Assembly: GCF_009650765.1 (NCBI RefSeq)
Contig: NZ_CP045740.1
Span: 4,192,001-4,256,000, forward strand
Direction of reading: 5' to 3'
DNA length: 64,000 nucleotides
Source of the DNA: Streptomyces sp. SUK 48
GTDB lineage: Bacteria > Actinomycetota > Actinomycetes > Streptomycetales > Streptomycetaceae
A program made the translations under genes and the position numbers. The notes below the pieces were generated by a model. It was given only the letters and a program-made list of their open reading frames with translations. It ran no database searches and was not told the origin of the DNA. This document shows positions 1 to 64,000 of this stretch, one piece after another. Each line of letters starts with the position of its first letter. Positions within the stretch are counted from its first letter, which is position 1.

Positions 1-86
1 CGCGGGGGCATCCCCCGTACGGCACGCCCGGTGTCCTGCCTCGCGGGCCCGGCTCGCGGCGGTGTCCGGGTCCTGATCGGAACACG

Positions 87-130
87 GAGATGCCCCCTGA
101 CTCGCGTTTCCGCAGGTCAGGGGGCATCTC
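87..130 (-). terminator. Terminator of tRNA-Ala
   Basis: A perfect 15-bp inverted repeat (arms 87-101 and 116-130, 14-nt loop) lies directly after the 3' end of the minus-strand tRNA-Ala. There is no T tract, which is usual for Streptomyces terminators. Positions 1-86 hold nothing I can support. Confidence 0.7.
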
Positions 131-136
131 AAGGAG

Positions 137-209
137 TGGAGCCTAGGGGAGTCGAACCCCTGACATCCGCCATGCAAAGACGGCGCTCTACCAACTGAGC
201 TAAGGCCCC
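137..209 (-). tRNA. tRNA-Ala (anticodon TGC)
   Basis: The reverse strand folds into a complete 73-nt cloverleaf. It has a seven-pair acceptor stem (5' GGGGCCT with 3' AGGCTCC, including one G-T pair), a D-loop with AGCTCAGTTGGTAGAGC, anticodon TGC within CTTTGCATG, and a T-arm with GGTTCGACTCC. The discriminator base is A. The next bases are CTC, so CCA is not encoded and must be added after transcription, for example by the CCA-adding enzyme at 44.9 kb. Confidence 0.95.
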
Positions 210-334
210 GGGAAGGGGTGGCCTCCGGAGGGGGTCTTCCCGCCGGTGCCGAGGACAAGAGTACCGGGTCACCCCCCGTATCCCGCAAAAAGATTGGGGG
301 TCCCCCCGGATGACCACGCTCCGTAAGATGCTCA

Positions 335-362
335 ACCGTGGTTCGCTACAGCGAACCGCGGT
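335..362 (+). promoter_or_regulatory. Probable operator upstream of the HTH gene
   Basis: Two 13-base arms (335-347 and 350-362) form an inverted repeat with one mismatch and a 2-base spacer. The core arms are GGTTCGCT and AGCGAACC. It lies 27 bases before the ATG of the HTH regulator and downstream of the divergent tRNA-Ala start, a typical place for autoregulation. The link to that regulator is inferred from position. Confidence 0.5.
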
Positions 363-389
363 ATTCAGGGGAAGCGATGGGGAGACGCA

Positions 390-938
390 ATGGACGCCGC
401 ACAGCAGGAAGCCACCGCAAGAGCGAGAGAGCTTCAGCGGAACTGGTACGGGGAGCCGCTGGGGGCGCTCTTCCGTAAGCTGATCGACGATCTCGGGCTC
501 AACCAGGCCCGGCTCGCGGCGGTTCTGGGGCTGTCCGCCCCGATGCTCTCGCAGCTGATGAGCGGTCAGCGCGCCAAGATCGGCAACCCCGCGGTGGTCC
601 AGCGGGTGCAGCTGCTCCAGGAGTTGGCGGCACAGGTGGCGGACGGCAGCGTCAGCGCGGCCGAGGCGACCGAGCGGATGGACGAGATCAAGAAGTCCCA
701 GGGAGGCTCGGTGCTGAGCAACACCACGCACACGACGAACGGTTCGGGCGCGCCCACCGTCAAGCGGGTCGTCCGCGAGATCCAGTCGCTGCTGCGCTCG
801 GTGGCCGCCGCCGGCGACATCATCGAGGCCGCGGACGCGCTCGCCCCGACCCAGCCCGAACTCGCCGAGTTCCTGCGGGTCTACGGTGCCGGCCGCACCT
901 CCGACGCGGTCGCGCACTACCAGTCGCACCAGAACTGA
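390..938 (+). CDS. Helix-turn-helix DNA-binding regulator
   Basis: A 182-residue protein. Residues about 25-65 form an XRE-like helix-turn-helix (GLNQARLAAVLGLSAPMLSQL, then GQRAKIG). A middle helical stretch rich in Glu and Ala follows, then a linker rich in Thr/Asn/Ser/Gly near residues 105-120. The C-terminal part is a second predicted helical domain, perhaps for dimer contacts. The ATG at 390 follows GGGGAGACGCA. A near-perfect 13-bp inverted repeat sits just upstream, suggesting it binds its own promoter. The kinase gene follows 66 bases later on the same strand, so the two may be co-transcribed. Its target genes are unknown to me. Confidence 0.85.
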   Translation: MDAAQQEATARARELQRNWYGEPLGALFRKLIDDLGLNQARLAAVLGLSAPMLSQLMSGQRAKIGNPAVVQRVQLLQELAAQVADGSVSAAEATERMDEIKKSQGGSVLSNTTHTTNGSGAPTVKRVVREIQSLLRSVAAAGDIIEAADALAPTQPELAEFLRVYGAGRTSDAVAHYQSHQN

Positions 939-1004
939 GCGCCCGCCCGGCGCCGGGGAAAGCCGGGAGGGGCAGGGGCCCGAGGGGGAGGAGCTGCGGC
1001 AGTC

Positions 1005-2354
1005 ATGGGTGAGATGTTCAACGGCCGGTACGAACTGGCCGACCCGATCGGGCGCGGCGGCGCGGGCGACGTATGGCGCGTCTGGGACCACCGGCGCAGG
1101 CGCTATGTGGCCGCCAAGGTGCTCCAGCAGCGCGACGCCCACTCCCTCCTGCGCTTCGTGCGGGAACAGGCCCTGCGCATCGACCATCCCCATGTGCTCG
1201 CCCCGGCCAGCTGGGCCGCCGACGACGACCAGGTGCTGTTCACCATGGACCTGGTCGCGGGCGGCTCCCTCGTGCGCCTCGTCAACGACTACGGCCCCCT
1301 GCCGCCGGCGTTCGTCTGCGTCCTGCTCGACCAGCTGCTGTCCGGACTCGCCGCCGTGCACGCGGAGAGCGTCGTGCACCGGGACATCAAGCCCGCCAAC
1401 ATCCTGCTGGAGGCGACCGGTACCGGCAGGCCCCGGCTGCGGCTCGGGGACTTCGGCATCGCCATGCGGTTCGGCGAGCCGCGCCTGACCGAGACCAACC
1501 TCGTGGTGGGCACGCCCGGCTATCTCGCCCCGGAGCAACTCGAGGGCGCCGAGCCCCACTTCACCGCCGACCTGTTCGCGGTGGGCCTCGTCGCCGTGTA
1601 TCTGCTCGAGGGCGCCAAACCCGACGCCGGGGAACTCGTGCGGTACTTCACCGAGCACGGCACCCCGGGCGCGCCCAAGGGCATCCCCGGGCCGCTGTGG
1701 GAGGTCGTCGCCACCCTGCTCCAGCCCGATCCGGAGGCCCGGTACCGCTCCGCCACGGGCGCCCGCAAGTCGCTCGCCCCGGTCATCGAACTCCTGCCGG
1801 AGCCGTGTCTGGACGACGAGCCGATCGAGATCTTCGACCAACTTCCGCCCCTGCCCCCGGGTTTTGGTCCGAACGGTCCGCTGAAGAGCGCGCGGCGGCC
1901 CGGCACCCTCCCGCCGCCGGACGCGGACACCGGCTCCGCACCGGACACCGGCTCCCTGTCGGACACCGGAAGCTTCCGCCTCCCGCCCCCGGCCGCCGAC
2001 CCCGCGCCGCCCCCGCCGGCCGTACCGCCGCCCCCTTCCACACCCCCCACTCCCACACCGTCCTACGGCTCCTGGCCCCACCGCCCGCGCACCCCGCGCA
2101 CCTCGCACAGCAGGCGCACCCCGCACCCCCGCGGCCCGGCGACAGCATCACCGCCGCTTACACCGCCCCGGCCTCCCAAACCCCTCAGGCTCCCCCGGCC
2201 TCCCTGGCTTCCCCTGCTTCCCCAGCCACGGCCCCCCGCACCCCGGCCACCCACGGCCGCCGTGCCCGCCGCCGTCCCGGCCCCCCGGCCAGGGCCGTCG
2301 TCCCGATCCTGCTGCTGGCGCTGGCCTGCTACGCCGTGGGCTTCTGGGCGCTGA
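1005..2354 (+). CDS. Ser/Thr protein kinase (C-terminal frame probably shifted)
   Basis: Hanks-type kinase. The glycine loop GRGGAG is at residues 16-21, the ATP lysine K38 sits in AAK, the catalytic loop HRDIKPAN is at 125-132, DFG is at 149-151, and the P+1 region reads GTPGYLAPEQ, so the kinase core looks active. It is followed by a long Pro-rich linker. From about 2065 on, the kinase frame encodes Arg/Pro-rich sequence of low quality. The frame one base back (codons starting at positions 3n+2) has G/C-rich third positions and ends at 2365 with a hydrophobic helix (PILLLALACYAVGFWAL), a typical single C-terminal membrane anchor. I infer a one-base deletion around 2030-2085, either real or a sequencing error in the C-runs. 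The intact protein would be about 453 residues. Confidence 0.85.
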   Translation: MGEMFNGRYELADPIGRGGAGDVWRVWDHRRRRYVAAKVLQQRDAHSLLRFVREQALRIDHPHVLAPASWAADDDQVLFTMDLVAGGSLVRLVNDYGPLPPAFVCVLLDQLLSGLAAVHAESVVHRDIKPANILLEATGTGRPRLRLGDFGIAMRFGEPRLTETNLVVGTPGYLAPEQLEGAEPHFTADLFAVGLVAVYLLEGAKPDAGELVRYFTEHGTPGAPKGIPGPLWEVVATLLQPDPEARYRSATGARKSLAPVIELLPEPCLDDEPIEIFDQLPPLPPGFGPNGPLKSARRPGTLPPPDADTGSAPDTGSLSDTGSFRLPPPAADPAPPPPAVPPPPSTPPTPTPSYGSWPHRPRTPRTSHSRRTPHPRGPATASPPLTPPRPPKPLRLPRPPWLPLLPQPRPPAPRPPTAAVPAAVPAPRPGPSSRSCCWRWPATPWASGR

Positions 2355-3690
2355 CCCGCGTCTGAGCCCGCCGGGCCGCCAGCGTCCATCCGCCGAGCAC
2401 CAGCAGCAGCGCGGTCCCCAGCCCGATCCCGCCGGCCGCGAGGGCCTCCATCTCCAGTGAGCCGCCGCCCCCGGTGCCCCCGCCGTCACCGCCGTCACCG
2501 AACGGCATCGCCGCCCCGTCCTGCGCCGTCGGCGTGAAGACCCCGTCCGGCGTCGGGCGCCCGGCGTACCCGGGCCCGGCGTGCGCCCGGCCGTCCACGC
2601 CGACCCGCAGCGTCACCTCGTACGGCCCCTGCCCGAACGGGCCGGCGAGCTGGTCGCTGAGGTGCAGCACCAGGTAGTAGTCACCGGCGAAGCGCAGGGC
2701 GCCGACGGCGGCGGGGGCCGCGTAGCGGTTGGCGTACTCGACGGGCGGCAGCGGTGCGAGGGCGACGGGCTTGCGGACGCCGGTGTAGCCGAGGGAGACA
2801 TCGTCGGCGAGGCCCCGCACGGGGTCGTACAAGGAGAGGTCGAGGGCGCCGCCGACGTACCCGTGCCCCGCCGCGCCGCCCAGTTCGGCGGATGCCCGGA
2901 GCCGGCGGCCCCAGTCGAGCGGCACCTTGTAGAACACGGTCCGGCCGGGCACCAGGGTGGTCCGCCAGACCCCCGGCCCCAGCACCCGGGCCGCCGTGAA
3001 GCCCGCCCCGCCGGCCCGTTCGCGGGCCGCGCCGGTGACCGGCTCGGGCGAGGCGGAGTCCCAGCTCCGGGGCGCGTCGCCGGGGCCGGGGGAGGCCAGC
3101 CGGGGTTCCGTGACGGGTGCCAGCTCCAGGTCCCAGGGCGCGGACGTCCCCTGGGTGTCGAGGCGTTCGACCAGCACGGAGTACGTCCCCGCGCCCCGGC
3201 ACAGCGCCCTGCCCGCCTCGCGCCTGCCGAGCGCGGTGACCGGACGCGGGCTGAGTCCGGCGCCGAAGCGGGCGGTGGCGAAGGAGCAGGCCGTGCCGTG
3301 CGTGTCCCGGACGGTGACCCGGATGCCGTCGGTGGAGGTGACGCCGGTGTGCGCGGGCGGTACGGCGGTGACGGGGACGTACGCCGTGGCCGTGGCGTCG
3401 GCGAGGTCGAGGCGGTAGGTGAGCCGGCCGTGCGCGGGCAGCGAGCCGCGGTAGACGCGGCCGGGGTCGAGAAGCGGGGCGCCGGTGGCGGAGGCCGTGC
3501 CCTCGACGGTGCGGGCGCCGGGGGCGAAGGCGTAGGCCCCGGGGCCGGTGGCGGCCGACGCGGTGGCGGCCGGGAGCAGGCCCGTTCCGCACAGTCCCAG
3601 TGCCAGCAGCGCGGCGGCCGGGCGCCCGCGGCCCCGTATCCACGCCGTACGCCCGTGGTCCCACGCCCCGTGCCTGCGCCGCACGCGCAC
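2329..3690 (-). CDS. Secreted, membrane-anchored protein of unknown function
   Basis: About 453 residues. It has an Arg-rich N-terminus, then a hydrophobic segment ending in ATASAA (residues about 24-48) that looks like a Sec signal peptide. A large extracytoplasmic region follows, containing a motif TVFYKVPLDWGRRL near residue 250, a Gly-rich linker, and one C-terminal membrane helix (GIGLGTALLLVLGG) before a short basic tail. This is the layout of a type I membrane protein facing outward. I do not recognise the family. The GTG at 3690 has poor spacing, and GTG at 3684 with AGGGGG upstream fits better. Its 3' end overlaps the convergent kinase gene by about 37 bases. Confidence 0.75.
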   Translation of the reverse strand: MRVRRRHGAWDHGRTAWIRGRGRPAAALLALGLCGTGLLPAATASAATGPGAYAFAPGARTVEGTASATGAPLLDPGRVYRGSLPAHGRLTYRLDLADATATAYVPVTAVPPAHTGVTSTDGIRVTVRDTHGTACSFATARFGAGLSPRPVTALGRREAGRALCRGAGTYSVLVERLDTQGTSAPWDLELAPVTEPRLASPGPGDAPRSWDSASPEPVTGAARERAGGAGFTAARVLGPGVWRTTLVPGRTVFYKVPLDWGRRLRASAELGGAAGHGYVGGALDLSLYDPVRGLADDVSLGYTGVRKPVALAPLPPVEYANRYAAPAAVGALRFAGDYYLVLHLSDQLAGPFGQGPYEVTLRVGVDGRAHAGPGYAGRPTPDGVFTPTAQDGAAMPFGDGGDGGGTGGGGSLEMEALAAGGIGLGTALLLVLGGWTLAARRAQTRVSAQKPTA

Positions 3691-3844
3691 CCCCTATGAC
3701 GTCACGTCCTCGCGGCCCATCCTGCCCCGGCGGCCGCCGTGCCCTCAGGGCAATGCGCGGGACCGGCCGAAAGACCCCGCCCCGGCCGGCCGGTGGCGGC
3801 CCCGCCTATCGCACCCCCAAAGACCGCGCAACAGCAAGCAAAGA

Positions 3845-3869
3845 CCCCGGCCGCTTGGTGCGACCGGGG
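3845..3869 (-). terminator. Terminator downstream of DLW-39 gene
   Basis: CCCCGG (3845-3850) pairs with CCGGGG (3864-3869) around a loop that can partly extend the stem. It lies 25 bases past the stop of the minus-strand mini-gene and before the start of the next minus-strand gene. Confidence 0.5.
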
Positions 3870-3893
3870 CCTGCTGAAAATCGGGAATCGGAC

Positions 3894-4022
3894 TCACGAA
3901 CCCGTGGGCACGGAGTCAGTCGCCTCCGTCCACAGGTCCTGCTCGGCGCGATCCGCCTGAATCTGGCGGTACACGAGGAGCCCGCCGATGGCGGCCAGTG
4001 CGACCAGGAGCAGCTTCTTCAC
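3894..4022 (-). CDS. DLW-39 family mini-protein
   Basis: A 42-residue protein with GTG start at 4022. It has two lysines, one membrane helix (LLLVALAAIGGLLVY), a charged stretch and the motif DLW near residue 29. This matches the DLW-39 family of tiny actinobacterial membrane proteins, usually about 39 residues and found in the dnaA-gyrA neighbourhood. An AG-rich ribosome site (GACGAGG) precedes the GTG. A longer frame reaching 4115 is open but would add an unlikely N-terminus. No function is established as far as I know. Confidence 0.85.
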   Translation of the reverse strand: MKKLLLVALAAIGGLLVYRQIQADRAEQDLWTEATDSVPTGS

Positions 4023-4371
4023 CGCGCGACCTCGTCTTTCCTTGACGTAGGGGACCTCTGGCGCCCGACTATACACACCGGCCGATATCGATCGGTGACC
4101 TGCGTCCGGCCCCAACTCCGGTCCCTGTCAGCGCAATAGCCCAGGTCGGAGGCCGTTCCGATCGGAGGGTGATCACACCTCCACGGACGGTCACTTTGCT
4201 CCCCCTTCGCGCACGCTGACCGCGATTTAGGGGTTTTCCGACCTTCTTACGGCCATCCGGGTGGTGTTCATCAGAACAATGCCGCGCCACGGGCGTCGGT
4301 CCACCACTTCGCGGTCCACATACACATCATGAGGAAAGTACGCAAATCGCCCAACCCGAAAGTGAGGGGCC
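4023..4371. other. Divergent intergenic region
   Basis: 349 bases between the divergent DLW-39 and DUF6344-like genes. It must hold both promoters, but I find no convincing -35/-10 pair. Base composition is less G+C rich than the flanks near 4200-4330. No gene, repeat or box is supported. Confidence 0.4.
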
Positions 4372-4767
4372 ATGGACCGGAACAAGGTCATGAAGCTGTG
4401 GACTGCCATCGTCACCGCCTTTCTCGCGCTGTGCACGACGCTCGGACTCGTGAGCGCCGCCACCGCCCCCGCGGCCGCCGCGCCGCACACCGAGAGCCCC
4501 CGCACCGAGACCGCGCACCGCACGGCCCCGGCGATCCCGGCACCACGGCATTGGTCCTGGTCCTCCACCAAGGCCCTGCCCCCCACGATGAAACAGCGGA
4601 TCCGGGCCGAGGCCCACGGGAAATCCCCCAGCTGCCGGCACCGAGCCCTCGATGACAGCGAGGCGACACCGGAGGGCCGCGAGACACAGAAGGCCCGCGA
4701 GGCGCAGGAGACGGAACGCACACAGGAGACAGAGGCCAGAGAGCCCTCCGCGTCGCTCGACTGCTGA
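4372..4767 (+). CDS. Small secreted or membrane protein (DUF6344-like)
   Basis: 131 residues. Residues 7-36 (MKLWTAIVTAFLALCTTLGL followed by VSAA and Ala/Pro) look like a signal peptide or membrane anchor. The rest is hydrophilic. The C-terminal third is strongly charged and Glu/Arg/Thr rich, probably disordered or helical. The sequence resembles the Streptomyces family labelled DUF6344, from memory of its N-terminus. Start could be ATG 4372 or ATG 4390. A strong terminator follows at 4845, so it is probably monocistronic. Function unknown. Confidence 0.65.
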   Translation: MDRNKVMKLWTAIVTAFLALCTTLGLVSAATAPAAAAPHTESPRTETAHRTAPAIPAPRHWSWSSTKALPPTMKQRIRAEAHGKSPSCRHRALDDSEATPEGRETQKAREAQETERTQETEAREPSASLDC

Positions 4768-4844
4768 ACCGCCCCTCCTCTCCCCCTCGGCACCGCGACG
4801 TCTCGACAACTCGGCGACTTGCGTACGCACGGTCGACACGGAAG

Positions 4845-4870
4845 GACCCCCGGCCACACGGCCGGGGGTC
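4845..4870 (+). terminator. Terminator after the DUF6344-like gene
   Basis: Perfect 11-bp stem GACCCCCGGCC / GGCCGGGGGTC with an ACAC loop, 78 bases after the stop codon. It separates this gene from the glycosyltransferase. Confidence 0.8.
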
Positions 4871-4919
4871 TCGCGCGTTCTCCCGGGTGCCGAAACCACC
4901 CCCGGCGGGGCCTGAGACG

Positions 4920-5732
4920 ATGGCCGCGACATCCCGGAGAGGTCTTGGAGAGGTGGTGAGTGCTGCCGTGACCCGGCGCGCCACCGTTGTCACCGTCGTC
5001 ACCGCCGTGCACGCCCCCTCGGCCCGGTTCCTGCCGGAGGCATGGGCGTCCCTGCGCGAGCAGGAGCTGCCCGGCGGCGCGCGCTGGGAGTGGGTGATCC
5101 AGGAGGACGGCACGACGGACGAGGTCCGCCCGTACGTCCCCGAGGACCCGCGCGTCGTCTTCCACCAGGGCAGACCCGGTGGTCCGGGGGTCGCCCGCAC
5201 GATCGCGCTGGCGCACGCGCGGGGCGCGTACGTGAAGGTCCTGGACGCCGACGACCGGCTCACCCCGGGCGCGCTCGCCCGCGATCTCGCCGTGCTGGAG
5301 GCGCGTCCCGGCCTCGGCTGGACCACCTGCCGGGTCCTCGACCTGCTGCCCGACGGCTCCACGGCCGGTTTCCCCGGCGACCCGGCCGAGGGTCCGCTGG
5401 AGCGCGGCACCGTGCTGCGGCACTGGAAGGCGAACGACTTCCGGCCCCCGGTCCATCCGGCGACCCTGTGCGTGCGCCGGGAGCTGCTGACCGCGCTCGG
5501 CGGCTGGATGGCGCTGCCCGCCTCCGAGGACACGGGGCTGCTGCTGGCGCTGGACGCGGTGAGCCGCGGCTGGTTCTCGGCCGAGGCCGGGCTGCTCTAC
5601 CGCAAGTGGGAGGGGCAGGTCACCGGCCAGTCCTCGCACACCGAGCCCGCCGAGCGCACGGCCCGCGCGGCGGTCGCGGAGGCCAGGGCGCGCGCGCTGG
5701 CCGGCCTCGGCTGGACGTATCCGGCGCCGTAG
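4920..5732 (+). CDS. Glycosyltransferase family 2 protein
   Basis: About 270 residues from ATG 4920. A GT-A type nucleotide-sugar fold is indicated by ATVVTVVTAVHAPS at the N-terminus, EWVIQEDGTTDE, then VKVLDADDRLTPG, whose D-x-D is the metal and sugar-nucleotide motif. A later acidic motif, PASEDTGLL, fits the family's second conserved acidic position. No membrane segment is visible, so it is probably cytosolic. The start is uncertain: GTG 4956 or 4968 are possible because GGAGAGG lies at about 4947-4953. Acceptor and sugar cannot be read from sequence, and no neighbouring polysaccharide genes help. Confidence 0.8.
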   Translation: MAATSRRGLGEVVSAAVTRRATVVTVVTAVHAPSARFLPEAWASLREQELPGGARWEWVIQEDGTTDEVRPYVPEDPRVVFHQGRPGGPGVARTIALAHARGAYVKVLDADDRLTPGALARDLAVLEARPGLGWTTCRVLDLLPDGSTAGFPGDPAEGPLERGTVLRHWKANDFRPPVHPATLCVRRELLTALGGWMALPASEDTGLLLALDAVSRGWFSAEAGLLYRKWEGQVTGQSSHTEPAERTARAAVAEARARALAGLGWTYPAP

Positions 5733-5756
5733 CCGTCGTACGCCTGCGGGGCCCGC

Positions 5757-5945
5757 CTACTCCCCGAGCACGATCGCCTGCGAGGGGCACCGCTCCGCCG
5801 CCTCGCGGACCCCCGGTTCGCCGGCGGCGTCCTCCTTGCCGGGGAGCACCACGCCGTAGCCGTCCTCGAAGGCGAACACGGCCGGTGCCCGGAACGCGCA
5901 CTCCGCGGAGCCGTAACACGCGGCGCGGTCGACGGTGACCTTCAT
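5757..5945 (-). CDS. Ferredoxin, [3Fe-4S] type
   Basis: 62 residues, ATG at 5945 after GGAGGACGT. Cysteines C10, C16 (C-x5-C) and C53 followed by Pro match the single-cluster [3Fe-4S] ferredoxins that often donate electrons to cytochrome P450s in Streptomyces. No P450 gene is adjacent here, so it is an orphan whose partner must be elsewhere. Small, acidic and cytosolic. Confidence 0.9.
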   Translation of the reverse strand: MKVTVDRAACYGSAECAFRAPAVFAFEDGYGVVLPGKEDAAGEPGVREAAERCPSQAIVLGE

Positions 5946-6005
5946 ACGTCCTCCAGCCCTGGGCACTTCGAGTTCCAGGACGTCACTGCCCGGCCGGGCG
6001 GGCGC

Positions 6006-6548
6006 TCAACCGGCGGCCCCGGCACCGGCCGCGGCCGTGAGCCAGTGGGCGACCCGGCGGACCGTGGGCTCGTCCAGCCGGGCGGCCAGCGCCCGCACGG
6101 CCGCGCCGTCCTCGGGCGCGAGGTCGTACAGGCCGGCCCGGCTCAGCGCGGCGGTGAGCACCTGGTGACGACGGTTCGTCATGCGTTCGGCGAGCTTGTC
6201 CGGTTCGGGGGTTTCCGGTGCTGCGCGCGACCCAGACGGCTCGTGCGACTCGCGTGACTCGGCCGGTTCGGCCGGTTCCTCCCGTGCGGCCGGCCGCACG
6301 ACGGCCGCCGCCTTCTCCTCCGGGGCGTCGTACAGCCGCCAGCCCCCGCCGTCCGGCCCCCACAGCGCGAGCGTCAGCTCCTCGCCGCGGGCCCGGACGG
6401 TCCGGGTCATCTCGCCGACGGCGTACAGCACGGGTGTCCGGTACGGGGACTGAGCGGCCGGGACCCAGGAGTCCCGGGCGGTGCCGCGGACCATCGCGAC
6501 CCAGCGCGGAGCGCCGGACGGAGGCGGGCACGGGGAAGGTTCGGGCAT
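6006..6548 (-). CDS. Hypothetical protein
   Basis: 180 residues from ATG 6548, chosen because GAAGGGG lies about 9 bases upstream; a GTG at 6557 is also in frame. The N-terminal half contains RGTARDSWVPAAQSPYRTPV and LTLALWGPDGGGWRLYD, possibly a small beta-rich fold. A Glu/Pro/Ala linker follows. The C-terminal 60 residues look helical (TNRRHQVLTAALSRAGL and PTVRRVAHWLTAAAG). No membrane segment. I do not recognise the family. A 21-bp palindrome lies 40 bases upstream of its start. Confidence 0.7.
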   Translation of the reverse strand: MPEPSPCPPPSGAPRWVAMVRGTARDSWVPAAQSPYRTPVLYAVGEMTRTVRARGEELTLALWGPDGGGWRLYDAPEEKAAAVVRPAAREEPAEPAESRESHEPSGSRAAPETPEPDKLAERMTNRRHQVLTAALSRAGLYDLAPEDGAAVRALAARLDEPTVRRVAHWLTAAAGAGAAG

Positions 6549-6587
6549 GGCGCGCACCCCTTCGGGAAGAGCCGGTGCCCGCGACCG

Positions 6588-6608
6588 TAACTGACGGCCC
6601 GTCAGTTA
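6588..6608 (+). promoter_or_regulatory. 21-bp perfect palindrome, TetR-type operator candidate
   Basis: TAACTGACGG, one C, then CCGTCAGTTA: a perfect inverted repeat with 10-base arms. Length and spacing fit a TetR-family operator. It is 40 bases upstream of the minus-strand hypothetical gene starting at 6548. No TetR gene is next to it, so the regulator is unknown. Confidence 0.55.
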
Positions 6609-7092
6609 TCCAGGTGTACCGCGACGGAAATGTCCCCTGCCCGCCGGCACCGGTCCCTCCCCTCGTGGGGACCGGTGCCGGGCGGTGCGGGACGTCGATC
6701 CGCGCCTCGTCGGCGTGAGGGCGCGGATCGAAGCATGAAAGGTGATGACAGACGACGAAGAGGCGGGAAGCGGCGCGAGCGGGAAGGTCGTGGGGGTGTG
6801 GGAGTGGGGGGTGGGGGTAGGTCGGCCGGGGGCGGGCGGATCAGACGCGGGATCGTTGACCGCTCGCGGGTTTCGATGGAAGTCGACCGAAAATGTGCAA
6901 CGCCATGGGGTGTCTCTCCGAGCGCCGGGCCGTTGGCCTGTCCGGACGGTGTGTGACGGTTCCGCTACCGGGGTTGCGATCCTGCCAGTTGTGGCCACCG
7001 GGGAGGAGATCCTGGTCTCCGGAGCGCGGCTTCTCCGCAGGTCAGCCGTATAAGGTGAGTTTTCCGGTCCGGACGTACGCAGGCGGGGGGAA
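6609..7092. other. Intergenic region upstream of the STAND/WD40 gene
   Basis: No supported gene. It holds a 14-bp hairpin (arms 6644-6657 and 6668-6681), a G-rich tract at about 6793-6840 with many runs of three or more G on the plus strand, and a TATAAG hexamer at 7049-7054 that could be a -10 element for the gene starting at 7093. No clear -35 partner is visible. Confidence 0.4.
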
Positions 7093-10000
7093 GTGAGGGG
7101 TGGGACCTTGGGTTCCGACTCAGGGGCACGCACAGCTTTCGCCGAGCGCCTCGCGCTGCTCTACAAGGAGGCCGGAAACCCGCCCCTGAAAAGCGTCGCC
7201 GAGGCGGTCGGCCGGCTACAGCGGGTCGACGAACGCGGCCGTCCGGTCCGCGTGTCCGCGCAGCGGATCAGCGACTGGCGACGGGCCAAGAACGTGCCGG
7301 CCCAGTTCACCGCCCTCGCCGCGGTGCTCCAGATCCTGATCCCGGAGGCGCGCCGCGCCCGTCCGCATCCGGTCTCCACGGGCCTGTACGACCTCGCCCA
7401 CTGGCAGCGCCAGTGGGAGCGCGCGCTGGCCGACCCGGTGGGCGACCGCGCCGCGCCGGCCGCCTCGCCCGCCGAGGAGAACGGCCGCCCGCCCGCCCAG
7501 GCCCCGCCCATCACCGGCGGGGTGTGCCCCTACCGGGGTCTCGCGCCCTACCGGCAGGAGGACGCGCGCTGGTTCTTCGGCCGGGAGCGCAGCACCGACG
7601 CGATCATCGCCCAGCTGCGCACGGCGGGCGGTACCGGCGGCCTGGTGATGCTCGTCGGCGCCTCGGGCGCGGGCAAGTCCTCGCTGCTGAACGCCGGCCT
7701 GGTCCCGGCGATCGCGGGCGGCGCCCTGGCCGACGCGGATCACCCCCCGCGGCCGGACGGCGAGCCCGGGCAGCGCGCCCTCGTCGTCCAGCTGGTGCCC
7801 GGAGCCGATCCGCTCGCCGAGCTGATCCGCCGTATCCCCGATCTCGCGCCCGTGGCCGCCGAGGCGCGCGCGGCCGAGCGGGCGGCCACGGCCCGGCAGG
7901 AGGCCGCCGAGGGCGCCGTGACGATGGGGGCCGAGACACCCCGGATCGTGCGCGGCGCCCGGGCCGCGGTCACGGAGTGGGCGCGCCGGGAGGCGCCGCC
8001 GGGGGTCCGGCCGGTGATCATCGTGGACCAGTTCGAGGAGGCGTTCACCCTCTGCCCGGACGAGGCGGACCGCCGTACCTTCATCCAGTTGCTGCACGCC
8101 TCCTGCACCCCGCCCTTCGGCGCGTCCGGGCCCGCCCCGGTCCTGGTCGTGCTCGGCATACGCGCCGACTTCTACGAACAGTGCCTCGGCTACCCGGAAC
8201 TGGCCGACGCGCTCCAGCACCGGCACATGGTGCTCTCCCCGCTGACCAGCGGCGAGCTGCGGGACGCGGTGACCGGTCCGGCCAAGGCGGTCGGCCTGGA
8301 ACTGGAGCCCGGCCTCGCCGAGCTGATCGTGCGCGAGGTGAGCGCCGACGGCCCGCGCGGGGCGCACGACGCGGGCGTGCTCCCGCTGCTCTCGCACGCC
8401 CTGCTGGCCACCTGGCAGCGCCGCAAGGCCGGGAAGCTGACGCTGGCCGGCTACCGCGCGGCGGGCGGCATCCAGGGCGCCGTCGCCGCGACCGCCGAAC
8501 GCGCCTGGTCGGGGCTCGATCCCGCCGCCCGTACGGCCGCCCGGCTGCTCCTGCTGCGCCTGGTGCGGCTCGGCGAGGACACCGTGGCCACCCGGCGGCG
8601 CGGCACCCGGCGGCAGCTGGCCCAGGAATCGGCGGACCCCGGCAAGACCGAGGAGTCCCTGGAGGCGCTGGTCCGGGCCCGGCTGGTGACGCTGGACGCG
8701 GAGACCGTGGAGATCACCCACGAGGCGCTGCTGCACGCCTGGCCCCGGCTGCGGCACTGGATCGACGACAACCGCAACGACCATCTGCTGCGCCAGCGCC
8801 TGGAGGAGGACGGCCGGTCCTGGGAGGACTCGGAGCGGGACAGCTCGCTGCTGTACCGGGGCTCCCGGCTCGAACAGGCCCGTGCCTGGGCGCGCTCGGC
8901 GGGTGACACGTATCTGACCCGCAGCGCGGTGGAGTTCCTGGCCGCCTCGGTACGGCTGCGCAAGCGCACGGTGTGGCTGAGCCGGGCGGCGGTGGCCGCC
9001 CTGGTGGTGCTCGCGCTGGTCGCGGGCGGCTCCGCGGTGATCGCCTGGCAGCAGCGCGACGACGCCGTGTTCGAACAGGTGCTCGCCGAGGCGGACCGGG
9101 TGCAGCGCACCGACCCCTCCCTCGCCGCCCAGCTGGACCTGGTCGCCCATCAGCTGCGCCCCGACGACAAGGGGACGTACAGCAGGCTGATCTCCATCGT
9201 GAACGCGCCGCTGGCCACCCCGCTGTCCGGCCACACCGGCGCCGTCTACCTGACCTCCTTCAGCCCCGACGGCCACACCCTGGCCACGGCCAGCTACGAC
9301 CGGACCGTACGGCTGTGGAACGTATCCGACCCGACCCGGCCGCGCCCCCTCGGCGGGCCCCTGACCGGGCACTCCAGCTGGGTGAGCAGCGCGGTGTTCC
9401 GCCCCGACGGACGGGTGCTGGCCAGCGCGGGCGACGACGGCACGATCCGGCTGTGGAACGTCGCCGACCCCGCCCGCCCGACCACGCTCGGCGCGCCCCT
9501 GGCCGGCCACTCGGGCACCATCTACCTGGTCGCCTTCAGCTCCGACGGACGCACCCTCGCCTCCGCGGGCGAGGACGGCACGGTACGGCTGTGGAACGTC
9601 GCCGATCCCGCGCACCCCACCGCGCTCGCCGTGCTGCACGGGCCCACCGCGGCCGTGCGCAGCGTCGCCTTCAGCCCCGACGGGCACACCCTCGCGGCGG
9701 GCGGCGACGACCGGACGATCCGGCTGTGGAAGGTGACCGACCCGCGCCGGCCGGCCCCGCTCGGCGTGCTGCGCGGCCACACCGACATCGTGCACTCGGT
9801 CGCGTTCAGCCCGGACGGGCACACCCTGGCCAGCGGCAGCGCGGACGACACCGTACGGCTGTGGGACATCGCCGACCCGGCCGCGGCGAAACCGCTCGGC
9901 GCGCCCCTGACCGGGCACACCGGGCCCGTCTGGTCGGTGGCGTTCAGCCCCGACGGCGGGCGGCTCGCCGCCGCGAGCGCGGACAGCACGGCCAGCCTGT

Positions 10001-11190
10001 GGAACGTCAGCGACCCGGACTCCCCCTCGCAGATCGGCGAGCCCCTCGCGGGCAGCAGCGGCGAGATGTACGCGCTGGGCTTCAGCCCGGACGGGCGCAC
10101 CCTCGCCACCGGCAGCGGGGACGCCAAGGTGCGCCTGTGGTCGATCCCCACCTCGGACATGATCGGCCGCAGCGGGGCGTTCGGCCCCAACGGGCGGATA
10201 CTGGCCACGACCGCGCGCGACGGGCGGGTGCGGCTGTGGAACGTGGCGCACCCGGGGCGGCCGGTGCGGCTGGGCCCGCCGTTCATGAGCGGCAACGGCG
10301 CCGACACCCTCGTCTTCTCGCCCAACGGCCGCACCCTGGCCGTCCTCACGGGCGAGCAGAAGGTGTACCTGTGGAACGTCTCCGACCCGTCCCACCCCTT
10401 CCTGCCCGGCCCGCCGCTGCCGCTGCGGACCCGCTTCATGGGGCCCAACGCCCTCGCCTTCAGCCCCGACGGGAAGACCCTGGCCACGGCCAACGACGAC
10501 CGGACCATACGGCTGTGGAACGTGTCCGACCCGGCCCGCCCCGCCCCGCTGGGCGCGCCGCTCGCCGGCCACCACGGCTACATCAACGCGCTCGTCTTCA
10601 GCCCGGACGGGCACACCCTGGCCAGCGGCAGCGCGGACAGCACCATCCGGCTGTGGAACCTCACCGGCCCCGGCGCCGTAGAACCGCTGGGCGCCCCGCT
10701 CACCCGGCACACCGGCCCGGTCAACGCGCTGGCCTACACCCCGGACGGCAAGGCACTGGCCAGCGGCAGCGACGACGACACGGTCCGGCTGTGGGACGTC
10801 GCCGACCCGGCCTCGGCCAGACCGCTGGGCGACCCGCTCACCGGCCACACCGAGGCGGTCACCTCGCTGACCTTCGACGCGGACGGCAACACGCTGGCCA
10901 GCGGCGGCGACGACAACACGGTCCGGCTGTGGAACGTCACCGACCCCACCGCCGCGCGGCCGATCGGCCAGTCCATGACGCCCAACGCCAAGACCGGCAC
11001 CTTCCTGTCCTTCAGCCCCGGCAGCCGCGTCCTCGGCGTCTCCAGCGGCCCCGACACGGTCCGCCTGTGGGACCTGGACGCCGCCACGGCCATCGACCAC
11101 ATCTGCTCCGTCACCCGGGACGTCCTGACCCCCGCCAAGTGGCAGGAGTACCTCCCGCGCCTGTCCTACGACCCGCCGTGTGACCACTGA
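7093..11190 (+). CDS. STAND-type NTPase with HTH, membrane helix and 14 WD40 repeats
   Basis: 1365 residues, GTG start. Residues 1-85 are a helix-turn-helix-like module (VSAQRISDWRRAKNVP). Residues about 150-450 form a nSTAND1 NTPase: entry motif CPYRGLAPYRQEDARWFFGR, Walker A GASGAGKSS near 190-198, Walker B-like VIIVDQFEE near 308-316. A hydrophobic segment at about 627-650 is probably a membrane helix. From about 714 to 1335 there are 14 WD40 repeats (each with SPDG...LA...D.TVRLWNV-DP), enough for two seven-bladed propellers. Such proteins are thought to sense ligands with the propellers and switch through ATP binding and oligomerisation; some STAND families act in phage defence. Here that role is inference. 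It appears to stand alone. Confidence 0.9.
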   Translation: MRGGTLGSDSGARTAFAERLALLYKEAGNPPLKSVAEAVGRLQRVDERGRPVRVSAQRISDWRRAKNVPAQFTALAAVLQILIPEARRARPHPVSTGLYDLAHWQRQWERALADPVGDRAAPAASPAEENGRPPAQAPPITGGVCPYRGLAPYRQEDARWFFGRERSTDAIIAQLRTAGGTGGLVMLVGASGAGKSSLLNAGLVPAIAGGALADADHPPRPDGEPGQRALVVQLVPGADPLAELIRRIPDLAPVAAEARAAERAATARQEAAEGAVTMGAETPRIVRGARAAVTEWARREAPPGVRPVIIVDQFEEAFTLCPDEADRRTFIQLLHASCTPPFGASGPAPVLVVLGIRADFYEQCLGYPELADALQHRHMVLSPLTSGELRDAVTGPAKAVGLELEPGLAELIVREVSADGPRGAHDAGVLPLLSHALLATWQRRKAGKLTLAGYRAAGGIQGAVAATAERAWSGLDPAARTAARLLLLRLVRLGEDTVATRRRGTRRQLAQESADPGKTEESLEALVRARLVTLDAETVEITHEALLHAWPRLRHWIDDNRNDHLLRQRLEEDGRSWEDSERDSSLLYRGSRLEQARAWARSAGDTYLTRSAVEFLAASVRLRKRTVWLSRAAVAALVVLALVAGGSAVIAWQQRDDAVFEQVLAEADRVQRTDPSLAAQLDLVAHQLRPDDKGTYSRLISIVNAPLATPLSGHTGAVYLTSFSPDGHTLATASYDRTVRLWNVSDPTRPRPLGGPLTGHSSWVSSAVFRPDGRVLASAGDDGTIRLWNVADPARPTTLGAPLAGHSGTIYLVAFSSDGRTLASAGEDGTVRLWNVADPAHPTALAVLHGPTAAVRSVAFSPDGHTLAAGGDDRTIRLWKVTDPRRPAPLGVLRGHTDIVHSVAFSPDGHTLASGSADDTVRLWDIADPAAAKPLGAPLTGHTGPVWSVAFSPDGGRLAAASADSTASLWNVSDPDSPSQIGEPLAGSSGEMYALGFSPDGRTLATGSGDAKVRLWSIPTSDMIGRSGAFGPNGRILATTARDGRVRLWNVAHPGRPVRLGPPFMSGNGADTLVFSPNGRTLAVLTGEQKVYLWNVSDPSHPFLPGPPLPLRTRFMGPNALAFSPDGKTLATANDDRTIRLWNVSDPARPAPLGAPLAGHHGYINALVFSPDGHTLASGSADSTIRLWNLTGPGAVEPLGAPLTRHTGPVNALAYTPDGKALASGSDDDTVRLWDVADPASARPLGDPLTGHTEAVTSLTFDADGNTLASGGDDNTVRLWNVTDPTAARPIGQSMTPNAKTGTFLSFSPGSRVLGVSSGPDTVRLWDLDAATAIDHICSVTRDVLTPAKWQEYLPRLSYDPPCDH

Positions 11191-11261
11191 TCGGCCAACT
11201 TCCTTTTTTTCCCTCCGACTTGGCTCCACACGACCGACAACCTTGTTACCCTTGGCCATAG

Positions 11262-11305
11262 CCCGATCGCTGGTGCATCCCCCGTCGCCAGCGATCGGGT
11301 CTTTT
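11262..11305 (+). terminator. Strong hairpin with T-run, terminator or attenuator
   Basis: Perfect 12-bp stem CCCGATCGCTGG / CCAGCGATCGGG with a 14-base loop, followed by TCTTTT. It can terminate the WD40 gene, but it lies 71 bases past that stop and 68 bases before the next start. Attenuation of the downstream sigma-factor gene is also possible. Confidence 0.75.
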
Positions 11306-11372
11306 CGTGCGCGAGGCCCGAGGCAACGGTCTGCCCCGCCCATGGACTCCTCCGGGTGTTCAGGAGGTGTCC

Positions 11373-11912
11373 ATGGAGGACGGAAAACAGGACCGGGACG
11401 AAGAGTTCGGCAGATTCATGACCGCCCGCTGGTCACGGCTGCTGCGCACGGCCTTTCTCCTCACCGGGGAACGGCACTCCGCCGAGGATCTCGCCCAGTC
11501 CACGCTGGAGCGGGCCTACACGGCCTGGCGCAGGGTCGGCACGGCGGACGACCCGGACGCCTATGTCCGGCGCGTGATGATCAACCTGCACGCCCGCAGG
11601 CACCGGCGCAGGCTCAAGGAGTTCCTGGCGCCGAAGGACGATTCCGGCCTGGTGCGGGAGGAGGCCGACCGCGGCGACCGGATCACCCAGGCCGTCGACC
11701 GCGAGGTGCTGCTCCGGGCGCTCGCCCAGCTGCCCGCGCGACAGCGCCAGGCGGTGGTCCTGCGCTACTGGGAGGACCTGACGGAGACCCAGACCGCACA
11801 GGCGATGGGCTGCTCCGTCGGCACGGTCAAGAGCAACACGGCCAAGGGGATAGCGAAGCTGCGCCTGATCCCGGCGCTGGCCGACGCGGTCCCGCAGGGA
11901 GGGCGGGCATGA
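11373..11912 (+). CDS. SigE-family ECF-like RNA polymerase sigma factor
   Basis: 179 residues, ATG 11373 after a strong AGGAGG. Region 2 contains FLLTGERHSAEDLAQSTLERAY and AYVRRVMINLHARR; region 4 contains LPARQRQAVVLRYWEDLTE and a helix-turn-helix with MGCSVGTVKSNTAKG. This is the pattern of the Streptomyces SigE70/SigE family. Its stop overlaps the next start (ATGA), so the downstream membrane protein is translationally coupled and is probably its regulator. An upstream GTG at 11307 is in frame but has no ribosome site. Confidence 0.9.
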   Translation: MEDGKQDRDEEFGRFMTARWSRLLRTAFLLTGERHSAEDLAQSTLERAYTAWRRVGTADDPDAYVRRVMINLHARRHRRRLKEFLAPKDDSGLVREEADRGDRITQAVDREVLLRALAQLPARQRQAVVLRYWEDLTETQTAQAMGCSVGTVKSNTAKGIAKLRLIPALADAVPQGGRA

Positions 11913-12721
11913 CGCACACGGACGGGAACGGGCACGGCATGGCACAGGACAGGATCGCCCTCCTCCTCGCGGACGCGGCGCGGGAGATCGAGACCGGCCC
12001 GGCGCCCGTCGCGGCGGTCGTACAGGGCGGCCGGCGGCTCCGGGCACGGCGGTGGGCGGTGACGGCGGTCGCGGCCGCGGTGGTGGCGGGGGGCACGGCG
12101 GGGGCGGTGCGGGTGCTGCCCGACCGTGGGTCGGCCTCACCGGCGGATACCGGGGTCGGCGGGCAACTGGTGGACGAGCCGGTGATGTCGACGGTGGGTG
12201 AGGGCACCCGCGACGGCACGACATGGAACGTGAACGCCAAGGTGTGGCCGGCGCCCCGCGACCGGAGCGAGGCCGTCCGGCAGATGAGGGCCATGGCGGA
12301 CTGGGGCCTCACGCCGGTGACCTCGGGCAGCCCCTCCGACCTGATCGGCAGGACGAGCTACTTCATCTTCCGCAGCTTCCAGAAGGGCGCCGGCGCCCCC
12401 ACCTTCGGGCTGGTGGCCTCCGACACCGTCGCCGGCCTGCCCCACCCGAAGGGCACCGAGATCCACGTCTTCACCAAGGCCCTCACCCCCGGCTCCGGCA
12501 CCCAGAACCTGGTCGTCGGCATGGTGGCCACCACGGCACGCCAGGTCACCTGCCACTGGAAGGACGGCAGCGCGACCACGGCCGGTCTCGCGCCCGCCGA
12601 TACCCCGGTCCGCTCCTCGGACTCGGTCATCCGGTCCGTCCGCGGCTTCCCCACCGCCAACTGGTTCGTCTGCGCGGCCCCCGGCCAGACCGCCTACGAG
12701 TCCGCGGAGGTGACCGAGTAA
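11909..12721 (+). CDS. Membrane protein coupled to the sigma factor (possible anti-sigma)
   Basis: 270 residues, overlapping the sigma gene by 4 bases. A cytosolic N-terminus of about 50 residues is followed by a basic stretch and one membrane helix (WAVTAVAAAVVAGGTAGAV, about residues 50-70), then an extracytoplasmic domain with several Cys and Trp residues. I see no zinc anti-sigma motif (H-x3-C-x2-C). Position and topology suggest it senses something outside and holds the sigma factor, but no known anti-sigma domain is recognisable. Confidence 0.7.
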   Translation: MTHTDGNGHGMAQDRIALLLADAAREIETGPAPVAAVVQGGRRLRARRWAVTAVAAAVVAGGTAGAVRVLPDRGSASPADTGVGGQLVDEPVMSTVGEGTRDGTTWNVNAKVWPAPRDRSEAVRQMRAMADWGLTPVTSGSPSDLIGRTSYFIFRSFQKGAGAPTFGLVASDTVAGLPHPKGTEIHVFTKALTPGSGTQNLVVGMVATTARQVTCHWKDGSATTAGLAPADTPVRSSDSVIRSVRGFPTANWFVCAAPGQTAYESAEVTE

Positions 12722-12725
12722 CCCC

Positions 12726-13604
12726 TCAGCCCCGCAGCGCGTCCAAGAGGTGCGGCCAGGCGGCCGCGCCGAGCAGCGCGTCGGCCTCCGGTGTACCGCC
12801 GTACCGGAAGACCGGGGACGGCGGCGAGGGGAGTTCACCGGGAAAGAAGGGGCGGTGGCCGGCGTCGGCGCGGGTGATCAGGCGGACGCCCGCCCCGGCC
12901 GCGCGCCGGCGCTCGGCCAGCCGCTCGGCGTAGGGCTCCGAGGGCCACATCGCGTCGTCGCCGCCCGCGACCAGGATCAGTTCGGCCCGCGCCGCCTCGA
13001 CGGGGATCTCCGCCGCCGGGAGCAGACCGGCGAAGGTCCGCTCGCTGCGCTCGTACCAGCCCCGGACGGCGACGGGTTCGCCCTCCGGCTCGGCCCGCGT
13101 CCAGGAGCCGTCCATCGGCACGAAGGGCAGCGGCCGGCCCCGCCACGTCCAGCACGAGCGGTACGGGCGGTCGGCGCCGTCCCGGCCGGGCCCGACATTG
13201 CACCAGACCAGCGAGCTGGGCGAGAGGGCGGCCACCACGTCCACCCGGTCGTCGCGGACGGCCGTGAGCAGGGCCGCCTCGGCCCCCTTGGACACCCCGA
13301 GCACGCCGATCCGCCGGGCCCCCGTGTCGCGCAGCAGACCGACGGCGTCGGTGAAGGTCTCCAGCGGGACCTCGCAGATCCCGGGCGGCTGCCCGCTCCC
13401 CCCGAACCAGCGGATGGCGAGCGCGGTGATCCCCTGCCGGGCGAGCAGGCGGGCCCGCTCCCGCATGATCCGCCCACTGGACCCGGCCAGCACCAGCACC
13501 CCGGCCGCACCGCCCCCGACGGGCGAGACCAGCAACCCCTCCCAGGGCTCGGCCAGCTCCCGCTCCACGATCTCCACAGGACCCCCGATGGACCACCCTG
13601 ACAT
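12726..13604 (-). CDS. BAAT/acyl-CoA thioesterase-type alpha/beta hydrolase
   Basis: 292 residues. The nucleophile elbow GVSKGAE places Ser at S105. The acid is probably D in AGGDDAMWPS (about 225-230) and the base is H in DAGHRPFF (about 257). PYAERLAERRRAAG between them is typical of the BAAT C-terminal domain, which in relatives hydrolyses or transfers acyl groups from acyl-CoA. Substrate unknown. The start ATG (13604) lies five bases from a strong hairpin whose stem carries the only purine-rich run upstream. It is convergent with the membrane protein gene, four bases away. Confidence 0.8.
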   Translation of the reverse strand: MSGWSIGGPVEIVERELAEPWEGLLVSPVGGGAAGVLVLAGSSGRIMRERARLLARQGITALAIRWFGGSGQPPGICEVPLETFTDAVGLLRDTGARRIGVLGVSKGAEAALLTAVRDDRVDVVAALSPSSLVWCNVGPGRDGADRPYRSCWTWRGRPLPFVPMDGSWTRAEPEGEPVAVRGWYERSERTFAGLLPAAEIPVEAARAELILVAGGDDAMWPSEPYAERLAERRRAAGAGVRLITRADAGHRPFFPGELPSPPSPVFRYGGTPEADALLGAAAWPHLLDALRG

Positions 13605-13608
13605 GCCG

Positions 13609-13640
13609 AAAACCCCCAGCCGTTGAGAGCTGGGGGTTTT
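13609..13640 (-). terminator. Terminator between tRNA-Ile and the hydrolase
   Basis: Perfect 12-bp stem AAAACCCCCAGC / GCTGGGGGTTTT with an 8-base loop. It ends five bases before the tRNA-Ile 3' CCA end. On the minus strand the arm next to the hydrolase start carries GCTGGGGGTTTT, so the same hairpin could mask that gene's ribosome site. Confidence 0.8.
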
Positions 13641-13645
13641 CGTGC

Positions 13646-13722
13646 TGGTGGGGCTAACAGGATTTGAACCTGTGGCCTCATCCTTATCAGGGATGCGCTC
13701 TAACCAACTGAGCTATAGCCCC
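13646..13722 (-). tRNA. tRNA-Ile (anticodon GAT)
   Basis: Cloverleaf on the reverse strand: acceptor GGGGCTA / TAGCCCC, D-loop AGCTCAGTTGGTTAGAGC, anticodon GAT in CCTGATAAG, T-arm GGTTCAAATCC. The mature 74-nt tRNA covers 13649-13722 and the 3' CCA is encoded at 13646-13648, unlike the tRNA-Ala in this window. Confidence 0.95.
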
Positions 13723-13810
13723 GCCGCGCTGTGCGGTGTATGTCCCGCGCGCTGACTCCTGAAGATTAGCGCACGACCACGTCAGTCCCAAAATCGGTTG
13801 CCGGAGAGCG

Positions 13811-14536
13811 TCACTCGTCCTCGGCGAGGGTCAGCTCGACGCCGCCGACGAAGCCCGCGGAGAGGTTGTAGATGAAGGCCGCGAGCGTGGCCAGCGCGGT
13901 GGCCAGGACGACGTCGATGGCCGCGATGATCGTCGTGAACATCAGGACGTGCGGCAGCGAGAGGAAGGACTGGAGGTCGAAGCCGTTCGCCTCGTTCGAG
14001 CCGGTCGCCTCCGAGATCGTCCCGCCGACCGTGGAGAACACCCCCATCGCGTCCATGACCATCCACAGCACCGCCGAGGCGACGATGGTGCAGATGCCGA
14101 GCGCGATGGAGAGCAGGAAGCTGACCTTCATCACCGACCACGGGTCGGCCTTGGCCACCCGCAGCCGCGCCTTACGGGTGCGCGGCGCGGTGCGCACCCC
14201 GGTGCGGGGACGCCGTACCCCGCCGGACGCCTGCTGCGCCGGGTACGCCTGCGGCGGGTGGTACGGACCGCCGGGCTGCTCGGGGCGCCGCTCCCCGGGC
14301 AGCGGGGACGCCGACTGCGCCTCGCCGGCCGCGGCCGGGCCTCGGGTGTCCGTCACAGTTCCCCCCTGGGGTGCAGACGTGCCGGGTGCGTCCGCCGCGG
14401 ACGGCCGCACCGGCTTCAGGTTGGTCGTCTGCGGGTCGGTGGCCGTCCCCGCATGCGCGGCGGAGCCACGGCCGCCGCCGTCCGTCTCCGTACCCGTGGA
14501 GGTACCGGCCGATCCGGCGCCCGTGGCTCCGCTCAC
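13811..14536 (-). CDS. DUF3566 transmembrane protein
   Basis: 241 residues, GTG 14536 after GAGGAGTGAG. The first 125 residues are disordered (Gly/Thr/Pro/Ala). The C-terminal part has two membrane helices (VSFLLSIALGICTIVASAVLW and MFTTIIAAIDVVLATALATLAAFIYNL) separated by a loop containing FSTVGGTI and a helix, the pattern of DUF3566. Genes of this family lie just downstream of gyrA in actinobacteria, as here (18 bases); mycobacterial relatives have been tied to cell wall or division. The order suggests co-transcription with gyrA. Confidence 0.85.
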   Translation of the reverse strand: MSGATGAGSAGTSTGTETDGGGRGSAAHAGTATDPQTTNLKPVRPSAADAPGTSAPQGGTVTDTRGPAAAGEAQSASPLPGERRPEQPGGPYHPPQAYPAQQASGGVRRPRTGVRTAPRTRKARLRVAKADPWSVMKVSFLLSIALGICTIVASAVLWMVMDAMGVFSTVGGTISEATGSNEANGFDLQSFLSLPHVLMFTTIIAAIDVVLATALATLAAFIYNLSAGFVGGVELTLAEDE

Positions 14537-14554
14537 GATGACTCACTCCTCGTG

Positions 14555-17149
<2,595 letters not shown>

Positions 17150-17191
17150 TGCTGGTGAAGATCCTTCCCTGTGCGGTCAGCTGAGACCGAC

Positions 17192-19661
<2,470 letters not shown>

Positions 19662-20198
19662 TCACCCGTAGGTGTCGCCCGGACCCATGCTTCCCGGAGC
19701 CCGCAGCGGGCCGTAGCGGCGGGCCGGGCCGCCGGGGCCGTGCACCTTGATCAGCCGGACCGTGCCATGGCCGAGATCCTCGTTGAGCCGGGCGACCAGG
19801 GCCGGCGCGAGCAGCCGCAGCTGGGTCGCCCAGGCCGTGGAGTCGCAGGCCACCACGAGCACCCGCTCGTCCTCGTCGTAGCGCTGCGGCACACAGTGCT
19901 TGGCCAGGTCCTCGCCGACGATCTGCGGCCAGCGGCCCATCACGCCGCCCACGGCCGCCGGGGTCTCCCAGCCGCGCTCGGTGATCAGCCGGTTGATCGC
20001 CGAACCGAGTGCCATCGGGTCGCGGCCGTCGGCCCGCGCCCCGGACCGCAGCCCGCCGCCCCGCCGGGCCTGCTTCTTCTGCCGGGCCGCGTCGCCGCGC
20101 GCGCGGGCCTGCTCCTTCGCGGCGCGCAGCGCCACGCGCGCGAGGTCCACCCCGGAGGGCTCGCCGCTCTTCTCGGCGCCGTCCTTCCCGCCGCTCAT
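19662..20198 (-). CDS. dciA: DciA-like (DUF721) helicase-loading protein
   Basis: 178 residues. The first 60 are basic and low complexity. The DUF721 fold follows: [41 protein letters not shown], then [32 protein letters not shown] and [10 protein letters not shown]. DciA proteins are the widespread bacterial loaders of DnaB helicase and lie next to recF in actinobacteria. Its start overlaps the recF stop (ATGA), so it is translationally coupled. Confidence 0.9.
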
Positions 20199-21316
20199 AC
20201 GCGTTCCACCGTCCCGCCCGAGACGGAGTACCGCGCCCCGGCCAGTACGGGCGGGACGTCGTCGTCCACGGCGGCGGTGACCAGCACCTGCTCGCCGGGC
20301 GCGACCAGCTCGGCCAGCCGCTCGCGGCGGCGCGCGTCCAGCTCGGCGAAGACGTCGTCCAGGACGAGCACGGGCTCGTTGCCCTCGGCGCGCAGCAGCT
20401 CGTACGAGGCGAGGCGCAGGGCGAGGGCGTACGACCAGGACTCGCCGTGCGAGGCGTACCCCTTGGCGGGCAACTGGCCGAGTTTCAGGACCAGATCGTC
20501 GCGATGGGGCCCGACGAGCGTGACGCCCCGCTCGATCTCCTGCTTGCGCGCCTCGGCCAGGGCGGCGAGCAGCTGCGCGTACAGGTCCTCACGGGTGTGG
20601 GCCTCGCCGGGCGCGGACGGCTTGTACTCCAGCCCGAGCGGGCCGCCGCCGGGGGCCAGCTGCTCGTACGCCTTGTCGGCCAGCGGCCGCAGCGCGGCGA
20701 TCAGGTCGAGCCGCCGGGCGAGCAGCTCGGCACCGGCGTGCGCGAGGTGCTGGTCCCACACGTCGAGGGTGGACAGGTCCATGGTCCGCCCGCCGTGCCG
20801 GCGCGCGAGCGCCGCGGACTTCAGGAGCGTGTTGCGCTGCTTGAGCACCCGCTCGTAGTCGGAGCGCACCCCGGCCATCCGCGGGGAGCGCGCGGTGATC
20901 AGCTCGTCCAGGAACCTGCGCCGCTCCCCGGGGTCCCCCTTCACCAGGGCGAGGTCCTCGGGCGCGAACAGCACGGTCCGTACGATGCCCAGCACGTCCC
21001 GGGGCCTGACCTGCGAGGACCGGTTGACGCGGGCGCGGTTGGCGCGGCCGGGGTTCAGCTCCAGCTCGATCAGCTGCTGCCGGTCGCCCTGGCGGACCTG
21101 TGCCCTGATCACGGCCCGCTCGGCGCCCATGCGCACCAGCGGCGCGTCCGAGGCGACGCGGTGGCTGCCCAGGGTCGCCAGGTAGCCGACCGCCTCCACC
21201 AGGTTGGTCTTGCCCTGGCCGTTGGGCCCGACGAAGGCCGTGACGCCCGGGTCGAGCGGGACCTCGGCCCGTTCGTACGAGCGGAAGTCGGCCAGCGAGA
21301 GATGCGTGACGTGCAT
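20195..21316 (-). CDS. recF: DNA replication and repair protein RecF
   Basis: 373 residues. SMC-like ABC ATPase: Walker [10 protein letters not shown] at 30-38, signature-like region in the middle, Walker [13 protein letters not shown] with the following RR near the C-terminus. It helps load RecA at gaps behind replication forks. Located in the standard dnaA-dnaN-gnd-recF-dciA-gyrB-gyrA order, on the minus strand. ATG start. Confidence 0.97.
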
Positions 21317-21395
21317 GGGCGGTACGCCGGCCTCCTTCCGCTTCCGCGCGACGAACGGGCTGTGGATCGCGGGGCGCCCCCCGGACTGCTTCGGA

Positions 21396-22271
21396 CTACT
21401 TCTTCTCTACGGCGTGGCCGCCGAACTGGTTGCGCAGCGCGGCGATCATCTTCATCTGCGGCGAGTCCTCCTGACGGGAGGCGAACCGCGCGAACAGCGA
21501 CGCGGTGATCGCCGGCAGCGGCACCGCGTTGTCGATCGCGGCCTCCACCGTCCAGCGTCCCTCACCGGAGTCCTGTGCGTAACCGCGCAGGCCGTCCAGG
21601 TGCTCGTCGTCGTCCAGGGCGTTCACCGCGAGGTCGAGCAGCCAGGAGCGGATGACGGTGCCCTCCTGCCAGGAGCGGAAGACCTCACGGACGTCCGTGA
21701 CGGAGTCGACCTTCTCCAGCAGCTCCCAGCCCTCGGCGTACGCCTGCATCATGGCGTACTCGATGCCGTTGTGGACCATCTTCGCGAAATGGCCCGCGCC
21801 CGCCTTGCCGGCGTGCACCGAGCCGAAGTCGCCCTCCGGCTTGAGCGCGTCGAAGACCGGCCGCACCCGGGCGACGTGCTCGGCGTCGCCGCCGTACATC
21901 AGCGCGTACCCGTTCTCCAGGCCCCAGACGCCGCCGGAGACGCCGCAGTCCACGAAACCTATGCCCTTGGCGGCCAGTTCCCCGGCGTGCTTCTCGTCGT
22001 CCGTCCAGCGGGAGTTGCCGCCGTCCACGACCACGTCGCCCGGCTCCAGCAGCTCGGCGAGCCGGTCGACGGTCGACTGGGTGGCCTCGCCGGCCGGGAC
22101 CATCACCCACACCACGCGCGGAGCGCTGAGCTTGCCCACAAGCTCTTCCAGGCTGTGGACATCCGCGATGTCGGGGTTGCGGTCGTATCCGACGACGGTG
22201 TGGCCCGCGCGGCGGATCCGCTCGCGCATGTTGCCGCCCATTTTGCCGAGGCCGACGAGACCGAGCTCCAT
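21396..22271 (-). CDS. gnd: 6-phosphogluconate dehydrogenase, decarboxylating (short form)
   Basis: 291 residues, the shorter GntZ/YqeC-type. Rossmann motif [12 protein letters not shown] at 4-15; substrate motifs [25 protein letters not shown] and [13 protein letters not shown], the last with the catalytic Lys. It oxidises 6-phosphogluconate to ribulose-5-phosphate, giving NAD(P)H. Genes of this form sit between recF and dnaN in many Streptomyces. It may be linked to dnaN by transcription, with 182 bases between them. Confidence 0.95.
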
Positions 22272-22421
22272 CAGTTGTGTTCCTTAGGGTCGCTGCTGGC
22301 GTCTGGGGCACGAGAGTGCCGCCCCGAGCCTAGACGGCCCCGTTCACGCACAGTTGTGGGCTCCGGCGCTCATCCGGCGCCACCCTGCGGAGGTGCCGGA
22401 CGCCCTCACGGATGCCCGGCT

Positions 22422-22441
22422 TTGTGCACACCTGTGGACGA
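22422..22441. promoter_or_regulatory. Pair of DnaA-box-like sequences after dnaN
   Basis: TTGTGCACA (22422-22430) and inverted TGTGGACGA (22433-22441), each one mismatch from the Streptomyces DnaA box TTGTCCACA, 12 bases beyond the dnaN stop. Face-to-face spacing of 2 bases. Binding is inferred. Confidence 0.4.
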
Positions 22442-22453
22442 CGCCGGCTGCGG

Positions 22454-23584
22454 TCAGCCGCTGAGCCGCACCGGCATGATCAGGTACTTGTATGCCTCGT
22501 CGGCCTCCGTGTCCAGCGCCGGCCTGCCGCTGAGCAGCGCGGGCTTCGTGGACGTGGTGAACGACAGCTGCGCCACCGGCGAGTCGATCGCGCTCAGGCC
22601 GTCCAGCAGGAACGTCGGGTTGAAGGCGATCGAGATGTCGTCGCCCTCGAGCTGCGCGTCGACCCGCTCCACAGCCTGTGCGTCGTCGCTGGAACCGGCC
22701 TCCAGGATCAGCACGCCCTGCTCGAAGCTCAGCCGCACCGGGGTGTTCCGCTCGGCCACCAGCGCGACACGCTTGACGGCCTCCACGAACGGCGCCGTCT
22801 CGATCACCGCGACCGAGTTGAACTCCGTCGGGAACAGCGTCCGGTACTTGGGCAGGTCGCCCTCGAGCAGTCGCGTGGTCGTACGCCGGCCCGCGCCCTC
22901 GAAACCGATGAGGCCCTCGCCCGCGCCGGAGCCCGACAGGGCCAGCGTCACGCTGTCGCCCGCGCCGAGCGACTTCGCGGTGTCCAGCAGCGTCTTGGCG
23001 GGCACCAGGGCGACCGCGGACGCCTCCGGGTTCTCCGGCTTCCACAGGAACTCGCGGACCGCGAACCGGTAGCGGTCGGTGGACGCCAGCGTCACCGTGT
23101 CGCCCTCGATCTCGATGCGCACACCGGTGAGCACGGGCAGCGTGTCGTCGCGGCCCGCGGCGATGGCCACCTGGGACACGGCGGCGGCGAAGACCTCGCC
23201 GGGCACGGTGCCGGTCGCGTTCGGCATCTGCGGCAGCGCCGGATACTCCTCCACCGGGAGGGTGTGCAGCGTGAACCGGGACGATCCACAGACCACGGTC
23301 GCCCGTACACCGTCTGTGGAAATCTCCACCGGGCGGTTGGGCAGCGCACGCGAGATGTCGGCGAGCAGCCGGCCGGAGACCAGGACGGTGCCGTCCTCCT
23401 CGACCTCGGCGTCGACGCTCACCCGAGCGGACACCTCGTAGTCGAAGCTCGACAGGCTCAGCTGGCCGTCCTCGGCCTTCAGCAGCAGGCCGGCGAGCAC
23501 AGGCGCCGGCGGACGGGCAGGCAGGCTGCGTGCCGCCCAGGCCACTGCCTCCGCCAGTACGTCGCGTTCCACCCGGATCTTCAC
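22454..23584 (-). CDS. dnaN: DNA polymerase III beta subunit (sliding clamp)
   Basis: 376 residues from GTG 23584 (MKIRVERDVLAEAVAWAARSL), preceded by AGGAGGG with proper spacing; the open frame to 23710 lies in the origin and is not used. Three similar clamp domains are visible, ending in the conserved LIMPVRLSG. The ring-shaped dimer holds polymerase III on DNA. It reads away from oriC, in the usual actinobacterial position. Confidence 0.98.
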   Translation of the reverse strand: MKIRVERDVLAEAVAWAARSLPARPPAPVLAGLLLKAEDGQLSLSSFDYEVSARVSVDAEVEEDGTVLVSGRLLADISRALPNRPVEISTDGVRATVVCGSSRFTLHTLPVEEYPALPQMPNATGTVPGEVFAAAVSQVAIAAGRDDTLPVLTGVRIEIEGDTVTLASTDRYRFAVREFLWKPENPEASAVALVPAKTLLDTAKSLGAGDSVTLALSGSGAGEGLIGFEGAGRRTTTRLLEGDLPKYRTLFPTEFNSVAVIETAPFVEAVKRVALVAERNTPVRLSFEQGVLILEAGSSDDAQAVERVDAQLEGDDISIAFNPTFLLDGLSAIDSPVAQLSFTTSTKPALLSGRPALDTEADEAYKYLIMPVRLSG

Positions 23585-23746
23585 CGTAAGCCGCCCTCCT
23601 GCTGTTGCTTCCTGAGTCCTCCGACTCGGTGTCACCGCCCACTGCGGAGGGAAGGACACCGGGGACCAGTCTGACGCACCGCACTGACAGTAGGTGCCCG
23701 TCGGGGTCAAGTCGGTCCGAGCGGCAGTCGGGCTCGAAACAGCGAG

Positions 23747-24293
23747 TTGTGCACAGCCCCCGCTTCAAAGCGATTGCCGAGCTCTCTCTAGTTGGGAGTA
23801 GTAGTAGGGCCTGTGGATACCGTGGATAACCACGTTTGCCCAGCTCAGCGCATGTTTTTTGTCCACCGGGCCTGTGCATGGAGGCGGTGGACAACCCGGG
23901 GTATCTGTGGAGAACGGAAAGTTCTGCACACCTCGCCCACAGGACGAGGGCAGTTCTCCCCAGCTGTGTCCCCAGGAATACCCAGGTTTCCCACACCCCA
24001 ACCCGGCACCTTTGTGTGACGCCTTTCACTCGACGCGGTGAGAGGGTGCGTCGCGTTGCCGAACAGTGGACAGCGATGTGGAGAAGCCCCGTCACACTGG
24101 GGACAACCGCCCCCAGCCTGTGGGTTGCCGGTGGACAACTTCATGCACACCCTGTGGATCATTTCTTCGTCCACAGCCTGTGGATCATCTTCGTCCACGA
24201 TTCCACAGCCACCTGAGCTGCACCGACGCGATCTCGCCGCCCTGCCTGTGGACACACCTCGGGACAACTCCACCATCCCCACCGTGTGGACGA
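23747..24293. other. oriC: Chromosomal replication origin oriC
   Basis: Between dnaN and dnaA I count 16 DnaA-box-like 9-mers with at most two mismatches to TTGTCCACA. They start at 23747, 23812, 23821, 23859, 23886, 23906, 24065, 24077, 24098, 24130, 24153, 24167, 24179, 24191, 24247 and 24285. Both orientations occur. None is an exact match. The boxes fall in two groups separated by about 150 bases (23915-24064), which is richer in short A/T stretches. Streptomyces origins normally have about 19-20 boxes and no single long AT-rich element. The flanks from 23585 to 23746 and from 24294 to 24479 contain no other feature I can support. Confidence 0.95.
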
Positions 24294-24479
24294 AAGAAAG
24301 TCGCCGAATCTGTGGAGGGCGGCCGTAACCCGACGAGAAATCGAACAGCCGGCGACGACCGCGGGGTGCTCGGCGGACCACCAAGGCGGCCGTGACCGGG
24401 TGGCTCCGGCCGTTCTGAGTACGAGAACTGAGTAGGGCGACGCTGCCGACGGTCCTGTCGGCGGCGTTTGGATCGCTCC

Positions 24480-25085
24480 ATGACGCCGACTCCGCCCGCC
24501 GTTCCCGCTCCCGCTTCCCGCCCCTGGGCCAAGGCCGTGGGGCTGAGCGCCGCCGGGGCCGTCGTGGCGCTCCTGCTCGTGTGCTTCGCCGCAGGCTGCA
24601 CGGCCCTGGCGGGCGGCCCGGTCAGCTCCGAGGCGGACTTCCTGGCCCACGTGCGCGATACGCGGGCCGCCGGGGAGGACACGGTCCGCTTCCTGGGCTC
24701 GGACCCGGACTCCGTGAGCCTGGACGAAACCAGGTCGTCCGCGTCCTGTGTGGACGACCTCGGCGTCGACGACGGCGGGATCAGCCGGGACCAGCCGTCC
24801 GTCTCCTGGGCCCCGGACTTCCCGGACGGCGACGCCGGGTATCGCGCGGCGATCGCCGCGCTCCGCGGACGGTGGTCCGAGCGGGGATGGAAGGTGACCA
24901 CGGAGCCGGAGACCGACCCGGTCAGCGGCCGGGCAACCGGCCGGCAAGTGATCCACACCACCGACGACCACGGCGTCACGCTGTCGCTGAGCCCCGGCCG
25001 GCACACCGGCGAGGGACGGGTCGTGGCCGACGGCGGCTGCGTCCGCCACGAGGGCGTCTGGGAGACGGACGACCGGGATCTCTGA
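24480..25085 (+). CDS. Putative lipoprotein between oriC and dnaA
   Basis: 201 residues from ATG 24480 (TTG 24468 also possible). N-terminal Pro-rich stretch, then a hydrophobic helix (LSAAGAVVALLLVCF) ending in AAGC with Cys40, which resembles a lipobox, although Ala rather than Leu is at -3. The mature part has three more cysteines and a pattern (FLAHVRDTRAAGE..., YRAAIAALRGRWSERGWKVTTE) seen in small actinobacterial lipoproteins. Codon use is normal for this DNA. It faces dnaA and is transcribed out of oriC. The dnaA-dnaN gap is usually described as gene-free in Streptomyces, so this gene is unexpected. Function unknown. Confidence 0.65.
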   Translation: MTPTPPAVPAPASRPWAKAVGLSAAGAVVALLLVCFAAGCTALAGGPVSSEADFLAHVRDTRAAGEDTVRFLGSDPDSVSLDETRSSASCVDDLGVDDGGISRDQPSVSWAPDFPDGDAGYRAAIAALRGRWSERGWKVTTEPETDPVSGRATGRQVIHTTDDHGVTLSLSPGRHTGEGRVVADGGCVRHEGVWETDDRDL

Positions 25086-25108
25086 CGACCAGGATCTCTG
25101 ACGACCAG
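25068..25108. repeat. 16-bp tandem repeat over the lipoprotein stop codon
   Basis: GACGACCGGGATCTCT, then GACGACCAGGATCTCT, then a partial GACGACCAG. The stop codon of the lipoprotein gene (25083-25085) lies at the first junction, so repeat slippage would change nothing upstream of it. Confidence 0.75.
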
Positions 25109-25186
25109 GGCCTGTGCTGAGGGGCCGAGCGATCCGGCGCCGCCGCACGGGGCCCGGCCCGGGGGCCCCTCGTCCGCCCGGAAGCC

Positions 25187-25246
25187 GCCCACACCAAGGG
25201 AGCCCACACGAAGGGCGCCCACACGAAGCCCGCGCACACGAAGGGC
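25187..25246. repeat. Four tandem 15-bp repeats
   Basis: Units starting at 25187, 25202, 25217 and 25232, consensus GCCCACACGAAGGGC, each with 0-3 differences. They lie in the 223-base gap between the lipoprotein stop and the dnaA stop, that is, downstream of dnaA. Confidence 0.8.
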
Positions 25247-25279
25247 GCCCCCGAGACCCTCGGTCCCGAAGACGCCCTC

Positions 25280-25310
25280 GACCGCCGGCCGGCGGGGCCC
25301 GGCGGCGGTC
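25280..25310 (-). terminator. Possible dnaA terminator
   Basis: GACCGCCG (25280-25287) pairs with CGGCGGTC (25303-25310) around a G/C loop that can pair further. It overlaps the dnaA stop codon. Confidence 0.45.
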
Positions 25311-27375
25311 AGCCGTTCTTGATCCGGTTCGTCAGTTCCGTCACCTGGTTGTAGATCGACCGCCGCTCCGCCATCAGCGCCCTGATCTTCCGGTCGGCGT
25401 GCATGACCGTCGTATGGTCCCGGCCCCCGAACTGCGCCCCGATCTTCGGCAGCGACAGATCCGTCAGCTCCCGGCACAGGTACATCGCGATCTGCCGCGC
25501 CGTCACCAGCGCCCGCCCCCGCGACGTCCCGCACAGGTCCTCGACGGTCAGCCCGAAGTAGTCCGCGGTCGCCCCCATGATCGCCGTGGCCGTGATCTCC
25601 GGCGCGGAGTCCTCGCCGCCCGGGATCAGGTCCTTGAGCACGATCTCGGTGAGCCCCAGGTCCACCGGCTGCCGGTTGAGCGAGGCGAACGCCGTCACCC
25701 GGATCAGCGCGCCCTCCAGCTCACGGATGTTCCGCGAGATCCGGGACGCGATGAACTCCAGCACCTCCGGCGGCGCGTTGAGCTGCTCCTGGACCGCCTT
25801 CTTGCGCAGGATCGCGATCCGCGTCTCCAGCTCGGGCGGCTGCACGTCGGTGATCAGGCCCCACTCGAAGCGGTTGCGCAGCCGGTCCTCCAGCGTGACG
25901 AGCTGTTTGGGCGGCCGGTCGCTGGAGAGGACGATCTGCTTGTTGGCGTTGTGGAGCGTGTTGAAGGTGTGGAAGAACTCCTCCTGCGTCGACTCCTTGT
26001 CCGCGAGGAACTGGATGTCGTCCACGAGCAGGATGTCCATCTCGCGGTACCGCTTGCGGAAGCTGTCGCCCTTGCCGTCGCGGATGGAGTTGATGAACTC
26101 GTTGGTGAACTCCTCCGAGCTGACGTACCGCACCCGCGTGCCCGGGTAGAGGCTGCGCGCGTAATGCCCGATGGCGTGCAGCAGATGGGTCTTGCCGAGC
26201 CCCGACTCCCCGTAGATGAACAGGGGGTTGTACGCCTTCGCCGGCGCCTCCGCGACCGCCACCGCGGCCGCGTGCGCGAACCGGTTGGACGCGCCGATGA
26301 CGAACGTGTCGAAGAGGTACTTCGGGTTCAGCCGTGCCGTCGGCTCACCGGGACCGCTCGGGGGCCCGGGCTTGGCGGCCTGCGGCCCGGGCGTCCCCGC
26401 CGGGGAGCCGTCCGGCCGGCCGGTGCCGCCGCGGTGCGCGGGACCGCCGCCCATCGGCTGCTCGGGCAGCTCACGGCGGACCGGGTCGCGCTGGTCGTAC
26501 TCGGTGCGCGAGGGCTCGTAGTCGGAGCGGTCGTACTCGGACCGCTCGTACTCGGAGCGCGGCTTGTCGTAGTCGGGCCGCGGCTTGTCGTACTCGGCGC
26601 GCTGCTTGTCGTAGTCGGGGCGCGAGGACTCGTACTCCCCACGCTCGCCCCGTTCACTGCGGTCGCCCCGTTCACCGCGTTCACTGCGGTCCCCGCGCTC
26701 GCGCGGGCCGTCGTACTCGCCGCCCCGCTGCTCGTACGACGGCCGGTCCATGCCCTGCTGGCGGTAGTCGTGGACCGGCGGCCCGTAGGGGTCCTGGGGG
26801 CGTCCGTGGGAGGACGGCGAGGCGTACGGGTCGCGCTCGGGGAAGCCGAGCCGCTGCTGCTGCCAGCCGTAGTCGTCCTGTCCGCCGCGCGGCCAGGCGC
26901 CGGGCTCCGGGCGCTGGTACTCGGCGGGGTAGGCCGGGCGGGCCGTGGGCAACTGGTCGCCGCGCGAGGCCGGTTCGCCGCCCTGGTGCTGGTCCGCGCG
27001 GTGGCGGCCGTAGCCCTCGTACGACGGGCCGGAGGGCAGCTCGGGCTCCTCGTAGCGCGAGGGGGCCGGCTGCGGGGCGCTCGGCGCCGGGGGCTCGCCC
27101 GCGGAGTCGTCGACGGTGATCGCGATCCGGATGGGGCGGCCGCACTCGCGGCTCAGCGTCTCGCTGACGATCGGGGCGAGACGGCCCTCCAGGACGTTCT
27201 TCGCGAATTCGTTCGGTACGGCGAGCAGGGCGGTGTCCGCGACCAGCGCGAGCGGCTGGCAGCGGCGGATCCAGTGCTCGTCCTTGACCTCGACACCCTG
27301 TCCGCGGCCCTCCCCGAGGAGCTGGTCCAGTACGCGTGGCCACACTGCGGCAAGATCGGCAGGTACGTCAGCCAC
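25309..27375 (-). CDS. dnaA: Chromosomal replication initiator DnaA
   Basis: 688 residues from GTG 27375, chosen because the family's start ([19 protein letters not shown]) begins there and GAGAGAG is upstream. Domain I is at 1-90. Domain II is a very long disordered linker of about 230 residues, with Gln/Gly/Pro-rich then charged repeats. The AAA+ domain III has Walker [12 protein letters not shown] near 385-395 and Walker [10 protein letters not shown]. Domain IV ends with the DNA-binding signature [16 protein letters not shown]. It opens oriC and loads helicase. Streptomyces DnaA is known for a long domain II; this one is at the long end because of extra repeats. Confidence 0.98.
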
Positions 27376-27738
27376 AGGGCACGCTCTCTCACGGGGGTGA
27401 ATGTCGGGTGGTCGGCGGGGCAAACCCGCCGGGGCGGGGGACAAAAGAACGAATCGGAGTCCAGCCACGGTAGTCAGCGCGGCCGGTAGGGTTCAAGTTG
27501 TTGTCCCCAGCCTGTGGACAGTGTCTCCCAGCGACACTCGGTTTGACCGGATGGCGTAGCCCCGCGTACCGTAACCAGGTCGAGTTGTCGATGGCTGCTG
27601 CCGCCTGCCTCCGATGGGCACAGATCGCGTCAGGTGATCGGGAAGCGGTGCAATCGGGCGTGACGCGAGCTACTCGTGGGCGCACGGTGACAGCCAGGAC
27701 GGCACCCCGCCACTACCGATTCTTTCTGGAGCCCCCGA
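27376..27738. promoter_or_regulatory. Divergent dnaA/rpmH promoter region with two DnaA boxes
   Basis: 363 bases. TTGTCCCCA (27501-27509) and TGTGGACAG (27513-27521), each one mismatch from the DnaA box and in opposite orientation, lie 126-146 bases upstream of the dnaA start. DnaA autoregulation through boxes in its promoter is known in Streptomyces. The rpmH-rnpA promoter must also be in this gap. No other gene is seen. Confidence 0.7.
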
Positions 27739-27876
27739 GTGAGCAAGCGCACCTTCCAGCCGAACAACCGTCGTCGCGCGAAGACCCACGGCTTCCGGCT
27801 GCGTATGCGCACCCGTGCCGGCCGCGCGATTCTCGCGTCCCGCCGTAGCAAGGGTCGCGCCCGTCTGTCCGCCTGA
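27739..27876 (+). CDS. rpmH: 50S ribosomal protein L34
   Basis: 45 residues: [18 protein letters not shown], then [19 protein letters not shown], the L34 signature. GTG start at 27739. The ribosome site is weak: TGGAG lies 8-12 bases upstream. First gene of rpmH-rnpA-yidD-yidC-jag-rsmG, in the classic arrangement diverging from dnaA. Confidence 0.98.
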
Positions 27877-27897
27877 TCCCGGTCAGGTCATGACATC

Positions 27898-28269
27898 GTG
27901 CTGCCCACCGAGAACCGGCTGAGGCGGCGCGAGGACTTCGCGACCGCTGTACGACGAGGCCGCCGGGCCGGTCGTCCGACCCTCGTCGTCCACCTTCGTA
28001 GCGGTGCCACGGACCCGCACGCGCCTGGGGAGAGCGCTCCTCCGACGCGTGCGGGTTTCGTCGTCAGCAAGGCCGTGGGTGGCGCGGTCGTGCGCAACAA
28101 AGTGAAGCGCAGACTGCGTCATCTGATGCGGGACCGCGTCGTACTTTTTCCCCCCGGTAGCCTGGTAGTGGTACGAGCGCTGCCCGGGGCGGGCGACGCC
28201 GACCATGCACAGCTGGCCCAAGACCTGGATGCCGCTCTACGGCGGCTGCTGGGAGGGGGCACGCGATGA
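27898..28269 (+). CDS. rnpA: Ribonuclease P protein component
   Basis: 123 residues, GTG start 21 bases after rpm[16 protein letters not shown] at the N-terminus and the RNR-like motif [15 protein letters not shown] in the middle are typical. It assists the RNase P RNA in trimming tRNA 5' ends. Its stop overlaps the yidD start (ATGA). Confidence 0.97.
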
Positions 28270-28643
28270 AGTACCCGCTGCTGGCTCTGATCAAGCTGTA
28301 CCAGTGGACGATCAGTCCATTGCTCGGGCCGGTCTGCAAGTACTACCCGTCGTGCTCCCACTACGGCTACACGGCCATCGACCGGCATGGTGCGATCAAG
28401 GGCACGGCACTCACCGCCTGGCGCATCCTCCGGTGCAATCCGTGGTCGCTGGGCGGCGTGGACCATGTCCCGCCGCGCAAGCGTCCGCGGTGGCACGAAA
28501 TGCTGCGCGACGCCTGGCGCGCACGCCGGGGCGGGTCCTCCGCCGCCGAACCGGCCACCGAAGCGAAGCCCGAGGACTTTGTCTCCGAGCTTCCTCCGAG
28601 CCCGGCCGCAGAGACTCGTCCCATGCCCAAGGAGCATGATTAG
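28266..28643 (+). CDS. yidD: Membrane protein insertion efficiency factor YidD
   Basis: 125 residues. The family core is present: [26 protein letters not shown], and [18 protein letters not shown], with conserved cysteines (residues 24, 30 and 57). The C-terminal 45 residues are a variable charged tail. An amphipathic peripheral membrane protein that helps YidC. It overlaps rnpA by 4 bases and yidC by 1 base (TAGTG). Confidence 0.96.
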
Positions 28644-29968
28644 TGGACACGATTGCCAGCCTGTTCAGTTTCATCACCTGGCCCGTCTCCTGGGTCATCG
28701 TCCAGTTCCACACGGTGTACGGGGCGATCTTCGGACCTGATACCGGGTGGGCCTGGGGCCTGTCCATCGTGTCCCTGGTGATCCTGATCCGCATCTGCCT
28801 GATCCCGCTCTTCGTGAAGCAGATCAAGGCGACGCGTGCGATGCAGACGCTCCAGCCTGAGATGAAGAAGATCCAGGAGCGCTACAAGAACGACAAGCAG
28901 CGTCAGTCCGAAGAGATGATGAAGCTGTACAAGGAGGCGGGCACCAACCCGCTCTCCTCGTGCCTTCCCATCCTGGCGCAGTCCCCGTTCTTCTTCGCCC
29001 TGTACCACGTGCTCAACGGCATCGCCTCGGGCACCAAGATCGGCTACATCAACTCCGATCTGCTCGCCAGTGCCCGCCAGGCGCACATCTTCGGGGCCCC
29101 GCTGGCCGCGAAGTTCCTGGACGGCGCCGACACGGTGGCGAAGCTCGGCGCCTCGCTGACCGACGTCCGCGTCGTCACCGCGATCATGATCGTCCTGATG
29201 TCGGCGTCGCAGTTCTACACGCAGCGCCAGCTGATGACGAAGAACGTCGACACCACGGTGAAGACGCCGTTCATGCAGCAGCAGAAGATGCTGATGTACG
29301 TCTTCCCGATCATGTTCGCCTTCTTCGGTATCCGCTTCCCCGTCGGTGTCCTCATCTACTGGCTGACCACCAACGTGTGGACCATGGGCCAGCAGATGTA
29401 CGTCATCCGCAACAACCCGACCCCGGGTTCCAAGGCCCAGGCCGCGTACCTGGAGCGCCTGACCAAGCACGTCACGCACCACGGCAAGGTCGGCCGCCGC
29501 AGCGAGAAGGCGATCATCAAGGCGATCGTCGCCAAGGGCCGCGAGCGCAACGAGTTCGAGCGCAAGTTCATCAACTCCCTGCACAAGGCCGGCCTCGCCG
29601 CTCAGGCGGACGGCACCGTGGCGAAGAGCGTGGCGACCGAGACCGAGGAAGGGACCGAGGAGGGTGTGACCACCGCCGCCGGTACCGTCCAGCGTCGCCA
29701 GCAGCCCAAGCGCCAGAGCAAGGCCCAGCGTCAGTCCGGCGGGACCAAGCAGACGGGCGACTCCCTCTCCCTGGAGAAGTCCGACTCCTCTGAGACCTCC
29801 GATTCCTCCGAGCAGCCCGGCTCGTCGGAGGAGAGCGACCAGCCGCAGGACAGCAAGTCCGCCGCTGCCCAGCAGGGCTCGAAGCCCGGCTCGGGCGCCC
29901 GCAGCAAGGCCCAGAGCGGCCAGCGCAAGGGCGGTTCGCAGCGGCCCAAGTCCCCGTCCAAGAAGTAA
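28643..29968 (+). CDS. yidC: Membrane protein insertase YidC/OxaI
   Basis: 441 residues, GTG start. Several membrane helices: one near the N-terminus ([17 protein letters not shown]), then [20 protein letters not shown], a helix hairpin with [17 protein letters not shown], then [32 protein letters not shown] and [15 protein letters not shown]. The positively charged residue in the groove is the Arg of VILIRICL. The C-terminal third is a charged, Ser/Gln/Lys-rich tail, which may bind ribosomes. It inserts membrane proteins. Confidence 0.97.
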
Positions 29969-29983
29969 GAAGGAGCCCAGCCC

Positions 29984-30496
29984 GTGACGGAAGGCACCAC
30001 CTCCGCCGCTGCCGAGGGTGCAGACACCCTCTCGCGCCTCGAGCAGGAGGGCGAGATCGCGGCGGACTACCTGGAGGGTCTGCTGGACATCGCCGACCTC
30101 GACGGCGACATCGACATGGATGTCGAGGCCGATCGGGCCTCCGTGTCGATCATCAGCGACAGCGGCGGCCGGGATCTGCAGAAGCTGGTCGGCCGGGACG
30201 GCGAGGTGCTGGAGGCGCTTCAGGAGCTGACGCGTCTGGCCGTGCACCGGGAGACCGGTGACCGCAGCCGGCTGATGCTGGACATCGCCGGGTACCGGGC
30301 CCAGAAGCGGACCGAGCTGTCCGAGCTGGGCGCCAAGGCCGCCGCCGATGCGAAGAGCTCCGGCGAGCCCGTGAAGCTGCGGCCGATGACGCCCTTCGAG
30401 CGCAAGGTCGTGCACGACGCGGTCAAGGCCGCCGGGCTGCGCAGCGAGTCCGAGGGCGAGGAACCGCAGCGGTTCGTCGTCGTGCTGCCCGCCTGA
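29984..30496 (+). CDS. jag: Jag/KhpB-type RNA-binding protein (KH and R3H domains)
   Basis: 170 residues, GTG after AGAAGGAG. KH domain at about 45-110 with LVGRDGEVLEALQELTRL; R3H domain at the end with RPMTPFERKVVHDAVK and RFVVVLPA. No N-terminal Jag-N domain, as usual in actinobacteria. Binds single-stranded RNA; partners include KhpA in other bacteria. Lies 15 bases after yidC. Confidence 0.93.
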   Translation: MTEGTTSAAAEGADTLSRLEQEGEIAADYLEGLLDIADLDGDIDMDVEADRASVSIISDSGGRDLQKLVGRDGEVLEALQELTRLAVHRETGDRSRLMLDIAGYRAQKRTELSELGAKAAADAKSSGEPVKLRPMTPFERKVVHDAVKAAGLRSESEGEEPQRFVVVLPA

Positions 30497-30516
30497 TCGG
30501 CCCCCCTTTGTTCCAC

Positions 30517-30550
30517 CGGCCCCGTCTGTTGAGCAGGCGGGGCCGAACTT
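30517..30550 (+). terminator. Possible terminator between jag and rsmG
   Basis: 12-bp stem (30517-30528 with 30534-30545, one G-T pair) followed by AACTTT. May separate rsmG transcription from jag. Confidence 0.55.
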
Positions 30551-30615
30551 TGTCAGCCTGGTAGTTCTGGTGGCCGGTGCGCGAAGCACCGGCGCTGTAC
30601 GGAAGGACGGTCCCC

Positions 30616-31332
30616 GTGACGGAGGCAGCGGCGCTTCCCCCCGCCCCCGAGCAGGCGCGCGAAGTATTCGGTGATCGCTTCGCCGATGCGGTGCGCTACG
30701 CGGAGCTGCTCGCGGAGGCGGGTGTGCAGCGTGGTCTGATCGGCCCGCGGGAAGTACCCCGCCTGTGGGAGCGGCACATCCTGAACTGCGCGGTGCTCTC
30801 CGAGGCCGTTCCCGAGGGAGTGACGGTCTGCGACGTCGGCTCCGGCGCCGGGCTGCCGGGCATCCCGCTGGCCCTGGTCCGTGAGGACCTCAACATCACC
30901 CTGCTGGAGCCGCTGCTGCGGCGCACCAACTTCCTCACCGAGGTCGTCGAGATGCTCGGCCTCGACCATGTCACCGTCGTACGGGGACGTGCCGAGGAGG
31001 TCCTGGGCACGCTGGCGCCGGTCCATGTGGTGACCGCCCGCGCCGTGGCCCCGCTGGACCGCCTGGCCACCTGGGGGGTCCCGCTGCTGCGCCCGTACGG
31101 CGAGATGCTGGCCCTCAAGGGCGACACCGCCGAGGAGGAGCTGAAGGCATCGGCCACCGCGCTGAGCAAGCTCGGTGCGGTGGAGACCTCGATCCTCCAT
31201 GTGGGCGAGGGCATCGTGGACCCGCTGTCGACGGTGGTCCGGGTCGAGGTCGGGGAGAGCCCCGGCGGGGTGCGCTTCGCCGCCAAGCGGGCGAAGGCCG
31301 CGCGCACGGGCCGGGCCCGCCGGCGCCGCTGA
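30616..31332 (+). CDS. rsmG: 16S rRNA (guanine-N7) methyltransferase RsmG
   Basis: 238 residues from GTG 30616, preceded by GGAAGGACGG; the open frame to 30577 is not needed. SAM motif [16 protein letters not shown] and [10 protein letters not shown], then RGRAEE and [11 protein letters not shown]. It methylates G527 of 16S rRNA; loss gives low-level streptomycin resistance in Streptomyces. Lies between jag and parAB as in relatives. Basic C-terminal tail. Confidence 0.96.
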
Positions 31333-31416
31333 GCCGACTGGCCGTACTCCCACAAGCTGCCCGCCCACGTACGACGGAGTGTCGCGAGGACCCGGTCGCC
31401 GGTGCTGTGCATCGTT

Positions 31417-31430
31417 GTTTCACGTGAAAC
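31417..31430. promoter_or_regulatory. parS: parS site 1
   Basis: Exact GTTTCACGTGAAAC, the ParB-binding palindrome, in the rsmG-parA gap. Confidence 0.95.
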
Positions 31431-31564
31431 GTCGCTCACTGTTGCACGGCATCATCAGTCGCGGCCGCGCGGCCGAACCCCGCGACCGGAAGCCCCTCGG
31501 TTCTCTCGGAGGAGGCTCGGGCTCTTCTGTCAGACCGGCTCCGGCCCCCGCAAGGGGCACGGAG

Positions 31565-31591
31565 TTGTCCACAGAGGTGGATTTCTCCACA
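31565..31591 (+). promoter_or_regulatory. Two DnaA boxes upstream of parA
   Basis: TTGTCCACA at 31565-31573 is an exact DnaA-box consensus, and TTCTCCACA at 31583-31591 has one mismatch. Same orientation, 18 bases apart (start to start), 37-63 bases before the parA start. By hand scan it is the only exact box I found in the window. Role in parAB control is inferred. Confidence 0.6.
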
Positions 31592-31627
31592 GAAGACCCG
31601 GCCTCGCTGGTTCACGACCCCGAAGGC

Positions 31628-32701
31628 ATGGGAGGCTCTGTTCATTGCGAGCCTGAAGTCGAGGAGAGTGAATCCTTGCGGTCCGACGCCAACATCGCGG
31701 GACCGATGACCGATCCGGTCCCCGGTCCCCGAACCGAGTCGACGGGTGCGGATGTTTCACGTGAAACACCGCCCCCGATGGACGACACCCCCATCGGTCG
31801 TGCGGCCCAACTGGCCGTGGAGGCTCTGGGCCGTGCCGGCGAAGGTCTGCCGCGACCGGAGCAGACCCGCGTCATGGTGGTCGCCAACCAGAAGGGTGGC
31901 GTGGGCAAGACGACGACGACCGTCAATCTTGCCGCCTCGCTGGCTCTGCACGGTGCCCGGGTGCTGGTGATCGACCTGGACCCGCAGGGCAACGCGTCCA
32001 CGGCCCTCGGGATCGACCACCACGCCGACGTTCCGTCGATCTACGACGTGTTGGTGGAGAGCAAGCCGCTCGCCGAGGTCGTCCAGCCCGTGCCGGACGT
32101 CGAAGGACTCTTCTGTGCCCCGGCCACCATCGATCTCGCCGGTGCGGAGATCGAGCTGGTGTCCCTGGTGGCCCGCGAAAGCCGCCTGGACCGCGCGATC
32201 CAGGCGTATGAGCAGCCGTTGGACTACGTCCTCATCGACTGCCCGCCCTCGCTCGGCCTGTTGACGGTCAATGCGCTGGTCGCGGGCCAAGAGGTGCTCA
32301 TCCCGATCCAGTGCGAGTACTACGCGCTGGAGGGCCTGGGCCAGCTGCTGCGCAATGTCGATCTGGTGCGGGGGCACCTCAACCCCGCCCTGCATGTATC
32401 GACCATCCTGCTCACCATGTACGACGGCCGGACGCGACTCGCCTCCCAGGTCGCGGAAGAGGTGCGCAGCCACTTCGGCGAAGAGGTGCTGCGGACGAGC
32501 ATTCCCCGCTCGGTCCGTATCTCCGAGGCGCCGAGCTACGGGCAGACGGTGCTGACTTACGATCCTGGATCGAGCGGCGCCCTCTCGTATCTTGAGGCGG
32601 CCCGAGAAATCGCGCTGAGGGGCGTTGGCATCAGCTATGACGCGAGCCAGGCCCACATCGGCGCCCAGAGCGACCCGAGCATGGTGGAGGGGATCCAGTG
32701 A
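31628..32701 (+). CDS. parA: Chromosome partitioning ATPase ParA
   Basis: 357 residues from ATG 31628; TTG 31676 (after GAGGAGAG) and ATG 31706 are alternative starts. The first 85 residues are variable and disordered. Deviant Walker [10 protein letters not shown] near 88-96, Walker A' [10 protein letters not shown], and Walker B region [15 protein letters not shown]-dependent dimers drive separation of ParB-bound origins, including during sporulation in Streptomyces. The coding region contains a parS copy that encodes VSRET. The stop overlaps parB by 4 bases. Confidence 0.96.
31754..31767. promoter_or_regulatory. parS: parS site 2, inside parA
   Basis: Exact 14-bp parS within the parA coding region; in the parA frame it reads Val-Ser-Arg-Glu-Thr. 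It lies in the variable N-terminal part of ParA, so the core fold is not disturbed. Confidence 0.95.
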
Positions 32702-33798
32702 GTGAGCGACGGAGGGGGTTGGGCCGAGGACTGGGCGCGTTGATCCCTCCTGCCCCGGTCGAGAAGAACCCGGTACCGGCCGCGCTGAGCGGCGGTGCGT
32801 CCGCCTCTCCCGCGGGCGCTCCGGTGCTGACGGCGGAGCGCGGGGTTGCCGCGGCGAAGGTGGCCGCGCTGCCCTCGCCCTCCCAGGAGGCCGAGGAGCG
32901 ATCGGCGGCCCCGGCCGGGGAGACGCCCGCGCCTCCGCTGGGCGCCCACTTCGCCGAGATCCCGCTGGACGCGATCACGCCGAACCCGCGCCAGCCGCGC
33001 GAGGTCTTCGACGAGGACGCCCTGCACGAACTGATCACCTCCATCCAGGAGGTCGGTCTGCTTCAGCCGGTCGTCGTGCGGCAGTTGGGCCCCGGCCGCT
33101 ATGAGCTGATCATGGGCGAGCGCCGCTGGCGCGCCTGCCGCGAGGCCGGTCTGGAGGCCATCCCGGCGATCGTCCGGGCCACGGACGACGAGAAGCTCCT
33201 TCTGGACGCGCTGCTGGAGAACCTGCACCGTGCGCAGCTGAACCCGCTGGAAGAGGCCGCCGCCTACGACCAGTTGCTGAAGGACTTCAACTGCACGCAC
33301 GACCAGCTGGCTGACCGGATCGGGCGCTCCCGTCCGCAGGTCTCCAACACCCTGCGGCTGCTGAAGCTCTCGCCGACCGTGCAGAAGAGGGTCGCCGCCG
33401 GAGTGCTCTCCGCCGGACACGCGCGGGCGCTGCTGTCCGTGGCGGACTCGGAGGAGCAGGACCGGCTGGCCCACCGCATCGTGGCCGAGGGGCTGTCGGT
33501 GCGGGCCGTCGAGGAGATCGTGACCCTCATGGGCTCCCGGCCGCAGAAGCCGCAGCGCCCCAAGGGACCGCGGGCCGGATCCCGGCTCTCCCCGGCGCTG
33601 AACGAGCTGGCGACCCGGCTGTCGGACCGCTTCGAGACCCGGGTGAAGGTCGACCTCGGGCAGAAGAAGGGCAAGATCACCGTCGAGTTCGCCTCCATGG
33701 ACGACCTCCAGCGGATCCTGGGCACCCTCGCCCCGGGCGAGGGCCGGGTCCTGCCGAGTGATCTTCAGGAAGGCTCCGAAGAGGACCAGGACGACTGA
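32698..33798 (+). CDS. parB: Chromosome partitioning protein ParB
   Basis: 366 residues, GTG overlapping the parA stop. Starts with [12 protein letters not shown], then a linker. The CTP-binding N-domain shows [22 protein letters not shown], and [18 protein letters not shown]. The parS-binding helix-turn-helix is [31 protein letters not shown] (about residues 200-225). The C-terminal dimerisation domain ends [10 protein letters not shown]. It loads at the parS copies of this region and spreads as a CTP-dependent clamp. Confidence 0.97.
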
Positions 33799-33832
33799 TC
33801 CCGGTCGCTTCGATCCCCTGGGATCAGGCGAG

Positions 33833-33880
33833 GAGCGGGCGTGTCCGGTGTGTACCGGAACACGGCCCGCTCTTTGCTTT
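33833..33880 (+). terminator. Terminator of parAB
   Basis: GAGCGGGC (33833-33840) to CCCGCTC (33866-33872) with an imperfect inner stem (GTGTCCGG / CCGGAACAC), followed by TTTGCTTT. Confidence 0.6.
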
Positions 33881-33994
33881 GCGGCGGTATCGAGCGAATC
33901 GCATGGTGGATACGATGCCAGTGCTCAGGGAGCGCAGTGCTCGAACGGCCGCTCGCGCCGCGGCGGCCGGTGAGGGAAGCGAGGAAGGGCCTTC

Positions 33995-34612
33995 ATGGGG
34001 CGTCGGCTGGTGCCGCTCACGCTGGACAACCTCCAGGACCTTCCCCAGCGCTGCCGCTCTTGTGTTTTCTGGGAGCTGGACCCCGTGAGCGGTGAGGCGG
34101 CGATCAAGGACGGCAAGGCAGCCGGGGAGAAGGAATCCTGGATCTCCGCCGTCCTGCTCGACTGGGGCTCCTGCGGCCGTGTGGTCTACGTCGATGACGC
34201 ACCGGTGGGCCATGTGCTCTACGCTCCTCCCGCCTATGTCCCGCGCTCGGCCGCCTTCCCCACGAGCCCGGTCTCACCGGACGCCGTCCAGCTGATCACG
34301 GCCTTCGTCAAGCCCGGCTACCAGGGACAGGGGCTCGGCCGGGTGCTGGTGCAGACGGTCGCCAAGGATCTGCTGCGCCGGGGCTTCAAGGCCATAGAGG
34401 CGTTCGGGGACGCGCGCTGGAAGGAGCCCGCCTGTCTGCTGCCGGCAGACCATCTCCTGGCCGTCGGCTTCAAGACGGTACGGCAGCATCCCGTGCATCC
34501 CCGGCTGCGGCTGGAGCTGCGATCGACGCTCTCCTGGAAGGAAGACGTCGAGATGGCGATCGACCGGCTGTTGGGCGCGGTCCAGAAGGAACCGGCGCTG
34601 CGGCCGCTCTAG
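33995..34612 (+). CDS. GNAT family N-acetyltransferase
   Basis: 205 residues, ATG after GAGGAAGG. Acetyl-CoA motif GYQGQGLGRVLVQTVAKDL near residues 110-128; the preceding AVQLITAFVKP is the beta-4 strand. The N-terminal CRSCVFWELDP with two cysteines is shared by a family of actinobacterial GNATs beside parB. The acceptor is unknown; small molecule, peptide or protein are all possible. Confidence 0.85.
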   Translation: MGRRLVPLTLDNLQDLPQRCRSCVFWELDPVSGEAAIKDGKAAGEKESWISAVLLDWGSCGRVVYVDDAPVGHVLYAPPAYVPRSAAFPTSPVSPDAVQLITAFVKPGYQGQGLGRVLVQTVAKDLLRRGFKAIEAFGDARWKEPACLLPADHLLAVGFKTVRQHPVHPRLRLELRSTLSWKEDVEMAIDRLLGAVQKEPALRPL

Positions 34613-34693
34613 CCTCTCGTGTGGATCATGCCGGGCTCGCGGGTCCTGGCACCGCGTCTGCCGTCGTGGTGCGTCAGGGGGCGGATACGAACG

Positions 34694-34723
34694 AAGGGGC
34701 CGACCCGTGGAGGTCGGCCCCTT
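34694..34723. terminator. Bidirectional terminator between GNAT gene and trxA
   Basis: Perfect 12-bp stem AAGGGGCCGACC / GGTCGGCCCCTT, loop CGTGGA, between convergent genes. It is directly followed by parS site 3. Confidence 0.8.
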
Positions 34724-34726
34724 CAT

Positions 34727-34740
34727 GTTTCACGTGAAAC
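34727..34740. promoter_or_regulatory. parS: parS site 3
   Basis: Exact GTTTCACGTGAAAC, one base from the trxA stop codon. The palindrome extends to 18 bases (AT...AT). Confidence 0.95.
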
Positions 34741-34741
34741 A

Positions 34742-35071
34742 TCACTCGGCGAGGAAGTCCTCGAGGTCGCGGACGATCGCGGCCTTGGGCTTGGCGCCGA
34801 CGATGGTCTTGGCGACCTCGCCACCCTGGTAGACGTTCAGGGTCGGGATGGACATGACGCCGTACTTGGCGGCCGTGGCCGGGTTCTCGTCGATGTTGAG
34901 CTTGACGATCTCGATCTTGTCGCCGTGCTCGGCCGCGATCGCCTCCAGGGAGGGGGCGATCTGACGGCACGGACCGCACCAGGCGGCCCAGAAGTCCACC
35001 AGGACGGGCTTGTCGTTCTTGAGGACGTCCTCGTCGAAGGAGGCGTCGGTCACGTTCTTCAGGGCGGCCAC
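34742..35071 (-). CDS. trxA: Thioredoxin
   Basis: 109 residues, GTG after AAGGAG. Active site WCGPC with C32 and C35; cis-proline region SIPTLNVYQGG. It reduces protein disulfides and is reduced by the TrxB encoded 56 bases upstream. Member of the sigM-anti-sigma-trxB-trxA block, which in Streptomyces and mycobacteria is tied to cell-envelope and redox stress. Confidence 0.97.
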   Translation of the reverse strand: MAALKNVTDASFDEDVLKNDKPVLVDFWAAWCGPCRQIAPSLEAIAAEHGDKIEIVKLNIDENPATAAKYGVMSIPTLNVYQGGEVAKTIVGAKPKAAIVRDLEDFLAE

Positions 35072-35127
35072 GCTGGGCTCCTTAGCTTGATCGTGGGGCG
35101 GGGAGGGGGAGAAAGCTGAGAGGCGCG

Positions 35128-36099
35128 TCAGACCGCGGCGGTCTTCTCGGGCTCGGCCTGGTCCTCGTCCGCGAGAGAGGCGAGGAAGCGCTCGGCGTCC
35201 AGAGCGGCGGAGCAGCCGGTGCCGGCCGCGGTGATCGCCTGACGGTAGGTGTGGTCGACCACGTCACCGGCGGCGAAGACACCGGTCACATTGGTGCGGG
35301 TGGAGGGGGAGGCGACCTTCAGGTAGCCCTCCTCGTCGAGGTCCAGCTGGCCCTTGAACAGTTCGGTGCGCGGGTCGTGGCCGATCGCGATGAACAGACC
35401 GGTCACCGGCAGCTCGGACAGCTCGCCGCTCTTGAGGTTGCGCAGCTTCAGGCCGGAGAGCTTCTGCTCGCCCTGGATCTCGGCGACCTCGCTGTCCCAC
35501 ACGAACTTGATCTTCGGGTCGCCGAAGGCGCGCTCCTGCATCGCCTTGGAGGCGCGCAGCGTGTCCCGGCGGTGGACGATCGTCACCGACTTGGCGAAGC
35601 GCGAGAGGAAGGTGGCCTCCTCCATCGCGGTGTCGCCGCCGCCGATCACGGCGATGTCCTGGTCCTTGAAGAAGAACCCGTCGCAGGTGGCGCACCAGGA
35701 GACACCGCGGCCGGACAGCGCGTCCTCGTTCGGGAGGCCGAGCTTGCGGTGCTGGGAGCCGGTGGTGACGATGACGGCCTTGGCCTTGTGCACCGTGCCC
35801 GCGGTGTCCGTGACGGTCTTGATCTCCCCGGTGAGGTCGACCGAGACGATGTCGTCCGGGATCAGCTCGGCACCGAAGCGCTCGGCCTGCGCCCGCATGT
35901 TGTCCATGAGGTCGGGGCCCATGATGCCGTCACGGAAGCCCGGGAAGTTCTCCACCTCGGTGGTGTTCATCAGCGCGCCACCGGCGGTGACGGCGCCCTC
36001 GAACACCAGGGGCTTCAGCGATGCGCGCGCGGTGTACAGCGCCGACGTATAGCCTGCGGGCCCGGAGCCGATGATGATCACGTTACGGACATCGCTCAC
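35128..36099 (-). CDS. trxB: Thioredoxin-disulfide reductase
   Basis: 323 residues, GTG after GAGGAA. FAD motif [16 protein letters not shown] at 11-26, redox pair C136-A-T-C139, NADPH motif [10 protein letters not shown], and the C-terminal FAD motif [23 protein letters not shown]. It passes electrons from NADPH to TrxA. Low-molecular-weight bacterial type. Confidence 0.97.
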
Positions 36100-36247
36100 G
36101 GCTAGATTCCTCGTCTCTGGTCTGCGTCAGTCGACCGGGGGAAGTCCCTTCCGGAGCTCCCACCCCACCCAACGGATCCTACGGGGCGCGCATTCCCACT
36201 GTGTCCGGGCACACGCGTGCGGGGGACGGCCGGCCACGGCTCGGGCT

Positions 36248-37180
36248 TCAGGGACGGGCGACGGGCTGCTTCAGCAGAACCTTGCCGGCGGAGACGGGCT
36301 GCTGTCCGACACAGGCGGCGTCGACCACATAGGCCGTGACGCGTGCGTTGTCCCGGGGGTCGGGAAGGACGACGAGATAGGCGCTCTTCCCGGCGTAGGT
36401 ACCGGTCTTCGCGGCCAGGGCCTGCCCACCCCCGGGGACCGCCTGTCGGACGCACTCGGGGACCGCGACCTGGGGCTGGAGGAGCGTGTGCGCGCTCTCG
36501 CTCGTCTGCGGGGTGTTCTGCCCGGAACGCTGCCGCTGGCCGTCCTCCTGCTGAGGGCTCTTCTTCGTGCTCAGCAGATCCCGCACCTGGTTCTGGACGC
36601 TGCTTCCGGAGAACGCGCCGGCGGCCGCGCTCGGCTTGCCCCTGGCCGTCGTGGAGGAGGTGTTGCCGCCCAGCGACTGGAGCACCAGTGCGCCGGCCCC
36701 CAGGACGGCGGCGGCGAGCACACCGCCCAGCACGAAGGCCCTGCGACGGCGGCCGGGCCCGTGCTTCTTCCGGCCCGGCCCGGTCGCGGCCTGCGGGCGG
36801 CCGGCGGGGCGATCGACGGGACGGCCGACGGGGTCATCGACGGGACCGTCGGCCGGACCGGCGGTTCCGTACTCGCCGGGCGTCGATGTTTCACGTGAAA
36901 CATGGCCGGTGGGGTCCGGCCGGGAAGCGTCCAGCAGCGCCTCGGCGGCCAGGGCGGCGTCGATGCGCTGGGCCACGTCGACCGGCATGGGCTCCGGCGC
37001 CTGTGCGGATCCCAGCAGTCCCCGGATCTCCTCCAGCGAGGCGTAGGTGTCCGCGCACAGCTCGCAGGCGCCCAGATGGCGTCGTACGTCCGTGCCGCGC
37101 CCGGGCGGGAGAAGCCCCTCGGCAAGGTCGGAGATCTCGGTGACGTCCGGGTGCCCGGCCGTGTCCGTCGTCGATGTCAC
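36248..37180 (-). CDS. Anti-sigma factor for SigM (zinc-finger, membrane-bound)
   Basis: 310 residues from GTG 37180 (after GGAGGTGGG), overlapping the sigM stop. The N-terminal ZAS-like motif is H-L-G-A-C-E-L-C (H-x3-C-x2-C), typical of redox or regulated anti-sigma factors. Then a linker containing VSRET from a parS copy, a basic stretch and one membrane helix (FVLGGVLAAAVLGAGALVLQ). The outer domain of about 140 residues has two cysteines. Position fits the RsmA-type partner of SigM. About 29 residues near 100-130 are Pro/Gly/Asp/Arg repeats (DGPVDDPVGRPVDRP). Confidence 0.85.
   Translation of the reverse strand: MTSTTDTAGHPDVTEISDLAEGLLPPGRGTDVRRHLGACELCADTYASLEEIRGLLGSAQAPEPMPVDVAQRIDAALAAEALLDASRPDPTGHVSRETSTPGEYGTAGPADGPVDDPVGRPVDRPAGRPQAATGPGRKKHGPGRRRRAFVLGGVLAAAVLGAGALVLQSLGGNTSSTTARGKPSAAAGAFSGSSVQNQVRDLLSTKKSPQQEDGQRQRSGQNTPQTSESAHTLLQPQVAVPECVRQAVPGGGQALAAKTGTYAGKSAYLVVLPDPRDNARVTAYVVDAACVGQQPVSAGKVLLKQPVARP
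36888..36901. promoter_or_regulatory. parS: parS site 4, inside the anti-sigma gene
   Basis: Exact 14-bp parS within the coding region. Read on the minus strand it also gives Val-Ser-Arg-Glu-Thr, since the site is a palindrome. It lies in the linker between the zinc motif and the membrane helix. Confidence 0.95.
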
Positions 37181-37908
37181 GCTCGCCCACCTCCGCCCTT
37201 CGCTACGGCTGAATCGGTCGGTTCCGGGAGACTCGCGTCGGAAGCCCCCGCTGCCGATGGGACGGATGTCCCTTCCACCCGGTTCCGGCCAGAACTGTTT
37301 TCTTCCGTCCCATGGCCCTCTTCCGTGCGGCGGCCGGGGCGTAGGTGGGTGAGCAGGGGCAGCAGCCGGGCCCTGCCCCGGGCGCACCGGCTCTTCACGG
37401 TGCCCGTCGGCACATCGAGGATCCGGGCCGCCTCGGCGACCGGGTAGCCCTGCATGTCCACGAGGACCAGCGCGGCCCGCTGCTCCGGCGCCAGGGTGCC
37501 CATCGCCTCGATGAGCTGGCGGTGCAGATCATTGCGCTCGGCCGGCGCGGACGCGGACTCGTGCGGCTCCAGCAGCTGTTCCAGCCGCTCGGTGTCGTCC
37601 ACCGGGGCGGTCTTGCGCGAGGCCGCCTTGCGGGCGCGGTCCAGGCAGGCGTTCACCGTGATCCGGTGCAGCCAGGTCGTCACGGCCGACTGGCCCCGGA
37701 AGGTGTGCGCGGCCCGGTAGGCCGACACCAGGGCGTCCTGTACCGCGTCGGCGGCTTCCTCGCGGTCCCTCAGCGTGCGCATCGCGACGGCCCAGAGCCG
37801 GTCCCGGTGCCGCCGTACGAGCTCTCCGAAGGCGTCGGGGTCGCCCTGCACATGGCGGGCGAGCAGCTCCTGGTCGCTCACCCCGTCGTATCCGGCGTCC
37901 TGCGCCAT
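37177..37908 (-). CDS. sigM: ECF RNA polymerase sigma factor SigM
   Basis: 243 residues. Region 2: AFGELVRRHRDRLWAVAMRTLRDREEAADAVQDALVSAYR. Region 4: LAPEQRAALVLVDMQGYPVAEAARILDVPTGTVKSRCARGRARL. A disordered C-terminal tail of about 55 residues follows. ATG after GGAGGGGG. The neighbouring anti-sigma, trxB and trxA genes identify it as SigM by synteny with mycobacteria and Streptomyces. Confidence 0.92.
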   Translation of the reverse strand: MAQDAGYDGVSDQELLARHVQGDPDAFGELVRRHRDRLWAVAMRTLRDREEAADAVQDALVSAYRAAHTFRGQSAVTTWLHRITVNACLDRARKAASRKTAPVDDTERLEQLLEPHESASAPAERNDLHRQLIEAMGTLAPEQRAALVLVDMQGYPVAEAARILDVPTGTVKSRCARGRARLLPLLTHLRPGRRTEEGHGTEENSSGRNRVEGTSVPSAAGASDASLPEPTDSAVAKGGGGRA

Positions 37909-37934
37909 CTGCCCCCTCCGGTCCGGGTGAGACG

Positions 37935-39650
37935 TCAGCCCGTGAACTGCACTTCGCCGATGGCCTGCTTGTACCCCGCCCTGGAGTACAGCGTGGAGTC
38001 GTAGCCGGAGTTCGGCAGCGCGGTCAGCCAGACGAGGACGTACCGCGTCTTCAGCTGCTTGGTGACCTTCACGGTAGCGGTGGTGCCCGTGGTGGTGACC
38101 GTGCCGATCCGGGTCATCGAGTCCAGCGACGGCGGGGTCAGCGAGTCCGCGGCGTACAGCTCGACCGTGGTGTGGTCGCCGCCGTAGCGCAGGCTGAGCG
38201 TGGCCGTGTCGAGCGAGGTGGCCGAGCCGAGGTCGTAGACGATGCCGACACCCGGCTTCAACGGCGCGATGGGCGGACCGTCGTTGAAGGACTTGGTCTT
38301 CCAGTAGGTCGACGGATTGCCGTCGTACGTCTTGGCGACACTGTCGGCGCTCTGGGGATCCCCCTCGGCGACGAACTCCTGGCCGCCCTGGATCTTTATC
38401 GGTGCCGGCGGCTGCTTGCCGGTCTTGTCACCGCCGTCCGTGGTGCGGCTCTTGTTGGTGTCGTTGGACTTGCCGCCCTGATCCATCAGGGCGTCCGCCA
38501 ACTGCCAGCTGCCCAGGCCGAGAGCGGCGATGAGAAGGGCGGAGACCGCCCACTTCAGCGCCTTGCCGGTACGGCTCTGCAACGGGGGCGGCGGAGCCAC
38601 GATCGGCTGGGCGGCGCCGGGGTGCGGCGCCGGACGGCCGTAGGTGCCCTGCTGATAGGTCGTGCGCTGGTACTCGGGCGGGGTGGTGAACGCGGGCTCC
38701 GGCGGGCGGATGCGCGGCATCTCGCCGATCGCCTTCACCAGCTCCTCCGGCGTGGTGCACGGCGCCTCGTGCCGGGACGCGGTGGCCCCGTCGTTGGCGA
38801 GCGCCCGCATGGCCAGCTCGGACAGACCGCGGTGGATGCCGGCCCGCACCTGGTCCGGTGCGACGAGGCCGACGTCCTTGGGCAGGCCCGACAGGCCGTA
38901 GGCATCGTCCTCGTAGGGCCAGCGCTGGGTCAGCGCCGCGTACAGCAGGGCGCCGATCGCCTCGGTGTCGGTGCGCTGCGGGGTGTCGGAGCTGACGCCG
39001 CGCAGCGCGGCGTTCACCGCGAGGCCGCGGATACGCCACTGGCCGGTCGAGGTGCGCAGCACCGCATTGGGGTTCAGCCGCAGATGGGCGAGGCCCTCAC
39101 GGTGCGCGGCGGCCATGGCGGAGGCCACCTGACTGACCATCTGGTACGCGTCGTGCGGCTCCAGCGGTCCGGCCGTGAGCAGCGTCGTCAGCTCGGTGGC
39201 GTCGGGCAGCCATTCGTGGACGACGTAGACGAGGTCGTTCTCCTCGACGGCGTCGAGGACCTGGACGAAGCGCGGATCGCCGAGCAGCGCGGAGGACCGG
39301 GCCGCGGCGAGGACCGAACGGGCCCGTGCGTGGTTTGCCGGCAGGATATGGACGCCGACGGCGCGGCGCAGTTTCTCGTCGACCGCACGCCAGCTGCTGA
39401 ATCCGTCCAGTCGGGTGACGCACTCCTCCAGCCGGTAGCGTCTGGCGAGTTTGTGACCGCTGTGCAGTTCGGGCGGCGCGGTGTGCCTGAGAGAGCCCTC
39501 TGCGGCGTTCCCCTGCCCCTCGCTGCCGTCCGTGTCCCGCTCCGGGTTCTTGGCCACCCCGTCGGCCGTGGACTGGTCCGCCTTCGCGGTCAGCGACTGC
39601 TCGCCGCTGTTGTCTGCCACGTCGACGGCAGCCGTGCTCCGTTCCGCCAC
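37935..39650 (-). CDS. Membrane-anchored pseudokinase
   Basis: 571 residues from GTG 39650, after GAGGCAGG; an ATG at 39710 is open too. A kinase-like domain spans about 85-300 but lacks catalytic residues: the HRD loop reads HLRLNPNAVL, the DFG position reads RIRGLAV, and no clear ATP Gly-loop is present. One membrane helix follows (WAVSALLIAALGLGSWQLADAL), then an extracytoplasmic beta-sandwich-like domain (DGNPSTYWKT..., IVYDLGSATSLDTATLSLRYGG) resembling discoidin. In mycobacteria the same pseudokinase is fused to MurJ and recruits FhaA; here it is separate, 59 bases after murJ. Confidence 0.85.
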   Translation of the reverse strand: MAERSTAAVDVADNSGEQSLTAKADQSTADGVAKNPERDTDGSEGQGNAAEGSLRHTAPPELHSGHKLARRYRLEECVTRLDGFSSWRAVDEKLRRAVGVHILPANHARARSVLAAARSSALLGDPRFVQVLDAVEENDLVYVVHEWLPDATELTTLLTAGPLEPHDAYQMVSQVASAMAAAHREGLAHLRLNPNAVLRTSTGQWRIRGLAVNAALRGVSSDTPQRTDTEAIGALLYAALTQRWPYEDDAYGLSGLPKDVGLVAPDQVRAGIHRGLSELAMRALANDGATASRHEAPCTTPEELVKAIGEMPRIRPPEPAFTTPPEYQRTTYQQGTYGRPAPHPGAAQPIVAPPPPLQSRTGKALKWAVSALLIAALGLGSWQLADALMDQGGKSNDTNKSRTTDGGDKTGKQPPAPIKIQGGQEFVAEGDPQSADSVAKTYDGNPSTYWKTKSFNDGPPIAPLKPGVGIVYDLGSATSLDTATLSLRYGGDHTTVELYAADSLTPPSLDSMTRIGTVTTTGTTATVKVTKQLKTRYVLVWLTALPNSGYDSTLYSRAGYKQAIGEVQFTG

Positions 39651-39768
39651 CGTCGTCCCTGCCTCCCCATCCGTTGCACGCTGTCCGACGCCAAAACCAA
39701 TTGTGCCCACAGTCCGCCGCTATGCACGACACACGGCGGCGGACGATGGTTGTGCGCGTACCCCTGCC

Positions 39769-42189
39769 TCAGCGGCCCAGACGCCCGCGCACCATACCCA
39801 CGAGCGAGTTGAGTTCGTCGATCCGCATCCGGCGGGCGGCGACGAAGAAGACACCGAACAGTACGGCCCCGCCGACGAACAGCGCCGCGAAGGAGCCGAT
39901 GGCGCCCTGGCCGAGAGTGTGCCCGATGCCGTAGCAGGCCGCGCCGCTGAGCAGGGCCGCCGGTACCGAGGCGATGCACAGCCGGGCGTACGTCCGCAGC
40001 ACCCGGGCGCCGTCCAGGTCGCCGCCGAGGCGCTTGCGCAGCCGCCGCCAGGCGACGATGACGCCGATGGCGTAGGCGATGCCGTACGCGGCCGCCATGC
40101 CGGCGACCGCCCAGCGGGCCGGCAGCAGGACGTAGCACAGGGCCGAGGCGCCCGCGTTGACCGCGGCGACGATGACCGTGTTGTAGAAGGGGGTGCGGGT
40201 GTCTTCATAGGCGTAGAAGGCGCGTAGGACGACGTACTGCACCGAGAACGGGATCAGGCCGAGGCCGAAGGCCATCAGCATGTAGCCCATGTTGGTGGCC
40301 GAGCCGGTGCCCGAGCTGCCGAAGATCAGGGTGCACATCGGGATGCCCAGCGCCACGAAGCCGAAGGCGACCGGGACGATGGCGACCGCGGTGGTCCGCA
40401 GGCCCTGCGAGATGTCGTCGCGCACCGCGCCGCCGTCGCCCTCGGAGGCCGAGCGGGAGATGCGCGGCAGCAGGGCGGCCATCAGGGAGACCGTGATGAT
40501 CGCCTGCGGCAGGCCCCAGATCAGCTGGGCGTTGGCGTAGGCGGCGAACCCGGTGCCCGAGATGCCGGAGTCCTTGCCGGCCGCGGTGGAGAGCTGGGTG
40601 ACGATCATGGCGCCGGCCTGGTTGGCGAGCACGAACAGGAACGTCCACTTGGCGAGCGCCGCCGCCTTGCCCAGACCGTGGCCGCGCCAGTCGAACCGCG
40701 GCCGGATCCGGAACCCGGTCTCGCGCAGATAGGGGATCATCGCCAGCGCCTGCACGACCAGGCCGAGCAGCACACCGACGCCGAGCAGGCGCTGACCCTG
40801 CGGCGGGATGTTGGTGACCGTCATGTGGGAGTGGGAGGCGGTGCCGTAGACCCAGATGAACATGCCCAGCGACACGATGATGACGATGTTGTTCAGGACC
40901 GGGGTCCACATCATGGCGCCGAACTTGCCGCGCGCGTTGAGGACCTGACCCATCACCACATGGATGCCCATGAAGAAGATCGAGGGCAGGAAGTAGCGGG
41001 TGAAGGTGACCGCGACCTCGTTGGCCGCCGGGTTGCTGGCGACCGGGTTGGAGATCATGCGGACCAGCAGGGGCGCCGCGAACATCGCGAGCGCGGTCAG
41101 CGCCGCCAGCGCCACCATCACGAGGGTCAGCAGGCGGTTGGCGAACGCCTCGCCGCCGTCCTCGTCCTCCTTCATCGAGCGGACCAGCTGCGGCACGAAG
41201 ACCGAGTTGAGGCCGCCGCCGACGGTGAGGATGTAGATCATGGTCGGCAGCTGGTAGGCGACCTGGAAGGAGTCGCCGAGGAAGCCGAGGCCGAGCGCGG
41301 AGACGATCAGCGCGGAGCGGACGAAGCCGGTGAGCCGGGAGACCAGGGTGCCGGCCGCCATGACGGCGCTGGACTTCATCAGCCCGCCGACCTTGCCGCC
41401 CTTCTTGGCGGGGGCGGCGGTCGCCACCGAGGCCACGGGCGCCATGACCGTATCGGCCGGCCCTGACCCGGTCGGGACGCCGGGAACCGGGGCACCGACC
41501 GGTGCGGCCACCGGGGGCTGCGCCGGGTTCTGGGCGGAGACGTAGGGTGCGGCGGGCCCGGCCGGGTATCCCTGCCCGGCGTACGGATTCTGCTGCTGTG
41601 CCTGCTGTGCCTGCTGTGCCTGCTGCGCCTGGTGGCCGTAGGCCGGCGGGTACTGGCCGCCGGACGGGGCGCCCATGGCCGGCGCGGCGGCCGGTCCCGG
41701 GACGCCCGGGGGGTCCATCGGCGTGTGCCCGCCGCTCTGCTGCTGGTCCTTGAAGAGATGCGCGAACGCGTCCGGCTCGTGGTACTCCTCGCCGGAGTTC
41801 GAGACCAGGTCGTCCACGCCCACGAACTGGGTGGTGCGCGGGTCGTCGCCGTAGGGCAGCTGGGGCGCCGTGCCGTCCGGCTCGGGCGCCGGGGTCTGCG
41901 CCCACACCCGCGGGTCGGGCGCGTACGGCGACGGGGCGGGCTGCCCGTACAGCGGCTGCTCGTAGGTGCCCGGGGGCGGCGGGGGGTGCGCGGCGCGGTC
42001 GTAGAGCGCCTCGGCGACCGGGTCCTGGGCGGTCAGATCGTGTGCCCGGTAGGGATCCTGGTCGTAGGCGTCCTGGAGGTACATGTCCGCCGCTTGCTGC
42101 GGCGGCACCTGGCCGGGCTCGGGCGGCGTCTCGGGGTAGCCCGAGCCGGCCGCGCCCTGGCCGCGGTCACCGTCGTACGGCGCGTTCAT
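39769..42189 (-). CDS. murJ: Lipid II flippase MurJ (MviN)
   Basis: 806 residues, ATG. The first 265 are a disordered Pro/Gln/Gly/Tyr-rich region with a stretch of Gln-Ala repeats. The core has the MviN/MurJ pattern of about 14 membrane helices starting GTLVSRLTGFVRSALIVSALGLG, then FQVAYQLPTMIYILTVGGGLNSVFVPQLV. It flips peptidoglycan precursor. Transcribed between the DUF6049 gene and the pseudokinase, probably as one unit. Confidence 0.95.
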   Translation of the reverse strand: MNAPYDGDRGQGAAGSGYPETPPEPGQVPPQQAADMYLQDAYDQDPYRAHDLTAQDPVAEALYDRAAHPPPPPGTYEQPLYGQPAPSPYAPDPRVWAQTPAPEPDGTAPQLPYGDDPRTTQFVGVDDLVSNSGEEYHEPDAFAHLFKDQQQSGGHTPMDPPGVPGPAAAPAMGAPSGGQYPPAYGHQAQQAQQAQQAQQQNPYAGQGYPAGPAAPYVSAQNPAQPPVAAPVGAPVPGVPTGSGPADTVMAPVASVATAAPAKKGGKVGGLMKSSAVMAAGTLVSRLTGFVRSALIVSALGLGFLGDSFQVAYQLPTMIYILTVGGGLNSVFVPQLVRSMKEDEDGGEAFANRLLTLVMVALAALTALAMFAAPLLVRMISNPVASNPAANEVAVTFTRYFLPSIFFMGIHVVMGQVLNARGKFGAMMWTPVLNNIVIIVSLGMFIWVYGTASHSHMTVTNIPPQGQRLLGVGVLLGLVVQALAMIPYLRETGFRIRPRFDWRGHGLGKAAALAKWTFLFVLANQAGAMIVTQLSTAAGKDSGISGTGFAAYANAQLIWGLPQAIITVSLMAALLPRISRSASEGDGGAVRDDISQGLRTTAVAIVPVAFGFVALGIPMCTLIFGSSGTGSATNMGYMLMAFGLGLIPFSVQYVVLRAFYAYEDTRTPFYNTVIVAAVNAGASALCYVLLPARWAVAGMAAAYGIAYAIGVIVAWRRLRKRLGGDLDGARVLRTYARLCIASVPAALLSGAACYGIGHTLGQGAIGSFAALFVGGAVLFGVFFVAARRMRIDELNSLVGMVRGRLGR

Positions 42190-42235
42190 GCCTTACCCCA
42201 CCTCATCGTCCCAGGCCCACCGGCCACGACATCGC

Positions 42236-44614
42236 TCAACGGTCCACTCTCTCACCCGTCCCGGACGGGTCGGTGCTTTCCGGTGCGGTGTCCGGCTCAG
42301 GGTCACTCGGCTGCTCCGGGTCGTCTGTCCCCGCGGCGGAGTCGGGCTCCTCCGGGAGACGATCCCCGGGCGCGTCGGGGTTCCCCGGCTCGTCGGAGTG
42401 CTCCCCCGCCGTGCCCTCGCCGCCCTCTCCGGCCTGGCGGGCGGCCGCGCGCTTGCGCTGGGTGTACATCCGGAAGCCGGCGAGGACGAGGAGCAGCACA
42501 CCGCCGCCGATGACCAGCATCACCGTGGGGGTGACCTCGGTGACCTTCACATCGAAGCTGACGGGGGCGCCGTACTCCTGGCCGTCCTCGGTGTACAGCT
42601 GGGCGATCACCGTGGCCCGGCCGTTGGCGTTGGCCGAGGTGGTGAACTTCACCGACTGGGCGTGGCCGCCGGCGATGTCGACGGACTGCTCGTAGTACGC
42701 CTTGCCGCCGATCTTCAGTCGGGTCGGCTGGGTCGAGGTGAGGCGCAGCACCAGATGGCCGACCGGCTGGACGAGGTTGTTCTGAACGGTCACCGGGATG
42801 GTCGCGCTGCGTCCGGAGAGCTTGGTCTCGGACTTGTCGATCAGCCTGACCTGCCCGGCCAGATCGTCCAGCCATGCCTCGACGCCGCTGCGGAAGCCGT
42901 CGCCGTCCCCGCTCTGGCCCCGCCACGACGTGGCCATCCCGCGGTTTATGGCCCGCCCGAACGGCGTGACCACGCGGGACTGGTCGGAGAGGATCACCTG
43001 GAAGTCGTCGAGCTTGTCCTGGGTCCGGGCGATCTGCTGGAAGGCCGAGGCCGGGAGCTCCTGCCGGCGCAGATACGTGGGGTAGGCGGAGGTCGACGGG
43101 ATGCGCGTGGTGGCGCTCGGGTCGGGCTTGGCCTTGGCCGCCGCCGTCAGATCCTGCGCCTGGGACCAGGTGCCGCCCTGGAGCGCCCGCACGGCCGCGG
43201 CCATCGCCTTCGCCTGGGCCGCCGTGGGCAGGCGCTGCGGGGCGACGACGATGCTGCGCTGCTGGTCCGTCTGCGCGTTGATCTCAAGGCTCTGGGCCAG
43301 GAACTCCTGCACGGCGAGCGTGCCCGAGCCCGCCTTCGTCAGATCGCCCTCGAAGGCCGTGGACAGCGTGGCGTCGGCCACGACCGCCGTGGTGCCGCCG
43401 CCGACCGGACGGGCGGCGGAGGGCGTGTACGACAGCCCGGCCGTCTCCTGGAGGCTGTCGCTGCGGGCGATCACCCGGTCCGCGCCGGCGGAGGTCGCGA
43501 CCCTCATGATCGACGGGTCCACGGCGCCGTTCACCGGCCACGCGTAATCGGTGCTCGGTGTGACGTGGAGCACGGTCTTCACGGTGGTGGCGGCGACGTC
43601 GGTGGCGTCCTTGAGGTGGCTGAGGGAGCCGGTGACGCTGGTGCCCCGGTGCGCGAGGGAGGCGAGGTCGGGGTCGGCGAAGGGCAGCGCGACGACCTCC
43701 TTGCCCACCACCGCCTTCTGGAGGTTCGCCAGCCACTGCTTGGCGAGCGCCTGGTGCTCCTTGGGGCCCGCGACCGTGGTGTCGCCGTCCCCCTGGAGCC
43801 GGTAGTTGCCCGATGCCATGGCGTCCACGGAGGCCAGCAGGTCCGGGTCGATCACCCAGGTGACGTCCAGGTCCTTGCCGAGGCTGACCATCTGGTCCAG
43901 CCGGCCGCCCGGCGCGAGCTCCTTGGCCAGGTCGTCGTTGCGGAAGACCGGCGTCTGGAGCTCACCGGCGCCCGTCTTGGCCGTCATGTGGACGCTGGAC
44001 AGCAGCGGCCACATGACCGTCGTCCTGGTCTTGGTGTCGGCGTCGGACGGCTGCCACGGCAGAAACGTCCGCTGCACGCCGAGCACCTGCTGCCAGGGCT
44101 GGGCGGAGGTCTGCCCGGACAGGGCGACCCCGAACTCGTAGACACCGTCCGCACCGAGGTCGAGCTTGTCCATCGGCACGGAGATGCTGAAGTGCTCGGC
44201 GACGCCCGGCGCCAGCTCGGCGAACTTCTGCGCGTACTTGTCCCCGACCTCGGAGCCGCCGACGCCCTGGATCTCGTCGGGGTGCTCGGCCACGTCGTTG
44301 ATCCCGGAGCGGGTGTTCAGCATCGGGCCGACCCGCAGACCCACGTGGGCGCCGGTGACGGCCTGCTTGCCGTTGTTCGTCACCGTGCCGGAGACGGTGA
44401 GGGTGTCGCCGTCCGCGGGGGCATTGGGGCTCATCGAGTCCAGGGAGACGGACACCGGGTCCCCGGTGGCGGAGGCGGCGGCCGCCGGTGCGGCGGCGGG
44501 CAGCTGGAGCAGCCCGGCCAGCAGGGGCGCGCCGGCGAGCAGGGCTCCGGTGCGCCGCAGCCATCGGCGCGCGGGTGAGGCACTGGTCCCCTGGAAGTCA
44601 GCCGCCTCGGCCAC
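42236..44614 (-). CDS. DUF6049 family membrane protein
   Basis: 792 residues from GTG 44614, preceded by GAGGGACGGG; ATG 44671 lacks a ribosome site. A signal-like helix near residue 25-45 (LLAGAPLLAGLLQLPAAAPAAAAS) is followed by a large outer region of about 690 residues with repeated beta-like segments, then one C-terminal membrane helix (VMLVIGGGVLLLVLAGFRMYT) and a charged, Glu/Pro-rich cytosolic tail. Genes of this family precede murJ in Streptomyces. Its function is not established; the place suggests cell-wall work. Confidence 0.8.
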   Translation of the reverse strand: MAEAADFQGTSASPARRWLRRTGALLAGAPLLAGLLQLPAAAPAAAASATGDPVSVSLDSMSPNAPADGDTLTVSGTVTNNGKQAVTGAHVGLRVGPMLNTRSGINDVAEHPDEIQGVGGSEVGDKYAQKFAELAPGVAEHFSISVPMDKLDLGADGVYEFGVALSGQTSAQPWQQVLGVQRTFLPWQPSDADTKTRTTVMWPLLSSVHMTAKTGAGELQTPVFRNDDLAKELAPGGRLDQMVSLGKDLDVTWVIDPDLLASVDAMASGNYRLQGDGDTTVAGPKEHQALAKQWLANLQKAVVGKEVVALPFADPDLASLAHRGTSVTGSLSHLKDATDVAATTVKTVLHVTPSTDYAWPVNGAVDPSIMRVATSAGADRVIARSDSLQETAGLSYTPSAARPVGGGTTAVVADATLSTAFEGDLTKAGSGTLAVQEFLAQSLEINAQTDQQRSIVVAPQRLPTAAQAKAMAAAVRALQGGTWSQAQDLTAAAKAKPDPSATTRIPSTSAYPTYLRRQELPASAFQQIARTQDKLDDFQVILSDQSRVVTPFGRAINRGMATSWRGQSGDGDGFRSGVEAWLDDLAGQVRLIDKSETKLSGRSATIPVTVQNNLVQPVGHLVLRLTSTQPTRLKIGGKAYYEQSVDIAGGHAQSVKFTTSANANGRATVIAQLYTEDGQEYGAPVSFDVKVTEVTPTVMLVIGGGVLLLVLAGFRMYTQRKRAAARQAGEGGEGTAGEHSDEPGNPDAPGDRLPEEPDSAAGTDDPEQPSDPEPDTAPESTDPSGTGERVDR

Positions 44615-44893
44615 GCGCTCGCCCGTCCCTCGTCGTCGTCTCAGTGGTCGTCGGAATGTGCGTCCCCGCATGGTAACGATGTGCGCCGAGCGGAAGTGCC
44701 ACGGACCAGGTCACAAGATCGTTGGACGGAGACGACCCGTCCGCTATATCCAGTATCGAGGGGAGAGGGGCCGTACGCCGCAAGAGCTGGGCTTGCACGG
44801 GTATGCCGGAAGCCGTCCGCGGCCCGCTGCGGGCCGGGTCCCGGGCCGCCTGGGGGCGCCCCGGAGCGCCCGGGGCACGTACCCTCTTCTGTT
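44615..44893. promoter_or_regulatory. Divergent promoter region, with a likely leaderless cca promoter
   Basis: TACCCT at 44880-44885 matches a Streptomyces -10 (TANNNT) and ends 8 bases before the GTG at 44894. No ribosome site precedes that GTG. So transcription of cca probably starts at or next to the start codon. The promoter of the divergent DUF6049 operon must be near 44650-44800. Confidence 0.5.
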
Positions 44894-46360
44894 GTGCCGA
44901 ACCCCAACGAAGACACTCCCTCCGCCCTGAGCCAGGCCCAGCAGCGCGCGGTCACCGAGCTGCTGCGGGTGGCGCCGGTCGCCGACGATCTCGCCCGCCG
45001 ATTCCAGGAGGCGGGGTTCTCCCTCGCCCTGGTCGGCGGGTCGGTGCGCGACGCACTGCTCGGCCGGCTCGGCAATGATCTGGACTTCACCACCGATGCC
45101 CGTCCCGAGGACGTGCTGAAGATCGTCCGGCCCTGGGCCGACGCGGTCTGGGAGGTGGGGATCGCCTTCGGCACCGTCGGCGCGCACAAGGGCGCCCGGG
45201 TCGGGGACACCGACATGACCTTCCAGATCGAGATCACGACCTACCGGTCGGAGGCGTACGACCGCACCTCGCGCAAGCCCGAGGTCTCCTACGGCGACTC
45301 CATCGAGCAGGATCTGGTCCGCCGGGACTTCACGGTCAACGCGATGGCCGTGGCCCTGCCGGAGAAGGAGTTCGTCGATCCGTACGGCGGTCTGGTGGAC
45401 CTCGCGGCCCGTGTGCTGCGGACGCCGGGCACACCGGAGGAGTCCTTCTCGGACGATCCGCTGCGGATGATGCGGGCCGCCCGGTTCGCCGCCCAGCTGG
45501 ACTTCGAGGTCGCCCCCGAGGTCGTCGCCGCCATGACGGACATGGCCGGGCGCATCGAGATCGTCTCCGCGGAACGGGTCCGGGACGAGCTGAACAAGCT
45601 GATCCTCTCGGACCACCCGCGCAAGGGACTGACCCTGCTCGTCGACACCGGGCTCGCCGACCATGTGCTGCCCGAGCTGCCGGCGCTGCGCCTGGAGAGC
45701 GACGAGCACCACCGGCACAAGGACGTCTACGAGCACACGCTGATCGTTCTGGAGCAGGCGATGGCGCTGGAGGAGGACGGCCCCGACCTCGCGCTGCGGC
45801 TGTCCGCGCTGCTGCACGACATCGGCAAGCCGCGCACCCGCCGCTTCGAGAAGGACGGCCGGGTCTCCTTCCACCACCACGAGGTGGTCGGCGCCAAGAT
45901 GACCAAGAAGCGCATGACCGCCCTGAAGTACTCCAACGAGCTGGTGAAGGACGTCTCACGACTGGTCGAACTTCATCTGCGCTTCCACGGCTACGGCACC
46001 GGGGAGTGGACGGACTCGGCGGTCCGCCGCTACGTCCGTGACGCGGGCCCGCTGCTGGACCGCCTGCACAAGCTGACCCGCTCGGACTGCACCACCCGGA
46101 ACAAGCGGAGGGCGTCTGCGCTGTCCCGGGCCTACGACGGCCTGGAGGAGCGCATCGGCCAGCTCCAGGAGCAGGAGGAGCTGGACTCGATCCGCCCGGA
46201 CCTCGACGGCAACCAGATCATGGAGATCCTGGGCGTCACTCCCGGCCCGGTGATCGGCAAGGCGTACAAGCACCTGCTGGAGCTGCGGCTGGAGAACGGC
46301 CCGATGGAGCACGAGGCCGCGGTGGCCGCGCTCAAGGAGTGGTGGGCCGGACAGGAGTGA
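44894..46360 (+). CDS. cca: CCA-adding tRNA nucleotidyltransferase
   Basis: 488 residues from GTG 44894. Class II nucleotidyltransferase head: LVGGSVRDALLGRLGNDLDFTT, with the D-x-D catalytic pair, and RRDFTVNAMA. An HD phosphohydrolase domain follows (HKDVYEHTLIVLEQA, LSALLHDIGKPRTRR, VSFHHHEVVGA), as in actinobacterial members. It adds or repairs the 3' CCA of tRNAs, which the tRNA-Ala of this window needs. Convergent with the MFS gene; the 66-base gap holds two parS sites. Confidence 0.94.
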   Translation: MPNPNEDTPSALSQAQQRAVTELLRVAPVADDLARRFQEAGFSLALVGGSVRDALLGRLGNDLDFTTDARPEDVLKIVRPWADAVWEVGIAFGTVGAHKGARVGDTDMTFQIEITTYRSEAYDRTSRKPEVSYGDSIEQDLVRRDFTVNAMAVALPEKEFVDPYGGLVDLAARVLRTPGTPEESFSDDPLRMMRAARFAAQLDFEVAPEVVAAMTDMAGRIEIVSAERVRDELNKLILSDHPRKGLTLLVDTGLADHVLPELPALRLESDEHHRHKDVYEHTLIVLEQAMALEEDGPDLALRLSALLHDIGKPRTRRFEKDGRVSFHHHEVVGAKMTKKRMTALKYSNELVKDVSRLVELHLRFHGYGTGEWTDSAVRRYVRDAGPLLDRLHKLTRSDCTTRNKRRASALSRAYDGLEERIGQLQEQEELDSIRPDLDGNQIMEILGVTPGPVIGKAYKHLLELRLENGPMEHEAAVAALKEWWAGQE

Positions 46361-46378
46361 GGGCGTTGCCCGGTCGAT

Positions 46379-46392
46379 GTTTCACGTGAAAC
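46379..46392. promoter_or_regulatory. parS: parS site 5
   Basis: Exact GTTTCACGTGAAAC in the cca-MFS gap, 45 bases from site 6. Confidence 0.95.
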
Positions 46393-46413
46393 ATCCGCCG
46401 GGCCGACCGCACC

Positions 46414-46447
46414 GAGGGTCGATGTTTCACGTGAAACATCGACCCTC
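46414..46447. promoter_or_regulatory. parS: parS site 6 inside a 34-bp perfect palindrome
   Basis: The exact parS (46424-46437) sits at the centre of a perfect 34-bp palindrome with arms 46414-46430 and 46431-46447. It lies between convergent genes, so its RNA could fold as a terminator stem in either direction. The stop codon of the MFS gene (46427-46429, read on the minus strand) lies within parS. Confidence 0.9.
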
Positions 46448-47731
46448 CTTCTTTCTCGCCGCTCCCCGCAGCAGCCGTTCGAAGTACGCCAGCAGCACGG
46501 CGACGAACGCGTAGATCACGGCGACGAGGACGACCAGCAGCGGCGATCTGCCGTCCGGCGGGAGCATCAGGGCCCCCACCCCGGCCGCGCCGACGAAGGC
46601 CACATTGAAGAGGACGTCGTAGACGGAGAAGATCCGCCCGCGAAAACCGTCGTCCACCCAGGACTGGACGATGGTGTCGGTCGCGATCTTGGCGCCCTGG
46701 GTGATCAGCCCCAGCACGAAGGCCGCGACGAGCAGCGGTCCGGTGGCGAACGGCAGACCGAGTGCGGGTTCCAGCACCGCGGCCGCCGCCGAGCACACCA
46801 CGATCCAGCGCAGCGGTCCCAGCCGTCCGGCCGCCCAGGGGGTCACCGCGGCCGCCACGAAGAACCCGGCGCCGGACAGAGCCAGCGCCAGACCGAGCAG
46901 CCGCAGCCCTTCCTCGGGTCCGGACGAGAGGGTGTAGCGGCACAGCATGAGCAGCAGGACGAGGAGCGCGCCGTAGCAGAAGCGCATCAGCGTCATCGAG
47001 GCCAGTGCCCAGGCCGCCGCCCTGCGGCGGGGCGCGGCCAGATGCCGGATCGCGGCGAGCAGATCGCGAGCCGTGGCGGCGAGCGCGGTCGCCAGGTGCG
47101 GTTGCAGCTGCTGCCGGTCGGGCCCGAGAAGGGCGGGCGCCATGCTCAGGGAGACCACTCCCGCGCACAGATAGAGCAGGGCGCCCAGGAGCACCACCGC
47201 GGCGTCGGAGCCCGAGGACAGCAGCCGTACCGCGAACGCGAGCCCGCCCCCGGCGGTCGCGGCGAGCGTGCCGGCCGTCGGGGACAGCGAGTTGGCGATC
47301 ACCAGGCGCTCGGTGTCGACCACGCGGGGCAGGGCCGCGGACAGCCCGGCGAGGATGAAGCGGTTGACGGCCGTGACACACAGCGCCGAGACGTAGAAGA
47401 GCCAGGCGGGGGCGTCGCCCGCCATCAGCACGGCGGTGCCGAGGGCCAGCAGGGCGCGCAGCAGATTGCCGTGGACGAACACCTGGCGGCGCTGCCAGCG
47501 GTCCAGCAGGACGCCCGCGAAGGGGCCGACGAGTGAATAGGGGAGAAGCAGCACCGCCATCGCCGAGGCGATCGCGGCCGCCGAGGTCTGCTTCTCCGGG
47601 GAGAAGACGACATAGGCGGCGAGCGCGACCTGGTAGACGCCGTCGGCGCCCTGGGACAGCAGGCGGACGTACAGCAGGCGCCGGAAGTACCGCAGGCGCA
47701 GCAGGACGCGCAGGTCACGGACGACGGGCAT
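46427..47731 (-). CDS. MFS-family membrane protein
   Basis: 434 residues from ATG 47731 after GTGAGG. About twelve membrane helices with the MFS loop motif FAGVLLDRWQRRQVFVHG near residues 70-90 and GLITQGAKIATDTIVQSWVDDGFRGRIFSVYDVLFN in the second half. Relatives are enterobactin exporter-like or unknown. The C-terminal end Gly-Arg-Cys-Phe-Thr and the stop are encoded by parS site 6. Substrate unknown. Confidence 0.85.
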   Translation of the reverse strand: MPVVRDLRVLLRLRYFRRLLYVRLLSQGADGVYQVALAAYVVFSPEKQTSAAAIASAMAVLLLPYSLVGPFAGVLLDRWQRRQVFVHGNLLRALLALGTAVLMAGDAPAWLFYVSALCVTAVNRFILAGLSAALPRVVDTERLVIANSLSPTAGTLAATAGGGLAFAVRLLSSGSDAAVVLLGALLYLCAGVVSLSMAPALLGPDRQQLQPHLATALAATARDLLAAIRHLAAPRRRAAAWALASMTLMRFCYGALLVLLLMLCRYTLSSGPEEGLRLLGLALALSGAGFFVAAAVTPWAAGRLGPLRWIVVCSAAAAVLEPALGLPFATGPLLVAAFVLGLITQGAKIATDTIVQSWVDDGFRGRIFSVYDVLFNVAFVGAAGVGALMLPPDGRSPLLVVLVAVIYAFVAVLLAYFERLLRGAARKKEGRCFT

Positions 47732-47754
47732 GGGGCACAGCCTCACATATGCGG

Positions 47755-47784
47755 AAGGTCCCCGGGTCGGGACCCGGGGACCTT
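47755..47784 (-). terminator. Terminator of inositol-phosphate synthase gene
   Basis: Perfect 14-bp arms (47755-47768 and 47771-47784) with a 2-base centre; read as a hairpin it gives a 13-bp stem with a 4-base loop. It lies 60 bases after the stop. Confidence 0.8.
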
Positions 47785-47843
47785 CACAGCCCTGGCAGGA
47801 GCGATTTTTGTACGAGCGGCTCCCCGTGGGGCGGTGCCGAGCT

Positions 47844-48926
47844 CTAGCGCTCGACGTCGCCGCGGATGAACTTCTCGACGTTCTCGCGGGCCTCGTCGTC
47901 GAAGTACTGCACCGGCGGGGACTTCATGAAGTACGAGGACGCCGAGAGGATCGGGCCGCCGACGCCGCGGTCCTTGGCGATCTTCGCGGCACGCAGGGCG
48001 TCGATGATGACACCGGCGGAGTTCGGGGAGTCCCAGACCTCGAGCTTGTACTCCAGGTTCAGCGGGACGTCGCCGAAGGCGCGGCCCTCGAGGCGGACGT
48101 ACGCCCACTTGCGGTCGTCCAGCCAGGCCACGTAGTCGGACGGGCCGATGTGGACGTTCTTCTCGCCGAGGTCCCGGTCGGGGATCTGGGAGGTGACGGC
48201 CTGCGTCTTGGAGATCTTCTTGGACTCCAGGCGCTCGCGCTCGAGCATGTTCTTGAAGTCCATGTTGCCGCCGACGTTCAGCTGCATCGTGCGGTCCAGG
48301 ACGACACCGCGGTCCTCGAACAGCTTCGCCATGACGCGGTGCGTGATGGTGGCGCCGACCTGGGACTTGATGTCGTCACCGACGATCGGCACGCCGGCCT
48401 CGGTGAACTTGTCCGCCCACTCCTTGGTACCGGCGATGAAGACCGGGAGGGCGTTGACGAAGGCGACCTTGGCGTCGATGGCGCACTGGGCGTAGAACTT
48501 CGCCGCGTCCTCGGAGCCGACCGGCAGGTAGCAGACCAGAACGTCGACCTGCTTGTCCTTCAGGATCTGGACGACGTCGACCGGCTCGGCCTCCGACTCC
48601 TCGATGGTCAGGCGGTAGTACTTGCCCAGGCCGTCGAGGGTGTGGCCGCGCTGCACGGTGACGCCGGTGTTCGGGACGTCGCAGATCTTGATGGTGTTGT
48701 TCTCGGAGGCGCCGATCGCGTCCGCGAGGTCGAGGCCGACCTTCTTGGCGTCCACGTCGAACGCGGCCACGAACTCGATGTCGCGCACGTGGTACTCACC
48801 GAACTGCACGTGCATCAGGCCGGGCACCTTGGTCGCCGCGTCGGCGTCCTTGTAGTACTCGACTCCCTGCACCAGCGACGCGGCGCAGTTGCCCACGCCG
48901 ACGACGGCTACGCGAACCGAACCCAT
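47844..48926 (-). CDS. ino1: myo-inositol-1-phosphate synthase
   Basis: 360 residues, ATG after AGGGAGC. NAD motif [20 protein letters not shown] at the N-terminus; conserved [32 protein letters not shown] and [12 protein letters not shown]; and [16 protein letters not shown] segment ([20 protein letters not shown]). It turns glucose-6-phosphate into inositol-1-phosphate, used for mycothiol and phosphatidylinositol. Paired with the padR gene 43 bases upstream. Confidence 0.95.
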
Positions 48927-48969
48927 TCCGGTTGCTCCCTGTGTGTACGAGTGAGGCCCTGACTGGGAC

Positions 48970-49653
48970 TCACGTGGCGGTGTCGCCGGGCGGATCCGTC
49001 CGGGAGGTGCTCCCGGGACGGGGCAGGCCGCCCGTCGATCCAGTGGTGGTGTCCTGTTGAGCGGGCCCCCCGGACGAGGGACTTCTCAGGTCCCGTCCGG
49101 CTCGCTCGCTCTCGATGAGCTCGTTCAGCCAGCGCACTTCGCGCTCCACGGACTCCATACCGTGGCGCTGGAGCTCGAGTGTGTAGTCGTCCAGGCGCTC
49201 CCGCGTCCGGGTCAGGGAGGCGCGCATCTTCTCCAGGCGCTCCTCCAGCCGGCTGCGCCGGCCCTCCAGTACGCGCATGCGCACATCGCGCGAGGTCTGC
49301 CCGAAGAAGGCGAACCGTGCGGCGAAGTGCTCGTCCTCGTACGCGTCGGGACCGGTCTGCGAGAGCAGTTCCTCGAAGTGCTCCTTACCTTCCGCCGTCA
49401 ACCGGTAGACGATCTTGGCGCGGCGTCCGGTGAGGGGAGCGGCGAGGGCGTCCTCGTGGGTGTTGCCCGGCTCCTCGGTCAACCAGCCGCTCGCGGCCAG
49501 CGTCTTGAGGCAGGGATACAGGGTCCCGTAGCTGAAAGCGCGGAACACACCCAGGGACGTGTTGAGTCGTTTACGCAGCTCGTAACCGTGCATAGGGGAC
49601 TCGCGCAGCAGGCCGAGCACGGCGAACTCGAGAATGCCGGAGCGCCGGCTCAT
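48970..49653 (-). CDS. PadR family transcriptional regulator
   Basis: 227 residues from ATG 49653 after GGAGGAGG. Winged helix: [25 protein letters not shown], then [20 protein letters not shown]. Long C-terminal helices ([25 protein letters not shown]) form the dimer. A disordered tail of about 45 residues follows. A perfect 23-bp inverted repeat 72-94 bases upstream, carrying ATGTAT and ATACAT as PadR sites do, is the likely operator. It probably controls itself, ino1 and perhaps the divergent PBP gene. Confidence 0.9.
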
Positions 49654-49724
49654 CGTCGCCTCCTCCCGGCCCACGGCTCCCACCGCAGGTCTCCCAGTGC
49701 CTTCTCAGCGTCTTTATCTCGCGC

Positions 49725-49747
49725 TGATGTATCGACTCGATACATCA
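49725..49747. promoter_or_regulatory. PadR operator candidate
   Basis: TGATGTATCGA, one C, TCGATACATCA: perfect inverted repeat with 11-base arms, in the divergent gap between padR and the PBP gene. It contains the ATGTAT...ATACAT half-sites known for PadR-type operators. Confidence 0.7.
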
Positions 49748-50048
49748 CGACGATAGAACGGCGTCACGCGTGCGACAAGAGGGACGATGGTGAACGGGAT
49801 CACATAACCGATTCGTAGGAGGCAACTTGCCTGGTTTGGGGTGAACTTCGGGGCTCGGCAGGTTTTGGCGGTGCGTAGTCTGTGCGGCATGCAGACCACC
49901 GGGAACCATGCGACGCCTGGGGGGCGTCGTCGTCCCCGGTGCAGTACGGGTGAATGCGCGACCGACCACATCCGTACGTCGGGGGGACCGGAAACCAGCC
50001 GCCAGTCCAGGCGCGCAAGGGTGCGCCTGCCCGAGGAGTAATCGTTCG

Positions 50049-52763
50049 ATGAGCGAGCACCGTCGCAAACCGCCGCAGCCGCAGGGAGGCGGACGTGCCG
50101 CGGCCCGACGCGGCCAGCCCGGTTCGTCCCCCGGCCGCCGCGCGGCACCGCGAGGCGCCAGCGGATCGCCTGCCGACTCTCCGGGAGACGAGGGGCGGTC
50201 GCTCGGCGGCCGCGCCGAGGCCCGGCGCGCGGCCCAGAGAAGCAGTGGTGGGCGCCGCAGAGCCGAGCCCGCAGGCGGTGGTCGCCGCGGTGGTCCCGGC
50301 GGTCCCTCCGGACCCGGCCGCGGCCGGGGGCGCCCGGCCCCGTCCGGCAAGAAGCGGATCATCGACTATCCCCGCGCGGACAAGTACGGGTGGCACCGGT
50401 GGGTGCCGTCCTGGAAGCTCGTGTCGGGCATCTTCATCGGCTTCGTCGGCTGCATCGTGGCCGTCGCCGGCCTCGGGTACGCGATGGTGAGCGTCCCCGT
50501 CGTGGCCAAGACCGCGCGGGCGCAGAACAACGTCTACTACTGGTCCGACGGATCGGTGATGGTCGCGACCGGAGGCGAGACCAACCGGCAGATCATCAAC
50601 TACGAGGACATCCCCAAGGAGATGCGGTACGCCGTCATCTCCCAGGAGAACAAGACCTTCGAGACCGACAGCGGCGTGGACCCGTCGGGCATCGCCCGAG
50701 CGGTCTTCAACATGGCCCGGGGCGGTCAGACCCAGGGTGGTTCGACGATCACCCAGCAGTACGTCAAGAACGCCATGCTCGACGACCAGTCGCAGACCCT
50801 CTCCCGCAAGTTCAAGGAGATCTTCGTCGCGATCAAGGTGGGCACCAATGTGCCCAAGCCGGAGATCATGGCCGGATACCTGAACTCGGCGTACTTCGGC
50901 CGCGGCGCTTACGGCATCCAGGCCGCCTCGCGCGCGTACTTCAACATCGACGCCAAGAACCTCAACCCCGGCCAGTGCGCCTTCCTCGCGGCGATGCTGA
51001 AGGGTGCCACGTACTACGACCCGGCCGGCGCGACCTCGCTCGACCCCGGTGCCACGGCCCAGGCGAACCAGAAGCGCGCTCTCGGGCAGATGCAGGACAC
51101 CCTCGACAAGATGGTCCAGTACGGCCATCTGAGCGCCGCCGAGCGGGCCAAATACACCACGCTCCCCCACTCGCAGAACCCGCGGTCGAACAGCCGGCTC
51201 AGCGGCCAGGTCGGTTACCTGGTCGACCTCGCCAAGTCGTACCTGATCAACAACAGCGACAAGACCCATGTCACCGCGGACGACCTGCAGCGGGGCGGCT
51301 ACCGGATCCGCACGACCTTCGACAAGAAGAAGGTCGGCGCACTGGAAGCCGCGGTCAAGAAGGTCCAGAAAACGAACATCAAGCCCAAGGAACGTCCGAA
51401 GTACGACAGCTACGTCCAGTTCGGCGGGGCCTCGGTCGAGCCGAAGACGGGCGCCATCAGGGCCATCTACGGCGGTGAGGACGCGACCAAGCACTTCACC
51501 GACAACGCCGACTCGACCGGCGCCCAGGTGGGTTCGACGTTCAAGCCCTTCGTGCTGGCCGCCTCGATGAAGTGGGGGGTGCGCGACCCGCACGGACCGC
51601 CGAACCAGGGCCCGGACCAGCGCACGATTGCCTCGCCCAAGAGCCTGTACAGCGGGAAGAACCAGCTCAAGATCGAGAAATACGACCACACCGTCTGGAC
51701 GGACAAGGACGGCAAGGAGTGGCTCCAGACCAACGACGGCGACGAGTCCACCGGTGACGCGCCGGACTACAAGATCGACCTGCGTACGGCGATGCAGTTC
51801 TCGGTCAACTCCGCCTATGTGCAGCTCGGCATGGACGTGGGCCTGGACAAGGTCGAGCAGTCCGCGCTGGCCGCCGGCCTCCTGAAGGGCAGCCTGGCCA
51901 GCTCCAACTACCCGTCCTTCTCTATCGGCACCTCCGACCCGAGCGCCATCCGCATGGCCGGGGCCTACGGCACCTTCGCCAACAGCGGGCAGCAGAACGA
52001 TCCGTACTCCGTCGACAAGGTCGAGAGCAAGGACGGGGTCGTCTACGAGCACGAGGTGAAGTCGAAGGACGCGTACCCGGCGAACGTGGCGAACAACGTC
52101 ACCGACGTCCTGCGGACCGTGGTCGACAAGGGCACGGGTACCAACGCCCGGCTGCCCGGACGTGAGGTGGCCGGCAAGACCGGTACCACCGACGGCAACA
52201 AGTCGGCCTGGTTCGTCGGCTACACCCCGCAGCTGTCCACCGCGATCAGCATGTTCCGCCTGGACGACAACGCGAACAACAAGCAGCGCTCGTTCCTGGA
52301 GATGTACGGAACGGGCGGCCAGAAGCAGATCCACGGCGCCTCGTTCCCGTCGGAGATCTTCCACGACTACATGACCCAGGCGCTTCAGGGTCAGCCGGTG
52401 CTGACGTTCCCGACGCCCGAGCCCATCGGCGTCGCGCTGAACCCCGAGCCGAGCCCGACGCCGACCCCGTCGACCTCGCCGAGCCCGTCCACGAGCCCGT
52501 CCACGAGCCCGTCGCCGAGCACCAGCGTCTCCCCGAGCCCGACGAACAGCCAGACCTGCGGCTTCTTCGGCTGCACCGACGGCGGCAACGGCAACGGCGG
52601 TGACAACGGCACCGGTGCCGGCGGGAACGGCAACGGCGGCACGGACGGCGGGCCGACGCCCTCGACGACGGCCACCGATCCCAATGCCGACGGCGGCACG
52701 CGGGGCAATGGAAACGGCAACGGCAATGGCAACGGGGGCACCATCTGGGGACCGGCGGGCTAG
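50049..52763 (+). CDS. Bifunctional class A penicillin-binding protein
   Basis: 904 residues, ATG after GAGGAG. A basic Gly/Arg/Pro-rich cytosolic tail (1-120), one membrane helix (LVSGIFIGFVGCIVAVAGLGYAM), the GT51 transglycosylase with Glu200 in SQENKTFETDSGVDP and GGSTITQQYVKN, then a transpeptidase with S496-T-F-K499, S585-V-N587 and K710-T-G712. The C-terminus is low complexity: Pro/Ser/Thr repeats, then Gly/Asn repeats (about 797-900). It polymerises and cross-links peptidoglycan. The 394-base upstream gap has the PadR operator and a TAGTCT -10 candidate near 49876. Confidence 0.95.
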   Translation: MSEHRRKPPQPQGGGRAAARRGQPGSSPGRRAAPRGASGSPADSPGDEGRSLGGRAEARRAAQRSSGGRRRAEPAGGGRRGGPGGPSGPGRGRGRPAPSGKKRIIDYPRADKYGWHRWVPSWKLVSGIFIGFVGCIVAVAGLGYAMVSVPVVAKTARAQNNVYYWSDGSVMVATGGETNRQIINYEDIPKEMRYAVISQENKTFETDSGVDPSGIARAVFNMARGGQTQGGSTITQQYVKNAMLDDQSQTLSRKFKEIFVAIKVGTNVPKPEIMAGYLNSAYFGRGAYGIQAASRAYFNIDAKNLNPGQCAFLAAMLKGATYYDPAGATSLDPGATAQANQKRALGQMQDTLDKMVQYGHLSAAERAKYTTLPHSQNPRSNSRLSGQVGYLVDLAKSYLINNSDKTHVTADDLQRGGYRIRTTFDKKKVGALEAAVKKVQKTNIKPKERPKYDSYVQFGGASVEPKTGAIRAIYGGEDATKHFTDNADSTGAQVGSTFKPFVLAASMKWGVRDPHGPPNQGPDQRTIASPKSLYSGKNQLKIEKYDHTVWTDKDGKEWLQTNDGDESTGDAPDYKIDLRTAMQFSVNSAYVQLGMDVGLDKVEQSALAAGLLKGSLASSNYPSFSIGTSDPSAIRMAGAYGTFANSGQQNDPYSVDKVESKDGVVYEHEVKSKDAYPANVANNVTDVLRTVVDKGTGTNARLPGREVAGKTGTTDGNKSAWFVGYTPQLSTAISMFRLDDNANNKQRSFLEMYGTGGQKQIHGASFPSEIFHDYMTQALQGQPVLTFPTPEPIGVALNPEPSPTPTPSTSPSPSTSPSTSPSPSTSVSPSPTNSQTCGFFGCTDGGNGNGGDNGTGAGGNGNGGTDGGPTPSTTATDPNADGGTRGNGNGNGNGNGGTIWGPAG

Positions 52764-52808
52764 CCCGCTCGGTCCGACCGGTTGGCGGCCATATCGCCCG
52801 CCCTGCCT

Positions 52809-52822
52809 GTTTCACGTGAAAC
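52809..52822. promoter_or_regulatory. parS: parS site 7
   Basis: Exact GTTTCACGTGAAAC, 46 bases after the PBP stop and just before its terminator. Confidence 0.95.
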
Positions 52823-52826
52823 ATGA

Positions 52827-52855
52827 GGCCGCCGCACCCACCGGGTGCGGCGGCC
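52827..52855 (+). terminator. Terminator of the PBP gene
   Basis: Perfect 13-bp stem GGCCGCCGCACCC / GGGTGCGGCGGCC with an ACC loop, four bases after parS site 7. Confidence 0.8.
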
Positions 52856-52885
52856 CTCCGCGTTTTCATGGGGAGGTACGGCAGG

Positions 52886-54439
52886 ATGTGGCCCATGCCC
52901 AGTGCAGAGATGACACCCCCGGGCGTGTACGAGCCCGAGCCGGAGCGGTCCACGCCACCGGAGCCGGTGCGGCCGACCCGGGAGGACGAGGTCGCGGCGG
53001 CCGGCAGCGAGCTGGTCGGCGGCCCCATCGGGCGGTACGCCCTGCTCGGAACCTCCTGGTGGACGCCCGTGCGGATCGTCGCGCTCGTCGCGATCGGCAT
53101 GTTCGCCCTGGGCCTGGTCCAGAAGGCGCCGTGCTACCACAGCGCCTGGTTCTTCGGCGCCAGCTCCCAGTACACGAAAGCCTGCTACTCGGACATCCCG
53201 CACCTCTACCAGGGCCGCGGATTCGCCGACCACCTCGTGCCCTACTTCGACAAGCTCCCGGACGCTCTGTCCGGCGGCATGGGCTATCTCGAGTACCCGG
53301 TGCTGACCGGAGTGTTCATGCAGGTGGCCTCCTGGCTGACCCCGCACAGCGGCGGCATCCAGCACCAGGAGCAGTGGTACTGGTTCGTCAACGCCGCGAT
53401 GCTGATGGTCTGTACGGCCGTGCTCGCCGTCTGTGCGGCCCGTACCCACCGCCGCCGTCCCTGGGACGGCCTGCTGGTCGCTCTGGCGCCCGCGGCGGCG
53501 CTGACCGCCACCATCAACTGGGACCTGCTGGCGGTGGCGCTGACGGCCGCCGCGATGCTGATGTGGGCCCGCAGCCGTCCGGTCGCCTTCGGCGTCCTCC
53601 TGGGGCTCGCCACGGCCGCCAAGCTCTACCCCGTGCTGCTGCTCGGCCCGCTGCTCGTGCTGTGCTGGCGGGCCGGCCGATGGCGGGAGTTCGGGCGGGC
53701 CGCGGCGGGAACGGCGGTCGCCTGGCTGGTGGTGAACCTGCCGGTGATGCTGTTCGCCTTCCCGGGCTGGTCGAAGTTCTACTCGTTCAGCCACGACCGG
53801 GGCGTCGACTTCGGCTCGTTCTGGCTGATCTGGTCGCAGAACTCGGACCACCCGCCCAGCACCGACTTCGTGAACACCGCCGCCACCGTGCTGGTGGTGC
53901 TGTGCTCCATCGGGATCGCCGTGCTGACGTTCACCGCCCCGCGCCGGCCGCGCTTCGCCCAGCTGGCCTTCCTGATCGTGGCGGCCTTCGTCCTCACCAA
54001 CAAGGTCTACTCGCCGCAGTACGTGCTCTGGCTGGTGCCGCTGGCGGCCCTCGCCCGGCCCAAGTGGCGGGACTTCCTGATCTGGCAGGCGTGCGAGGTG
54101 GCGTACTTCCTCGGCATCTGGATGTACCTCGCCTACACGACCAGCGGAGACGCCCACAAGGGCCTGCCGACGCACGGCTACCAGTGGGCGATCGCGGCGC
54201 ACCTGCTGGGCACGCTGTATCTGTGCGCCGTCGTCGTCCGCGACATCCTGATGCCGGAGCGGGACGTGGTGCGCCGGTCCGGGGACGACGATCCCTCGGG
54301 CGGGGTGCTCGACGGGGCGGAGGACGTCTTCGCGTTCGCCGCGGTGGACCACCGGCCCCGGCACGCCGCCCCGCACGAGACGCCGCAGGTGGAGTGGGGC
54401 AGGCCGGAGGTGGCCCGCCCACAGGGCCGTTCGCTGTGA
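52886..54439 (+). CDS. GT87-like integral membrane glycosyltransferase
   Basis: 517 residues from ATG 52886, 9 bases after GGGGAGG; ATG 52895 is possible. About ten membrane helices. The first loop carries many aromatic and charged residues (PHLYQGRGFADHLVPYFD, then GYLEYPVLTGVF) with the E-Y-P motif of GT-C/DUF2029 (GT87) mannosyltransferases; later motif AKLYPVLLLGPLLVL and NKVYSPQYVLWLVPL. Probably a polyprenol-phosphate-sugar transferase acting outside the membrane. C-terminal tail is cytosolic. Confidence 0.8.
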   Translation: MWPMPSAEMTPPGVYEPEPERSTPPEPVRPTREDEVAAAGSELVGGPIGRYALLGTSWWTPVRIVALVAIGMFALGLVQKAPCYHSAWFFGASSQYTKACYSDIPHLYQGRGFADHLVPYFDKLPDALSGGMGYLEYPVLTGVFMQVASWLTPHSGGIQHQEQWYWFVNAAMLMVCTAVLAVCAARTHRRRPWDGLLVALAPAAALTATINWDLLAVALTAAAMLMWARSRPVAFGVLLGLATAAKLYPVLLLGPLLVLCWRAGRWREFGRAAAGTAVAWLVVNLPVMLFAFPGWSKFYSFSHDRGVDFGSFWLIWSQNSDHPPSTDFVNTAATVLVVLCSIGIAVLTFTAPRRPRFAQLAFLIVAAFVLTNKVYSPQYVLWLVPLAALARPKWRDFLIWQACEVAYFLGIWMYLAYTTSGDAHKGLPTHGYQWAIAAHLLGTLYLCAVVVRDILMPERDVVRRSGDDDPSGGVLDGAEDVFAFAAVDHRPRHAAPHETPQVEWGRPEVARPQGRSL

Positions 54440-54490
54440 GCGAACAGCTCGGCTGAACGGCCCGCGCCGCCCCGGCCCGAGGCCGCGGGC

Positions 54491-54537
54491 GAGGTCATGG
54501 AGAAGCCGTACACGAGGTCATGGAGAAGGCCGTACAC
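54491..54537. repeat. Direct repeat of about 23 bp
   Basis: GAGGTCATGGAGAAG(G)CCGTACAC at 54491-54513 and again at 54514-54537 with one added G. The second copy forms the left arm of the terminator at 54526-54557. Confidence 0.8.
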
Positions 54538-54557
54538 GGAGTTCCGTGTACGGCCTT
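54526..54557. terminator. Bidirectional terminator between GT87 and alr-like genes
   Basis: Perfect 15-bp arms (54526-54540 and 54543-54557) with a 2-base centre, between convergent genes. Confidence 0.8.
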
Positions 54558-54591
54558 CCCGCTGTCCCGGACCGGCGGGCTCCAGCCGGTC

Positions 54592-55623
54592 TCAGCAGTC
54601 CACGATGCGGTCGAACTGCGTGGTGGTGTGCCGCAGATGGGCCACCAGCTCGTCGCCGACCTTGGGCTCCGCGGCGTCCGCGGGCACGAACAGGATCGAC
54701 ACCTGCATGTGCGGCGGCTCGGCGAACCAGCGCTGCTTGCCGTCCCAGACGAACGGGGAGAGGTTCCGGTTGACCGTGGCGAGGCCGGCCCGGGCGACGC
54801 CCTTGGCACGCGGCATGACGCCGTGCAGGGCCTTCGGGGCCTCCAGGCCCACCCCGTGCGACGTACCGCCCGCCACGACCACCAGGAAGCCGTCGGAGGC
54901 CGCCTTCTGCTGCCGGTAGCCGAACCGGTCGCCCTTGGTCACCCGGGTGACGTCCAGGACGGCACCGCGGTACTGGGTGGCCTCGTGGTCCCCCAGCCAC
55001 AGCCGCGTGCCGATCCGGGCGCGGAAGCGGGTCTGCGGGAACTGCTGCTGGAGCCGGACGAGTTCGTCGGCCTTGAGGTGGCTGACGAACATCGTGTGCA
55101 GCGGCAGCCGGGCCGCGCGCAGCCGGTCCATCCAGCCGATGACCTCCTCGACGGCGTCCGAGCCGTCGGTGCGGTCCAGCGGCAGATGGATGGCGAAGCC
55201 CTCCAGGCGGACGTTCTCTATGGCCTGGTGCAGCTGCGGCAGGTCCTGCTCGCTGATGCCGTGCCGCTTCATCGAGGACATCACCTCGATGACGACCCGC
55301 GCGCCCACCAGGCCGTACACGCCGTCGATCGAGGAGACCGAGCGGACGACCCGGTCGGGCAGCGGCACCGGCTCCTCGCCGCGCCGGTAGGGCGTCAGCA
55401 CCAGCAGGTCGCCGCCGAAGTAGTCCTTGATGCGCGCGGCCTCGTACGTGGTGCCGACGGCGAGCAGGTCCGAGCCGAGCCGGGTCGCCTCCTCGGACAG
55501 CCGTTCGTGTCCAAAGCCGTAGCCGTTGCCCTTGCAGACCGGGACCAGGCCCGGGAACTGCTCCTGCACGTGCTTGTGGTGCGCCCGCCAGCGCGCGGTG
55601 TCGACGTAGAGCGTGAGCGCCAT
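54592..55623 (-). CDS. Alanine racemase-like PLP enzyme (fold type III)
   Basis: 343 residues. The PLP lysine is K31 in VCKGNGYGFGHE, as in alanine racemases. The barrel continues with ARVVIEVMSSMKRHGIS and IHLPLDRTDG. RIGTRLWLGD near 225 and a later VVVAGGTSHGVGLEAP match the family's C-domain, but it is shorter and the usual catalytic tyrosine context (GYADG) is replaced by GDRFGYRQQKAASDG. It probably handles an amino acid other than, or besides, alanine. It lies 83 bases downstream of femX on the same strand, suggesting joint action on the peptide stem. Confidence 0.8.
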   Translation of the reverse strand: MALTLYVDTARWRAHHKHVQEQFPGLVPVCKGNGYGFGHERLSEEATRLGSDLLAVGTTYEAARIKDYFGGDLLVLTPYRRGEEPVPLPDRVVRSVSSIDGVYGLVGARVVIEVMSSMKRHGISEQDLPQLHQAIENVRLEGFAIHLPLDRTDGSDAVEEVIGWMDRLRAARLPLHTMFVSHLKADELVRLQQQFPQTRFRARIGTRLWLGDHEATQYRGAVLDVTRVTKGDRFGYRQQKAASDGFLVVVAGGTSHGVGLEAPKALHGVMPRAKGVARAGLATVNRNLSPFVWDGKQRWFAEPPHMQVSILFVPADAAEPKVGDELVAHLRHTTTQFDRIVDC

Positions 55624-55706
55624 GGCCGGACCCGGACCCTTTCTCGTGGCTGAGGTGTATCGGGGGTGTGAGAGCTGTGAACCCTATGGAATCAAACGCC
55701 GGCTGC

Positions 55707-56828
55707 TCAGCGGCGCGACATGTAGATGTCGAGCGCCTTGTGGAGCAGCTTGTTCAGCGGGAAGTCCCATTCGCCGAGGTACTCGGCGGCCTGTCCGCCC
55801 GTGCCGACCTTGAACTGGATCAGGCCGAACAGGTGGTCCGACTCGTCCAGCGAGTCGGAGATGCCGCGCAGGTCGTAGACGGTCGCCCCGAGCGCGTAGG
55901 CGTCGCGCAGCATGCGCCACTGCATCGCGTTCGAGGGCCGGACCTCGCGGCCGATGTTGTCGGAGGCGCCGTAGGAGTACCAGACGTGCCCGCCCACGAT
56001 CAGCATGGTGGCCGCGGAGAGGTTCACGCCGTTGTGCCGGGCGAAGTACAGCCGCATGCGGTTCGGGTCCTCGGTGTTGAGGGCCGTCCACATGCGCTGG
56101 AAGTACGACAGCGGGCGCGGCCGGAAGTGGTCGCGCACGGCCGTGATCTCGTACAGCCGCTGCCACTCGGCGAGGTCCTGGTAGCCGCCCTGGACGACCT
56201 CGACGCCGGCCTTCTCGGCCTTCTTGATGTTGCGGCGCCACAGCTGGTTGAAGTTCTTGTGGACCTCTTCCAGGGAGCGGTTCGCCAGCGGCACCTGGTA
56301 GACGTAGCGCGGCTGGACGTCGCCGAAGCCCGCGCCGCCGTCCTCGCCCTGCTGCCAGCCCATGCGGCGCAGCTTGTCGGCGACCTCGAAGGCGCGCGGC
56401 TCGATGTAGTCGGCCTCCAGGTCGCGCAGGCGCTTGACGTCATGGTCCTGGATGCCCTTCTTGATCGTCTCCGCGTTCCAGCGCCGGATGATCACCGGCG
56501 GGCCCATCTTCACGGAGAAGGCGCCCTGCTGCTTCAGATGCGCGAGCATCGGCTGGATCCAGTCGTCCAGATTCGGCGCGTACCAGTTAATGACCGGGCC
56601 CTCGGGCAGATAGGCGAGGTAGCGCTTGATCTTGGGCAGCTGGCGGTAGAGGACCAGGCCCGCGCCGACCAGGTGACCGGTGCGCTCGTCGAACCAGCCG
56701 AGGCTCTCCGAGCGCCACTCCGCCTTCACGTCGGCCCAGGCCGGGACCTGCATGTGGCTCGCCGACGGCAGGCTCTGGATGAATGCCAGATGCTGCTCTC
56801 GGCTAATGGTCCTCAGGGTCAGGCTCAT
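55707..56828 (-). CDS. femX: FemX peptidoglycan aminoacyltransferase (FemABX family)
   Basis: 373 residues from ATG 56828, 8-12 bases after GAGGAG. FemABX GNAT-like double domain: N-terminal WADVKAEWRSESLGWFD; a helical arm LWRRNIKKAEKAGVEV; and C-terminal GHVWYSYGASDNIGREVRPSNAMQWRMLRDAYALGATVYDLRG. In S. coelicolor FemX adds the single Gly branch to the LL-diaminopimelate of lipid II and is essential. Here it is followed by the alr-like gene, a likely operon. Confidence 0.93.
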   Translation of the reverse strand: MSLTLRTISREQHLAFIQSLPSASHMQVPAWADVKAEWRSESLGWFDERTGHLVGAGLVLYRQLPKIKRYLAYLPEGPVINWYAPNLDDWIQPMLAHLKQQGAFSVKMGPPVIIRRWNAETIKKGIQDHDVKRLRDLEADYIEPRAFEVADKLRRMGWQQGEDGGAGFGDVQPRYVYQVPLANRSLEEVHKNFNQLWRRNIKKAEKAGVEVVQGGYQDLAEWQRLYEITAVRDHFRPRPLSYFQRMWTALNTEDPNRMRLYFARHNGVNLSAATMLIVGGHVWYSYGASDNIGREVRPSNAMQWRMLRDAYALGATVYDLRGISDSLDESDHLFGLIQFKVGTGGQAAEYLGEWDFPLNKLLHKALDIYMSRR

Positions 56829-56953
56829 GTCGGGGCGCTCCTCGGGCTGGTGTGTCCCCATGGGTTCAGGGGCTCCGGCTCTCGCGCCGAAGCCTACTGC
56901 GCCCGATGAGCGCCCCGAGGGGGCGGACGGCTTAGAAGGGCCCGCCCGCGCGG

Positions 56954-56991
56954 GGGCGCCGCCGCGGAGATCGTCTTCGCGGCGGCCGCCC
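56954..56991 (-). terminator. Possible terminator after the small membrane protein gene
   Basis: GC-rich stem (about 56954-56966 with 56979-56991) with one bulge, 15 bases after the stop at 57006. Confidence 0.45.
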
Positions 56992-57005
56992 GGGGAGGAA
57001 CCGCC

Positions 57006-57317
57006 TCAGAACAAGCCGCCGAACAGCCCGCCGTTCGACATGCCGATCAGCAGGCCGACCCCGGAGGCGCCGAGGCCCAGGATCAGCCCGAAGCGCTCGC
57101 GCGTGGTCACCGAGACCCACTGCCCGTACGCGCCGGTGGCGATGCCGACCAGACCGGCCCAGGACGTGAGCAGGTGCAGGCCGGGGAAGAACGCGGTGAT
57201 GAAGGACAGCAGGCCCAGGACCAGCGTCACGGCCATCAGGATGTCCGGGAGTGGATGGGACTTGCCATCGGTGGCGAACAGGGATCCGGCGGTGTTGGGC
57301 TGCAAAGCCTGTGCCAT
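57006..57317 (-). CDS. Small integral membrane protein
   Basis: 103 residues from ATG 57317 after GGAGGTG. Three predicted membrane helices: ILMAVTLVLGLLSFITAFF, TSWAGLVGIATGAYGQW and FGLILGLGASGVGLLIGM, ending in Gly/Leu/Phe repeats (NGGLFGGLF). No known domain. Divergent from rpsF across 281 bases. Confidence 0.75.
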   Translation of the reverse strand: MAQALQPNTAGSLFATDGKSHPLPDILMAVTLVLGLLSFITAFFPGLHLLTSWAGLVGIATGAYGQWVSVTTRERFGLILGLGASGVGLLIGMSNGGLFGGLF

Positions 57318-57598
57318 GGGGCACCTCCTGCGGAAGGCGGCGCATCGTAGCGCCGTACACACCCGACGTGTACAGATTGTCGGCCCTCACGGCCGGATTT
57401 CAACCGGAAGCGGGTGTGCGGGTAGTCTGTACCGTCTGCACCGGTGTCTGCCCGGATCCGCGGCGGGGAATCCTCGCGGAGCCCTGATCGTCAGTGGAAA
57501 TCCCTGATTGTCAGTGCTGGCCGATACCGTGCGAACGCATTAGACCCTCCTGCCACGGAACGACCGTGGCCGCTGAGTCCAAAGGAGGTGGGTTCCAC
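57318..57598 (+). promoter_or_regulatory. rpsF operon leader region
   Basis: Holds a 20-base-spaced direct repeat (CCCTGATCGTCAGTG at 57482-57496 and CCCTGATTGTCAGTG at 57502-57516). A perfect 7-bp hairpin GCCACGG / CCGTGGC (57552-57570) lies in the mRNA leader before the AAAGGAGG at about 57581. The hairpin could be an S6-S18 autoregulatory site, but I cannot confirm it. A small GTACAC/GTGTAC repeat lies near 57356-57374. Confidence 0.45.
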
Positions 57599-57889
57599 AT
57601 GCGTCACTACGAGGTGATGGTCATCCTCGACCCCGATCTCGAGGAGCGTGCTGTCTCCCCGCTGATCGAGAACTTCATGTCCGTCGTCCGTGATGGCGGC
57701 GGCAAGGTGGAGAAGGTCGACACCTGGGGCCGTCGTCGTCTCGCCTACGAGATCAAGAAGAAGCCCGAGGGCATCTACTCGGTCATCGACCTGCAGGCCG
57801 AGCCTGCGGTCGTCAAGGAGCTCGACCGCCAGATGAACCTGAACGAGTCGGTCCTCCGGACCAAGGTCCTCCGTCCCGAGATGCACTGA
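57599..57889 (+). CDS. rpsF: 30S ribosomal protein S6
   Basis: 96 residues, ATG 57599 after a near-perfect [44 protein letters not shown] and VLRTKVLRP are S6 signatures. First gene of rpsF-ssb-rpsR-rplI, which encodes partners S6 and S18 in one operon. Confidence 0.98.
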
Positions 57890-57962
57890 GCCTCGGCTCA
57901 GCTGATCCCGGGATTCGAGTAGCAGCAAGCAGCCAGCAGCAAACCCGCCGAGAGGTTCCCCC

Positions 57963-58559
57963 ATGGCAGGCGAGACCGTCATCACGGTCATCGGCAATCT
58001 TGTCGACGACCCCGAGCTGCGCTTCACCCCGTCCGGTGCGGCGGTCGCGAAGTTCCGTATCGCGTCCACTCCCCGCACCTTCGACCGTCAGACCAACGAG
58101 TGGAAGGACGGCGACAGCCTGTTCCTGACCTGCTCGGTCTGGCGCCAGGCGGCGGAGAACGTCGCCGAGTCGCTCCAGCGAGGCATGCGCGTGCTCGTGC
58201 AGGGCCGGCTGAAGCAGCGGTCCTACGAGGACCGTGAGGGCGTCAAGCGCACGGTCTACGAGCTGGACGTCGACGAGGTCGGGCCCAGCCTGCGCAATGC
58301 CACGGCCAAGGTCACCAAGACTTCCGGTGGTGGCGGTCGCGGTGGCCAGGGTGGTTACGGCGGCGGCAGCGGTGGCGGCCAGGGTGGCGGCGGCTGGGGC
58401 GGTGGCTCCGGCGGCGGCCAGCAGGGTGGCGGCGCTCCGGCCGACGACCCGTGGGCGACCGGCGCTCCCGCCGGTGGCAACCAGGGTGGCGGCGGCTGGG
58501 GCGGCGGCTCCGGCGGCAACCAGGGCGGCGGCGGCTACTCGGACGAGCCTCCTTTCTAG
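57963..58559 (+). CDS. ssb: Single-stranded DNA-binding protein
   Basis: 198 residues. OB fold: [31 protein letters not shown] and [39 protein letters not shown] Gly/Gln-rich flexible linker (about 120-190) ends in the acidic tip DEPPF, which docks repair and replication proteins. Protects single strands at forks. Situated between rpsF and rpsR. Confidence 0.98.
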
Positions 58560-58600
58560 GGCTCGTATCCCACACTTCTTGATCACACAGGAGAAACACC

Positions 58601-58837
58601 ATGGCGAAGCCGCCTGTGCGCAAGCCTAAGAAGAAGGTCTGCGCTTTCTGCAAGGACAAGGTCACGTACGTGGACTACAAGGACACGAACATGCTGCGGA
58701 AGTTCATTTCCGACCGCGGCAAGATCCGTGCCCGCCGCGTGACCGGCAACTGCACGCAGCACCAGCGTGACGTCGCCACGGCCGTGAAGAACAGCCGTGA
58801 GATGGCGCTGCTGCCCTACACGTCCACCGCGCGATAA
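58601..58837 (+). CDS. rpsR: 30S ribosomal protein S18
   Basis: 78 residues. [41 protein letters not shown], then [21 protein letters not shown], is the S18 core. It contains a zinc-type set of cysteines (CAFC and NC), so it is the Zn-binding (C+) form. Binds S6 in the 30S platform. Confidence 0.98.
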
Positions 58838-58855
58838 GGGAAGGGTGACCGACTC

Positions 58856-59302
58856 ATGAAGATCATCCTCACCCACGAGGTCTCTGGCCTCGGTGCCGCC
58901 GGCGACGTTGTCGACGTCAAGGACGGCTACGCTCGCAACTACCTGATCCCGCGGAAGTTCGCTATCCGCTGGACCAAGGGTGGCGAGAAGGACGTCGCGC
59001 AGATCCGTCGTGCGCGCAAGATCCACGAGATCCAGACCATCGAGCAGGCCAACCAGGTCAAGGCCCAGCTCGAGGGCGTGAAGGTCCGTCTGGCCGTTCG
59101 CTCCGGCGACGCCGGTCGTCTCTTCGGTTCCGTCACCCCGGCCGACGTCGCGTCCGCGATCAAGGCTTCCGGTGGCCCCGAGGTCGACAAGCGCCGCATC
59201 GAGCTGGGCGCCCCGATCAAGACCCTGGGCTCCCACGAGACGTCCGTGCGTCTGCACCCCGAGGTGGCCGCCAAGGTCGCCATCGAGGTCGTCTCCGCGT
59301 GA
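58856..59302 (+). CDS. rplI: 50S ribosomal protein L9
   Basis: 148 residues. [36 protein letters not shown] is the L9 N-domain; the C-domain contains [14 protein letters not shown]. The two domains are linked by a long helix. Last gene of the operon, followed by a very strong terminator. Confidence 0.98.
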
Positions 59303-59327
59303 CCCAGCGCTCGGTCTGAGCAGCTGA

Positions 59328-59366
59328 GAAGAGGGGCCGTACCCATCGCGGGTACGGCCCCTCTTC
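59328..59366 (+). terminator. Terminator of the rpsF-ssb-rpsR-rplI operon
   Basis: Perfect 17-bp stem (59328-59344 and 59350-59366) with an ATCGC loop, 26 bases after the rplI stop. Convergent with the MATE gene. Confidence 0.9.
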
Positions 59367-59416
59367 CGTTGTCTCCTCCGTTGCCGACGCGTTCCGGGAC
59401 GGAAGCCGCAGCGGAT

Positions 59417-59430
59417 GTTTCACGTGAAAC
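59417..59430. promoter_or_regulatory. parS: parS site 8
   Basis: Exact GTTTCACGTGAAAC, two bases beyond the stop codon of the MATE gene. Confidence 0.95.
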
Positions 59431-59432
59431 GG

Positions 59433-60770
59433 TCAGCGGGTCGCGCCCGTCACCAGCCAGCGGCCCGAGCGGCTGCGCCACCACAGGGTGGCCATGCGGA
59501 CGGTCATCATCAGCGTCATCGCGGCCCAGAGCGCGGTCAGCCCGCCGCCGAACACCGGGACGAGCAGGGCCGCCGGAACGAACACGGCCAGGGTCACCAG
59601 CATCGCCCCCGCCAGGTAGGGCCCGTCTCCGGCGCCCATCAGGACGCCGTCCAGGACGAAGACGATGCCGCAGATGGGCTGGGACAGCGCCACCAGCAGC
59701 AACGCGGGCAGTGCCGCGTCCTTGACCACCGGGTCGCCGGTGAACAGCGGCAGGAAGAGCGGCCGGGCCGCGACGACCAGCAGTCCGAGTACGACACCGG
59801 TGGCGATGCCCCACTGGACCATCCGCCGGCAGGCCGCGCGGGCGCCCTCGGTGTCGGCCGCTCCGAGGTAGCGGCCGATGATGGCCTGCCCCGCGATCGC
59901 GATGGCGTCGAGCGCGAAGGCCAGCAGGCTCCACAGGGACAAAATGATCTGGTGGGCGGCGATGTCGGCGTCACCGAGACGGGCCGCGACGGCGGTGGCG
60001 ATCATGAGGATCGCGCGCAGCGACAGGGTGCGGACCAGGAGCGGGACACCGGCCTGTGCCGAGGCCCGGATCCCGGCCGCGTCCGGGCGCAGGGACGCTC
60101 CGTGCCGTCGCGCACCCCGTACGACCACGGTCAGATAGACGGCCGCCATGGCGCACTGGGCGATCACCGTGCCCCAGGCCGAGCCGGCGATGCCCAGCCC
60201 GGCGCCGTAGACCAGGCCCACATTGAGAACGCCGTTGGCGATGAAACCGCCGATCGCCACATAGAGCGGCGTCCTGGTGTCCTGGAGGCCGCGAAGCACT
60301 CCGGTGGCGGCGAGCACCATGAGCATGGCCGGGATACCCAGCGAGGAGACGCGCAGATAGGTCGTGGCGTAGGGGGCCGCGGTGGTGGAGGCGCCGAAGA
60401 GGTCCACGATGCCGGGTGCCAGGGGAAGGACGACGGCGATGACGGCGATCCCGAGCAGCAGCGCCAGCCAGATGCCGTCCATGCCCTGGCGGATGGCGCC
60501 CGCGCGATCACCCGCGCCGACCCGGCGGGCCACGGCGGCCGTGGTGGCGTAGGCGAGGAAGACGAAGATGCTCACGGCGGTGGTCAGAAGGGCGGAGGCG
60601 ATGCCGAGACCGGCGAGCTGGGCCGTGCCGAGGTGGCCGACAATGGCACTGTCCGCCATGACGAAAAGCGGCTCGGCGACGAGTGCGCCGAAGGCCGGGA
60701 CGGCCAGCGCGACGATCTCTCGGTCGTGCCGCCGGCGGGTGGCCTCGGGGATCTCGGGAGCCTGGGTCAT
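59433..60770 (-). CDS. MATE family efflux transporter
   Basis: 445 residues with about 12 membrane helices. ALVAEPLFVMADSAIVGHLGTAQLAGLGIASAL is the MATE/DinF start, and an internal repeat (AFALDAIAIAGQAIIGRYLGAADTEGARAACRRM) marks the second half. Expels cationic compounds or drugs using Na+ or H+; substrate unknown. Divergent from dnaB; an ATGCAATTGCAT palindrome at 60802-60813 lies 32 bases before its start. Confidence 0.9.
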   Translation of the reverse strand: MTQAPEIPEATRRRHDREIVALAVPAFGALVAEPLFVMADSAIVGHLGTAQLAGLGIASALLTTAVSIFVFLAYATTAAVARRVGAGDRAGAIRQGMDGIWLALLLGIAVIAVVLPLAPGIVDLFGASTTAAPYATTYLRVSSLGIPAMLMVLAATGVLRGLQDTRTPLYVAIGGFIANGVLNVGLVYGAGLGIAGSAWGTVIAQCAMAAVYLTVVVRGARRHGASLRPDAAGIRASAQAGVPLLVRTLSLRAILMIATAVAARLGDADIAAHQIILSLWSLLAFALDAIAIAGQAIIGRYLGAADTEGARAACRRMVQWGIATGVVLGLLVVAARPLFLPLFTGDPVVKDAALPALLLVALSQPICGIVFVLDGVLMGAGDGPYLAGAMLVTLAVFVPAALLVPVFGGGLTALWAAMTLMMTVRMATLWWRSRSGRWLVTGATR

Positions 60771-61252
60771 GGGCGCTAATGTAATCGTCCACAGGTAAGA
60801 GATGCAATTGCATTGTGACCCTTACTTGTGCTCTTGACCGCCCTCCGCTCGCGCACCGTTCGAACCGATCTTGGTCCGACCGGGAAAGTTTTTCTTCTGC
60901 ACAGCCGGTGGATGCCGAAACCGCAGGTCAGGGGCGTGGCCTGGAAGGGATCGAGGGCTTGTTCACAGGGCTGTCCACCGGGTCGTGCACAGGTTTCGGC
61001 GAGTTCTCCACAGCATCGGGGCCGTCGTCCACATGGCCTGTGGATAACCAGATTGGCTGACGGTGCCGACGGGCCTACCGTGGTCCGGCGCCCGCTCCTT
61101 CTCCGGGCTCCGGCAGGCGATGCCTCCGAGGCCCGGGAAACGGCACAAAACCGACGCGCCTTGAGCGGAGTTGGGCCTCTCGATTTGTCAGTGTCGTGCC
61201 GTACAAAAGAGGACACGGCGAGGTCCGCCGTGTGACGGGAGGAGGTGGCTCG
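60771..61252. promoter_or_regulatory. MATE/dnaB divergent region with a DnaA-box cluster
   Basis: 482 bases. DnaA-box-like 9-mers with at most two mismatches start at 60785 (TCGTCCACA), 60895 (TTCTGCACA), 60959 (TTGTTCACA), 60971 (CTGTCCACC), 60983 (TCGTGCACA), 61004 (TTCTCCACA), 61025 (TCGTCCACA) and 61039 (TGTGGATAA). Six of the eight fall within 89 bases. Density is like that of oriC. A perfect palindrome ATGCAATTGCAT is at 60802-60813. The dnaB promoter should lie between 61048 and 61240, but no element is clear. Confidence 0.6.
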
Positions 61253-62731
61253 GTGAGCATTTCCGAGCCCTTGGACGATCCGTGGGCCGACAGCGGGCCC
61301 AGTGATCGTCTGCCGGCCTCCCGTCGGCGACCCGAGGGCGGCCGGGGCCGTGACGAGCAGCACGACCGGGGCCGGGACAACACCGGGTGGGACGGCGGCG
61401 GTTCCTCCTTCGAGCGGGTGCCCCCGCAGGACCTCGACGCCGAGCAGTCGGTGCTCGGCGGCATGCTGCTGTCCAAGGACGCCATCGCCGACGTCGTCGA
61501 GATCCTCAAGGGCCACGACTTCTACAAGCCCGCGCACGAGACGATCTACCAGGCGATCCTCGACATCTACGCCAAGGGTGAGCCGGCCGACCCGATCACC
61601 ATCGCCGCGGAACTCACCAAGCGCGGCGAGATCAACAAGGTCGGCGGCGCGGCGTATCTGCACAGCCTCGTCCAGACCGTGCCGACGGCGGCCAACGCCG
61701 AGTACTACGCGGAGATCGTCCACGAGCGGGCCGTACTGCGCCGCCTGGTCGAGGCCGGCACCCGGATCACGCAGATGGGATACGCGGCCGACGGCGATGT
61801 GGACGAGATCGTCAACAGTGCCCAGGCCGAGATCTACGCCGTAACCGAGCAGCGCACCAGCGAGGACTATCTGCCGCTGGGCGACATCATGGAGGGGGCG
61901 CTCGACGAGATCGAGGCGATCGGCTCGCGCAGCGGCGAGATGACCGGTGTGCCCACCGGGTTCACCGACTTCGACTCGCTGACCAACGGTCTGCACCCCG
62001 GTCAGATGATCGTCATCGCGGCCCGTCCCGCCATGGGTAAGTCGACGCTGGCGCTGGACTTCGCGCGGGCCGCGTCGATCAAGAACAACCTGCCGAGCGT
62101 CATCTTCTCGCTCGAAATGGGGCGCAACGAGATCGCGATGCGTCTGCTGTCCGCCGAAGCGCGCGTCGCCCTGCACCACATGCGCTCCGGCACGATGACC
62201 GACGAGGACTGGACCCGGCTCGCCCGCCGGATGCCGGACGTCTCGGCCGCCCCGCTCTACATCGACGACTCCCCGAACCTGTCGATGATGGAGATCCGGG
62301 CCAAGTGCCGCCGCCTCAAGCAGCGCAACGACCTGAAACTCGTCGTCATCGACTACCTCCAGCTGATGCAGTCCGGCGGCTCCAAGCGCGCCGAGAGCCG
62401 CCAGCAGGAGGTCTCGGACATGTCCCGTAACCTCAAGCTCCTCGCCAAGGAGCTGGAGATCCCGGTCATCGCGCTGTCCCAGCTGAACCGTGGCCCCGAA
62501 CAGCGCACCGACAAGAAGCCGATGGTCTCCGACCTGCGTGAATCCGGCTCGATCGAGCAGGACGCCGACATGGTCATCCTGCTGCACCGCGAGGACGCCT
62601 ACGAGAAGGAGTCCCCCCGCGCCGGCGAGGCCGACCTGATCGTCGCCAAGCACCGTAACGGCCCCACGGCCACCATCACGGTCGCCTTCCAGGGCCACTA
62701 CTCGCGCTTCGTGGACATGGCGCAGACCTGA
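61253..62731 (+). CDS. dnaB: Replicative DNA helicase DnaB
   Basis: 492 residues from GTG 61253 after GGAGGAGGTG. A disordered N-terminus of about 55 residues, the DnaB N-domain (PPQDLDAEQSVLGGMLLSKDAIADVVEIL), then the RecA-like motor: Walker A ARPAMGKST near 258, FSLEMGRNEIAMRLL, Walker B VVIDYLQLM, and the arginine-finger end. No intein. Unwinds DNA at the fork; loaded by DnaA and DciA. DnaA boxes upstream suggest DnaA-dependent control. Confidence 0.97.
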   Translation: MSISEPLDDPWADSGPSDRLPASRRRPEGGRGRDEQHDRGRDNTGWDGGGSSFERVPPQDLDAEQSVLGGMLLSKDAIADVVEILKGHDFYKPAHETIYQAILDIYAKGEPADPITIAAELTKRGEINKVGGAAYLHSLVQTVPTAANAEYYAEIVHERAVLRRLVEAGTRITQMGYAADGDVDEIVNSAQAEIYAVTEQRTSEDYLPLGDIMEGALDEIEAIGSRSGEMTGVPTGFTDFDSLTNGLHPGQMIVIAARPAMGKSTLALDFARAASIKNNLPSVIFSLEMGRNEIAMRLLSAEARVALHHMRSGTMTDEDWTRLARRMPDVSAAPLYIDDSPNLSMMEIRAKCRRLKQRNDLKLVVIDYLQLMQSGGSKRAESRQQEVSDMSRNLKLLAKELEIPVIALSQLNRGPEQRTDKKPMVSDLRESGSIEQDADMVILLHREDAYEKESPRAGEADLIVAKHRNGPTATITVAFQGHYSRFVDMAQT

Positions 62732-62740
62732 TCGGATCGG

Positions 62741-62756
62741 CGCGGGGGAACCCGCG
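62741..62756. terminator. Short hairpin between dnaB and the monooxygenase
   Basis: CGCGGG, GGAA loop, CCCGCG, between convergent genes only 30 bases apart. Small but correctly placed. Confidence 0.45.
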
Positions 62757-62761
62757 GTGTC

Positions 62762-63889
62762 TCAGGCGCCGTCGGGGGCTCCGCCGGGCTGGAAGAACGC
62801 GAGCATTTTCCGGGCGGCGTCCGGCGACGTCAGCATCTCCTTCATCCTCGCGGACATCCGGGCGGCGGCGCCGGTGCGTTCGAACATCTCGCGTTCGTAT
62901 TCCGCGACGGCGGCGGGGAAGTCGTCCGGGCGCGCGGCCAGCGCGAGACCGAGCAGGGCGCCGTCGAGCAAGGCCATGTTGGCGCCCTGGCCCACCGGTG
63001 GCATCAGGTGCGCGGCATCGCCGATCAGGGTGACGTCCGGCGCCGACGGCCACGTCAGGCCGACCGGGAGGGCGGTGATCGGCCGCGGCACTATGGTGTC
63101 GTCGCAGGCCGCGATCAGCGCGGTGAACCGCGGGTCCCAGCCGGAGAGCAGGCCGATCAGCCGCGCCCGGGCCGCGGCCGGGTCGTCGAACGGGATCCCG
63201 CTGGTGGCGAACCAGTCCTCGGCGGTGTCGTAGAAGCTGATGCCGATGCGTACGCGGCCGTCGCCGTTGCGCTGTGCCGCCAGGGATATCCCGTCGCCGA
63301 GCACCCAGTAGTTGCCGCGCCCGACCATCGTCGCGAGGGCGGGGTATGTGCGGTCGATGTCGGGGATGCCGACCTCCACGACGTTCTGGCCGATGTGTGC
63401 CGGGCGGGCGTCGGTGAGCAGCGCGCGGACCCGGGAGTTCGCGCCGTCCGCGCCGACCAGCAGGTCGTACGGCGCACTGCCGCCGTCGGCGAGGTCCAGC
63501 CGGCCGTTCTCGGCGGAGGCGAACGCGTGCCCCCAGCGGACCGTGTCGGCGGGGAGGGAGTCCAGCAGCAGATCGCGCAGGTCGGCGCGGTCCACCTCGG
63601 GCCGGTCGAGCGGGGCGTCGTCGGGTGTGTCCTCCTGGAGCAGGAGGGTGCCGTCCGGTTCGAGGAGACGCATGTCCTGGCCCTCGCCGCGGGCGATCGC
63701 GTGGAACCCCTCGAGGAGTCCGGCCTCGCGCAGTGCCCGCCGGCCGGAGTGGATGTCGAGCATGCCGCCCTGACCGCGCGCGCCGCGTGACGCCTCGCGT
63801 TCGTACACGACGGAGTCCATCCCGTGCACGTGCAGCACACGGGCGAGAGCCAGGCCGCCGAGGCCGGCTCCGACGATGGCAATGGTCAT
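62762..63889 (-). CDS. FAD-dependent monooxygenase (PHBH-type, TetX-like)
   Basis: 375 residues from ATG 63889 after GAGAGGG. Rossmann FAD motif AIVGAGLGGLALARVL at 4-19, DG motif YDLLVGADGANSRVR, and the second FAD motif LIGDAAHLMPPVGQGANMALLDG near 284-306. Such enzymes hydroxylate small aromatics or drugs; TetX-like members inactivate tetracyclines, but the substrate here is unknown. A divergent TetR gene and an operator between them suggest drug-inducible control. Confidence 0.88.
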   Translation of the reverse strand: MTIAIVGAGLGGLALARVLHVHGMDSVVYEREASRGARGQGGMLDIHSGRRALREAGLLEGFHAIARGEGQDMRLLEPDGTLLLQEDTPDDAPLDRPEVDRADLRDLLLDSLPADTVRWGHAFASAENGRLDLADGGSAPYDLLVGADGANSRVRALLTDARPAHIGQNVVEVGIPDIDRTYPALATMVGRGNYWVLGDGISLAAQRNGDGRVRIGISFYDTAEDWFATSGIPFDDPAAARARLIGLLSGWDPRFTALIAACDDTIVPRPITALPVGLTWPSAPDVTLIGDAAHLMPPVGQGANMALLDGALLGLALAARPDDFPAAVAEYEREMFERTGAAARMSARMKEMLTSPDAARKMLAFFQPGGAPDGA

Positions 63890-63914
63890 GATCGCCCTCT
63901 CGATACGCCGTACT

Positions 63915-63935
63915 GATCGATACACTGTATCGATC
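63915..63935. promoter_or_regulatory. TetR operator candidate
   Basis: GATCGATAC, ACT, GTATCGATC: perfect inverted repeat with 9-base arms between the monooxygenase (25 bases) and the TetR start (22 bases). A related half-site (GCGATGTATCG) lies at 63939-63949. Confidence 0.7.
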
Positions 63936-63957
63936 TATGCGATGTATCGTGGGCGGC

Positions 63958-64000
63958 ATGTTGGTGTGGGAGAGGCCGGAGCCGCCGGATCGACCCGTCC
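63958..64000 (+). CDS. TetR family regulator, N-terminal fragment cut by window end
   Basis: Fourteen codons only, beginning MLVWERPEPPDRPV. This start (WERPEPP followed by Arg-Pro) is common in Streptomyces TetR regulators with a TetR_C_1 domain. Divergent from the monooxygenase, with an operator in the gap. The rest lies beyond the window. Confidence 0.6.
   Translation, partial: MLVWERPEPPDRPV

Follow-up and report, generated by a model that had tools for sequence, protein, structure and literature searches.

In Escherichia coli, datA and DARS are clusters of DnaA boxes outside oriC that control the nucleotide state of DnaA. The cluster described here, which precedes dnaB in Streptomyces sp. 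SUK 48, likewise consists of DnaA boxes outside oriC; unlike it, datA and DARS are not defined as promoter elements. In Streptomyces coelicolor, the extra-oriC DnaA-box clusters H69, H24, and D78 were reportedly described by Smulczyk-Krawczyszyn in 2006, and cosmid H24 is said to carry parAB. The dnaB cluster, the only strong one apart from oriC in the 64,000-nucleotide stretch analyzed (the window), may be the H24 of S. coelicolor. The S. coelicolor clusters lie near oriC and come from the same genus as the present cluster; they are cited for the control of initiation (PMC4585315), whereas control of dnaB is proposed here.

In mycobacteria, five regions are reported to be bound by DnaA, both by the M. 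tuberculosis protein in vitro and by the M. smegmatis protein in vivo (ChIP-seq), namely, oriC, rpmH-dnaA, the region upstream of dnaB, Rv0010c-Rv0011c, and Rv3843c-RVnc0040 (PMC7738170). According to the same source, the mycobacterial DnaA mutant I282T shows weaker binding upstream of dnaB together with lower dnaB expression, which is a correlation. The mycobacterial and Streptomyces sites share the gene and the position. DnaA binding has been shown for the former (PMC7738170), and the latter is described here, from its sequence, as an ordered array locked to a promoter. In Caulobacter crescentus, predicted DnaA boxes are located upstream of dnaB and DnaA is listed as a dnaB regulator, as would apply to Streptomyces, but this organism belongs to a distant phylum (PMC8203912). 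In a cyanobacterial study, the dnaB promoter is used for expression only (PMC6478999).

The window lies within a chromosome of 8.34 Mb, assembled as one contig. Its MATE-dnaB gap comprises 482 bases between two divergent genes, and the features of the locus are given below, where row counts refer to an alignment of 68 rows (the window and 67 relatives).

59433..60770, minus strand: MATE efflux gene, divergent neighbor (Pfam MatE, E 3.7e-48)
60785..60793, plus strand: DnaA-like box TCGTCCACA, outlying toward MATE, 1 mismatch
60895..60903, plus strand: outlying degenerate box TTCTGCACA, 2 mismatches
60959..60967, plus strand: core box 1, TTGTTCACA, within 1 mismatch in 67/68 rows
60971..60979, plus strand: core box 2, weak, CTGTCCACC, within 2 mismatches in 48/68 rows and within 1 in 2/68
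60983..60991, plus strand: core box 3, weak, TCGTGCACA, within 2 mismatches in 48/68 rows and within 1 in 4/68
61004..61012, plus strand: core box 4, TTCTCCACA, within 1 mismatch in 68/68 rows
61025..61033, plus strand: core box 5, TCGTCCACA, within 1 mismatch in 60/68 rows and within 2 in 68/68
61039..61047, minus strand: core box 6, TTATCCACA, promoter-proximal, identical in 68/68 rows
61053..61058, plus strand: predicted dnaB -35 element TTGGCT, TTGGnn in 68/68 rows
61076..61081, plus strand: predicted dnaB -10 element TACCGT, TAnnnT in 68/68 rows
61253..62731, plus strand: dnaB, replicative helicase (Pfam DnaB, E 8e-38; DnaB_C, E 5.4e-108)
23740..24320, no strand: oriC, comparator, about 37 kb from the cluster, 23 boxes within 2 mismatches

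The gap contains eight DnaA-box-like 9-mers, at 60785, 60895, 60959, 60971, 60983, 61004, and 61025 on the plus strand and at 61039 on the minus strand. Each has at most two mismatches to TTGTCCACA, described as the high-affinity DnaA box of S. coelicolor (PMC4285127), and five have at most one. The cluster at 60785-61047 is thus confirmed as earlier described: the eight boxes within 263 bases and the six within 89 (60959-61047) of the original prediction are all present. Dinucleotide shuffling of the 263-base stretch (2000 times) gave 0.88 boxes on average and 5 at most, against the 8 observed; for the whole gap, the corresponding shuffled values were 1.25 and 7. The 89-base core, with six boxes, compares with a shuffled mean of 0.41, and six or more were reached in 0.05% of shuffles. 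A matrix built from the 23 oriC boxes of the same genome detected 7 sites in 60700-61250, although box 60971 fell below its threshold, whereas the rate in the remaining window would give 0.39. By both matrix and shuffling, as the original prediction had suggested checking, the box number is far above chance. The claim of a density near that of oriC also stood, with six boxes in 89 bases vs. 23 in 581.

When boxes with at most one mismatch to TTGTCCACA or TTATCCACA were counted over 464 kb around oriC, the dnaB cluster had the most boxes per 300 bases outside oriC (5, next 4). With 320-base windows, it is equaled by a cluster between serS and pheA (5 boxes each). The perfect pattern TTRTCCACA occurs once in the dnaB cluster (61039) vs. 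four times in the serS-pheA cluster; genome-wide, it is found 64 times and the reversed pattern 23 times, and several groups of it lie near oriC.

The 67 relatives comprise 38 named loci (mostly Streptomyces, one Kitasatospora, and one labeled Saccharothrix) and 29 further loci, which come from the best-scoring 30 of 121 genomes, the thirtieth being the window itself; dnaB was found in all 121 genomes searched. Across the 68 rows, identity to the window is 93.8% in box columns, 68.0% in the other gap columns, and 85.9% at the start of dnaB. The six-box pattern has a conservation score of 0.956, while the best of 389 slid positions reaches 0.931, at a shift of 3 bp. The spacing of core boxes 1 to 5 (12-12-21-21 bp) is the same in every row. 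Boxes 61025 and 61039 lie 14 bp apart in 64 rows, 15 bp in one, and 25 bp in three, and the 11 extra bases of these three rows correspond to one helical turn. At least three boxes within 600 bases were present in 38 of the 38 named Streptomycetaceae loci. Conservation upstream of dnaB, another check proposed with the original prediction, is found in the core boxes, which are kept in relatives above the level of the rest of the gap.

Treating all eight boxes as one unit was rejected: the outer two are looser, and the conserved unit consists of the six-box core and the promoter. Box 60785, whose distance is 15 bases to the MATE start codon and 174 bases to the core, is within one mismatch of TTGTCCACA or TTATCCACA in 39/68 rows and within two in 61/68. 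For box 60895, the corresponding numbers are 1/68 and 50/68, and its terminal CACA is retained in 96-100% of rows.

The predicted dnaB promoter, TTGGCT-N17-TACCGT (61053-61081), follows immediately after the invariant minus-strand box 61039. This box ends 5 bp before the -35 element in 67/68 rows and 6 bp before it in the remaining one, and box 61025 ends 19 bp before it in 63 rows, 20 in two, and 30 in three. The spacer between the two elements measures 17 bp in most rows (63) and 18 bp in the other five. A generic sigma-70 scan gave no promoter in 60600-61300, and the promoter was called on conservation. In HrdB promoters, the -10 element is described as conserved (A at -11, T at -7) and the -35 element as weak or missing (PMC6344877). 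The dnaB -10 element TACCGT fits that description, and the same source places dnaB (SCO3911) within the modeled HrdB regulon of S. coelicolor. We infer a dnaB transcription start near 61088. The GTG start codon was assigned from the ribosome-binding site; another in-frame GTG is located upstream at 61196. Furthermore, 5-methylcytosine upstream of dnaB and an increase of dnaB upon 5-aza-dC treatment are reported for S. coelicolor (PMC10148868); therefore, some other control of the gene exists.

The resemblance to oriC in box density would fit a weak secondary origin, as suggested in the original prediction, or an unwinding element. The window’s lowest-GC 50-mer (0.40, at 60777) is indeed in the gap, and the lowest value in oriC is 0.48. 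However, this AT-rich stretch lies beside MATE, over 130 bases away from the core and in the less conserved part of the gap, and conservation stops at a promoter. Such an origin or unwinding element is highly improbable. The stretch 60777-60830, beside the MATE start and including this lowest-GC 50-mer, carries a ATGCAATTGCAT palindrome and a GTAAG...CTTAC inverted repeat; it looks like a candidate operator of the MATE gene.

The core (60959-61047) and the promoter (61053-61081) probably constitute a control region through which dnaB responds to DnaA, most likely by activation. DnaA would bind the invariant TTATCCACA box, centered at about -45 from the inferred start, and, in steps of about 11-12 bp or multiples thereof, would assemble in head-to-tail order on the helically phased boxes upstream of it. 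The resulting filament would adjoin the promoter without covering it, and bound DnaA would assist RNA polymerase (HrdB) in transcribing dnaB, so that the helicase supply would be set by the initiator that loads it. DnaA binding in this species, activation over repression, and timing within the cell cycle are aspects that we infer. The earlier idea that DnaA might switch dnaB expression is well supported by the conserved core, the fixed spacing, the adjoining promoter, and the class-wide association described below; by analogy, it also gains from DnaA binding at the same position in mycobacteria (PMC7738170). DnaA-regulated promoters and DnaA-box clusters are of a known kind; what is new is that array and promoter stand in a fixed arrangement and that this extends through the class.

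The sign of the effect could also be the opposite, with DnaA repressing dnaB, or with dnaB transcribed in a pulse when a passing fork displaces DnaA. DnaA is described as repressing its own gene in several bacteria (PMC8203912), and in this genome boxes 27501 and 27513 are just upstream of the dnaA start (27468). At dnaB, however, the core boxes are all upstream of the -35 element and do not overlap the promoter, and in the mycobacterial mutant less binding is accompanied by less dnaB transcript (PMC7738170). Repression or a fork-driven pulse is accordingly rather improbable, and activation is the reading followed here.

The distribution of the boxes was analyzed in the class Actinomycetes. 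The class draw had 158 genomes, of which 113 gave a DnaB match at a strict cut-off (the other 45 were left out), and 40 non-Streptomyces genomes from 37 genera and 17 families were chosen by hand, with the aim of one per genus. Boxes with at most one mismatch to TTGTCCACA or TTATCCACA were counted in the 700 bases upstream of the conserved part of DnaB. The mean was 3.80 boxes, against an expectation of 0.13 from the rest of each locus and 0.16 from shuffles; at least one box was present in 39 genomes, at least two in 36, and at least three in 31. The excess was individually significant at 1% in 34 of the 40 (shuffles). One genome had no box upstream of dnaB, and 3 of the 17 families had no genome with two or more. 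Among the named loci outside Streptomycetaceae, 40 of 42 had at least one box and 34 at least three (600 bases). Outside the class, 20 genomes of the same phylum gave a mean of 0.80, and ten of them had none. For control genes, the means per 600 bases were 0.30 upstream of serS and 0.07 upstream of crgA (30 genomes each). Chance or base composition, which would make the cluster an accident of the sequence, is ruled out by these controls, the shuffles, and the conservation, so that its probability is virtually nil.

The order of the array is also found beyond Streptomyces. In the 40 class genomes, distances between same-strand boxes peak at 11-12, 21-23, 32-34, and 43-45 bp, with 35 pairs at 11 bp, 24 at 12 bp, and 24 at 44 bp, where shuffles give 0.15 for each distance. 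In 33/40 genomes and 14/17 families, a same-strand pair lies 11 or 12 bp apart, and 110 boxes point towards dnaB vs. 42 away from it. In 82 upstream regions outside Streptomycetaceae (40 + 42), 47 promoter-like sites were identified, 38 of which, each from a different genome, are phased with a box. A single match came up when 218,730 bases of neighboring DNA were scanned in this way. Under this pattern, the phased promoter was absent from 44 of the 82 regions (29 of the 40 in the class draw). The box ends 4-6 bp before the -35 element if on the minus strand and 7-8 or 18-20 bp before it if on the plus strand, and in Streptomyces the minus 5 and plus 19 phases occur together. By hand count, 21 of the 38 genomes follow phases predictable from Streptomyces alone and 17 only the plus 7-8 phase, which was derived from the same data later counted, among related sequences that are not independent. 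Collectively, this distribution suggests that the dnaB box cluster is old.

Since dnaB is mostly near dnaA, boxes tied to the gene and boxes tied to oriC can be told apart within the class in a single genome, G128. There, dnaB and dnaA are on different contigs; the contig with dnaB measures 1.16 Mb, with 472 kb between the gene and the nearer contig end, so the two genes are at least 472 kb apart. Upstream of this dnaB are eight boxes and a phased promoter, and neighboring open reading frames read as ssb and rplI. In this one genome, for which misassembly is possible, the boxes accompany dnaB and not oriC. Elsewhere in the class, by hand reading, no more than about 130 kb separates dnaB from dnaA in genomes that have the two on the same contig. 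Outside the class, dnaB is away from oriC in four genomes (G131, G155, G165, and G144), and the two in which boxes were counted, G131 and G144, have none; these cases are uninformative because boxes are mostly missing as well from out-of-class genomes in which dnaB is near dnaA.

These positions bear on whether the cluster is mainly a reservoir or inactivation site for DnaA, similar to datA, that moderates oriC 37 kb away, its position ahead of dnaB being incidental or secondary. Clusters near oriC in S. coelicolor and B. subtilis are described as repressing untimely initiation (PMC4585315), further clusters occur near oriC in this genome, and the usual proximity of dnaB to dnaA would suit such a role. 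Titration as the main function would nevertheless leave unexplained the fixed phase to the dnaB promoter and the boxes that go with the distant dnaB of G128, and the serS-pheA cluster, with four perfect boxes vs. one, is the better candidate sink. Titration, one of the roles named in the original prediction, may occur at this locus but is unlikely to be its main function.

Other DnaA-box sites were observed. The serS-pheA cluster is located at G000:C1:4295068-4295380 and could be the D78 of S. coelicolor. It was rejected as a class-wide site, since two or more boxes upstream of serS were found in 1/30 genomes, the Streptomyces one. Further groups, with up to four boxes per 300 bases, are located at G000:C1:4285915-4285968 and from 4145652 onwards.

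A second conserved DnaA-box cluster, at G000:C1:4172653-4172862, has crgA on one side and, on the other, a rhomboid gene and then a cyclophilin gene (Pfam). We take Rv0009 to Rv0011c to be cyclophilin, a membrane protein, and CrgA; because the gene order is then the same, the crgA cluster would correspond in position to the Rv0010c-Rv0011c site of mycobacteria. Two or more boxes within 600 bases downstream of crgA were present in 25/30 genomes (mean 2.30), and upstream of crgA in 0/30 (mean 0.07); three of the 30 crgA loci are cut by contig ends, which makes their coordinates less sure. The authors of the mycobacterial study remark that the crgA-region site has no obvious correspondence in other bacterial species (PMC7738170). 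Contrary to this remark, as it stands in that source, counterparts are present in most of the Actinomycetes genomes examined here.

It is conceivable, although we hold this only tentatively, that a helically phased, orisome-like DnaA filament, standing at one of a few fixed phases to the dnaB promoter, is wired in throughout the class and forms, with the crgA cluster, an ancestral circuit linking initiation, helicase supply, and possibly division. In that case, the DnaA that readies oriC would also set the supply of DnaB. For the matching of helicase supply to initiation in Actinomycetes, the array offers a precise prediction: box 61039 would be the decisive one, DnaA would stand in a given phase to the polymerase, and the effect would be activation. 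A single mycobacterial ChIP peak thereby becomes a feature traceable across most of the sampled families, which points to an ancestral DnaA regulon partly common to antibiotic producers and mycobacteria.

Several smaller observations concern the surroundings. An Rfam search of the window matched two tRNAs only, with no match inside the gap. A conserved leader hairpin (61213-61233) was rejected, full pairing being retained in just 3 of 55 gap-free aligned rows; the dnaB leader of the window itself has a perfect 8-bp stem (61204-61233). An open reading frame in the interval from oriC to the dnaA 3' end (24468-25085, plus strand) has a lipoprotein-like start and no Pfam match. Finally, in several relatives (e.g., G045, G105, and G350), the dnaB match is split in two inside an open frame whose length is about 870-1430 amino acids, as would be expected from inteins.
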